DNA of 64,000 nucleotides. Source: Polychytrium aggregatum (taxonomy: Eukaryota; Chytridiomycota; Chytridiomycetes; Polychytriales). The notes beneath the pieces are model-generated. The model worked only from the letters and a program-made list of their open reading frames with translations. It did not search any database and was not told the origin of the DNA. The stretch lies in the NCBI RefSeq assembly GCF_025602895.1, contig NW_026516213.1, positions 434,001 to 498,000 of the forward strand, read 5' to 3'. Of the stretch, positions 1-64,000 are shown piece by piece. Position numbers and translations under genes: made by a program. Every line of letters starts with the position of its first letter. Position 1 is the stretch's first letter.

Positions 1-396
1 CTCGGAGTGAGCTCGGCAGCCGCGATAGACAGCATAGACACCCCAGGTGACCCGGAAGGTGTATGCGGTAAAGACGCAGCTGAGGAGCAGGTAGAGGGCG
101 GCGAAAACCGTCGGGGTGTAGAAGGGCCCAAGGACAGACACCAGCAGGGTGGCGAACAGCCACAGGGCCGGCAGCCGCTGCCAAATCTGAGACCAGGGAA
201 GGAGCGTGGAGAACCGTCTTGGCTTGAACATGGTCGAGAGCAGGTGCAGGCGGCGGAAGGTCGGGCCAAGAAAGAGCGAGTGGGTGGCCAGAGGGACAGG
301 ACCGGAGACGATGTGGTCTGAGCGGCGTGGAAAGGAAAGGCCGGCAGCAACCCAGATGTACAACACCCGCAAGCCCCAGCGACGAGAGAGCGGCGG
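1..396 (-). CDS. Partial membrane protein, possibly a family 2 glycosyltransferase (N-terminal part)
   Basis: On the minus strand a frame stays open from about 480 to the window edge. It encodes a hydrophobic segment (LYIWVAAGL), a linker, then two likely membrane helices (LPALWLFATLLVSVLG and FAALYLLLSCVFTAY), ending in YAVYRGCRAHSE at base 1. A possible splice acceptor (CAG) sits just upstream of base 396, and an in-frame ATG lies at 231, so the true start is unsettled. The helices followed by a short basic stretch resemble the front end of membrane-bound family 2 glycosyltransferases, but the catalytic domain would lie outside the window, so that name is only a suggestion. Confidence 0.35.
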
Positions 397-1410
397 CTGG
401 GCAAATGGGGCCGGGAGCGGGTTTTTTCGGCGGCATGACAACGGGAATGCAATTGGATGGCAACGGCAATTCAAGGGCGACACAAACGGCAATGCAAAAG
501 CAATTCAATCCAAGTGCAAGCGACATGGCAGGGCACGCCGAAAGGCCATGGCGAGCAAGGGTTGCGGTTCAACTCAGCCGAGAGACGGGTCTGCGCGGGA
601 CCGCGAGGAGCGAGGCACGCAGTCTGTGTGCGCCCACAAGCTGCGCGAGACGCCGAGCGAGACGCTATGTGAGGGGCGAGAGCGTCCTTGGCGAGGAGCG
701 AGAGCCGCACAGCCACAGGCAGCCGACGCGCGTCGACCCACGCGCTTGCGGCACACGGACACAGGAGCGTCACAGCCTCTGTAACGGCGTGCGCTGTTCC
801 ACCGGCCCTATCAAGATCCCTGGGCAGCGGGAGATGGCGGGTGGAGACGCGGCGAGGATGCAGTGGGGATGCGGCGGGATGGATGCGCCAAGACCTGTCG
901 GTTGCAGCGAAGGCGAGCCAGAGAGCGAGCGAGCAAGCAGACGCAACCGCACTGAAATGGAGGCTGCCATGCCGATCGCAGCTGCCGATCAGCGTCGAAG
1001 GCGGCCAGCCAGTGTAAACGTGCGGCGCGCCTGACCCGATCGTCGAACGAGCAGAAGGTTCCAACGGCGCCGCTTGCGTTCCGAGGAGTCGCGCTTGTGG
1101 TCACACAGACACCCGTTTTGGACGATGCAACGCGTTGGTGCTCCTCCAGCGCCTGCGCAGCTGGTGTGCTTGTCCTGTTCCTGCGGGTTGAGGCATGCAG
1201 GCACGCCCCCTGCGCCAGAACCAGGGAGCGAGTATCCAGGGGTCGGCAATGGCGTCAGCTGGGGGTGCATGGCGGGCGCCACGCGGCAGCCGTGCCAGAG
1301 AGAAGCCAGCACGGGGCTGGTGGATGGTGTGCTTGGCGACGGCGAGGACGGGCGATGGAGCTGCCTCTGGGAGGCAATGGCAGCACGGCGGTCGCGATAT
1401 CGGTGAGGTG

Positions 1411-1475
1411 CGGTGGAGACATGCGGTGGAGACATGCGGTGGAGACATGCGGTGGAGACATGCGGTGGAGACATG
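1411..1475. repeat. 13-bp tandem repeat, 5 units
   Basis: Five perfect head-to-tail copies of CGGTGGAGACATG are seen. No gene is supported around it. Confidence 0.95.
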
Positions 1476-1920
1476 CGGACTGGACAAGACAAAACATGCG
1501 ATTTGAATGAGGCAAAGATTGTCCACAGGGAGCGGGATGTGGATCGGCGCGACGGGCGACGCAAGGCATGTGAATCGAGGCCGCATGCGCTGCGTCCATG
1601 CCTGCACTGCAGGAAGCCGGGTGGATCACGGCAGGAAGGCGGCGGCTGCGTTGCAAGCGACCGATGGCGAGTCCAGGGGGCGGCAACCAGAGGCAGCCGG
1701 TGCCATGTGCTGTCGCGGAGGGCGCGAAGGACGAGGCTGCGGGTCGTGCATCTGGCAGATTGGATGTGCTGGCTGACGGGCAAGCGATGGGCAAGCGATG
1801 GACAGATGAATGGACAAGCGATGGACAGAAGAATGGACAAGTAATGGACAGATGAATAGGAGATGAATAGGAGATGGTCGATATCCGCCCCGTGAAGGAC
1901 CAGGCGTAGCTTGGGTCTCT

Positions 1921-1945
1921 GCTACAGCCCAAATTGAAACGGGAC
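1921..1945. repeat. Solo transposon-end-like motif
   Basis: TACAG followed 13 bases later by AAACGGGACAG matches the layout of the terminal repeats of the Tc1-like element at 24-28 kb (TACAG, an AT-rich linker, AAACGGGACA). No inverted partner was found nearby. It may be a decayed end or chance. Confidence 0.35.
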
Positions 1946-3620
1946 AGCTCTGAGGGTGGATTGAGCGACACTGGTCGATGAGGTATTATGGAGCAGACGC
2001 CCAGGCAAATGTTATCGTGCATCCGACCAAGGATGCCGTTGTTTTCCGACATGGTGCCTCTGTCATGAGCGCAGACATTGTCGATTTCCCCTCTCGCCGT
2101 CGGCCATCCCCCCGCCAACACCCGCGATGCCTCCTCGCATCGCACCCGATCCCCAGCACCCCTCTCGTTGCACCCATCCGCATCCCAGGCGCCCCAAAAC
2201 ACCCCCCATTTGCCAATCCCGACGATGGGGCGGGCGTTCGGACAGCAAGCCGCCAACAACGCCGGCCTCTGTTGGTGCGCCTGGCTCCACCGAGTCACAC
2301 GCACCGCTGCAGCAGACACCCGCTCAGTCGCTGCGCTGCATGGATGGCGGCCTGTGCCTTTCCCGGCTTGCCGCTGTGGGGGCGACCACAAGACCGCGCG
2401 GCTGTACTTTGCTTGTGGGCAGCGGCAAGCGGGCCACACGGGACTTGTTGCCGGGGGGGCCTTGTGGGGTGAGCAACAGTCCAGGCCGAAATAGGCAACG
2501 CACGTACAGAGCGCGGGCGCGGGTGTTCATGTGGTTGCTGCGAGCTTGTTGGGGGGCGAAGGGCAAACACAGACACCAGTGGGTGTGCCAGGCAGCACTG
2601 TGCTGTGCTGTGCTGCGTTGTGTCGCTGCTGCGGGTGTGGGCATTGTGAATGTGGCACAGAGAGCGGCGCAGTGCAAGGCGGTGGTGGGACAGTTGAGTG
2701 AGTGACGTTGGCAGCACTGTTGTGGAAGGAGACAATGACACAGCAGAAGAGTCACGCAGCTCCAACAGCCTCCACAATACAGTGGCACCACAGCACAACG
2801 AAGCACAGCACAACGAAGCACAGCACAATGCTGTACAGCGGCAACACAAACAACAGGCACACCACAATGCGCGACGCGTCCCCCTTCCCCGCCGGCTGTG
2901 CGCGCCCGTCGCGCCGGCTCATGGCTGCCCTTGCCCTTACAAATTCATGTCGGCGCTTTATTTCGCCAGCGGGCGGGCGCTTCGAAATCGCTGCCGATCG
3001 GCCCTGTCGCCTCCGGCTCTCCTTCGTTCCGTCCTTGGTCTCGTCCTTCGTCTCGTCGCTGGTCCCTGTCCTTTCCCGGGTCCTCTCCGTCTTGCGCGAT
3101 CGTCTTGGCTCCCATCAGCCTCGTCTGTCTCTCGCCTGGCTCCCTTCCTTCCTTGCCCTCATACCAGTCCGGCGTCGGTCGCAAGTCCCCGCCTGCCGGC
3201 CAGAACGAGGTATGTCTGCAGCCACTTCCGTGGTGGTTGCTTCAGTCGCCTCGTTTGTGTGCTGCTGCTTCTGCCTTTCCCAATCCTTCGCCTCGTTTCG
3301 GCCCGGGCCTCTTTCGTCTGCAACCGTTCTCACCCGCTTGTTTCTGTCTGCAACGGCATCCATTGCAACCGCTCTCATCCGCCTCGTCGTTCTCGCTCCC
3401 CTTGGGCCCGCAACGGCTGGCTGGATCGCCGCTGCTCCTGTCCTTTTTCCCGAACGTCAACCAACCAGCAACCGACCCGCCGCATCGATCCCTGTCTCTG
3501 TTTAGCGCCCTGCTCTGACGCTCCTGCACTTTGCATCTAGCACATCCATCTTCCTCTCTCCCTCTCTCTCTCTCTCCCGCTGTCGTTCTCTTGCAGACCA
3601 CACCCTCCACATCCAGCATC

Positions 3621-7327
<3,707 letters not shown>

Positions 7328-9215
7328 TCTGCGAGGCAAACTGTGTAAATGGCTGACCGAGGCGACGACACCCGATCCCAACTCCCCCCCCCTCTCCGAA
7401 TCGCTTGGCGGGTGGATGGCAGTTCTGTCCTTGTTTTTTTTTCCTGTTGATCGCATCTGCTCCCATCTGTGCTCCCTTCTGTGCTTCTCTGCCATAGTTC
7501 CAGTAGCCGCCGAGTCCCCCCCCTCCATTCTGCGCACCGTCCCTCGTACTCTTGCTCACTTTCGCTCTCATTTCCCCCTCCCCTCAGCCAGTCTGTGTAG
7601 TCTTATGTTGGTTCCTTTCTCTGGTCTGCTTCCCTTCCTCGAACAAAGTATAATTTACTCCTCGCTCTTTACATTTGGGTTGTACCCGTATGTATCTTCA
7701 TCCCCCCTTTTTCTTGCTCGTCACCGAAACAGGCACACTGTGTGCTTGTCCGAAGCGAGCGAGCGAGCGAGAAGCAGAAGGCCAGCGAGCGACAGAGAGG
7801 CGAGATGGGAAGGGGGAGAATTGAAGTGCCATTTCTTTCGCTAACTCCCCCATCTTGCCCGACTCCCTGGTCTTCTCCTTTTCCTTGGCCTCATGTGTTA
7901 CGACTCATATTTCTTCTCTTGGCTCTGTCTTACTGCTCTGTCGTGCCGCGTGCCGCCTCGTAATCTTATCCGCCGTCAGGACATACAAGCGCCCGCTTCT
8001 CAAGCAAGCTACCATGGCTCCAGAAGGTGTCGTGTCTTCCTCGCTCCACCACACTTCATTTCATCCCCCGCTGTCCTTCCCCCTTCCTGTCCTTCATCAT
8101 ACTCTCGTACACTCAGCTGCCCTCCCCTCCCCACTGCCATATCATTTCTCGAACTCCATTGAAACACCTCTCCCCACTCACCACCAACTTTAATCCACAA
8201 AGGGCGCCCCTGGCGGTTGCTGTCAATGTACCCCGGCGGTTCAGCAACAAAAGGCCCTTTCCCCTGCCCCTCACACTCCTGACACACTTGACCACGCGAG
8301 CACACAGCAGCCTCGGCCCCTCCTCACTTTCTTCCAGATCTTCCTTTCGTCACTTCCGCGCCCTCTCCAGAACTCTATCTTTATTGATAGTCCCCATCCC
8401 TCTTTCTTTCATTCTCCTCTCTTCACCTCTTCCTCGTTTGCGAACCCGCCTCATCAGCCAATTCTCTCTTTCTCTCCCCTTTTTCACAGCCCTCCCCCTC
8501 CCCCCCCTCCTGAATCGTCTCGCAAATACACAGTACTGCCCTTCCAAAAAATACGATGCGAGAGAGATTTCTCTTGGACACGGTGTCTGATGTATGACGA
8601 GAGAGAGTAGGAGAGAGGAGAGAGGAGAAATCGCTTCTGGGCATTGCAAAAAAAAAAAACCCCCCAAGAGGAAGCAGGCGACGACGGCCGCAGCAAAGGG
8701 AGCATGCCGGGTCTGGTCTGAGCTCTGCGATCTGGCCCAAGGACAGGGGTTTGTTGTTGTGCTGGGCGAGGGGTGGTGCGATTTGTGCTGTGGTGGCCAC
8801 AATGAATATCCGCCAGCCAGACACAAACAGCGAACAAAGGGTGTCAAACTTGCCCATGTGTTCCCACCGAGTGAACTGTTCGCTGGCTGAACAGTGGATT
8901 TGCAAGCAGCTTGCTGGGCGAGGCAACAGCACAGCATCGAGGGACAACCAGCCAGACCCACCGCCCAAGCACAGAGCCGGTCACGCTGGCAGACTCAGCA
9001 GCTCGAGAGGAAGCACGAGCACTCGCTCAATGCAATCTGGCAAGCAGCCAGACCAAGCCGCCATCTCCTGGCTGCCCAGACCGACAAAAGGCGCTCCCCT
9101 CGCCCTTTCCCCTCGCCGTCGTTGTCTCGTTTCGCCCTTTCGGCTCCCTCCTCGCTCCCCTGCCCTCATCTGGCTTTGGTATCGGCACCTTTGTCGCTTC
9201 CATCCCAACCCCGGC
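7328..9215. other. Intergenic region between kinase and reductase genes
   Basis: No gene is supported. The first part is the probable 3' untranslated region of the kinase gene. It contains homopolymer runs (T near 7433, A then C near 8648) and pyrimidine-rich blocks at about 8.0-8.5 kb and 9.1-9.2 kb that look like the leader of the next gene. Confidence 0.5.
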
Positions 9216-12200
9216 ATGCTCAGGGCCATCTCCTGTTGTTTTGGAGGGTCCGCAGACCCGGTCGACGACCGAGATGTCTCCTCGCAGACCCCTGTCTCCC
9301 AACAGCCAACATTCCCTTCTCAGCCCGATCCCTTTGGCCCCTGGCTCCATCCCGTCGAGTGCCTCGTCAACACTGCCCGCGACGAGCCCGATGCCCTCCT
9401 AATCAACACCTACGAGAGCGGCATCTCGGAGCGGCTCAGCTATCTCCGTGTGTGGAAGCAGGCGTACTCGGTCGCCCAGGCTCTCAAGGCTCTCCCTGGC
9501 TGGAACGACGACGACCACGAGGTCATCGGCACCTTCTGCGAGGCCGAAGCCAGCTGGGTGATCTTCTCGCTTGCTGTGTGGATGCTGGGCAAGTGAGTAT
9601 CTCTGGTCTGGTCTGGTCTGGTCTGGTCTGGTCTGGTCAGTCTGCCTGTGCATGACATGACCGGCCTTTGTCCATGCCATGACCAGGATCGAGTCTCATC
9701 TGTACCTTGTTGCCATCCAGGAAAACACTCAACCTCGCTCTCAACTTCCCTGCCGCTGTTCGCAAGACTCTGTGCGAGAGGTTTGTCCTTGTGCTGGTCT
9801 CACATGTGTCTCAGGTGATTGACATCCCAGAGACCTCTGTGCTCAACCTGACTCGACCTTGACTCCAATCGAAACAGATACTTCATCAAGTACATCCTCT
9901 ACCACCACAGCAAGCCTGGCCGCACCATTGGAGTGACACTGGTCGATGCCACCACGTTCCCTGTGCTGGACAGCATCCCACCCCCGTCTCTCGAAGTCTG
10001 TGAACCCCTTGATGATTATGTCGCCATCCAGTGCACCTCTGGAACAACCGGTATGTGGAGTGGCTGAGCGTGATGGTCCAGCAGCAAAGCAGATGGTGCA
10101 GTGGTGAGTAGAGTAAGATGGTGAGTGTGGTGAATGTGGAAAGTGATACGCTGACGATGCACATCCAACCCACAACCCGACTCCTTCGTCCTGCATCCTG
10201 GTTCCTCGTCGCTCCCACAGGCATCCCCAAGTCGTGAGTTCTCCTGTGGCTTCTGATCCTGTGGATTCTGATCCTGTGTCTACCTGATACTTTCTCACAG
10301 TCACAAGTGATCACATCACCACTCGTTGACTGAATCCTTCTGTGCTTGATGTTGATTGTTGCAGGTTCAAGTTCCCACACACTGGTGCAATCACAATTCG
10401 AACCTCAATCGGAGTGCTGAAGAGCAGCGCCGGGATATTGCAGGTTAGGATACAGGACATCAAATATCCCATTGATCCGAGCCCAAAGGGGTTTACTGAC
10501 ATTTGACTCCTCTCAGACCCCATCATTTGTAGGGCCGTTAAGCTTTTTGCTTGGCACTCTGAATCTTGGAGGATCAGTTTGGATTCCCGAATTGACGTTC
10601 AACACAGTTGAGAAAGCAAAGAACGTTGCCCAAATCCTGGATGACGGCGTCGCCTTTCTGGGTTTAGTGGGTATCAGATCAATAGGCACAACAAACGCCA
10701 TGTGGTTCACATGCTGATGTCATTCATCCTCCCACAGACTCCCTCTTTCATGAAGTTGATCATCAACACCGCCGTTTCCCGGAACCCGAACATCAAGTGG
10801 ATGAGTGCAAAGAAAATATTGATGGGTGCAGAGCACGTGCCTATGAGCGTCATCCACATGACGAGGGAGAGCTTTCCCAATGCCGAGTTCCAGTCAGCCT
10901 ATGGATCGAGTGAGGTACAGTCCACGTCACTAGGTTTGCATCATCAATGAGCTGGGCATTTATTGACCGAAGTTTCTTCATCAGACAGGAGTTATTGGGG
11001 CAGGTTCGTTCTTGAGGATTCCAGCCGACAATCCCGTTCCAGAGAAGCTGGTCTACAAGTTGGTCAAACCTGGCGTGCGCTGCCTTCTCTTTGACGAGAA
11101 AGGCGAGATTATCGACCGACGATCATCAAACAGCGGAATCCTGGTCTTTGCCGTCGATCCCGAGCATCCTGCCAAGGACCATCCTGACTTTCTCAAAGCC
11201 GATCCCAACGACAAGCTGTCGACTTTCGGCTTCCTCGTGGATGGCTCGCCCCGAGTCTGCACCATGGACTGGGTCGAGATGGTCAGCGACAAGGAGTTCA
11301 GTGTTGTTGGAAGGTGAGTATGGCGACTATTGTGTGCTTGATCCATGAGAACTGCCATCCACACTCTTGGTTCCGATCCTTTTGCTCGCTGGATACTTAT
11401 CACTCTCATTCTCACACCTCACACCTCACACCTCACACCTCACACCTCACACCTCACACCTCACACCTCACACCTCACACCTCACACCTCACACCTCACA
11501 CCTCACACCTCACACCTCACACCTCACACCTCACACCTCACACCTCACCCTCCAGATTCGACCAGAAGATCAAGGTCAACGGTGTCTATGTCGACCTGAA
11601 CTACCTCAGGGAGCTTGTCCACAAGCACTTGTCCCAGGTCATTGCCGACTGCTACTTCATCCACACCTCCGAGAGGAAGATCATCTTGCTCTACGTCCTT
11701 CAGAAAGGATCCAATCCCGACTTGATCTCGGCCGATATCATCCGAGTCGTCGAGGACATGTTGTTGCTGCTGAACGTCTCCAAGGTCCCCATCCACAACT
11801 GCCTCAGGCTCCACGAGCTCCCCTTCAACGACTCGGGCAAGGTCGATCTCAAGAAGCTCAAGCGCATCGCCGAGAACATCGAGCAGTACGGCCAGGCGGT
11901 CGATTACCCGCCCCTCATGGTCACCAGAACGTTCTTGACCAAGATTGCCTTCAAGATCTCCGAGTTCAGCAGCCAGATCCTGGACAACCCCGGTCTCTAC
12001 GGCCGCAACTTTTACATTGGCGGCGTCGGCTTTGACTCGCTGAGCATCGGCCGCCTGGCTCTCGCCATCAGGGAGGAGTACGGTGTCGAGATCTCGCCAA
12101 TGATCCTGCTGTCGAACAGCATGAGTCCCAAGGATGCCGCCCAGCTGGTCGTCGACATTCTCGACGACAAGCTGGTGATTCCGCCGACAATCGATCTGGC

Positions 12201-13758
12201 TGCCGAGGCTGCCAAGCTCGACGATGCGAGTGTGACGGCCGAGGGTTTCCCTCCGTTTGTCTATCCCAAGGAGGTCCGCGGCATCGTCCTGACGGGTGCA
12301 ACCAGCTTCCTCGGAGCATTCCTGATCTTTGAGCTGGCACACAAGTTCCCTCGAGCCAAGATCTACTGCCTGGCACGAACCGAGACCGAGAAACTGGCCT
12401 TCCTCCGCACCTACTCCAACGCCTCGAGGCTGGTGATTGCATCGCGGAACAAGAACGATCCGTGGTATGACGTGCGAGACCGGTGGGTTGGTCTGCGCGG
12501 CGACGTTTCCAAGGAGCGATGGGCACTCTCGGACGAGCGATGGAAGGAGATTTGCGAAGAGACCGACATGATTGTGCACAACGCCGCCGAGGTGCACTGG
12601 CTCTACAACTACAACGAGCTCAAGGCAACAAACGTCCTCAGCACGGTGACGGTGCTGCAGCTGGCCACGACGCACCATCTCAAGGTGGTGCACTACATCT
12701 CGACCATCGGGACGATTGCCATGGCCAAGGGCTCCGACAAGCCGCTCGAGGAGAAAATGTACTCCAACTGGAACCTGTCGGGCGGCTACTCGCAGACCAA
12801 GTGGGCCTCTGAGCAGCTGATCAACAAGGCACGATCGAGGGGAGTGCCTGCAACCATCATTCGGCCAGCGATGATTGCTGGCGACAGCGGATACGGAGGT
12901 GAGCCGTGGTGATGTGTGATGTGTGATGTGGTGGAGATTCCCTCCTTCGTTCCCTCGACTTGGCCATGGGTTGATGATATTGTGTCGAGTGGCACCCATC
13001 CATCGACTGACACTGTTTCTCACCCTGTTCACTCCATCCTCCAGTGTGCAACACAGACGACTATATCTGGCGATACATCGAGGGATGCATCAAGCTCGGC
13101 ATTTGCCCGGCAAACGCCAGTCCCGTCACTTGGACCATGGATCCAGTCGACCATGTTGCCAAGGTGATTGCCGAGATTGTCAGCTCGGAGGAGGCGCTGT
13201 CCAAGTTTGTGTTCCACATCAGCGACTCGGAGCACAGGTGAGGAGTGCGTGGAGTGTGAGTGTGAGTGGAGTGGAGTGTGTGTGGGTGTCAGTCGATGCT
13301 GTGCTTGCCATTGAGTGGGTTGCAGATTGACATGTTTGATGGCGGACATCGTTGGCCATCGCAATCACCCCTCACTCACTCACTCACTCACTCACTCACT
13401 CACTCACAGTGTCATCACCGAGAAGCGTGTCTTTGAGATCGCCGATTCCGCTGGCTGGACTGTCCTGCAGGACACTCGCGAAAAGTTCAGGACAGTCATC
13501 TGGCGCAACCCATCGCCCGATAACCACGCCCTGCTTGCGTTCATGCGGATGCTGATGGACCTGTCCTTCAGGGTCGACAACACCAACACTCGCTCGATCT
13601 ACCCGACGCCGTGTCCCTCGCCCGAGCTGGTCGTCAGGAAAAGTCTCTTCCACTTGGATCGGGTGTCCTATCTCGACCAGCCCACGGCGGCGGAGACCGA
13701 GCTCAAGGACGAGGAGTATCCCGATGTCCGTCCCTTCACCCGCACCGGCCGCCACTGA
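9216..13758 (+). CDS. Carboxylate/aminoacyl reductase with adenylation, carrier and thioester-reductase domains
   Basis: Eleven exons join in phase: 9216-9592, 9721-9780, 9878-10050, 10221-10233 (13 nt), 10365-10443, 10517-10666, 10738-10914, 10985-11313, 11556-12898, 13045-13237 and 13410-13758. The adenylation domain shows TSGTTGIPKS, built across the 13-nt exon, and the later YGSSE motif. A carrier domain has the phosphopantetheine serine in GGVGFDSLSIGRL. The C-terminal NAD(P)H reductase has TGATSFLG and the YxxxK pair in GGYSQTKWASE. The family activates an acid as AMP ester, loads it on the carrier and releases it reductively as aldehyde or alcohol. At roughly 1,150 residues it is shorter than Lys2 and lacks a condensation domain, so it is better called an NRPS-like reductase. 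The substrate cannot be read. No biosynthetic cluster surrounds it. Confidence 0.85.
9602..9637. repeat. 5-bp tandem repeat in the first intron of the reductase gene
   Basis: About seven copies of TCTGG/CTGGT lie within the first intron, just after the donor site. Confidence 0.85.
11411..11547. repeat. 7-bp tandem array (about 19 units) inside an intron
   Basis: An almost perfect run of CTCACAC fills most of the 242-base intron between 11314 and 11555 of the reductase gene. It leaves a frame open as a Ser-His-Leu-Thr-Pro run, but splicing GTGAGT to CCAG removes it and joins GR to FDQK. Confidence 0.9.
13369..13408. repeat. 4-bp (CTCA) array at an intron end
   Basis: About nine copies of CTCA run directly into the CACAG splice acceptor of the last reductase exon. 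Confidence 0.85.
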
Positions 13759-13997
13759 TGTTGTGCTGGCTGGGCTGACCGATCGATCAGTGTCGTCTCG
13801 TTGCCCTTCCGTTCTGCGGCCGAGTCTTGTTGGACTGCCAGACACTGAACACGATTGATCCAACATTGAGTTGCGTGTGGTGGATGGTGAATGGTGATGA
13901 AGATGGTGGTGGATTGCGCTGTCGACATCCAGTCCTTCCTGCATCGCACCGGGTTCTCTGGTGGACAATCTGCGGGATTTCAGTCGTCTCGAGTGAT
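13759..13997. other. Intergenic spacer before the duplicated segment
   Basis: This is the 3' flank of the reductase gene up to the edge of the duplicated segment. No gene is visible. Confidence 0.5.
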
Positions 13998-14374
13998 TCC
14001 ACCACACCCACAGGTTCCAATCGAGGCTGCAGATGGTCACGGCCTGCCCTTTCCACATGTTCACACCACCTCAGTCGACGACATGCCAGCTCAATGACCG
14101 AATGAACATCGAGGGCCATCATCAGCCTGGTGGCCCCCAGATGGCGTCAGCCAACACAGTCGACGAGACTTCTCGATGTGAATGACAGCCGGCCACAACC
14201 CGCTGGTTTCACTTGTTTGTCCTCGGTCGATTGCAGCGATGCGGGCGAAGGAGAGCACAGTGACGACATGGTCCCCTGCCGCCCGCTGGAAAGTGACCCG
14301 ATCGCTCTTGTCACTGTTGCCCACACAGAGAAAGGCCGTGTCTTGCTCGTTTGCACAACATGGTTTGGGACTGT

Positions 14375-14732
14375 CCTTCGTCGGTCTCATTCACCAAACC
14401 TTCGTCGGTCTCATTCACCAAACCTTCGTCCGTCTCGGTCACCAAACCTTCGTCCGTCTCGGTCACCAAACCTTCGTCCGTCTCGGTCACCAAACCTTCG
14501 TCCGTCTCGGTCACCAAACCTTCGTCCGTCTCGGTCACCAAACCTTCGTCCGTCTCGGTCACCAAACCTTCGTCCGTCTCGGTCACCAAACCTTCGTCCG
14601 TCTCGGTCACCAAACCTTCGTCCGTCTCGGTCACCAAACCTTCGTCCGTCTCGGTCACCAAACCTTCGTCCGTCTCGGTCACCAAACCTTCGTCCGTCTC
14701 ATTCACCAAACCTTCGTCCGTCTCAGTCACCA
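14375..14732. repeat. 24-bp tandem array, 14 units plus a partial one
   Basis: The unit is close to CCTTCGTCCGTCTCGGTCAC plus CAAA, with CATTCACC variants at the edges. It lies downstream of the WD40 gene. The inverted copy at 63.2-63.4 kb has only 10 units. Confidence 0.95.
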
Positions 14733-14830
14733 ACGCAACTTGGCGAGGGAGAATGAGTCTCGCTCTTGGCTTTCCGATCTTCTCGATCCCCTGCGTGCAC
14801 ACCAGCACCCAGTTCCCCGTGCTTTGCTGC

Positions 14831-17800
14831 TCATTGCACCGGACAGCTTTCTTGGCCTTCGTCGCTGTCGTTGTGGCTGTCGGAGGCGTCGTCGATGTTG
14901 CTGCTGTGAGCGTGAAAGATGGAGCCATAGAGCAACAGCCTCTGGATCGCAGCAAAGGTCGACGACTGTCGGCGGCGGTAGAGGCGGTGTCCAATAAAGC
15001 CGATGTTTTCCGAGCAGATCCGGGATGCTTGGCTCATGAGCGACGAGCTCGGCGGCAGCGCCGGGGTAGTGGTGACGTCGGTTGGCGGGAACTGAGCGGG
15101 TGTCGTTTCCGACTCGACCCCATCCGAGGACGAGCCGTGGTCGCCCACCGAGTCCGTGTCCAGCCGCTTCGAGTACTGCAAACAGCAGTTCACGGGAAAC
15201 AGCTTTGAGGACGGACGGGGCTGCACGTCTCGGTTCAGGTGGGAGTCTGGAAGCCAGCTGCCCGTCGCCAGTCCCGCCTCCTGCTGGGCCGCCTCCAAGG
15301 CATCCATGTCCAAGCTCCACAGCCGGTTGTTTGGGTAGATGGGCTCAAAGATCTTGATGGTGCTGTCGATGCCGCTGACGGCTATGACGGGAGCGTGCGG
15401 ATGGCCCTGGATGACATTGACGACCTCCGAGTCGCCTGCAAGCAGCTGCACGAGCCTGGTGCTCCTCTTGTCCCAGATGAAGGCGTATCCGTCGTCCGAT
15501 CCCGAGACCACGTATCGATCCGATGCTCCATAAAAGTTGACATCTGGTCAGGACAGGGTTGCGCGAGGCACAGGCCATCAGCGGATATCGTGGGAAACCC
15601 CGGTCATCGGCAGATGTCGTGGGAGACCCCAGTCATCGGCAGATGTCGTGGGAGACCCCAGTCATCGGCAGATGTCGTGGGAGACCCCAGTCATCGGCAG
15701 ATGTCGTGGGAGACCCCAGTCATCAGCGACACAAGCAACTTGAGGCACGGCCGACGGGAAGCAACCTCCCGGTCGACGAATCGCCTGTCGGCAGCAGGCC
15801 AACTTACCCTTGGTCGTCTGTGCAGAGCCAGGCCGATCCCGGTCGAGAAGGAGAGCCGCACATGAGCCATCCGCACGTGAGCCATCCGCACATGAGCCGT
15901 CCCATCAAAAGTGCGCATGGCCGTGCGACACAACACATCAATCGATCCTGTCCGCTTACCCGACAACTTTGATGTCCCTGTGGTGGCATCGAGTGGCATC
16001 GAGTGGCATCGAGTGGATGTGGCACGATCAGCACATCGCATGGCCCGACACACCATCCCACCGCAGACTCGGCCGCCACATGCCATCGGATCGCCAGAGT
16101 CGTCATTCGGTGCCATACCTTGAAGACCCTCGATGGCTTCACGTTGGTCAGATGCGGCCACACCTCTGACGCATCTGGATCGCTCTTGCCAAGCGAGTGC
16201 GTGGTCCTCCACATCCCATCGTCGCTATCAGAGTCGTCAGAGTCGTCAGAGCCTTCGGAGGTGTCAGAGCCATTGGGTTCGTCAGAGCCTTCGGAGGTGT
16301 CAGAGTCGCCAGGGCCGCTGCCTTCAGAGTCCTCGACCATGTCGTCGCTCTCGCCGACCGATTCCATGTCGGCATCGCTCTCGGGCCGCTCGGGCCGCTC
16401 AGCCGGCCCCTCAGCGGCCTGTGCTGCTGAAGAGGCATCCGATCCATGTCTCTGCTTCAGACTGCCATGCTCATGCGGCTGCCTTTGCTTGTGCGGACTG
16501 CGGCGTCGACTTGCACCTGCACTTGCACCTGCACTTGCACTTGCACTTGCGCTTGCACCTGCACCTGCACTTGCACTTGCACTTGAACCTGCGGCCTCCT
16601 CCTGTCCGCTGTGTTGACTGTCGTCCGCACGGAAGGCTCCGATCAGCTCGACCGGTTCCAGAGCCTGGATCCATCGCTGGCCCCAGCGACTCCACAGTTC
16701 GATCGATCCTGCGCGCTCAGAGAGCAGGATGCCATCCAAGCACTCGACAAAGGCCTGGCGATCGCCCGAGGTCCTCGCGGGCCATTTGGCTTGGCGAAGC
16801 GTTGCCTCGGCATCTTGGAGGCGCTCGATGGTTTGTTCAGAGGTGTCTGTGGTTGAGAAGAGTGCCAGCGCCCACTCGCTGGCTGCTCGCAGCAGATGGC
16901 CCATGCATTGATGCTTGCGCTTCTCCAAGGCACAGCGGGACTGCACCAGCGCTTGCTGCAGCAGATGCTCGCGGTGTGCCGCGACGGCAGGATCCTCTTG
17001 GCAGTTGAATATCTTGATTCGCTTCAGCGGCGACTCGCCAGAGTGTCTTGGGTCCGAGCTGGCCAGGGCCGCAGCGTCGTCCCGGTTGCTCTGGTTGCTG
17101 CTCTGGTTGCCGTCCCGGTTGCTGTTCTGGTTGCCGTCCCGGTTGCCGAGGTCGAGGAACCACCTCAGATAGATCCGGGCACAGTTCCGGTGGCAGCACG
17201 CATCGACAACCGGTCGCAGATCCCACAGGGTCCAGACGTCCTTGATGCGGTCAATCTCGAGCAGGGCCTCTTGGTATCGCATCTGCCCCAACAGATCAGC
17301 AGCTCGGTCGACCAGGGCCTGGACCTCGACCTGGGCCTTGGCCAGCTGCGCCAGATCCATTCCCTCGCTCATCTCGACCCTGGACTCGTCCGGGCCCGCC
17401 CGGGTCTGCAGGCCCGAGCGAATGTCAAACAGATAGACGAGGTCCTGCGAGTAGCTCAGCAGCAGCTCATCGCCCGACTTGGAGAACTGACAGGAGGTGA
17501 TGTCCGAGTCGTTGCGGATGTTGTCCGAGGTCGCTCGGAAGGTCGCCACGGCTCGCTGCGGCATCCGCAGATCGTGCAGGAAGGCTTCGGGGTGGCCGCC
17601 GGCACAGACAATATAGTTGGAGTTGGCCGGGTTGAGCGAGAGGCTGTTGAGATGGATGCCAAAGCTCTGGTAGTCGACAACCACATGGCGACAGGCCGAT
17701 CTGGGTGTGCACTCGTGCTTGACCCGGACATCGAACTGGCGGACGGTTCCGTCTTCGGAGCATGTCAGTGGACAGTGCGGGGAGTCGTGGTTGACGACCA

Positions 17801-18326
17801 CCCGCTTGACCCTGCTGGTGTGGCATCGATAGACGTTGCGGACGCTTCCTTGCTCGCGATGTGGAGCCAGAGAAATGTCATGGACCCGAACCTGCGAGTC
17901 GCCGGCGACGCTCACGACGACCGAGTCTCCGGTTCCAGGGATAAACTTGGCTCCAAAGATATTGGCAGAGTGGCCGGTGTGGAATCGGGTCAGCAACCTG
18001 CTGCCGCGCTGGGCAGACGCCGGCTGCATCGGCTGCATCGGCTGCATCGGCTGCATCGGCGTCCGAGCATTCTCTCGCTCAGGCGGCGGCGCCGGCGCCG
18101 GGCCGGGCGAGTATTCCCAGAGACAGAGATGCAGGTCGTCGGATCCAGAGATCAGATGCCGGCCCGAGTCTGACCAGGCCAGGGTGTTGACGCAGCCGCG
18201 ATGGGCTTTGAGGATCTGCGAGAGCGAGAGCTGGGCGAGCAAGAGTGGGCATTCTGTTGTCTGGCGCGAGAACCCCAGCGGATGCATGGGCTCGTGCTCT
18301 CGCCGAGAGAGCAGCCGATGGGCCAT
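14831..18326 (-). CDS. WDTC1/DCAF9-like WD40 and TPR protein, copy 1
   Basis: The ATG at 18326 opens a 736-codon exon to 16119. A final coding block runs 15543-14831. WD40 repeats come first (GCVNTLAWSDSGRHLISGSDD, FHTGHSANIFGAKFIP, HTSRVKRVVVNHD), then a TPR-like helical part (LLGQMRYQEALLEIDRIKDV), a low-complexity acidic and Ala/Ser region, and last two WD repeats (VSGSDDGYAFIWDKRST, GHPHAPVIAVSGID). This order matches WDTC1, a substrate receptor of CUL4-DDB1 ubiquitin ligases. That role is inferred from the family. The join between blocks is unresolved: a small exon at about 15977-15960 with good splice signals leaves the last block one base out of phase. The protein matches the copy at 59.6 kb except for very few residues. 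Confidence 0.8.
15604..15719. repeat. 29-bp tandem array, 4 units, within the WD40 gene
   Basis: Four copies of a unit beginning TCATCGGCAGATGTCGTGGG lie in the presumed last intron of the minus-strand WD40 gene. The inverted copy at 62.2 kb has three. Confidence 0.95.
16507..16590. repeat. 6-bp coding repeat (Ala/Ser/Gly tract)
   Basis: ACTTGC and ACCTGC hexamers encode an Ala-Ser-Ala-Gly tract of the WD40 protein on the minus strand. The same hexamer makes the non-coding array at 20.73-20.80 kb. Confidence 0.85.
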
Positions 18327-18344
18327 GGCCGAGACGTTGTTCGT

Positions 18345-18421
18345 GATGGGCAGATGGGCAGATGGGCAGATGGGCAGATGGGCAGATGGGCAGATGGGCA
18401 GATGGGCAGATGGGCAGATGG
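18345..18421. repeat. 10-bp tandem repeat upstream of the WD40 gene
   Basis: About seven to eight copies of GATGGGCAGATGGGCA-type decamers lie just upstream of the start codon of the minus-strand WD40 gene. They are present in the other copy at 59.50-59.58 kb. Confidence 0.9.
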
Positions 18422-18720
18422 CAGCAAGAGCTGGCTTCTGGGTCGGCGTGGATCATCAGCACGGCACATGATTTGCTCATCCTGGCGCTGTCCGAGGCTT
18501 GTCGCCATCGATGGGAACAGCTGCTGCAAGTGCCTCGGGGAATCCAACGCTGGATCAAGATCTCGCAGATCGAGGGCGAATGCAACGCTGGATCAAGATC
18601 TCGCAGGTTCCCATGAGACGGACTGAGCGTCTTGCTGGGCCGAATGAGCCACTCCCAATCCAACAGACCGATGCAGGTCCGCCAGAGATACCAATTGCTT
18701 TCCGCGATGCTGTCGGCTGG

Positions 18721-19282
18721 GATGGATATTTCAAGTCCGTAATTCGAATGACTATCATCAACGAGAGCTCTATATAAATCACACCTCCAACACCTGCTGG
18801 GCTCGCCTGTTTCACTTTGCTCGTCTGTTTCTCTTTACTCGTCGGCTTGCTGGTGTCTCTGCGAGCCTGCCATCACGGCTCCTTCATATTCTACTTGATG
18901 ATTTGCACTGTCCTTGGCTCACTCGGTCCTCCTTCTCGCAACTCTGCCTGCTCTCCGTCTCGCAACTTCCCTGCCCTCCTTCTCGCAACTTCTGCTGGGC
19001 TCCCCCGTCGACACCGAGTTCAAGTATTTCCGCCATTGCGCGATTCCCAGCGATTCTGCCGATCCCCGCTTTGTTGTTGTGCGCCGACAACCCGCCTGAC
19101 CAGCGACTGGGATCTTTGCCCCGAGACATCATATTGACCTTCGAGCACCACCGCCGCCGGCCGTGGCATTTCGCCGTTGCAGCCCGCCTCCGCCCCGTCG
19201 CATTATATAGCCGCCTCGTCCTGCATATTGCTGTCATCCCTTCCTCGTGCAAGCTCTTCCTCGGCATCTTCACACCGTATTC
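18721..19282. promoter_or_regulatory. Upstream region of the oxidoreductase gene with TATA boxes
   Basis: TATATAAAT occurs at 18771, and ATTATATAG at about 19202, some 80 bases before the start codon of the next gene. The second is the better placed core promoter element. Short CTCGCAACT-type repeats occur near 18.93-18.99 kb. No other gene is seen here. Confidence 0.4.
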
Positions 19283-20193
19283 ATGGCTTCTCACACCATC
19301 GCTGTCTTTGGAGCCACCGGGCCCACCGGCATCGCCTTTGTGAGGCAGGCACTCGAGGCCGGCCACTCGATTGTTGCGCTGGCGCGGTCAAAGTCCAAGC
19401 TGCTTGGTCTCCTGGCTCCGGCCGTCGAGGAGACGGACAGCCGTATCAACATCATCGAGGGCGATGCCCTGAAACGCGAAGACATCGACCGGGTCTTCGA
19501 GGACACTCGCATTGACCGTGTGATGATCACTCTCGGTTGGTGTCGTGAGCATATGGCGACTCGGTCCCTCTCTAGCTGTGCGTGGGCTCTGTTGGTCCAG
19601 CACCTTCTCGATATCACCTGCTGGGCAGTTGCACTGATATCCGTCGCTGCCTGCGGCACTTGTTCATTCCGAGTTTCGATTGCATGCTATGACAGCCAGC
19701 ATCGCCGCTCAAACATCTTTGCGCTTGACCTTCTCTCGAACCAGGCACACACCCCTCAGCTGCTGAGCCCCAGCTGTCCATCTGCTCAATTGGAACAGAG
19801 CACATCATCGCGAGCCTGAAAAAGACCCTTGCCGACACCAAATCAAGCCATCCCGACCGCAAGATCCGAACCATCACAGTGACGTCGCTTGGTGTCGGCG
19901 ACTCGATCAAGCACCTCGGGCCCTTGACCTACCTGTTCGTAACAACGTTCTTGCGTCGCGCGATTGCTGACAAGAACAAGCAAGAGGATATCATCGTCAA
20001 GAACGCCTCTGCCGAGCTCGAGTACATCATCTGCCGTCCCGGTGGCCTCCGCGACAAACCCAAGACCGGCATATACCGGGCTGCTGACTTCACGGCCGGT
20101 GGAATGATCACCCGCGGCGACGTGGCCGACTTTTGCGTCAAATCCCTGGACGACAGCACCTGGCTGAACAAGACGCCTTGCCTGTTCCAGTGA
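19283..20193 (+). CDS. NAD(P)-binding, NmrA-like oxidoreductase (atypical short-chain dehydrogenase)
   Basis: Exon 1 is 19283-19535 and exon 2 is 19760-20193, joined in phase as MITLAAEPQLSICS. The protein starts at the ATG of MASHTIAVFG and at once shows the dinucleotide-binding signature GATGPTG, then an acidic strand end (IIEGDAL) and a C-terminal half with EYIICRPGGLRD and GDVADFCVKSL. This matches small NmrA-like or atypical SDR proteins, about 230 residues long. Substrate and partners are not readable. The classical YxxxK pair is not evident, so it may be a redox sensor or NAD(P)-dependent epimerase-like enzyme. Confidence 0.8.
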
Positions 20194-20732
20194 ATGGCCC
20201 GCGGTCATGCTCTTGCAGCCATGGCTTAGGCCAGCTATGAGCGACTAGTATCAGCGAGGACGATGCCCTGCTTGATGTGATGTATGCAAGATGTGTCCAA
20301 TATACAATCGTCCAGAACGTACCGCGGCGTGCCGTTGATACCGAACGGATCACAACCCGGATGGTGATGTCGATGCAGCAGCGAGCGACAGCCGCTGGGA
20401 CGCTGCTGCTGGGACACTGCTGCTGGCCAGACACCTTGGAATGCTCCCTTCCCTCGGCTGGCAAAGGTCGGCAACGGTGCCTCCTGACACAGGAAAGGAA
20501 GCATGACCTCTCCCCCACCAACCGCCTGGTCCAGCACACCAATCGCCGACGGGCGGTTGACCCGGTTGATTTGCGAAGGGAAAGGAACCGAGCGCGCTGC
20601 ACAACCAGCGGATCAAGGACGCAAACCACCCTGACAATTTGGAAAGACCGCAGAGACGGATGCGACGGCGCCGGAGGGACGCAAGGAGCAAGATTGGAGA
20701 CAACCCATCGGAGCAGTTCGGCGGACCGACTC

Positions 20733-20796
20733 GCACTTGCACTTGCACTTGCACTTGCACTTGCACTTGCACTTGCACTTGCACTTGCACTTGCAC
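20733..20796. repeat. 6-bp tandem array (about 10 units)
   Basis: Perfect ACTTGC/CACTTG repeats. The unit is also found in the coding repeat of the WD40 genes. Confidence 0.95.
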
Positions 20797-21494
20797 TCGC
20801 CCATGACCAGCGCCGTCGACCGCTGGGCCCTGTTCATGGCCCTGATGACTCTCCTTCCGCCACCGCATGTCCCTCGCTCGGGAAAACACCCACTTGCTCA
20901 CCGCAAGCCGCCGTCCCCATCCCCCGGGTGCTTGTGTCTCCTGGCCATGTCCCGTTGCACGGAGCGCCAACACAAGCACCAACACAAGCGCCAACACAAG
21001 CGAGCACGGGCGGCAACTGTGTTGCCAAAGAGCCTGGCACCGCGGCAGCACCCAATCGGCAAGGAGTGCCCCAGCAGGTCGTTTACCTGCAAGTTCCTGT
21101 GTCGGCCGCGCAGCAAAACACTTCCATTGCGCAACCGTGCCGACGGCCAGTCTATTTGCGGCAGAAAGAGGCAAGGCGTCGCAGGCCACAAGGCATTCAT
21201 GTGTGCCTGACTGCCTGTGCTCCCTTGCTCGTCCCCGGCCGACAAGGCCTTTCCCTCTGGCCCGGCCCTGTGATATCGTACGAGGTCTTTCCACGCCGCA
21301 GGAGCGTTGTCGTGACCCCATCCCTTGGTCGTCTGTGCGCGCAAAAGAGGCAAGGCCAAGGGGCCGTCGCGCCGCATATAATCCTCCGTGGAGGCGCCCG
21401 CCGTCTCCCGGCCTCCTGTCCTGCGCTGGCTGCTGCGTCTTGCCTGGAGTTTGGCTGCTGGCTGGCTTCGATTCCTGTGCTCCTCATCTTTCTC

Positions 21495-21571
21495 CCTCAA
21501 ACACCACTCCCTCAAACACCACTCCCTCAAACACCACTCCCTCAAACACTACTCCCTCAAACACCACTCCC
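21495..21571. repeat. 15-bp tandem array, about 5 units
   Basis: Copies of CTCAAACACCACTCC with one C-to-T variant, in the leader of the ferric reductase-like gene. Confidence 0.9.
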
Positions 21572-21589
21572 TCAGGCTCGACCGCTTAC

Positions 21590-21666
21590 CACAACCACAC
21601 CACAACCACAACCACACCACAACAACACACCACAACCACAACAACACACCACAACCACAACCACGG
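21590..21666. repeat. CA-rich (CCACAA) array just before a start codon
   Basis: Irregular ACCACAACCACA repeats end at CACGGCA directly before the ATG at 21669, so they probably lie in the 5' untranslated region. Confidence 0.8.
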
Positions 21667-21668
21667 CA

Positions 21669-24076
21669 ATGTCCCGAGTCGTCGCCGGCCTGCTCGCCCT
21701 GATCCCTCTCGGGTGGATGCTCTACATGAGCCCCGCAAATGTCCCCGACAATTCGTCCAACCAGCTCAGCCCCATGGACATCTACTATATCGCCTTTGGC
21801 GTCTCGCCTCTGGCCCTTCTATGCATTGTCACGGCCCTTGCTGACAACTCCATCTCCGAGGCTCTGTATCGCCCCCGCGCCCCAAAGTCCAAGTCCGGCT
21901 CGGGCATCCTTGCAAGCCTGTGGCAGCCTCAGTGGCAGGTGCTCAAGAACTCGCTCCCCCGTCCGTCGTACTTTGGCAATCCCTGGTCGCTCGGCGAGGT
22001 GCTTGTGGTTCTGCTGTTGGTCGCCTGCAACCTGGCCTGGATCTTCGTCCCCATCATCATCGAACTCATGGACCCAGAGTCAGGGTCATCGACACCTCTC
22101 ACGCCCTTGGCCATCGCTTACAACTGGACCAAGGACATTTCGCTCTGGGCCGCTTGGGCTGGCCTCTGGGATGCCGGTCTCTGCATCCTGTTTGCCATCC
22201 GCGAGAACTTTGTCTCCAAGAAGCTGCTCGGCACCGAGGCTGGCCAGTACCATCGGACCATCCGCTTCCACATTGGCCTCGGCTATACCAGCTTTCTGCT
22301 GATGACGCTGCACTCGCTGTTCTTCCTGATCAGCGCCATCGTCCAGGGCAAGTTTGTCAAGACCATGCTGCCGTGGTCGTCCAACTACGGCTACTGGAAT
22401 TTCGCCGGCCTGGTGTCGTGGGTGGCTCTGGTCGGAATGGTCGCCACATCGGTGTACAAGGTGAGAATATCGGTGCAAGAGTGGAGCCATCCGGGCTCGG
22501 CCTGTGTTCGGGATAGATTCAGGCATCGCCGGGAAACGCTGTGCTGTCCCTCGTCTGGTGCTTTGATGTGCCGCCACCCACTACACCGCCGTTCATCCTT
22601 CGGGCCGATGTCTTTAGACACCACATCTCGCTCACCATCAACACCTTTATCCCACGCCATTTGCAGGTCCGTCGCAGCAACTACCGCGTTTTCTACTGGA
22701 CCCACCAGCTCTATGTGGTTTTCTTCTTCTTTGCCTTCATCCACAAGGGCCTCGTCACCACCTATCCCATCATGTTCCCGATCCTGTACTTTATCTACGA
22801 CCGCTTGCGTCCCCGGCTCTTCTTCAAGCGACGCACCATGGCCCTTGTACAGCGAACTTCGTCGAGCACCATCATCAAGCTCGATATTCCCATCGAAGAC
22901 TCGTGGCGCGGCGCATCTACGTACGCTCCTGGAGACTGGGTCAACATCTGCATCCCCGAGCTCTCGCGCGTCGCCTGGCACGCCTTCAGTGTCGCCTCCT
23001 ATTGCCACGACACCCCGGATCGTCTGACCCTGTACATCAAAGCCGGTGGCAAGTGGACCAACGCCCTCGGCAAGATGGTGCAGGAAAACGAGCACATTAC
23101 TCTCCCCATCAAGGTCGACGGCCCCTTTGGCCCTCGCTGCACCTCGTATCTGCTCCACGAGCGTGTGTTCATGCTGACGGGCGGCAGCGGCCTGGCTGCT
23201 CTCCTGCCGTTCCTCTACCACTACATGACCGCGGGGCCTGCCTCGGGAAAGGTTCGGCTGATCTGGACCGTCAAGAATGAGGCCGATGTCCTTGCGTTCT
23301 CGGGCTTCCTCGTCGACATGGTTGACGATGCCTCTCCCCTGGGCAATCGCGTGCGCCTCGATCTGCACATCACCGGCGACATGAGTCCTGAATACGCTAC
23401 CATCGCCAGATCGACGACAAAGTACGAGAACGACCTGGCCACCCTCGTCCGCGGCACCCGCGCCACTCTGAACCGCAACACCCTCAAGATTCCCAGAAAG
23501 AATCTTGCCAAAAAGACCCGCATGGCTGATCTGGCACTGGTGCTGATCATCTTTATCTTTGGCATTGCCGGCTGGTACCTCGGCGTGTTCGTCAACCCCA
23601 CTGGTCCTGAGCTTGCCCTGTGCTCCTCCAACAACGCCTACAAGCTCGTTGGACTTGATCACTTTATCTGCTGGTACTCTCTTCCAGCCGCCAGCCCTGT
23701 GCTCTCGGCCTTGTTTGCCGCCGTTGGCGGGTACATTGCGGCCACGGCCCTCGGCTACTCGCGAAAGATGAGCAACCGCGTGAGCCGGTTCCTGCTTAAC
23801 CACGCCATGGTCCAGAAGCCCAGCGGCGCCTCGGCCACGCTTGCGTCGCTGCAGGCTCGGCGAGATCTCCTCTATGCGATCCTCGCCAAGATGAACGTCA
23901 TTCGCGTGCGCCCCGACATTGGCCGCTCTCTGCACGAGATGAACGGCTATGCACGCGATCGCAAGCTGCATGTCGCCGTCATGGCGGCCGGCCCCGAGCG
24001 GTTCATGCGAACTGTGCAGCACAAGGTCGTCGATTGCGATCATCTCGACTGGTATCGAGAGTCGTGGAAGGTGTAA
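21669..24076 (+). CDS. Ferric reductase/NADPH oxidase-like flavocytochrome b
   Basis: Two exons, 21669-22460 and 22667-24076, join in phase as YKVRRSNYR and give about 733 residues. The N-terminal half is a ferric-reductase membrane domain. Two histidine pairs with family-like spacing are present (RFHIGLGYTSFLLMTLHSLF and YWTHQLYVVFFFFAFIHKG), expected to hold two hemes. The FAD loop HAFSVAS and a nucleotide-binding GGSGLAALLP follow. Unusually, the NAD(P)H-binding half contains two further hydrophobic segments (LALVLIIFIFGIAGWYLGV and VLSALFAAVGGYIAATAL) before the C-terminus. The family moves electrons from NADPH across a membrane to iron, copper or oxygen. The acceptor cannot be told from sequence. 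Confidence 0.85.
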
Positions 24077-24163
24077 GCTCCTGGGGATGCTGCCGATAAT
24101 ATCATGGGGGGAGGAGGAGGCACTCTTTTTGTTTGGGTTTGGTTTATTTTTTGTTTCGCTTTA
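24077..24163. other. Short spacer, 3' flank of the reductase gene and left target site
   Basis: AT-rich spacer ending in the TA (24162-24163) next to the left terminal repeat of the transposon. Confidence 0.6.
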
Positions 24164-24189
24164 CAGGCGATCCAATATAAAACGGGACA
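24164..24189 (+). repeat. Left terminal inverted repeat
   Basis: Begins CAGGCGATCCA right after TA and ends ACGGGACA. It contains TATAAAA (24176-24182), so the end itself may supply the core promoter of the transposase, whose ATG is about 70 bases downstream. Confidence 0.85.
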
Positions 24190-24247
24190 CCCGGGTTTTT
24201 GACCATTCATCGAATATTTTGTTACCCAATGTTATCGCGCGCTGGCC

Positions 24248-25180
24248 ATGACCATTCGCCACACATCCGACTTTCGCACCGCCGCATTGCGATGCTACGC
24301 CCTCATCCATAGCCTGCGTAAGGTCGCCTCCATATTCAGTGTATCCAAGAGCACCATCCATCGATGGCACCGAGGATGCAAGCTGGATGACCCATCCCGA
24401 GTCCCAGCTCGCAGATCCACTTTCTTCGAGCAGGCATGTCCAGTCATTCGCACCCTGATTGAACAGGACCCGTTCCAGACTGGTCCTGTGTTGCGGTGCA
24501 AGCTCGAGTCCATCCTCCAGAGGAAAGTTTCACTCTCACTCTGCCACACTGCCATCCACCGAGCAGGTCTCTCACACAAGAGGGCAACACACCTCTACAA
24601 GTCCAAGCGACTGGATGAGCGAGTGGCACAGTTCAGGGACCAGGTCCGCTCCATCGACCCACGACGATTCGTTTTTGTCGATGAGACAGGGATCAGGAGA
24701 TCCATTTTTCCTCTTTACGGATACTCACCGAAGGGTGCTCCGCTTCGCCAGCGCAATCACATGAAACACAAGTCTGTCTCGGCTGCATTTGCCATCAACC
24801 ACTCTGGTGTGCTGCATCGCATGTACATCCCCACATCATTCAAGACACACTCGATGGTCGAGTTCTTTGAGCGAGCGACCTTCCCAGACGACTCTGTGGT
24901 TGTGATGGACAATGTCAGCATGCACAAGACAATGGCTGTCCTGGACTGCATCGATCGCCGAGGATGGTCAGTGATCTTCACCCCACCTGCCTCACTCGAC
25001 TTCAATCCCATCGAGAACTTCTTTGGGATTGTGAAGCATCAGTACAGGAAGGCAGCAGCGCTGAATGCGTCCGAGGGGTTCAGAGTCGGAATGGTGACCC
25101 TGTTTGAGTCTGCCGTTCGGAGGGTGCTTCCAGATGTCTTCCCACGGCTGATTGAGCGAGCGATGCGCTTCTGGGGTTGA
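24248..25180 (+). CDS. DD34E transposase, Tc1/mariner-IS630 superfamily
   Basis: A 310-residue intact frame. An N-terminal helix-turn-helix (KVASIFSVSKSTIHRWHRG) would bind the terminal repeats, and a second DNA-binding half follows. The RNase H-like core shows the three acidic residues in order: FVDETGIR, VVMDNVSMHK and PASLDFNPIENFFG. There are 34 residues between the second Asp and the Glu, the Tc1-type spacing. The enzyme cuts the element out and inserts it at TA. No stop, frameshift or intron interrupts it, so it may still be active. It shares orientation with the Fanzor gene, 250 bases upstream of it. Confidence 0.95.
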   Translation: MTIRHTSDFRTAALRCYALIHSLRKVASIFSVSKSTIHRWHRGCKLDDPSRVPARRSTFFEQACPVIRTLIEQDPFQTGPVLRCKLESILQRKVSLSLCHTAIHRAGLSHKRATHLYKSKRLDERVAQFRDQVRSIDPRRFVFVDETGIRRSIFPLYGYSPKGAPLRQRNHMKHKSVSAAFAINHSGVLHRMYIPTSFKTHSMVEFFERATFPDDSVVVMDNVSMHKTMAVLDCIDRRGWSVIFTPPASLDFNPIENFFGIVKHQYRKAAALNASEGFRVGMVTLFESAVRRVLPDVFPRLIERAMRFWG

Positions 25181-25430
25181 GCTCCCCAATCACGCCGCCA
25201 TTTTCACGCTCAAATCCCTGGCTTGAACCTCTCGGCGATTTTTGAACAGGGTCACTTCCCCAACCAGCCCGCGCAGACGGGCTCCTGCTCTCGGGTATAA
25301 ATGCCACACCTTCGTCCTGCTGCTTTCTTCCCTCATCTCGCCTTGATCTGATCATCGCGCCATTGTACGATAAAAAAAAGTCTCTGTTCTGACCAGTACC
25401 ACTGGCAGGCATCCAGCATCCTCTGCCCCC
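25181..25430 (+). promoter_or_regulatory. Spacer and probable promoter of the Fanzor gene
   Basis: TATAAA at 25296-25301 lies 130 bases before the Fanzor ATG and is followed by a pyrimidine-rich stretch (about 25317-25340). This suggests that the Fanzor gene has its own promoter and is not a read-through product of the transposase gene. Confidence 0.5.
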
Positions 25431-27803
25431 ATGCCTCCGAAGCGCAAGGGTGCCGGTGATGGCCAGCCTCGGCCACCCAGGCCCAAGAAAGCCAAGTCAC
25501 AGTCGGAGCCTGTCTCTGGTTCGTATTCTGACCCCACGCATGCTTGTTCGTCTGTTGCTCCGTCGCTCACCACCACTGCTTCTGCAGATCCAATGGATGT
25601 CGATCCCACCGAGCCTGGTCCATCTACTTCCTCGAGTACTGGCAAGCGATGTCGCCAGTGCGATGGCACCGATCACGAACGTTGCAACACCAACAAGTGT
25701 CCCAAATACCGGCCCCTCAAGAGTTCTGTCGTCCCACTCGTGGATGGAAGGTCATCCGCCCCTCAGTTCAGCTGCTTCAAGCAGACGATGGATGGCTGTT
25801 GTCTCAATCCCGCTCTCCGCGACAAGATCCAGGCCACCGTCGAGGCCATGACCCAGATCCAGTTCGAGGCATCCAGGCTGCTCAACCTGCACATCCTCCG
25901 GTGCATCGAGCAGGATCTTCCCGTCCCCGTCATCTCCAAGTCCACCCCTGCTTTCGTTCGCCAATGCTTCAGGATCGTCCAGGCCGATGCCCTCTCGACG
26001 GCCAGGGATACCAAGAAATACAACGAGCATCTGGTCGCTTCCTTTCGCGACTACCAGACCACTCGGCACGCAGACCTGCCTCCGGCCCCTCGTCTGCCTG
26101 ATGGTGCTCACAGTCAGCTTCTCACCCTGGCTGTCAATGCCTATGCTACCAACTGCACCACCCACCTCAACCTGGCCTACTGGCGACTCCTTCGCCGCTT
26201 CTGCGCTGCCGTCTTCCCAGCCAACAAGCACAAGCACGAAGCCATCGAGGCCTGTCTCGAGCTCTTCGAGAAACCAGGGCAGACTCCACCCAAGGCCGAT
26301 CTCGAGTTCCTATATCCCGACTTTGGCCACGTCCTGGACGAGTTTCGGTACAGCAGCGACCAGGACCGCTTCCGGGCCCTCCATCGCCTCTCACACCATG
26401 TGAGAATCCTCGCCCGAGACAAGATGGTCGACAATGTCCACAAGTGGATCGACTGTGACATGCCCGCCCTCCGAGTCACCGAGCTGCAGCGCCAGGCCAA
26501 GCTGGACGAGCTCACTACCCAAGGCATTCCCTCCGACGACAAGAGGTTCACCAAGGCCAAGTCTGAGCTCGGCACCACCAAGGCCAATATCAACAAGCTG
26601 GCATCCAGGATCAAGTGGGCACTCAAGCAGCTCGCTCTCGACACTCCTCCGGCCGTGTGCACGATGGTCCCTCTCTGTACTGCAAGGGCCAAGTATGTCA
26701 AGATTGACACGGTCACTCTCTGGCAACTCCTTGACACCGAACAGCACCTTGGCCTCACCAGGGACAAGCTCAAGGAAGAAGGTGAGGACGGTGTCAACAA
26801 CCAGGATCGTCTCTGGCGCAGTTGCTTCAAGCTGCGTAGTTCCCTCTTCCAAGAGCGGGACGTGAACAAGAAGCTGTTCAACTACGAGATCAGCACCGAT
26901 GGCATTGGATGCACCATCGGCCTCGTCAAGTTTCTGCCTCGAACCGATCACACCGAGACCATCGAGCCTCCTCCGACTGCCGAACAGCGCATCCAGGCCC
27001 ACATCGGCGACCCAGACCCCAACCGCACCACTTGGATTGGCATCGATCCTGGAGTCGGCTCCATCTTCACTGCGGTCATCCAAGCACCGGGCCACCAAGA
27101 CGAGGTGGTCTCGTTCTCCAATGGTCACTACCAGCACATGTGTGGCCATACGTCCAACACCAAGTGGCACAACACCATGAAGTATCGACTCGACATCGAG
27201 ACCTGGATGTCGACCACCCCCTCGCCCAAGGTGTCGTCCTCGGAGGCTTTCAAGGTCCATCTCACCCATGTCCTGCGACCGGAGCTGCGAGTGCAGCTCG
27301 ACTTCCACCTTGGCAAGAAGGCCCGTCACCATCGCTTCACAGGCCACAAGAGGCGCCAAGTGGCCGTCGACAGGATGTGCAAGGCCGTCCTGAAGCACGC
27401 CCCGATACGGACTGATGTGGTGATTGCCTTTGGCAATGCGTCATGGCGGCAAGGCAAGGGCCACGCATCCAGCCCTCGGAGGCAGCGATTTGCTCGGTAC
27501 TTTGAGCAATTCGAGCACCACCGACGCCGTCCCAATCACCATCATGGAAGCGTCAAGGTGGCCTCAACGAACGAGTTCAACACCTCGCAAGTGTGCTCCA
27601 AGTGCCTGGAGCCAGTTCGGTTGGAAGGACTCGATGCGCCCAGTGTTGCGAATTCCCACTTTGTCAGGAGCTGCAAGAATCCCAGCTGCCGGACAGTGTG
27701 GAATCGCGACGTCAATGCGGCGCGCAACATGATCACAGTATGCAGGTCGATTGTGGAGATCGGAGAGCGACCGGCGGTCTTCACTCGGAGGCTGCCAAAG
27801 TGA
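25431..27803 (+). CDS. Fanzor1-type RNA-guided endonuclease (TnpB/Cas12 relative)
   Basis: A 790-residue intronless frame from the ATG at 25431. Its N-terminus is basic and nuclear-signal-like (PPKRK, PKKAK), followed by a zinc-knuckle-like CRQCDGTDHERCNTNKC at about residues 77-93. The middle is a long helical recognition part. The RuvC core follows: WIGIDPGVGSIFTAVI (D539), a RuvC-II-like stretch with VVIAFGNASW, STNEFNTSQVCSKC (E715; C722, C725), CKNPSC (C748, C753) and WNRDVNAARN (D760). The glutamate sits just before the zinc finger, the displaced position known for Fanzors. The family uses an omega RNA from the element's 3' end to cut matching DNA beside a short motif. Known Fanzor1 genes ride on several classes of eukaryotic transposon. 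Activity here is inferred, but no key residue is missing. Confidence 0.92.
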   Translation: MPPKRKGAGDGQPRPPRPKKAKSQSEPVSGSYSDPTHACSSVAPSLTTTASADPMDVDPTEPGPSTSSSTGKRCRQCDGTDHERCNTNKCPKYRPLKSSVVPLVDGRSSAPQFSCFKQTMDGCCLNPALRDKIQATVEAMTQIQFEASRLLNLHILRCIEQDLPVPVISKSTPAFVRQCFRIVQADALSTARDTKKYNEHLVASFRDYQTTRHADLPPAPRLPDGAHSQLLTLAVNAYATNCTTHLNLAYWRLLRRFCAAVFPANKHKHEAIEACLELFEKPGQTPPKADLEFLYPDFGHVLDEFRYSSDQDRFRALHRLSHHVRILARDKMVDNVHKWIDCDMPALRVTELQRQAKLDELTTQGIPSDDKRFTKAKSELGTTKANINKLASRIKWALKQLALDTPPAVCTMVPLCTARAKYVKIDTVTLWQLLDTEQHLGLTRDKLKEEGEDGVNNQDRLWRSCFKLRSSLFQERDVNKKLFNYEISTDGIGCTIGLVKFLPRTDHTETIEPPPTAEQRIQAHIGDPDPNRTTWIGIDPGVGSIFTAVIQAPGHQDEVVSFSNGHYQHMCGHTSNTKWHNTMKYRLDIETWMSTTPSPKVSSSEAFKVHLTHVLRPELRVQLDFHLGKKARHHRFTGHKRRQVAVDRMCKAVLKHAPIRTDVVIAFGNASWRQGKGHASSPRRQRFARYFEQFEHHRRRPNHHHGSVKVASTNEFNTSQVCSKCLEPVRLEGLDAPSVANSHFVRSCKNPSCRTVWNRDVNAARNMITVCRSIVEIGERPAVFTRRLPK

Positions 27804-27902
27804 TCTGTTTTATTTCTTGTGGCTTTGCTTGACGCGAAGCACAGCACATACTACATGTTCATGGAAACGGCTATATTGTCCCGTTCTTTTCTGAATAAAG
27901 GG
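27804..27902 (+). ncRNA. Candidate omega (guide) RNA region of the Fanzor element
   Basis: The bases between the Fanzor stop codon and the inner right end can fold: TGCTT (27826-27830) pairs with AAGCA (27837-27841) around GACGCG, with outer TGTG/CACA pairs (27818-27848). In this family the guide RNA overlaps the 3' end of the gene and runs into the element's right end, with the guide taken from DNA beyond it. The exact ends cannot be seen. AATAAA at about 27893 could instead serve as the polyadenylation signal of the mRNA. Confidence 0.45.
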
Positions 27903-28126
27903 TATTCTTCGCAAACCAATAAAAAACGGGACACCCGTGATTTTGACGATTGATCAAATGTCTTGTTACCCAATACAATCGCGCGCTGGCCACTCGATTG
28001 CCAACCAGGACGGGAAACAACCTCACGGCTTGCTCGCTGGGGCCTACAGTCAGTCAGCGGGTTTCAGACATCTGAAGCCAGGAAGGAACTGTCCCGTTTT
28101 TTTCTGGATTGACTGTATTCTTCGCA
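27903..28126. mobile_element. Short non-autonomous (MITE-like) relative fused to the right end
   Basis: This piece starts and ends with the same 10 bases TATTCTTCGC (27903-27912 and 28116-28125). Inside, 27915-27992 matches the left end of the main element (24172-24249) at roughly 66 of 78 positions, stopping just where the transposase ATG would be. About 100 unrelated bases follow, then a good right terminal repeat. It codes for nothing and looks like an internally deleted derivative. Confidence 0.65.
28090..28115 (-). repeat. Right terminal inverted repeat
   Basis: TGTCCCG followed by TTTTTTTCTGGATTGACTG, then TA. Read on the minus strand it matches the left end at about 20 of 26 positions, including the first three bases CAG and the inner AAAACGGGACA. 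Confidence 0.85.
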
Positions 28127-28478
28127 TAACGCAAAATGCCCTTTCTTGGTGCGCATTCTCATTCTTTTCAACCGGGCTCAAATGTGGTGTGCAATACAAT
28201 CCAATCGATCTCATCTCCGCACGAACACTTGCGGCATGGTGCGGGCCGTGGATCAATGCGGAAACCGACGGCTCATGTGTCCGATTTCAGGTGCAAGCCA
28301 GGCAGGCAAATCGGCTCTGGGCATCGCATTCACATGCCGGCCGCGCCATATTTCCAAGTCGGCCGTCGTTGGCCTCCCCACCCCCACCCTCGTCCATCTC
28401 GCCTCTCGAATCCCAGGGCCACAGCCTGCCGTCTCAACCCGATCCTCCCCTCCCCTCTTTCCATTCCACATCGCCTCG
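28118..28478. other. Spacer and leader of the acyl-CoA dehydrogenase gene
   Basis: No gene is visible. Pyrimidine-rich DNA occurs from about 28360 to the start codon. Confidence 0.5.
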
Positions 28479-30904
28479 ATGCTCTGCTCCCGCTCGCTTG
28501 CATCCCGCCTCATTCAAACCGCACGCTCGGCTCGGCTGTCCGTTCGCCCGTTCTCGTCGACGCGCCCCAGCCAGATCAGCTATCAGCTCTCGGACGAGCA
28601 GCGCGAGCTGCAGGAGCTGGCTAGAAAATTCACTCTGAACGAAATCATCCCCAAGGTAGGAGCGCTTGGTCGATGACCATCTGCCGGGCGCATCCGTCTG
28701 CCTCACGAGGCAGCGCCTATCCTCCTGTGACCATGTCGCTGGTGTTCGCTACTCATTCGCCTCCTCGACATGCTCCCGGCATGCAAACTCATGTAACCCA
28801 CCTCAAGGCGGCCCACCACGACCGCACGGGCGAGTATCCCTCCGAAATCCTCAAGAAGCTCTGGGAAGTCGGCTTGCTGAACCTGCATGTCCCTCAAGAG
28901 TACGGCGGTCTCGGGTTGGGTGTGCTTGAGTGCGCCATCGTCAGTGAGGAGCTGGCCTACGGATGCACCGGCATCCAGACGGCTGCCGAAGCCAACGGAC
29001 TCGCGGTAGGGCCATCGTTTGCATGTTGGAAGGAGCGAGGGCCAAGGCCACCACCCCGGGAGAGCCAGCCGTCCCTCGAGTAATCGCCTCATCGTCCAAC
29101 TGATCCCTGTTCTCATGGGTGCTCTTCTCGCCGAAATGGCGGCTGTTCTTGCTGCAACCCGCACGATATCCACTATCAGGAGGCACCCGTAATCCTGGCC
29201 GGAAGCGACGCCCAGAAGAAAAAGTATCTGGGTCGCATGATCGAGGAGCCGCTGATGTGCGCCTACTGCGTGACCGAGCCCATCGCCGGATCCGATGTTG
29301 CCGGCATCCAGACCCGCGCCGTCAAGAAGGGCGACTCGTGGGTCATCAACGGAAGCAAGATGTGGATCACCAACGGCGGCAAAGCGAACTGGTATTTCGT
29401 CCTGGCCAAGACCGACCCGAGCGCCAGTGCCGGCAAGGCCTTCACGGGCTTCATCGTCGATGGCAACTCGCCCGGTATCACTCTCGGCAAGAAGGAGATC
29501 AACATGGGACAGCGGGCCTCGGACACCCGCGCCGTCACTTTCGAGGATGTCGTTGTCCCTGACGAAAACCGCCTCGGCGATGTCGGAAAGGTAGTTCCTG
29601 CCCCGGCGACAGGCTTGCAGTTGCATATCGTGCGATCGAGTGGCCGCTTCGTCGTCTTGTCGTCTTGTCGTCCTCTTCCCAGAGCCAGTATTGCATGCAC
29701 CGTAGAGGCCGTCTCCAGAATCAGCGCGACGATCCTTTCTCCAGCACAACCAGCTGATTCCTCCATCCCTCGTGTTTTCAGGGATTCAAAATCGCCATGG
29801 GTGCCTTTGATATCACCCGTCCACTCATTGCCGCTGCCGCTGTAGGTCTGGCGCGACGAGCGCTGGATGAGGCCACCAAGTACTCGCTCGGTAAGTCAGC
29901 TCCGGTTGTTTCATGACACAGGCGGACATGAGCGATGCACTCGCCCCCACAGCGATCGCTATCCTCCATGGCTATCCCGTACCGACCCTCTCATGTGGAT
30001 CGCCGTTTGATCGCATCCGTCGTGCCCGTCGTGCCCGTCTCATCTCATCGCTTCCTTTCAGAGCGCAAGACCATGGGCAAGCCGATCTGTGAGCATCAGG
30101 CCATCGCGTTCATGCTGGCCGACATGGGCATCGGCGTCGAGGCTGCCCGCGGGCTGGTCTGGAAGTCTGCCTCGCTCAAGGACAATGGCCAACGGAACAC
30201 CCAGTACGCTGCTATGGCTAAGGCATTTGCCAGCGAGGTGGCCAACAAGAATGCCGCAGATGCTGTTCAAATCTTTGGCGGAAACGGTAAGGCGCAGCGG
30301 TTTGGGACAGAGTTGGCTGTTGCGCTGGAAAAATCGAGCCGATCTCGGCATCTGTCCAAGGGGTCGCACGGTCGGCACTTTGGCCGACTCAGGGATCAGC
30401 ACATGCAGTTGCTGCACCAATCACTTTCTCATCTGCCATGTCGGATGTGTGCTCGATTCCAACCAACAGGATTCAACACAGAGTACCCTGTCGAGAAGCT
30501 CATGAGGCAAGTGTCCGCTTTGCAACGAGCGGTGCCGTTCTCTCCGCCGGGTTTCTTGTCGAGTGTCGGTGGGAATCCCCGATTCCCTGCACCACTAACG
30601 GCCGCTGCTTCGCTCCCTTGTCTCGCACAGAGATGCCAAGATCTTCATGATTTACGAGGTATGCCGATTCCTGATGTTCGCTGGTGGAGCCTGAGACCTC
30701 GGTTAGGAGTACTCTACCGATCGGTAACCGATCTGTCCGCGCGGGTGCATTCAACGGACTCGGTATCGAGATCCTCCGCCATTCGTACTGACCCAGGGTT
30801 TACCACGACCATGTTAATGACGACAGGGCACGAGCCAAATCCAGCGCATGATCATCTCACGGGGCATCATCGACAATGCCGCCAAGGGCAACAACTTTGC
30901 ATGA
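28479..30904 (+). CDS. ACADM: Medium-chain acyl-CoA dehydrogenase, mitochondrial
   Basis: Eight exons join in phase: 28479-28655, 28808-29005, 29180-29590, 29782-29890, 30062-30286, 30470-30506, 30631-30658 and 30827-30904. The N-terminus is Arg/Ser-rich and amphipathic, as for mitochondrial import. Family signatures follow: [43 protein letters not shown], the late [13 protein letters not shown], and [19 protein letters not shown] with the catalytic Glu in YEGT. The wording is closest to MCAD among the acyl-CoA dehydrogenases. The enzyme carries out the first FAD-linked step of fatty-acid beta-oxidation in the matrix and passes electrons to ETF. The 30506/30507 junction is a GC-AG intron (AG then GCAAGT), which restores LMR-DAK. 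Confidence 0.93.
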
Positions 30905-31149
30905 GCGGCTCTGCGCTCGGATGCCAGATGCATCAAAGCCACTGTTGGACAGTCTGTCCGTCATAGGCCAAGCCGCGCGCTGAATCCGTTGTTCTCTATG
31001 GCTCTGCTTGGGAAGCCACAGCTATGTATTGTGTGGCCCGTGGCCAGCCGCATCCTGGGAAGCAATCCTCAGCACGGCCATATTCAGACGACTCGGGTCG
31101 AGGGCTCGATCGTCCGCATGTTACCGTTACTGTTGCTGTTGCTGTGGAA

Positions 31150-32491
31150 TCAAATGACGCCTTGCGAAAGCCCCTTGGCAAAGAACTGCACGCCCGAGTC
31201 CATCAGCTTGTAGTGCACGGCGTGCGGCTGTGGGAACGGGCGGCCGCTGTCCAGGGCCGATGTTATCCAGAACGGGCTCCTGATGGGCGAGATCTGGCCA
31301 TGGACACCCTGCGAATGCCCGCTCTCGAGGCCCCGCACCTCAAGCGTAGCATCGGCCAGGTGCTGGATCTGGCTGCTGAGAGGCGACCCCAAGCTGGGAT
31401 CACCATGGCACAGGATTGCGAGCAACCCACGTTTCTGGTCGAGGAGGGAATGGTGCAGAGTCAGGACTACCGTCCACTGCCACTCCAAATGCCAGCCCAT
31501 GGGCCGAGCGACGTCAACCTGAGGTGCAGCGAGACGACGCAGAGCGGCTTCGGAAGCTTGCAGAGCAAGAGATGCTGCTGCTACTACTGCCCTCACACTT
31601 GCCAACCCGACGCTCTGCCAGTGAGCCCAACCTCTTGCATCAGTCGTTTGCACGCCTGCACAAAGCCGACCAGGGTCCGCTCGGGAACACCCAGGAACTG
31701 CAGCACCGAGAGGTCGTCGACAAAGATGCACGGGGTTGTCGAGCGGGTTGCTGGATTCGATTCGATCGTGGTGATGCTGCTCTCGATGATCCTGTAGAGC
31801 GCCTCGCAGATCTTGTCGAGCGGTATATCGGCATTGAGGTCAGGGGATTCTCGCGAGTGCAGCTGGCTCAGGGCATCGATGTAGCGGAGCCTTGAGGATT
31901 CCTTCAGAGCAGCCAGATTGATGCCCTGTAGTCGAAAAGGAGCACGGATGCAATGGCGGCAGGATCATGCCAAGTGGTCAGCACAAATGTACTGGAACGA
32001 TGCCAGAGCTGTAGCAATATAGTCCACCGGCGGACATTGTTCAGGCGCCGAATCTCCATGAGCCAGCTTGGCACAACGGCCGATGCGTTCATGACGGGGT
32101 AGGGATCGTGACGGCAGCATGGGGTTCAAATATGCTCCTCCTCCCCTTTCCATCCAGCCAGAGCACTGTTAAGCGTCCGCCGTTTGGGATTGCCGGTGCC
32201 CGCCCGGCTCTTGCAGATCGTCGTGCCACTCACCAACTTCCTCCCGATCAGCAGATAGTGATTGAAGATCTGCGATAGTCCCACAAACACGACCGATCCG
32301 TTCTTCGGGAGCAGCGTCGACTCGGCCGAGGACGGACCCAGCGGTGCCGTTGGATTTGCCGGCTTGAAAAGCAGCTGCATGAGCAGCGGGAACAGGAACG
32401 AGGCATCGGCTTCGAGCGAGTCCTTGATGAAGAGAAAGTGGGCCGCCTCGTGCCAGACGGGCAAGACGACTGACGAGAATGAGAGGGACAT
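31150..32491 (-). CDS. ELP6: Elongator complex subunit ELP6
   Basis: Three minus-strand exons join in phase: 32491-32234, 31925-31632 and 31434-31150, giving 278 residues, close to the usual length of about 270. Landmarks in order are KNGSVVFVGLSQIFNHYLLIG, CIFVDDLSVLQFLGV, the strand LLAILCHGD, and the C-terminus YKLMDSGVQFFAKGL. ELP6 is a RecA-fold subunit of the Elp456 ring, which assists wobble-uridine modification of tRNA by Elongator. As in other ELP6 proteins, no Walker A motif is seen. The gene diverges from the CCDC39 gene and converges on the dehydrogenase gene. Confidence 0.85.
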
Positions 32492-32762
32492 GTGTTGCGG
32501 CGCTGTCTGGGGCTGGCTGATGTTGCTGGATGCCTGCTTGAGTCGATGGTCGCTTGGGCTGGATCGATCGCCAGCACAAGCAAGTTGCGCGTCACGTGTA
32601 TTCTCGTCTCCCGCCCTCCAGTTCCAGGAGGAAGCATGCCCTCGATGGCCCTTCTCTGCCAGATACATAGCTGCGCTGTGCGAACCATCGGAGCAAGCCC
32701 AACCGCACGGCTTTGGCTGCACACTCCCCGAGCGCCTTGATCATACCCAGAGTCCTTCCACG
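32492..32762. promoter_or_regulatory. Divergent promoter region between ELP6 and CCDC39
   Basis: Only 271 bases separate the two start codons, which point away from each other, so the two genes probably share one regulatory region. No TATA box stands out. Confidence 0.5.
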
Positions 32763-35700
32763 ATGCTCAGCGCCGATACCAACGCCGATCCGCACTCGCT
32801 GCCGCCTTTCGCAAATGCCTCGAACAAACAGCTCCATGTGCAGGTGGGAAGCTCGGCCCCAGAGGAGCAATATTCACACGCGTCAGCCGGATCGTTGAGT
32901 GCAAGGAGCGAGCCATCAGTGGGAGGGCGAATGCGGCTGGACACTGAACCAGTGACATCACTTCCTTCCATCGCCGCAATGCGCGACCTGATAACGGGAA
33001 TACGCACCGGCCATAGCTTCGAGACAAAGAGGCACAGTTGAACTCCTGTCTCGCCATACTCGATGACAGCGTCTCGCGCTCAGATGCCATGTCCGGCCAC
33101 ATGAAGAATGTGCGGCAGGAGCTCGCTCACACGCAGGTTTGTCCATCGCTGCATCGGATGGCAACTACTGGCGTCCCACTTCGCCGCCAAGCGCGATACA
33201 TCGATACTGTTGCTGATGCCGTTGCCGATGCTGACGCCCGTGTGCTTTGCACGGTGCCCCAGGCCCTGTTCGACGCCAAGACACGTCAGATCGAGGGCGA
33301 GGACCATCTCAAGCAACTGGCTGAGCGTGAGAGCGGCCGACTCACCTTGGAGATCAGGAACATGGAAAAGGAGATTGCCGACATTTCGGACCATGTGCGT
33401 TCGCATCACTCCTTGTGCTCGTGCCATATCGTGGTGTGGTCTGTCTGGGCGGGTGCAATATGTTGGTTTTGCATTCATACTCAAGGACTTGCTTTTGTCC
33501 ATCGCTGGTCCTGAACGAATGTGGCCGGCCATGGATGCTGCTCACCGGCTTGTATCCGTTGCGCCTCTCCAACACCCCGACATTCGCGGTGTGGCATCAG
33601 CTCAGCACCATCCAGAACAACATCTACCGCGGCAACGAACGCATCGACGCCATTCGGACTGAGCTTAAGCTCGAGAAAGACGAGCTAGACGAGTGGTTGC
33701 GCGTTCAGGCCGAGAAGGAAGAGGACAGCATGGCCCTGCTCAAGTACTCCAAAGAAGACGACCTGAAGATCAAGGACCTGAGTCTGCAGATCGAGAAGCT
33801 CGTCATCGAGGTCAACAAGAAAAACGCTACGCTGAGTGCCGAGGTGAGGAGGCGAGTTCCGTTGGCTCAGAGGCGAGCGTGGACACGGTACTTACGCTGC
33901 GGACCAGGCCGTTCTGCCCGTAACAGCCGCACTGAACAAGTACCGCCCTCTCGACAGGTCACTGAAACTCAAGTCGCGCAGATCGAGCTCGAAAAAGCCA
34001 CAGAGGAGTTCAAGACGGCCCATCGAGAGCGCCAAGAGCTGATCAAGAAGTGGGAAGAGTCGATCAAGAACATGCAGCGCACCGACCAAACCGTTGCGGA
34101 TGCCCAGGACAAGTACCAGCAGCTCAAGGTAGGCGCGAGCGTTGGTTCTTATTGTGTGCTACTATTGGGAATCTGGTGCATATCCCATTGCCATCGGCGA
34201 CTTGTGGCAGTGGACACGCTCGCACTCCTGCTCATATTGTATGGGTGTGCAGACGATTCACGTGCACTTGTTTGAGAGAGATTGGTGCCGCTTCCATGCA
34301 TGGATGCCTCCCATCTTCCAGTTCATCGATGTGCACATAAATTTCATCTCTCTGAATCGCTTGATAGCGAGCTTGGATTGTCACAGGCGCCTGGCCAAGA
34401 CTAACTCTCCGATCGATTCTCTGGCCGAGGAGTAGAGCGAGATCCAAACCAAGCAAGCAGTAATCGACGAGAAGCAAACCTTCCTGGACCAGCAGCTCCA
34501 GAGCAACACAGAGACAGAGAAGAAGATAGCCAACTGCGACCGACACGTCAGCAAGTTCCGGTAAAAATCAGTCTCGTATTCATCACCGTTGTAACAGGCA
34601 TCCCGTGTGACGTAGCCAAGGGTCAACACTGATGGTCACGTTCGCGCATAGACTCGAGCTAGCCGAGGAGAATGCCGGGTACAGCCAGTTTCAGGACGAA
34701 GTTGAAGTGCTCAGGAGCACGCTGAACAAGAGTAAGTGATTGCTCCAGACACGCAGATTCAACGACGGGCACTCCAGCAGAGAGGTGCACTATTTTCCAT
34801 GCATCCTCCCATCCGTGGGTCCGCCCATCCATGCATCCGTCGATTCGCGACCTGTGCCATTCTGATTCTCCCTTATCATATGAGCCCTGGTTGACCGGCG
34901 CACGTCTCGGCGGTGCATACACATGTCAGCATCTGCGCACGGTTTTGTTACGTGTCCAACGCTGCACAGTTGCTTCTTCCTACATCTTCGCATGTGGACA
35001 CTCTGTCAATGGCAAACCTTGCACTTTTCTTTCTTCCTGCTTTGTCTCTCTCAGCTGCCACGGACCTCGTCAGCAAGCGCGGTGAGATTGTCGATCTGAA
35101 AGCCGAGCTCCAAGAGAGACAGTCCAAGCTCGAGAAAGAAAAGACCAACAAATCCAACATGAAACGCAAGCTCGCTGATGTCCAGAGCGACACCATGACT
35201 ATGGAGGAGAGGTCCAAGCAGGTACGTCGTCGAGGCCATTTCACGGCTGTCGCGGTTTCAGTCAAATGTGCGATCAGTTTACCCAGGAGCGCGTCCCATC
35301 GGTCTGTCGGCCGTGGTGCCGGTCTGGATCAAACCTGTTGACGAATGATCCATTGCGCATCTTCTTGGGCCTCCAGCTGCAAGAAATCCTGAAAGAAGAA
35401 GAAATCAGGAACAAGAATCTGGACAGAGAGCTCAAGATCTTGCGAGAGACACGTAGGCGGCACGCAGTCGAGGATATCATGCGCAATGCCAGAGAGTGGC
35501 CAATAAGCGCACCCTGGGGCAGAAAGCTCTTTCCGAAGGCACTCATGGGTGCCGAATGGCCTAAACGCCCTGCACAGAGTTCAAGAAAAGTCAGGAACTC
35601 TTCCGTCTGAAGCAAGAGGAGAAGAATCTGCGGGCCGAGATTACGGGCGGCGAAGCTGCAGTTCGGAATCTGCAGAGCAAGATCAACAAGTAAGCACTGA

Positions 35701-38656
35701 CTCTGGGTTTGTGATCGAGGAGCCAGTGCCAGCCACAAATATTGCCAGCCACAGCATATCAGGCACCACAAGTGGATGCTAGCCGAAGTGCGCTGGAGAC
35801 TACGCTGAAGCAAGCTGGGTGGGGCATGTGGTTCATCCGTTGTCCACAATGCCTTCTGGAGACCGAGCATCCCCCGCTTGCATCTATCGCTTTCAGAGAG
35901 TGGCGGGAGTCGGTTCAGCTCGACTGTGGAGCCATGAAGATGCATTGCCTTGCCATGTTCTCAGCCGATGTTTGCTTGATGCAGGCTCGATCAAGAGGCC
36001 CTCAAGCAACAGGCTCTGCTCTATGCCCAGGAGTTCCAGATTCAGCAACTTGAGCGCAAAGTCCGGAGAGCGCAGGTACAGAATCAGCACCACATATCCC
36101 TCTGCTGTGGCAACCGTTGGTCGAGGCACAGCTGACGGTATTCGATCAAGGCACAACTTCTGACACAGACGACACTGCATATATCTGCCAGGGTGATCGC
36201 ACGGACGAGGAGAAGGAGATATTGCTGAAAAAGATTGAGGATTTGAATGCACAGCTCGAGGAGCAGACCCAGAAGTGGGTTTTGCTCAGCAATCAGCTCA
36301 AAAAGTCTCAAAGCGACTTGCGGTCAGTGCCCTCGCACTTGAACCTTGATACAGCCACAGCAGCCGCTAGCCGGTGGAGACTATTCATTTTGGCTGCAAT
36401 ATCATTCCGGCTGACGTTGTATCTCATTCTGGCTGACGTTGTGTCTTATTCCGCCTGCTGGAATACACAGTCAAGCGACGCGCAAACTCGAGACCCTCCG
36501 GAAAGAGAAGCAATCCGTGCTCGAAACCATTGACTCGCTCAACTTTTACAATGAGAGTGCAGTGCGTATAAGTTGATGCTGCACACGCATGCCCACAGTC
36601 TCGCTTCGACACGATTCCTTCGCACCCGGCTCTTGTCTTGAACTGTGGTAGTTGTGGTCTGCAGACATGCCATTGATCCCCCAAACAAATCTATCCAACT
36701 GAACAGGGCAACCAACTAGCAGCCAAGACCGCGGAAAAGGAGGAGTTGATGGTCGAAGAAAACATCCTCAGGCTGGAGCTGCGCAAGCTGCGTGGGTTCC
36801 TCAACATCCGCGCCGACGAGGTCTTTACCCTCGAAAACCGCCAGGTGCAGCTCCAGCTGGCACTCGAGGAGCGAAAGAAGGAAATCGACATCCACAAGGA
36901 CATGCTGCGACTGAGGGCCAAGAACATTGAGGAGGAGCGCTACAGTGCCAATGCCGAGCTGCGCGAGCGAGTCGGCAAGGTCGAGAAGCTGAAGCGCCGA
37001 TATGAGATCCTCATGACCCAGTTTGCGCCAGAGGAGGGCCAGGAGGAGCATTCGCAAGCCTACTATGTCATCAAGGCAGCCCAGGAACGGGAGGAGCTCC
37101 AACGCGAGGGTGACGAGCTCGACTCCAAGATCCGAAAGGCGGAGAAGGAGATCAAGGGTCTGGAGAACACTCTGAAGCTCATGAATGACCGCAACGAGGA
37201 GTACCGGGCAAAGTAAGACCACGCGGCGGTTCGAAGCCGACGGACCACTCCTTCTCGAGCGCATGCGCTGTGGCAATGGCTTTGGAGCTTGGGTCATGGC
37301 GGCGACAGCTGTCCTCTACAACACTGTGTATAGATTGACCCGACAATTCCCTGCCCTCCCGACATTCCCACGATTGACTGCACTGCAGCCTCTACAAGGC
37401 CGAGCTGAACAGCACCGATGTGCAGCACAAGGAGATGCTTGAGCAGGTATGCCTCGGTTGGCTCGTCGCGAAGGCCGAGATTTCAGGAGGCACATGTGCA
37501 GCTTCGAGTCCGAGAGACAGGCATATGATGCTCGTTCAGTGCCAAGAGATGCGAACGAATGCCGCCGTTTGCCCGGAGCGATACAAATGGCGTTCCTTAA
37601 CCTCCCTGGCGGCTTCATGTAGCAATACAAAACGACGATGGAACGGTACAAGACCAAGCGCCAGGAGATACAGGATCTGCAGCAGGACCTGCTCAATCTC
37701 GAGCGCTCGCTCTCTCTCGTCAGCGGCGAAGAAGCCAACCGATCGCAGGCCGTCCAAGCGATGGAGAATAAGCTGGCTATACTGTTGAAGGAGGTCAAGG
37801 AACAAGAGGCGAAGCGAGACCGTGCCTACAAGCTGCTATGCAAGCTCTCGAAGGAGCTGCGAAAGGCCGAGCACACCACCGACGCCACCGAGTCCGAGCT
37901 GGACTTTCGGACCCGGGCCGCCAAGGACATTGGGAGCCTGGTCATGGGCGAGATCGGCAGGTTGTCGGAGCAGTACCCCGAGGTTGCTCTGCGGTTCCAG
38001 CAGCTCATCGCCGAGTACCAGATCCAGCCACCGTCGCGGGTGCTTTCGCGGGTGGCCTCTCGGGCAGACAACATTGGCGACGACATGAGCATGTCGAGCG
38101 GATCGTCCAGCGGCCGCCGATCCGTGGCTGACGATCGAGGATCTGTGAAGGGCATGTCCCGCTCCTCTTCTAGGAGCTCGACGGGAATGCGGCTGCCGTC
38201 ACGCATCAGCACCAGCCGACCAAGCTCCTCTGGCCGGGCCATCAAGACGATGGACATGAACGGTATGGTCTGGCGGGTGGATGGGTGGGTGGATGGGTGG
38301 ATGAGTGGGAGTGCCATGTGCGAAGTTCTGTTTGCCAACCCGCTGCTCTCTGTGCTGACCCGCCGCTCATCGCCCCGACCATTTGCTGTTCTCCTGGACT
38401 GGATGATGCTCATCGGTGCGCTTGTGCAGCCTCGGTGACGCTGCCGCCCCCGGCGTCGAAGCGAGGCGCCAGCACAAGCCAGACCATGACGGTCTCGCTG
38501 CCGAGCGCAACCCCCGCTCAGGGATACGAAGGCAACGGCAGCAACCCGGACATTACTGGATCGGGCCGGATCAAGAGCGTCGCCCGCCCGGGCTCAGCCA
38601 CCAGCATGAGCTCCCACAACAGCGCATCGTCCAGGCACTCGGCCGGCGCCAAGTGA
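32763..38656 (+). CDS. CCDC39: CCDC39/FAP59-like ciliary ruler protein
   Basis: About 19 exons. Those I could place include 32763-32843, 33038-33136, 33263-33394, 33601-33843, 33958-34128, 34436-34560, 34652-34731, 35055-35221 and 35377-35452. Later blocks lie at about 35.5-35.7, 36.0, 36.2-36.3, 36.5, 36.7-37.2, 37.4, 37.6-38.26 and 38.43-38.66 kb. Almost the whole protein is coiled coil. Signatures of CCDC39 are clear: LKKWEESIKNMQ-like RQELIKKWEESI, YAQEFQIQQLERKVRR, LMVEENILRLELRKLR and QAYYVIKAAQEREELQREGD, then a Ser-rich tail. With CCDC40, CCDC39 sets the 96-nm repeat of axonemes and anchors inner dynein arms. Its presence implies a motile flagellum. Junctions near 35.50-35.80 kb are uncertain. 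Confidence 0.9.
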
Positions 38657-39760
38657 TGCTGGCGGAAGAACAGAGCGGCGCTCCTCGACGGCCTTTGGTG
38701 GACCCGCCGACATCATGTCCGACACGGTCGATGGAGATGCGGTTGATTGCCAGGACAGAGCAGAGCGAACAGGAATGCACACCACACACCTCGTCTCGTT
38801 GCATTGTAGGAGGCTGGCGTTGGCAGTCGCGGATGGTATGGATCGAGGTGCGAGGGAAAGCCGCAGGGTCGATGGATCGAGGAGCCGGGAGAGCAGGCGA
38901 ACATGCAGCCAGACGACAAACGGGAAAGACATGGCGGCGGGTCGGACAGGCGATTCTGCATGTTGCACGGACTGAGGCAATCGGCGGCTGGGATGTTCCC
39001 CCCCCCCGCTCTTGCGAGCTGGCTGGCCAAGTCGGCAAAGCATGAATTGCGTTCTTGCTTGGCCAGAGAGCACCGAGGAGCACCGAGGAGCACCAAAGAG
39101 TACTAAAAGAGCACCGAGGAGCACCAAAGCGTACCAAAGAGTACCAAAGCGTACCAAGGGCCAGTCGCAGGCCGAACAGAGACTTGAATTGCCCCTTGCA
39201 GCCTTCCAGCCAGCCAGCACTCGGGCGCCACCCATTCCCACAAGCAAAAAGTGGTGCGCACCACTGCAACCCTGCATTGCACAAGGCCGCTTGCGGGCAA
39301 CAAGCCGCCGACATGTTGTGCGAGCGCTCCATCCAGAGCGGGGCTCGGTCGGGCTCTGGCTGGGTTGGGGCTGGCGATGTGCAACCGCGATGGTGGGGAC
39401 GCCCCCCTCGTCTCATCTCGTCTCGTCTCGTCTGGTCTGGTCTCGGGTCGAGCTGGTCGGTCTGTCTGTCTGTCCGGGCGAGACGCAGACCGGCGAGCAG
39501 ACAGCACCAGAGATATTATCAAAGCGAGGCGACAGCATCGGCAGCAGTACATTCCCGCACCAGCAGCACATCATCAGCAGCAAGACCCCCTCCACCACAG
39601 CCCCCCAGGCGCCAGACCCGCGGTGGCAGGGCTCTCGGCTTCCCCCCCTTATTTTTTCCTCGCTTTTTCGTCGTCCCACCCCCCAGCAGCCCGATATTGC
39701 CAGCAGCGCTTCTCTCCTGGCGCATCTCCCCACCAGGCCTTGGTCTCCCGTCGCAAAGCA
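38657..39760. other. Intergenic region with short repeats
   Basis: No gene is supported. It holds a GAGCACCGAG/GAGCACCAAAG array (about 39066-39165) and a TCTCGTCTCG run near 39.41-39.44 kb. The last 250 bases are the likely leader of the second kinase gene. Confidence 0.5.
39066..39165. repeat. Imperfect 12-bp tandem array
   Basis: Variants of GAGCACCGAGGA and AGCGTACCAAAG alternate for about 100 bases. Confidence 0.8.
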
Positions 39761-43661
<3,901 letters not shown>

Positions 43662-44764
43662 TCAGCCCCACTCCACTTGATCAGCTCTACTCCACTTGAA
43701 CAGCTCCACTCCATTTGATCACCTCTGACCATCTCTGATCTGATCTAGCCTGGGTTGACGAAACTGCCCATTCAGGGATATATGTCCGTGGCCCAGTCCA
43801 TATCCCTTTCCATAGAACCTAATTCCACATCGGGTCGTCCGTTGCAGCCCATTCTTTCTCAGTCTCTCTGCACAAAGCCCTTGTCTTTCCCGTCCATACC
43901 ATTCCCATCCCACACATATTGATCTTCTCGAGTGGCTGTGAAGTCTTTTCACACTTTGTTTTGTGCCGGCACTCTATACAGATTCTTCAAACAAGAAACG
44001 GGGGACAGTACTCTTCCTCCCCGCTCCCAATTCGCCAGGATTAATCGCTGAGTGAGCGAGCGATCTCGTCGGCTCTTCGGTGACATGCAACACGCCGATG
44101 CTCTAGCCTCGGCCGTTTGAGTGTGCGCGGCCTGTTGACTCTGTCGATCCGACTTTGCGGCATGGCAATTCCCGGATTGCTTTGACGACACAAACCGTAG
44201 TTAGCGCGGGAGATGATGGCGATCGGATAAATGTGATTGTCGACATCGAGAAATCAGCACGCCGTTCGCTCTCCCAATCACTCGATTGTTTGGAAGTGAT
44301 TTGTTTCTGGATACACCCGTTCAAAAGCACAATGGAGCACTCTCTCGGCTCAGATCTTGCCAAGCCGTGGCTGAATTGCAAACTTGGATGAGCTTTTATG
44401 GTGGGGACACCCAAGAGAACAACCAACTCATTGGAGATTATGATACAGCCAGAGTGGCCGCTTCTTCTGCAGGACACCGAGGGAACGATGAGCAGAGAGC
44501 AGCCAGAGAGAGCAGCATCTCGGAAGCCGCACTGGGAGAGCACAGGCATCAATCACGAATACGTCATCCTCATGCTTGGGGTGGCTCCTATCAGTTCGTC
44601 TCCGGATATCGCTGCCATTGAGCGCCGACTGTGGATCTCCGCCCTGGGATGTCTGGCACAACGGTTAGAGAACTGAGAGCTGCCGCCTGCGAAATCGCTC
44701 CCGAATTGCTCCCGAATCGCTCGCCGACTCTGACCAGCGCATCGCCAGCCGCCGCTCCATCCCC
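43662..44764. other. Intergenic region between the second kinase and the RhoGEF gene
   Basis: Starts with imperfect copies of CTCCACTTGATCAG (43669-43725), evidently spread from the end of the kinase gene. At 43975-44000 TACAGATTCTTC followed by AAACGGGGGACAG resembles a transposon end with two extra G bases. No gene is recognised. Confidence 0.45.
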
Positions 44765-47700
44765 ATGTCGATTTCGCAGAGCGAAGCCACGGCCACAGCA
44801 TCCCAGCACACTCTGTGCGAAGAGGAGCATCGAACTCGGACGAAAGGTTCGGATATGACGCTGGGAACCGACGATCTGCACAGAGTCGCAGAGCCTCGGT
44901 ATCCTCGGCGAACAGAAGGCGCTGTGGTCGGGGCGCCAGCTCAGCGTCATGTTTCTTGGTTTCAGATGCTCCCCTGGACGATGCCCGAGCCTCGAGGACA
45001 TCGAAGCGCGAGAGTATCGTCGCCGAAATCCACGAGTCGGAGCAGCGCTACACATACGACCTGATGCTTGTCAACGAAGTGGGTTTGGTCTCCTCTCTTC
45101 CACCGTCCTGTGTATGGGCAGCTGCCATCAATAGAGCGCAAGAAGGCTCCGGCGTATTCTAGTTTCGAGAAGAGGAGGGGCTACCGCTATCCAAGCGCAT
45201 GGGGGTTGTTTGCCATTCCTGCACCGATTCTCACCGATTCCCACCGATTCCCACCGATTCCCACCGATTCCCACCGATTCTCACCGATTCCCACCGATTC
45301 TCACCGATTCCCAACTTTTGCACACACTTCCTGCTTCGGGCGTTTCACACGGAACACAATCGATACCGGCGGTCACTACCAGCTCTTCCAGACGCCCCTC
45401 GAGGCCCTTGTCGATACCCCGCAGGAGATCCTCTCGACGAGGGCCATTCACGAGATCTTTTCAAACCTTCGCGAGCTGATTTCGGTCAATCTGGTGCTCT
45501 TCCGGAACATCAAGAAGGAGGTTGAGATTAACAAGGATGCCCTCGAGACGGCCTGCCTTGGTCGTATCTTTCTGGATCTGGTACGCAGCGCCGTGGCGAA
45601 ACTGACCCTGCACCGGTCATACGTCCGCCTCCGTCAATGGCCTGCCATTGTCGCAGCGAGCGCCCACCCAGACTTCGCTGGTGGATCGAGCTCGCTCCAG
45701 CAGATACAAGGCCCATCCACAGGAGCGAGGGGACTGGACAGCCCCACTGGTCTGATGGCTCTGATTTCTGCCGCCTAACTCCCCGAACAACTACAGGCGC
45801 CGTTCCTGAAGCTCTACTCGATCTATGTTGCCAACTTTGGGATGGCCGTCCAGGTTCTGGCCCACCACATGAAACGCAGCGCCGTTTCAGAGTTTGTCAA
45901 GGTGCTGCAACCACCATTGATGACCGTCGACAGGCTCGAGCCGAGCCATGCAAAACGACAGCCACTCTTCTGCGGATGAGATAGAACTTAAGAGCACGAC
46001 CCGCTAACCCTTGCATTGCTCTGTGTAGAAACAACTCAAGGACGAGCGGTGCCATGGACTTGCGCTCCCGTCTCTTCTGATCATGCCGGTGCAGCGGATT
46101 CCAAGGTATGCACTGCACCAGTGGCGGCGATTAGTGCAAGCGAGATGCATTGTATTCACCGCAACGCTTCGGGTCTCACCATCCAAGATACAAGCTGCTT
46201 CTTGAGGTCAGTATGCGGGCGAGCGAGGCAGCTCATCGACCGATGGTGCAATTCATCACTGAAGCGTCCTTTGTGCACATTCGGGCCTCTTCCAAAACCT
46301 CAGGATTTGCTGAAGCACACTACTCAGTGGCACAGCGACTACGAGCCGCTCAGGCAGGCTTATGGAATCGTACTCGACGGTATGTGCGAGAAGGTGGAGC
46401 GACGGGATGCTTGATCAAGTATCGACAGTATCGAGCCGCTGCTGCGTGACGATATATGATAGCGACATGACCGTTGGCGGCAAGTCGGGGTGGGCGGCCC
46501 TCGGAGACGAGACCAATTCAATCAAAGGTGCACCAAGGCGCTTTCTCGTGGCAGTGTATGACTCCGTAACCATTCCCCCAGTTGCGTCGAGAGTCAATGA
46601 GCGAATCCGACAAACGGAAATGATACTCAAGATGCTCGAGATCAAAAAGTCGCTGATCGGGTTCAATGAGGTCGGAAGCGGCATCAGCATTGGCGTCGAC
46701 GTCGCCATCGTCGTCTGCATCAGCCGCTCGGTTGCAGGCGAGCACTTTGTGTGCATGGCGGTCCGGCTTGGCTGTTGGAGGTGAAGCCGTGAAATGGCCA
46801 TGCTGAATCGCAATTTGGACTCTCTCGATCGCCCACAGGAGTTGATAATTCCTGGGCGAACACTGGTCCGAACCGGAGCCGTCCAGAAGGTGAAGATGGT
46901 CCAGTTACGCACAATGTCATGATCGATGAGACTGGGGTGAGGAGCAGATAGTGCCCAGTGCCGATTGCTGACCAAGACATGTGTAGGTCTGCCGCAAAAA
47001 CAATCAGCCAAGGAGGATCTTTCTGTTTTCGGACTGCATTATACTTGCCAGGCAAGTTGGCTGCTGTCGTGATGAGCCGGGAGCGGAAGGTCTTGGGATT
47101 CAGAATCGTCAGCCGAGAAAGCAGTACCGGAGATGCGCTTGGCCCGGCCACTGACAGAACGGGGGGATGATGTTGGCAGCCCAACGCCGCTGGAAGACCA
47201 GCTCTTGTTTCACAGACGACTGGATCTGGAGTACTGCACGGCCAGGAGCCCCGATATCGAGGCCGGATCCAGCACAGGTATGGCCAAGTGTCTGTCGGCG
47301 AGGCACTCCTGTGCGGTGACAAACGGATATGGGTATTTGGTGATTTCTCTGTTGATGCCCGGTCGCTGGACTCCATTTTCTTCGACAGATGGTAACCTGG
47401 ACAGCACCGTGGCCTTCAGCATCATTTCTCCGGACAAGTCATTTACTCTGCTGTGCGGTATGCGTTGTTTGTCTCGTGGTCACTGCCAAGTCGATAATGG
47501 CTTTGCTGCTATGCCACTGATGCATCACACGCTGCTCTGGCCTAGACTCGCCACAAGACAGAGACGAATGGATCGCAGCCATCAATGCACGAGCTGGACG
47601 AACCTCGTCGATTGACCCTGGTTTGGCCAGGGGCTCGGTGCGCACTGTGGTGCAGAGCGAGGCGAGCGAGCAACCGGTAACAGACGGCACAAGCGGACAC

Positions 47701-48864
47701 TGGATTGCGGCCCCGGTGTGGGTTCCTGATGGCGACTCGAGCATCTGCATGAGATGCTCTCAGCCGTTCTCGTTCTGGAATCGCAAGGTACGACAGCGCG
47801 AGCGACGTTGGTGTATGGGGCTGACCCGAGCTCTTGCGATACAGACAACATTTGCGTGCTCGCCCCGCAGCACACTCATCCTGCTGCATGCTCATATTGC
47901 TGCGTTTCTCTAGCACCACTGCCGACTGTGCGGTCGTTTGGTCTGCCATCCATGTTCCGGCAAACTCGCTGTGATTTCTGGCTACAACATCAACAACAAC
48001 AGTAGCGGTAGCGGTAGCGGTAGCAGTAGCAGCAGTAGCAGCAACAGCCCCGTTCGAGTGTGTGAAGACTGCTTTGCTTCAAGCGATGCAAGACCCGTCA
48101 TCGACAACGGCCCCGATGCTTCATGGAGCGGCAGGCTGGGACGACTGACGGACTCGGTCCTGGGCATAGGCTCGAAGAGCATCGTGGTATGTAGCTGTAT
48201 CGATGCATCACGCATCAAATGTGGTCCTGAGGACAGCATATCGGAAGCCGTCTGTTGGATCGAGCGTTGCCTCCACTAACCAAGCCGCTCGATCACTTCA
48301 GGATGCCTGCAGTCTCTGTGAGCAAAAGTTCGGCCTCGTGGCTCGCAAGGTATGGGTCAAGGGACTGGATGCTGCAAGTTACAATCCGCAAACAAAGCTG
48401 ACCCACTCTCTCGATGGCAGACAACCTGTGACCAATGTGCCCGAGCAGGTACTGCCTGTCATTCTACTTTCTTTCCGACTCGGACCGGTGTTGTCGTTCG
48501 GGTCTGCAATCAGCTTTCGTTGCCATCGTCGCCCATGGGCCTGGTTGTCGTGCGCTGACATCCCCGCTGTTTGTCCGACCTCGTTGCTTTGTGGCTCTGG
48601 GCGGATGGATGAACTGACGCTGTTGGGCCCAGTCTGCTCTGGCTGTCTCGACAGGAGGGAATCGGCGAACAGTAGATCGGCGGTGTGCGACGCATGCTCG
48701 AGAGGTAAGGACGGATGTGCACAACATGCCCGAAACCAGGGACAAACTGCAGGCTGACGGCAAATGGATGCCACACAGGGATCGCCCCAAACGACGTCGT
48801 TTTGATACCGGGGCAGGGCTGGTGTACCCGGCCTGGCGCCGGCACAGCGCAACCACGAGAGTGA
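44765..48864 (+). CDS. FGD-type Rho/Cdc42 GEF with DH, PH, FYVE and a second zinc-finger domain
   Basis: At least 15 exons. Placed ones include 44765-44846, 44966-45078, 45383-45580, 45797-45900, 46029-46105, 46190-46207, 46301-46379, 46581-46671, 46840-46891 and 46987-47054. Later blocks lie at about 47.2, 47.4, 47.55-47.79, 47.91-48.19, 48.30-48.35, 48.42-48.45 and 48.63-48.70 kb. The DH domain starts at SKRESIVAEIHESEQRYTYD and has LIMPVQRIPRYKLLLE. The PH domain shows RRIFLFSDCIILAR and the end helix DEWIAAINAR. FYVE: VPDGDSSICMRCSQPFSF and KHHCRLCGRLVCHPCSG. Further cysteine pairs (CSLC, CDQC, CSGC, CDAC) form a second FYVE-like finger. The family loads GTP on Cdc42/Rac at phosphoinositide membranes. 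Start and last exon are tentative. Confidence 0.85.
45223..45310. repeat. 10-bp (ACCGATTCCC) array inside a RhoGEF intron
   Basis: About nine units of CACCGATTCC/CACCGATTCT in the intron 45079-45382. Confidence 0.95.
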
Positions 48865-48884
48865 AGTCGGGGCCATACACTCTA

Positions 48885-49150
48885 TTCAGAAGAAAACGGG
48901 ACATCCTGTTCCGAGCCAGGGCTGTTGGCACGTTCTGGTCCTGAATACACCTCTCATCCATCGTGACCAAAGGGTGTGTCCAAGGAGGCTGGAGACCAAA
49001 CCCACAGAGCTGTCCAGATGGTCGACTGCATGCACCGCACCACAAGTGTCACAACATCAACGTCAGTCGATCTGAGCCAGAGGAGATCGATCGAGTGCGT
49101 TTGATCCGATCCTCCCATGGCCTGCGGACTGCCGTCCCGTTTCGTTCTGA
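48885..49150. mobile_element. Putative MITE related to the Fanzor-carrying element
   Basis: TTCAGAAGAAAACGGGAC at about 48886-48902 and, inverted, GTCCCGTTTCGTTCTGA at 49134-49150 face each other across about 265 bases. Both match the inner part of the terminal repeats of the 24-28 kb element. The interior has no gene. The outermost bases and a clean TA pair are not certain. Confidence 0.5.
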
Positions 49151-49531
49151 CCATTCCTCGCACTTTTCAAGCAGCTCCGCCGTCAGGGTGTTCATGTTGC
49201 AGTGGATGTCATGGCGCACCGCGGCCGATCGACTTGACGCACCCAACCCACGGCTCCAGTATTCCAACACCAACTCGGCCAAGAACACATGGCCGCCGTG
49301 GGCAAGTCGATCAGCGCTCATGGAGATCAACCAGTGGAACCATGGACATACGGGTTCACGGATCTCCAGCCAAGACGACCTTCACAACAACAACCGGCGG
49401 CAACAGCGGCGATAGGATGACCTCAAGGCAACGCCTGTCGATGGACACTGCTCGCGAATCATGGGTCTCAAACATGAATGTGGGCGTCCCGCTTTACTTT
49501 TGGAAGGTCTGTATTACAGCAATCAAAAACC
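49151..49531. other. Spacer between the MITE-like piece and the L35 gene
   Basis: Open frames here have no recognisable domain and no consistent splice pattern. Nothing is called. Confidence 0.4.
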
Positions 49532-50108
49532 TTAGGCCTTGACAGCGTACCTGCGGGTGACGATGTGGGATGGTTAGGACACTGCGTCGCTGGATGGTTA
49601 CCACCCCGCACGACATCACAGCGACCGAAGCTATGCACGAGCACTCACTTTCTGAGAGGGAAGTGAGTTTCCTTCTTGATCTGTCTGACGGTCTTGCGGG
49701 TGGCCTCGAACTTGGTCAGACGGCGGCGGATGGCACGGGTCTTCTTGGTGCGGAGATCAAGAGGCAGGTGCTTCTTGTTCTTGTAGAAGAGACGGAGCTG
49801 CTCACGCTGGGTCTGGGTGATAACGGTGAGGACACGGGCAATGGCCTTGCGGGTCTCGGAGCTGATGGCGGCCGGTTGTCCAGGGAGAAAAACGTGCGGA
49901 ACGCCGAGGTGAGCGCCGATTTGTCGAGCCAAGACATCCAGTTTGCAACCGGTGCTGTCACCGCTACTCATACTCACATCTTGGCGAGCTTGGAAGCAGC
50001 ACCGCCAGCGACCTTCTGAACGCGGAGGGAGGAGAGCTCCTTCTTCAGGCTGTCGAGCTCCTGAGTCAGCTCAGCCTTGGTTTTGTTGCGCAACTCGTAG
50101 GCTTTAAC
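49532..50108 (-). CDS. RPL35: 60S ribosomal protein L35 (uL29), first exon not found
   Basis: Three minus-strand exons: 50108-49978 ([18 protein letters not shown] to GGAASKLAK), 49861-49649 ([36 protein letters not shown], ending FPLRK) and a 19-nt last exon 49550-49532 that supplies the usual YAVKA end. If the second exon is read through, a stop appears one codon after LRK. The splice GTGAGT to CCCGCAG restores the conserved C-terminus. The initiator exon, usually tiny in this gene, must lie upstream of 50108 and was not identified. The protein sits near the peptide-exit tunnel of the large subunit. Confidence 0.9.
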
Positions 50109-51612
50109 CTGGGCCTGGAATCGGATCGCCCAACTTTAGTCAGAGACCTGAACGACTGTCGTCTGCTGCGCCCTCCAGAATCAGCTCCGGCATTGCCAAT
50201 CCGCCGTCCATCCATCCGTCTGGCGGCGTGCTTGTGCGGTGCTGTCGGCATCGGATGCTGCCCGTGGTCGAGATCGGGAAAGCTCATGCCGTCCAGTCCA
50301 GTCGCATCTGATGCCGGTCCCGAACTAGGTGGACTGATCCACTCAAGATATCGTGTCGTTCGGCCCGAACGAGAATCGATGAAAATCCAGAGCGCCGTCC
50401 CATCCATGTCGAGATAGTCGAGGCGATCGAGCGAGCGATGGCTGCAGGCCACAGCGAACCAGCAGCAGGAGTCCCGTTTCTGTCCAAGACGCTATCCCAG
50501 GCGAGTCCGTATGCATGGCCAGATCAAATCCAGAGAGCTTGGCCGAAAGGGTCGAGATTCCGAGGCTGAATGCTGCCACTTGCAGGACGACAGAGTCGAC
50601 TATCCGAGGGACAGCCGGATGGATGTATGGATGGATGTATGGATGGATGCGTGGACGGACGGATGGACGGACGGATGCACGGATGGATGGATGCACGGAT
50701 GGTTGGATAGGATAGCGGGCATTACCATGACAACAGACTGTTTCCTGGAAAATGAAAACGGAGAGAAGGAGGGACCGTAAGTGGTGCTGCTCGCGGAATG
50801 CTTTTGCCGCAAACGCCGCGGCTGCCTGTCCGTCTGTGTCGGTTCCGTGTCGGTTCCGTGTTGCCGCTCCGTGGCAGCAGTGTCGCCACCGCCTTGCTGA
50901 CGTCACTGCTGCGCCGCAGGCCGCCGCGAGCCAACGACGACTCGCCTTCGGGCTGCCGATCGTCGCCGTCATCGTCGCCGTCATCGTCGCCGCCATCCAC
51001 ACCGACGCCAGCATTGCCTGCCCAAGTTTCCGACTGCAAGCGCTTCCCGGCTCGTTTCTCGATCGCACCGGTTCCTGATCGCCTTCCTTGCCATCTCGCT
51101 ACTCCAGTGCGCCCGTTGTGGCCGCCGTTGCCCCTGCTCTCGCCGACCATCAAGACACCGCCGACATCCGATTCCCCTCTCACAGCAGTGCGGAGCGCCC
51201 ACCACGTCGCTCGCTGCGTATCCAAGCAACCTAAAGCTCGTTTCGGGCCCGTCTGCCAACAGAGTCGCCAACATCACCAACATCACCAACGACATTAGCG
51301 ACGATCGCTCCTCCATACCCCCCTCGCCTCGTGCCTGAGCTGCCCTCCGATAGCCAGTCCAAACAGCAGCCTCGGATAGATCATCTCGCTCTCTGAGACC
51401 GCCTCGCCGATCCATCGTACAACTTCCATTCTCACGACACACTCGGATCGAAGCCTGCCGTTCCACCAGGCCTGCAAGCCCTTTTCTTTGATCAACTCGC
51501 CCTCCATCCCTTGGCCCTCGTTTGGACTCTTCCGTCCTCGTTTTGTTCGCTTCCCCTCACCACACCAACCACATCGACCACATCCTCCACCGCTCTCCCC
51601 TATTTACCCAGC
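50109..51612. other. Divergent upstream region of the L35 and PRP4-kinase genes
   Basis: Contains the missing first L35 exon, a GGATGGATG-type array, a GTCCCGTTTCTG motif at about 50473 that resembles a transposon end, and a pyrimidine-rich leader before 51613. No further gene is supported. Confidence 0.45.
50617..50706. repeat. GGATGGATG/GGACGGACG tandem array
   Basis: Tetranucleotide-like repeats (GGAT, GGAC, with TGTA and TGCA steps) for about 90 bases. Confidence 0.9.
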
Positions 51613-54895
<3,283 letters not shown>

Positions 54896-55142
54896 CTACC
54901 CCCGGCTCCTTTTGCCCCGCCGCGCGTGTTGATGCTGGCTGGGTGTCTAAGACGACTATGCCGCTCGTTTGTTCCGCTCAGCTCACTTTTGGATAATACA
55001 GCCGTGTATTGCAAACATGGATAGAAATGGAGGCGATGAGATCGTGCTCGGTACAGGCAATGGTGGGTCCGGCTCGAGGTCCGACATCAAGTCACGCCGG
55101 ACCTGATCGTCGATTGATTTGGAGGCGGGGCGGGATACTGCT
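54896..55142. other. Short convergent spacer
   Basis: Shared 3' flank of the PRP4-kinase gene and the oppositely oriented dehydrogenase gene. Nothing further is seen. Confidence 0.6.
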
Positions 55143-56087
55143 TCAGAGCCATGCAGCGACCATCTCGCGGGAGCGGTCCCACACATTCTTGGCCAGACGG
55201 GGATCCTTGGCCTTCTCAGCCCACTCCTCTTCGCGGTCGACCGAATAGTACTTGCCGGACTCGTTGGATTCGACCACCAGCTTGGCCATAAAGCCGCCAC
55301 TGCGCTCGATTGTGCTGACGCGAGGCCACAGATACTTGAGCAGTTTATGGACGAAGACACCGAGCAGGACCTGGCGGGTCTTGGAATAGCCGCGCAGAAG
55401 ATCGGTAGGGACGAATCCGGGATCGTAAACGGATATGAGGACGTTCTTGAGGATCCCGGTGCTTGCAAGCCGATAGCCCGTGATGGCATTCAGCAGCTTG
55501 GAGTTGGTGTATGCCCGCTCTTCGTCAAACCTTGCAGGTGGCTCGGCCAAGATGGCGGGATCAAGGGTCTCCTCGAGATTGGGGAAGCGCATGGCCGAAA
55601 TGTTCTTGGGGTTGATGGTGAAGGAGCTGACGATGACAAGACGGGTGGGCTGACCCAGTTGCGAAGCGGTCGAGGTCAGTAAATCCGACAGCAGCTGAAT
55701 GAGGAGAAAGTGGCCCAGATGGTTGGTGGCAAAGGTGAGTTCGTAGCCCTGGGCGCTTTGCTCGTACTTGGTTGGGACAATGCCGGCATTGCAGATCAGG
55801 CCGTCGAGTCGTCGGTACTGGGCGCGGAACTCTTGGGCAAACACCTTGACTGCGTCGAGGGAGGACAGCTCCAGCTTCATGGCAAACACCTGGCTGTTGC
55901 CCGTTGCGGCTTGAATTTCTTGGCAGACTTGCTTGCTCTTCTCCATGCTTCGTGCAGCAATGACAACAATATGGTTGGGCGATCGGGCAATCTCGAGCAC
56001 GGCGCCCTTGCCAATACCGCTGTTGCCGCCGGTGACCAGAAAAACCTTGGCCGAGGAGTCGAGATGGGCAGACGAGGACTGGGACAT
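55143..56087 (-). CDS. Short-chain dehydrogenase/reductase
   Basis: An intronless 314-residue protein. The start is set at the ATG of MSQSSSAHLDSSAKVFLVTGG because the cofactor-binding fold begins 15 residues later. An upstream in-frame start would add about 100 residues of low-complexity sequence. Classical SDR motifs are TGGNSGIG (cofactor), LICNAG (the NAG motif), VIVSSF (catalytic Ser) and the YTNSK catalytic pair. The length and the substitution of WW-domain-like or retinol dehydrogenase-like features place it in the broad extended RDH/WWOX-like group of fungal oxidoreductases. The substrate cannot be read. Confidence 0.88.
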   Translation of the reverse strand: MSQSSSAHLDSSAKVFLVTGGNSGIGKGAVLEIARSPNHIVVIAARSMEKSKQVCQEIQAATGNSQVFAMKLELSSLDAVKVFAQEFRAQYRRLDGLICNAGIVPTKYEQSAQGYELTFATNHLGHFLLIQLLSDLLTSTASQLGQPTRLVIVSSFTINPKNISAMRFPNLEETLDPAILAEPPARFDEERAYTNSKLLNAITGYRLASTGILKNVLISVYDPGFVPTDLLRGYSKTRQVLLGVFVHKLLKYLWPRVSTIERSGGFMAKLVVESNESGKYYSVDREEEWAEKAKDPRLAKNVWDRSREMVAAWL

Positions 56088-56498
56088 GACGGACGGAGGG
56101 CGGGTTGGATATTGAAGCGAGGTGGATGTGCCGAATCTGGTGCAGTGGACGAAGGTGAGCTGGGGCTCGTTACTGGGAGGGGGCTTGTGGTGACCGGGAA
56201 CTGGGTGCGGGAACTGGGTGCGGGAACGCGGGCTGATATACTTGGGGCCATTTGTCACATTCGTGACGAGGCGCGGCCGGAACAACGGATGATCCTGCCG
56301 GATGAACAGGAGGCACCGCGGCTGATTCACGACTGTCAAGGATCGACCCAAACAAGGCTGATGTGAGAATGCCGCCCTGACCAATATCACTCCCGTCCCT
56401 GGCGCAACCTGCGACGTGACCGGTTGCGATTGGCAGGGAAGTCCGGAGCATATTCCAGCAGGGCGTCATGGGCAGCCACCCCGAATGCGTCGAAAGGC

Positions 56499-56655
56499 CT
56501 ATGCTGTTCTGAGCCAGGTAAACCGCTCTTCAGCATCGTAAACCCACACTCGTCCATCACTCATCTTGGCCAAGCGGTGCACCCATGAGCGCCATCCGTC
56601 GCTGCACTGCGATGCCACAATCCAGGGCGACTGCGGAGACCGGAAATCGACTCGG
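56499..56655 (-). CDS. Possible isolated C-terminal exon or gene remnant
   Basis: A minus-strand frame of about 50 codons ends in SDGRVWVYDAEERFTWLRTA and a stop. It is rich in Trp and charged residues and reads like protein, but there is no start, no domain and no upstream exon that I can identify. It may be a remnant or chance. Confidence 0.2.
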
Positions 56656-57085
56656 TGTCATCGCTTAATGCCCGGCGAGGCGATCCCCTGGACTTCAAAT
56701 GGGAACAGACTACATGTCCAAATGGATGGATGTGTCCCGGTTCTACAGAATATGGTCGGTCTAGCTGATGCTGAGTGCAGCCACTGCGTCAAAGCGGAGA
56801 CGATGTAGCACATTTCTCGGCGAGGCCTCAGTGGTGGAGATTGGGTGATTGGACAGGGAGTGGCTCACGGAGTGGACTGCAATATCCTCGGCCAGCGAGG
56901 GAGGACTCAACAATCGACGTCCATATATGCTCGATCAGACCCTCGTTCGACCGGGGAACTGAGCGTGCTCAAACTTGCCCTTGCCTGCGTCGCATACGGA
57001 GCCTCACAGCCCGGAGAGCGCCAACGCCCCTCCCCAGGCTTCCGATTCTCCTGAGCCCGTCAGTACCACCCCGAGAGAGCGGAAA
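56656..57085. other. Upstream region of the CCDC113 gene
   Basis: No gene is visible. TGTCCCGG at about 56738 faintly recalls the transposon ends but lacks their other features. Confidence 0.4.
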
Positions 57086-59012
57086 ATGGAGGACGCTGCG
57101 AACCTCGCGCCGGCTCAGCCAGGAGCCGAGGCCAATCTCCTCTCGCGTCTAACTGCAATGGATGACTACGAGTTCGATAATTACGCAGACTCTGAGCTGC
57201 TCAAGCTCAAGGAAGAGCTTATCATCAAAAATGACATGATGGAGAACGAAAACAAGCTATTTGAGTCGTACTGGAACCGAGTTAATCCCGGCAACGGCGG
57301 CCCAGGCGCGACAGGGACCGTTGACGAGGAACTCCAGGATGCTGGTGGAGGGATGCAGCAGCAGCAGATGCGCCAAAAGAAGAAAAAGGGCGAGAAGCAG
57401 AAAGAAATCGAAAAGCGGCTCTTGCTGACGCCCGAGCAAAAGTCGGAGATCGCCACACGAGAGCTGGAGGAGCTCCGAGATGAGATCGAGAAGCAGAAGG
57501 AGGAGTGGGCCAAGGTGCTGGACAGCTACAAGGCCGAGATGGAGGAGGTCGAAATTCGCATTGGCGACACCAAGAAAGCCCTCTATGAATACAAACGTGA
57601 TATCGTCGGGCAGGCAGTCAATTCCCGGACAGGCAAAGTTATGGCCGAGCGGGTGCTGCGATACTACGAGGACAAAATCCGAGCAAAGGTACGGTTGTAT
57701 GAACGATCCGATCCACCATCTACGCTGTATTCTGGCCAATTTCCTGTATGGGAGCAGCAAAATAGCTGCGGCGACGGTGTCCGTCGTGTAAATGCGTTGA
57801 TGAGCACAGCCAGCCATGCTGAGCCGGACATAATATTTTTACCCGACACCTGGACGGCCCCGATATCATATGAACACACATGCTGCAGGATGCAATCATT
57901 GAGAAGGTGCGCCTCAAGAATGCAACGCTCAAGGTTCAGAAAAACAAGCTACATCTTCAGCTCAAGCAGAAAGAAGAAATGGGCGAAGTTCTTCATGCGA
58001 TCGATTTCGACCAGCTTCAAATCGAAAACAAACAGTATCTGACAAAGATCGAGGAACGAAATGCCGAGCTCCTCAAGTTGAAGATGACGGCTGGAAATAC
58101 AGTGCAAATTCTGAACTTTTACAAGGTACATACAGGAAAAGTGCGGCGCATTCTGCGATCGGGCTCGGGTGCGCTGCAAACCGGCACACACATCAGGCAA
58201 AGTACCCGCAGGTAGCCGAGACTGCCGGGGTACACAAATACTACCATTATAGATGGAGCACATATGATAAGAGGCAATCGTTGCCTAAAGAGCGAGCGAC
58301 AGTTGGCTTCGCTGATCCGGTGCAACAACAAGACACTCATCACTTTGCTATCGCATATATCTCCTCGCTCAACCAGAAAAAGCTACAGAACATCACTACC
58401 GAGTCTGAGACGCTTCGAACGGAAATCAGCCAGCGTAGGGACCTGCTGGACAAGCTGCGGTCTGAAGCCAAGCTCGTCAACTTTGAAAAGCGGAAGGCCA
58501 CGCGAATTAACGACACACTAAAGAAACAAATCGAAGAGTTTCGCGTTCCGCATGTACGCTTCATAATCATCTCTGCGACTGACGACGGAGCTCCCTGCGA
58601 GAGAAAGCTGGTCCGGAAGTGGCCCGCGGGTGTCGATCCATTGTAACATACCTTGTGTCATCTAGGTCATGGAGTACGTCCACAAGCAGGCTGAGCGGTA
58701 CGAACTACAGAAGAAGCTCAAGAGCTGGGAGCGCAAGGTCGAAATCGGCACGATGCAAGCAGCTAGGCAAGTAAAACGAGAGTTATTCCATGCTGGAGGG
58801 CAAATTGGAGACTTCTTTGGGCCTCTGGCTCGAAACTTGGCGATATTCCGTGGTTGGTCTGTATGTGTGAACCAATATGATATGACTGAATATCTGGCCA
58901 AAATAGAGTCAAGAAGATGTGGCAACACATGTGTCTCAGCAAGTCACAAAAACAAGCCAACCCGCTTCCGCGCATCACACAACAGGCCGAGAAATCACAG
59001 TTGTTCATTTAG
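57086..59012 (+). CDS. CCDC113: CCDC113/CFAP263-like ciliary coiled-coil protein
   Basis: Five exons join in phase: 57086-57688, 57889-58125, 58377-58553, 58666-58766 and 58907-59012. The protein is mostly coiled coil. Family-specific stretches are EKVRLKNATLKVQKNKLHLQ, LKQKEEMGEVLHAIDFDQLQ, KMTAGNTVQILNFYKKKLQ, EFRVPHVMEYV and SWERKVEIGTMQ. The last intron is GC-AG (AG then GCAAGT at 58767). With it the tail continues VKKMWQHMCLSKSQ and stops at 59012. Reading the nearby GTAAAA as donor instead leaves the frame running into the duplicated segment. CCDC113 belongs to ciliary base and axonemal linker complexes with CCDC96. It is the second motile-cilium gene of the window. Confidence 0.9.
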
Positions 59013-59203
59013 TGCTTGCTCATATAATTGGACATGTCGATTTTGCTTTGTCTGGATCTAGTTCACATCATCAATCGCACGACAACAATCTACCACGCCC
59101 TCGATATCGTCGTTGCTGGACTGCACGGGAGCAAACGGATGGAAAACATGTGCAGGGTTGTCCGTATTCAAGGTGTCAGAGAGCGGTCCATCAGGCTTGC
59201 CCG
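59013..59203. other. Spacer between CCDC113 and the duplicated segment
   Basis: Short 3' flank of CCDC113. No feature is seen at the junction with the duplicated block. Confidence 0.5.
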
Positions 59204-59502
59204 CCAGCCGACAGCATCGCGGAAAGCAATTGGTATCTCTGGCGGACCTGCATCGGTCTGTTGGATTGGGAGTGGCTCATTCGGCCCAGCAAGACGCTCA
59301 GTCCGTCTCATGGGAACCTGCGAGATCTTGATCCAGCGTTGCATTCGCCCTCGATCTGCGAGATCTTGATCCAGCGTTGGATTCCCCGAGGCACTTGCAG
59401 CAGCTGTTCCCATCGATGGCGACAAGCCTCGGACAGCGCCAGGATGAGCAAATCATGTGCCGTGCTGATGATCCACGCCGACCCAGAAGCCAGCTCTTGC
59501 TG

Positions 59503-59580
59503 CCATCTGCCCATCTGCCCATCTGCCCATCTGCCCATCTGCCCATCTGCCCATCTGCCCATCTGCCCATCTGCCCATCA
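59503..59580. repeat. 10-bp tandem repeat upstream of the WD40 gene, copy 2
   Basis: CATCTGCCCATCTGCC-type decamers, the inverted counterpart of the array at 18.35-18.42 kb. Confidence 0.9.
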
Positions 59581-59597
59581 CGAACAACGTCTCGGCC

Positions 59598-62500
59598 ATG
59601 GCCCATCGGCTGCTCTCTCGGCGAGAGCACGAGCCCATGCATCCGCTGGGGTTCTCGCGCCAGACAACAGAATGCCCACTCTTGCTCGCCCAGCTCTCGC
59701 TCTCGCAGATCCTCAAAGCCCATCGCGGCTGCGTCAACACCCTGGCCTGGTCAGACTCGGGCCGGCATCTGATCTCTGGATCCGACGACCTGCATCTCTG
59801 TCTCTGGGAATACTCGCCCGGCCCGGCGCCGGCGCCGCCGCCTGAGCGAGAGAATGCTCGGACGCCGATGCAGCCGATGCAGCCGATGCAGCCGATGCAG
59901 CCGGCGTCTGCCCAGCGCGGCAGCAGGTTGCTGACCCGATTCCACACCGGCCACTCTGCCAATATCTTTGGAGCCAAGTTTATCCCTGGAACCGGAGACT
60001 CGGTCGTCGTGAGCGTCGCCGGCGACTCGCAGGTTCGGGTCCATGACATTTCTCTGGCTCCACATCGCGAGCAAGGAAGCGTCCGCAACGTCTATCGATG
60101 CCACACCAGCAGGGTCAAGCGGGTGGTCGTCAACCACGACTCCCCGCACTGTCCACTGACATGCTCCGAAGACGGAACCGTCCGCCAGTTCGATGTCCGG
60201 GTCAAGCACGAGTGCACACCCAGATCGGCCTGTCGCCATGTGGTTGTCGACTACCAGAGCTTTGGCATCCATCTCAACAGCCTCTCGCTCAACCCGGCCA
60301 ACTCCAACTATATTGTCTGTGCCGGCGGCCACCCCGAAGCCTTCCTGCACGATCTGCGGATGCCGCAGCGAGCCGTGGCGACCTTCCGAGCGACCTCGGA
60401 CAACATCCGCAACGACTCGGACATCACCTCCTGTCAGTTCTCCAAGTCGGGCGATGAGCTGCTGCTGAGCTACTCGCAGGACCTCGTCTATCTGTTTGAC
60501 ATTCGCTCGGGCCTGCAGACCCGGGCGGGCCCGGACGAGTCCAGGGTCGAGATGAGCGAGGGAATGGATCTGGCGCAGCTGGCCAAGGCCCAGGTCGAGG
60601 TCCAGGCCCTGGTCGACCGAGCTGCTGATCTGTTGGGGCAGATGCGATACCAAGAGGCCCTGCTCGAGATTGACCGCATCAAGGACGTCTGGACCCTGTG
60701 GGATCTGCGACCGGTTGTCGATGCGTGCTGCCACCGGAACTGTGCCCGGATCTATCTGAGGTGGTTCCTCGACCTCGGCAACCGGGACGGCAACCAGAAC
60801 AGCAACCGGGACGGCAACCAGAGCAGCAACCAGAGCAACCGGGACGACGCTGCGGCCCTGGCCAGCTCGGACCCAAGACACTCTGGCGAGTCGCCGCTGA
60901 AGCGAATCAAGATATTCAACTGCCAAGAGGATCCTGCCGTCGCGGCACACCGCGAGCATCTGCTGCAGCAAGCGCTGGTGCAGTCCCGCTGTGCCTTGGA
61001 GAAGCGCAAGCATCAATGCATGGGCCATCTGCTGCGAGCAGCCAGCGAGTGGGCGCTGGCACTCTTCTCAACCACAGACACCTCTGAACAAACCATCGAG
61101 CGCCTCCAAGATGCCGAGGCAACGCTTCGCCAAGCCAAATGGCCCGCGAGGACCTCGGGCGATCGCCAGGCCTTTGTCGAGTGCTTGGATGGCATCCTGC
61201 TCTCTGAGCGCGCAGGATCGATCGAACTGTGGAGTCGCTGGGGCCAGCGATGGATCCAGGCTCTGGAACCGGTCGAGCTGATCGGAGCCTTCCGTGCGGA
61301 CGACAGTCAACACAGCGGACAGGAGGAGGCCGCAGGTTCAAGTGCAAGTGCAAGTGCAGGTGCAGGTGCAAGCGCAAGTGCAAGTGCAAGTGCAGGTGCA
61401 AGTGCAGGTGCAAGTCGACGCCGCAGTCCGCACAAGCAAAGGCAGCCGCATGAGCATGGCAGTCTGAAGCAGAGACATGGATCGGATGCCTCTTCAGCAG
61501 CACAGGCCGCTGAGGGGCCGGCTGAGCGGCCCGGGCGGCCCGAGAGCGATGCCGACATGGAATCGGTCGGCGAGAGCGACGACATGGTCGAGGACTCTGA
61601 AGGCAGCGGCCCTGGCGACTCTGACACCTCCGAAGGCTCCGATGAACCCAATGGCTCTGACACCTCCGAAGGCTCTGACGACTCTGACGACTCTGATAGC
61701 GACGATGGGATGTGGAGGACCACGCACTCGCTTGGCAAGAGCGATCCAGATGCGTCAGAGGTGTGGCCGCATCTGACCAACGTGAAGCCATCGAGGGTCT
61801 TCAAGGTATGGCACCGAATGACGACTCTGGCGATCCGATGGCATGTGGCGGCCGAGTCTGCGGTGGGATGGTGTGTCGGGCCATGCGATGTGCTGATCGT
61901 GCCACATCCACTCGATGCCACTCGATGCCACTCGATGCCACCACAGGGACATCAAAGTTGTCGGGTAAGCGGACAGGATCGATTGATGTGTTGTGTCGCA
62001 CGGCCATGCGCACTTTTGATGGGACGGCTCATGTGCGGATGGCTCACGTGCGGATGGCTCATGTGCGGCTCTCCTTCTCGACCGGGATCGGCCTGGCTCT
62101 GCACAGACGACCAAGGGTAAGTTGGCCTGCTGCCGACAGGCGATTCGTCGACCGGGAGGTTGCTTCCCGTCGGCCGTGCCTCAAGTTGCTTGTGTCGCTG
62201 ATGACTGGGGTCTCCCACGACATCTGCCGATGACTGGGGTCTCCCACGACATCTGCCGATGACTGGGGTCTCCCACGACATCTGCCGATGACCGGGGTTT
62301 CCCACGATATCCGCTGATGGCCTGTGCCTCGCGCAACCCTGTCCTGACCAGATGTCAACTTTTATGGAGCATCGGATCGATACGTGGTCTCGGGATCGGA
62401 CGACGGATACGCCTTCATCTGGGACAAGAGGAGCACCAGGCTCGTGCAGCTGCTTGCAGGCGACTCGGAGGTCGTCAATGTCATCCAGGGCCATCCGCAC

Positions 62501-63064
62501 GCTCCCGTCATAGCCGTCAGCGGCATCGACAGCACCATCAAGATCTTTGAGCCCATCTACCCAAACAACCGGCTGTGGAGCTTGGACATGGATGCCTTGG
62601 AGGCGGCCCAGCAGGAGGCGGGACTGGCGACGGGCAGCTGGCTTCCAGACTCCCACCTGAACCGAGACGTGCAGCCCCGTCCGTCCTCAAAGCTGTTTCC
62701 CGTGAACTGCTGTTTGCAGTACTCGAAGCGGCTGGACACGGACTCGGTGGGCGACCACGGCTCGTCCTCGGATGGGGTCGAGTCGGAAACGACACCCGCT
62801 CAGTTCCCGCCAACCGACGTCACCACTACCCCGGCGCTGCCGCCGAGCTCGTCGCTCATGAGCCAAGCATCCCGGATCTGCTCGGAAAACATCGGCTTTA
62901 TTGGACACCGCCTCTACCGCCGCCGACAGTCGTCGACCTTTGCTGCGATCCAGAGGCTGTTGCTCTATGGCTCCATCTTTCACGCTCACAGCAGCAACAT
63001 CGACGACGCCTCCGACAGCCACAACGACAGCGACGAAGGCCAAGAAAGCTGTCCGGTGCAATGA
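59598..63064 (+). CDS. WDTC1/DCAF9-like WD40 and TPR protein, copy 2
   Basis: First exon 59598-61805, last coding block 62352-63064. Differences from copy 1 include Gly for Glu in AERPGRPESD. The encoded domains are the same: N-terminal WD repeats, TPR-like helices, an acidic Ser/Asp tract (SDTSEGSDDSDDSDSDDG) and C-terminal WD repeats. A small exon 61947-61964 has good GT-AG borders and would encode GHQSCR, where homologues have a GH motif. Joining it to 62352 shifts the frame by one base, so the real junction, or a mutation shared by both copies, remains open. Both promoter regions were copied too, so both genes may be expressed. Confidence 0.8.
61347..61413. repeat. 6-bp coding repeat (Ala/Ser/Gly tract), copy 2
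   Basis: GCAAGT/GCAGGT hexamers in frame in the WD40 gene, the counterpart of 16507-16590. Confidence 0.85.
62203..62289. repeat. 29-bp tandem array, 3 units, copy 2
   Basis: Three copies of the unit found four times at 15604-15719. Confidence 0.95.
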
Positions 63065-63168
63065 GCAGCAAAGCACGGGGAACTGGGTGCTGGTGTGCAC
63101 GCAGGGGATCGAGAAGATCGGAAAGCCAAGAGCGAGACTCATTCTCCCTCGCCAAGTTGCGTTGGTGA

Positions 63169-63430
63169 CTGAGACGGACGAAGGTTTGGTGAATGAGACG
63201 GACGAAGGTTTGGTGACCGAGACGGACGAAGGTTTGGTGACCGAGACGGACGAAGGTTTGGTGACCGAGACGGACGAAGGTTTGGTGACCGAGACGGACG
63301 AAGGTTTGGTGACCGAGACGGACGAAGGTTTGGTGACCGAGACGGACGAAGGTTTGGTGACCGAGACGGACGAAGGTTTGGTGACCGAGACGGACGAAGG
63401 TTTGGTGAATGAGACCGACGAAGGACAGTC
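63169..63430. repeat. 24-bp tandem array, 10 units plus a partial one, copy 2
   Basis: GAGACGGACGAAGGTTTGGT plus GACC units. Four fewer than in copy 1. Confidence 0.95.
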
Positions 63431-63801
63431 CCAAACCATGTTGTGCAAACGAGCAAGACACGGCCTTTCTCTGTGTGGGCAACAGTGACAAGAGCGATCG
63501 GGTCACTTTCCAGCGGGCGGCAGGGGACCATGTCGTCACTGTGCTCTCCCTCGCCCGCATCGCTGCAATCGACCGAGGACAAACAAGTGAAACCAGCGGG
63601 TTGTGGCCGGCTGTCATTCACATCGAGAAGTCTCGTCGACTGTGTTGGCTGACGCCATCTGGGGGCCACCAGGCTGATGATGGCCCTCGATGTTCATTCG
63701 GTCATTGAGCTGGCATGTCGTCCACTGAGGTGATGTGAACATGTGGAAAGGGCAGGCCGTGACCATCTGCAGCCTCGATTGGAACCTGTGGGTGTGGTGG
63801 A

Positions 63802-64000
63802 CATCTCCGAGGCGGCCAGTGTGGATGCTCGGCAATCGATTGTATATGGCAGTAATATTAGACGACTTGCGCGTTCAAACGAGAAAATGGACACTGTTTT
63901 ACCCATATTGATTATCTTATTGCCTGGTGCATTCGCTCTGAGGATTAGAATCCAAGAGAGCGGTGGATGGTGACGGGCTTTGGATGATTTGACGAGGACA
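63802..64000. other. Unique flank beyond copy 2
   Basis: Homology to copy 1 stops at 63801. The last 199 bases are more AT-rich and show no gene. A hydrophobic frame (VLPILIILLPGAFALRIRI) near 63.9 kb is too short to call. Confidence 0.4.

Follow-up and report, generated by a model that had tools for sequence, protein, structure and literature searches.

Fanzor1 genes within Mariner transposons were reported in 2013, so that the kind of element described here is already known. Element PGv-1 likewise unites a Mariner-type transposase and a Fanzor1 in one element displaying terminal repeats and TA borders, but the PGv-1 group consists of single-copy elements and PGv-1 additionally encodes a GIY-YIG protein, whereas here one transposase lineage occurs with two Fanzor modules in high copy number. 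In bacteria, TnpB of the IS200/IS605 and IS607 elements obtains its guide from the right flank and has its motif at the left border, while the transposases of these elements differ from the one found here. For the chytrid Spizellomyces punctatus, the available sections of the literature list 42 Fz loci, 19 of them full length (PMC10432273), and describe SPu-1, in which a Fanzor1, SpuFz1, also lies between inverted repeats with TA (PMC10432273, PMC3627910). According to these sections, the tested cleavage motif of SpuFz1 is CATA, its CA is conserved left of the 5' repeat, ghosts included, and these conserved left-end bases belong to the motif, whereas the motif here would be TTA; SPu-1 ghosts keep the right-end RNA (PMC10432273), and likewise the ghosts described below keep the right end with a predicted RNA. 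As far as the same sections go, SPu-1, the most thoroughly studied case in fungi, has no transposase between its repeats, while here the transposase lies within the same element (PMC10432273). Like the scaffold predicted here, that of the SfAV Fanzor1 reRNA, in the accessible part of its description, covers the terminal repeat as well as the duplicated target; that element is non-autonomous, viral, and unassigned to a transposon class, and its RNA was sequenced, whereas ours is predicted (PMC10711439).

In this study, we analyzed a window of 64,000 nucleotides from Polychytrium aggregatum (assembly GCF_025602895.1, contig NW_026516213.1, positions 434,001 to 498,000), which harbors an element of 3739 bp (24164–27902) bounded by two TA dinucleotides and ending in imperfect 26-bp terminal inverted repeats (Table 1). 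These repeats are slightly mutated relative to other copies, and the T left of the left TA was read directly from the sequence. In its family, here called family A, TA flanks the borders with one exception on each side (26 of 27 distinct left borders, 25 of 26 on the right). An earlier note on this DNA had described one element ending at 28115. TA dinucleotides at both ends and inverted repeats, though imperfect ones, were confirmed, but the right repeat chosen in the note (28090–28115) terminates a separate ghost belonging to a related family, family B, and was mistaken for that of the main element, whose real right end is 27902. Though the repeats at 24162–24189 and 28090–28117 are 82% complementary, a single element from 24164 to 28115 is very improbable, since the copies reaching the right end all stop at most about 11 bases from 27904, with the exception of L030, which stops earlier, and since the stretch 27912–28117 recurs by itself at other loci, between TA-flanked ends of its own. 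Beyond the window's own, the 3952-bp unit was found as one element in none of the 52 matches listed.

Table 1. Features of the transposon and of related pieces in the window.
Feature	Positions	Strand	Basis
T and TA; T is the base left of TA, proposed target-adjacent motif TTA	24161..24163	+	
Left terminal inverted repeat, 26 bp, element start	24164..24189	+	Sequence
Transposase, 310 aa, DD34E, IS630/Tc1/mariner superfamily	24248..25180	+	ORF, domains, motifs
Fanzor1-like nuclease, 790 aa	25431..27803	+	ORF, domain, motifs, profile search
Predicted guide-RNA (omegaRNA) scaffold, 5' hairpin and long TA-closed stem	27816..27904	+	Fold of family right end
Right terminal inverted repeat, corrected end of element	27877..27902	-	Copies elsewhere and sequence
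Right-border TA	27903..27904	.	Sequence; TA in 25 of 26 distinct right borders
Proposed guide portion	27905..27920	+	Analogy only, SpuFz1 (PMC10432273, available sections)
Non-coding ghost, ~200 bp, separate from the element (related family B)	27912..28115	+	Same piece alone at other loci
Family-B guide-RNA-like fold, TA-closed	28045..28117	+	Fold z-scores, pair counts
Isolated remnant of related right inverted repeat	48876..48903	-	Sequence comparison
Decayed remnant, right part of related element	56583..56657	+	74–76% over 70–76 bases

As already stated in the earlier note, both genes of the element lie on the same strand without introns, each being one uninterrupted frame, and both are intact. 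The transposase revealed the catalytic triad D145, D221, and E256 (DD34E), a DDE_3 domain (4.4e-21), and a score of 114.3 bits against the IS630 equivalog model, above its cut-off of 100, while an HTH_23 domain was detected only below the model cut-off. Judged by these features, its placement as an IS630-like member of the Tc1/mariner superfamily is supported.

The Fanzor motifs that had been claimed for the 790-aa protein were found together with domain PF07282 (6.5e-9), namely D539 in IDPG, E715 in NEFNTS, and D760 in NRD; GIDPG is located at 537 and STDGIG, containing the TDG motif, at 488–493. Described signatures of Fanzor1 are DPG and an alternative glutamate in the RuvC domain and TDG in the WED domain (PMC10711439, available sections), along with the C-terminal motif D-X(125,275)-[TS][TS]-XX-C4 zinc finger-X(5,50)-RD (PMC3627910, available sections). 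A pattern built from the latter fits the protein, with 178 residues between D539 and T718, and the DPG, alternative-glutamate, TDG, and zinc-ribbon/RD features are all present, as judged by motif and not by structure. The profile search that the note had proposed returned SpuFz1 (E 0.0047) and GtFz1 (E 0.14) as the best relatives of solved structure, followed by LaTranC (0.17), and a single-sequence search against known structures LaTranC alone (0.64). AlphaFold modeling of the Fanzor from eight sequences was unusable (mean pLDDT 36), and a search for close viral relatives of the Fanzor led to none that was confirmed. Altogether, motifs and profile matches support an assignment of the protein as a Fanzor1-type nuclease.

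At least 34 long matches, namely the window's own and 33 others with a DNA identity of 95–97%, were identified in the same assembly. Genome-wide, the exact right-end pattern of family A occurred 308 times, with the four possible next bases pooled and haplotype-like duplicates counted in, and the exact left-end pattern 233 times, which corrects the copy number of the earlier note; the reversed control pattern gave 0 matches in both cases. Copies with matching borders, whose lack the note had named as speaking against its own reading, are thus numerous. The family is multi-copy and comprises deletion derivatives (ghosts) retaining both ends, since all four that were fetched hold at least ~97 bases of the left and at least ~166 bases of the right end. 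At several loci, the element lies beside family-B pieces, which may be clustering or an effect of B abundance.

A one-sided base preference was detected at the borders. Genome-wide, T directly precedes the left TA in 220 of 233 left ends (~94%; 13 not T); among distinct sites, it does so at 25 of 27, compared with a window background of 0.13 (p 3e-20). On the other side, A stands right of the right TA at 6 of 26 distinct sites; among the 308 ends, this neighbor is C in 102 and A, G, or T in 206, and based on the 100 listed of these 206 non-C ends (28 A, 44 G, and 28 T), A is estimated to occur in about one fifth of right ends. The T bias on the left hence has no counterpart on the right. This side-specific base suggests that the Fanzor, besides the transposase, may decide where copies persist, and the left T fits a Fanzor target motif TTA.

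Alternatively, the transposase complex itself could prefer targets with this T, contacting the DNA asymmetrically at the left end, and the Fanzor would be a passenger that has no influence on the persistence of copies. Ghosts lacking the Fanzor carry the same T, as seen in 16 of 16 derivatives below 3 kb, drawn from the 71 left ends for which pairing was possible; this equal strictness in ghosts and full elements fits a Fanzor acting in trans and equally a preference of the transposase. That border preferences vary by family, irrespective of the cause, is indicated by a family whose left end is a different one (CAGCGTTTCC), where the base before TA is T in 52, A in 34, and G in 6 of 92 cases, C having been left out of the search. 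A one-sided bias is unexpected, however, given that Mariner/Tc1 integration is described, in the available part of the source, as occurring at a symmetrical TA and favoring palindromic AT-rich sequence (PMC5481204). A further argument against a pure transposase preference comes from family B.

In six elements, a transposase 92–97% identical to that of family A was found upstream of a B-type Fanzor, and the left end of one of them, read at both ends, deviates at 3 of 116 bases from the family-A majority. There is therefore a second set of elements whose left end and transposase are nearly those of family A, but whose Fanzor and right end differ. In this set, T occurs at 3 of the 6 sites whose TA is intact versus 25 of 27 in family A (p 0.03), or at 2 of 5 when counting only sites with a confirmed B Fanzor (p 0.02), in a small and unplanned comparison that leaves out L071, having no left end, and L072–L074, which represent one flank three times with GA replacing TA. 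Twelve stretches at the predicted distance from other B Fanzors revealed no left end, so these Fanzors are not in the layout of the transposase element, and they are not part of the 3 of 6. Nearly the same transposase with another Fanzor showing T at only half of a small number of sites argues against the transposase as the source of the T, an explanation that we regard as possible, yet somewhat doubtful. The two-set pattern fits our preferred reading, in which Fanzor and RNA are exchangeable modules.

The right ends of both families are predicted to fold into a TA-closed RNA. For family A, the 88-nt right end gave a fold z of -2.4, closed by TA, and its reverse strand -1.7, while the right end of the window copy reached -1.25 over 115 nt and about 0 for the last 53 nt, no better than shuffles. 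Values for family B were -4.2 (73 nt, closed by TA), -3.7 for the B element with transposase, and -2.55 for the B ghost in the window (118 nt). In both families, RNAalifold applied to the copies did not pair the last A, and on 30 B rows it returned a different and weaker fold; no double-sided base-pair changes occurred among 16 B right ends, and covariation was not above shuffles. The proposed guide portion was placed following SpuFz1, whose guide comprises 14–15 nt past the conserved part according to the sections available (PMC10432273).

Comparison of copies also revealed differences within pairs. Three contig pairs share flanks that are 99.6–99.9% identical where aligned, with the exceptions of L015/L018 (right flank 95.6–98.1%) and L012/L020 (no alignment of the right flank), and the elements between these shared flanks differ by 3.0–3.5%. 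In six partner pairs, insert lengths calculated from match positions differ by ~70 to 325 bases. Replacement or gene conversion at the level of whole elements was rejected, because linkage of variable sites is at chance level beyond 25 bases (r2 0.04, 26 copies) and most differing variants are also present in other copies (99 of 131, 106 of 120, and 82 of 111 in the three pairs). A scrambled consensus in the repeats of this assembly is the simplest cause of the copy differences, while real fine-scale exchange between copies is possible. As the consensus is probably scrambled, column-wise diversity alone was used and phase ignored; diversity of the family is reduced at the element ends. RIP-like mutation was rejected as well, with 961 C:G to T:A versus 746 A:T to G:C changes against the majority, i.e., no strong excess.

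The element had been called young and possibly active, which has so far found no support. Empty sites, which the note had suggested looking for, were found at none of 21 family-A sites with joined flanks, and at 15 of these, another contig shared the flank and, among the matches listed, carried an insertion, so no polymorphic insertion was seen; in addition, the ends of the window copy are mutated and its last 53 bases, unlike those of the family, fold like shuffles. Three family-B sites also gave no empty site (two without a listed partner and one with a filled partner). Homing as a conclusion from the lack of empty sites was dropped, since old insertions account for it as well. The same lack, together with the mutated ends and with 10 of 30 fetched loci having both frames intact, is in line with a relic family, whose genes were once jointly active, whose present copies are old, fixed insertions, and whose Fanzor has no present function. 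Such a relic is less likely, however, in view of 48 of 57 scored Fanzor matches free of stops over 790 aa, per-copy counts of intact frames being weakened by the probable assembly scrambling, a dN/dS of about 0.3 (0.31 for the Fanzor and 0.21 for the transposase, 26 copies), and 36 of 142 scored B-type matches in open frames of at least 800 aa.

As an overall explanation, we consider it probable that the locus represents an IS630-like Tc1/mariner transposon with a Fanzor1, guided re-filling of motif sites, and an exchangeable module. The transposase would move the element into TA, and the last ~90 bases with the right flank would be transcribed as a guide RNA with a scaffold including the TA. 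Fanzor and guide RNA would recognize T-TA together with the former right flank behind it, i.e., the empty site, and its cutting would lead to repair from a filled copy that restores or spreads the element, so that insertions at motif-bearing sites would be retained. A repair role of this kind, which the note had proposed, would be consistent with the data. Fanzor, guide RNA, and right end would form one module, replaceable while transposase and left end remain. More tentatively, though plausibly, it may be the Fanzor-RNA module and not the transposase that sets the left-border base by cutting and re-filling only motif-bearing empty sites, and this module may swap as a unit of Fanzor gene, guide RNA, and right end among transposons sharing transposase and left end, giving the same mover a new target filter.

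Transposase and Fanzor together in many copies, ghosts, and two Fanzor modules on nearly one transposase constitute a natural experiment by which the influence of the nuclease on insertion sites can be distinguished from the influence of the transposase. Should the border base follow the Fanzor, the TTA motif would be directly testable, and the family would provide genomic evidence that RNA-guided cutting shapes the survival of insertions in a eukaryote.

The window element, a Tc1/mariner-type transposon of what we call family A, indeed displayed the TA borders, inverted repeats, transposase frame, and 790-aa frame reported in the earlier note, which had placed its right border wrongly. A search of the assembly (64.7 Mb, 418 contigs) matched the region 52 times, with 34 long matches including the window's own copy. 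Since copies reaching the right end stopped at most about 11 bases from 27904, not at 28117, and flanking sequence varied between copies, the element was shortened as listed in the table. The adjoining stretch is a ghost, i.e., a short non-coding deletion derivative, of the related family B, and is present at other loci with its own TA borders. In the window, its right flank has been duplicated in place of its first bases, so that the 11 bases TATTCTTCGCA follow the right ends of both the main element and the ghost; this duplicate resembles filler from a repair event. Apart from that, the window harbors an inverted duplication of about 4.7 kb (98-99.8% identity, the arms enclosing a centre of some 40 kb), which is either a real palindrome or an assembly fold-back.

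Positions of the features within the window
Feature	Position	Content
Family-A element	24164-27902	Transposase and 790-aa protein
Family-B ghost	27912-28115	
Stretch with both copies of TATTCTTCGCA	27903-28126	
Inverted duplication, first arm	13985-18720	840-aa ORF
Inverted duplication, second arm	59204-63814	840-aa ORF

The transposase matched DDE_3 (4.4e-21), passed the IS630 equivalog model (114.3 bits, cut-off 100), and has its DD34E residues at D145, D221, and E256. For the 790-aa protein, a match to the Cas12f1-like TNB domain (6.5e-9) was found together with GIDPG, the alternative glutamate E715, TDG, a C4 zinc ribbon, and RD. The protein also agrees with the published Fanzor motif (defined in PMC3627910 and PMC10711439). 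TnpB and Cas12 models matched its C-terminal part only, below cut-offs where given, and with a profile built from the window protein and its counterparts at other loci, SpuFz1 (E 0.0047) and GtFz1 (0.14) ranked as best solved relatives. At locus L005, a 790-aa copy carries a lysine replacing the proposed catalytic glutamate (NKFNTS).

No stop over residues 1-790 was detected in 48 of 57 scored Fanzor matches (the 57 best of 1264 candidates). The 790-aa frame was present at 23 of 30 fetched loci and a full transposase frame at 15 (326 aa in one), with both together at 10; dN/dS over 26 copies amounted to 0.31 for the Fanzor and 0.21 for the transposase. Four loci (L027-L030) share the same deletion of about 246 bases in the transposase gene, and three of them keep the 790-aa frame. 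Furthermore, the contig pairs L009/L017, L015/L018, and L012/L020 revealed near-identical flanks, yet elements 3.0-3.5% apart, and variant linkage was gone beyond 25 bases among family copies. These differences between pair members are probably due to a scrambled repeat consensus, with real fine-scale exchange as a conceivable alternative source.

With regard to the borders, T was found left of the left TA at 25 of 27 distinct sites, a set in which three pairs with the same flank were each counted once, compared to a window background for T before TA of 0.13 (p 3e-20), and A right of the right TA at 6 of 26. Genome-wide, exact patterns matched left ends (spellings CAGGC and CAGTC) with T in 220 cases and another base in 13, and right ends followed by A, G, or T in 206 and by C in 102; control patterns for both ends gave 0 matches, and the counts take in contig pairs resembling two haplotypes. 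As the 100 listed of the 206 non-C neighbours comprised 28 A, 44 G, and 28 T, A is estimated to follow about a fifth of the 308 right ends. Among left ends listed from contigs C1-C157, T preceded 84 of 86 CAGGC and 16 of 19 CAGTC ends. Of the six CAGGC ends lacking T genome-wide, five adjoin a listed transposase match. Mariner/Tc1 integration is described with a symmetrical TA target and a palindromic bias (PMC5481204), and from such symmetrical joining a one-sided base is not expected. The tested CATA motif of S. punctatus includes a CA that is conserved next to the 5' repeat, on its left, in ghosts as well (PMC10432273).

When a fragment of a B-type Fanzor served as query, 142 matches were scored among 1473 candidates, and 36 of these 142 lie in open frames of at least 800 residues. 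The scored Fanzor downstream of the 128 listed transposase matches was of family A in 33 and of B type in six, there at constant distance, and neither type appeared among the scored matches for 89. Those six transposases are 92-97% identical to that of the window, and the B-type Fanzor fragments of loci L048 and L051 share 50% and 66% identity with the window's 790-aa protein over the aligned part. The single B element for which both ends were read departed from the A-copy majority at 3 of 116 left-end positions and carried a B right end. At five distinct sites with a confirmed B Fanzor, the left border base was T, T, C, G, and A; a sixth (L075), assigned to B solely because no family-A right end was listed, had T. 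Thus, in this small and unplanned sample, T occurred at 3 of 6 B-Fanzor sites vs 25 of 27 in family A (p 0.03), or at 2 of 5 confirmed ones (p 0.02).

All four fetched deletion derivatives retain no fewer than about 97 left-end and 166 right-end bases. A right end could be assigned to 71 CAGGC left ends, of which 70 have T; T preceded all 16 belonging to elements below 3 kb. Most of loci L042-L060 have only the last ~128 family-B bases in common with the window ghost, their left parts being different; for one such left end, CAGCGTTTCC, the border base was T or A in 86 of the 92 matches to patterns with T, A, or G at this place.

The family-A right end is predicted to fold as a hairpin plus a long TA-closed stem, with z -2.4 over 88 nt and -1.9 over the last 53 nt; z was +0.9 for the poorly folding left end of the window copy and -1.7 for the right-end reverse strand. 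The window copy, having substitutions in the stem, reached z -1.25 over 115 nt and about 0 over the last 53 nt. For family B, z was -4.2 at the right end and -3.7 in the B element with transposase; pair counting in 16 B sequences revealed 91.5% paired cells vs 29-45% in slid versions and no double-sided base-pair change. The predicted closure by the duplicated TA resembles that described for the SfAV Fanzor1 RNA in PMC10711439. For the family-A stem, it fell on the final A from 9 of 10 start points tried, and RNAalifold on the copies left this base unpaired. Altogether, we regard it as fairly probable that the Fanzor and its predicted RNA form a module keeping insertions at TTA sites by cleavage, a reading whose support is slightly reduced by the lack of a partner for this A in the consensus folds.

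Joined flanks were searched for sets of 17 and 10 sites, three common to both (21 distinct family-A and three B sites), scoring the 40 best candidates each, among which an empty site should rank top. No junction-spanning match was obtained at these sites, so that present-day mobility gains no support and the description of the element as young and possibly active found no backing at the 21 family-A sites. For 15 of these 21, the listed matches included another contig sharing the flank, with both flanks in seven and one in eight; a listed element end, transposase, or Fanzor match adjoins the flank in seven of the eight, and for the partner of L008 an insertion is suggested by the match ending at the junction.

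Mariner elements with Fanzor1 inside have been known since 2013 (PMC3627910). Our literature search, not exhaustive and no proof of absence, found no report of this P. aggregatum family and no one-sided border base traced to Fanzor vs transposase. The element is an abundant new member of an already known kind and a useful natural experiment on the service of a Fanzor to its transposon.
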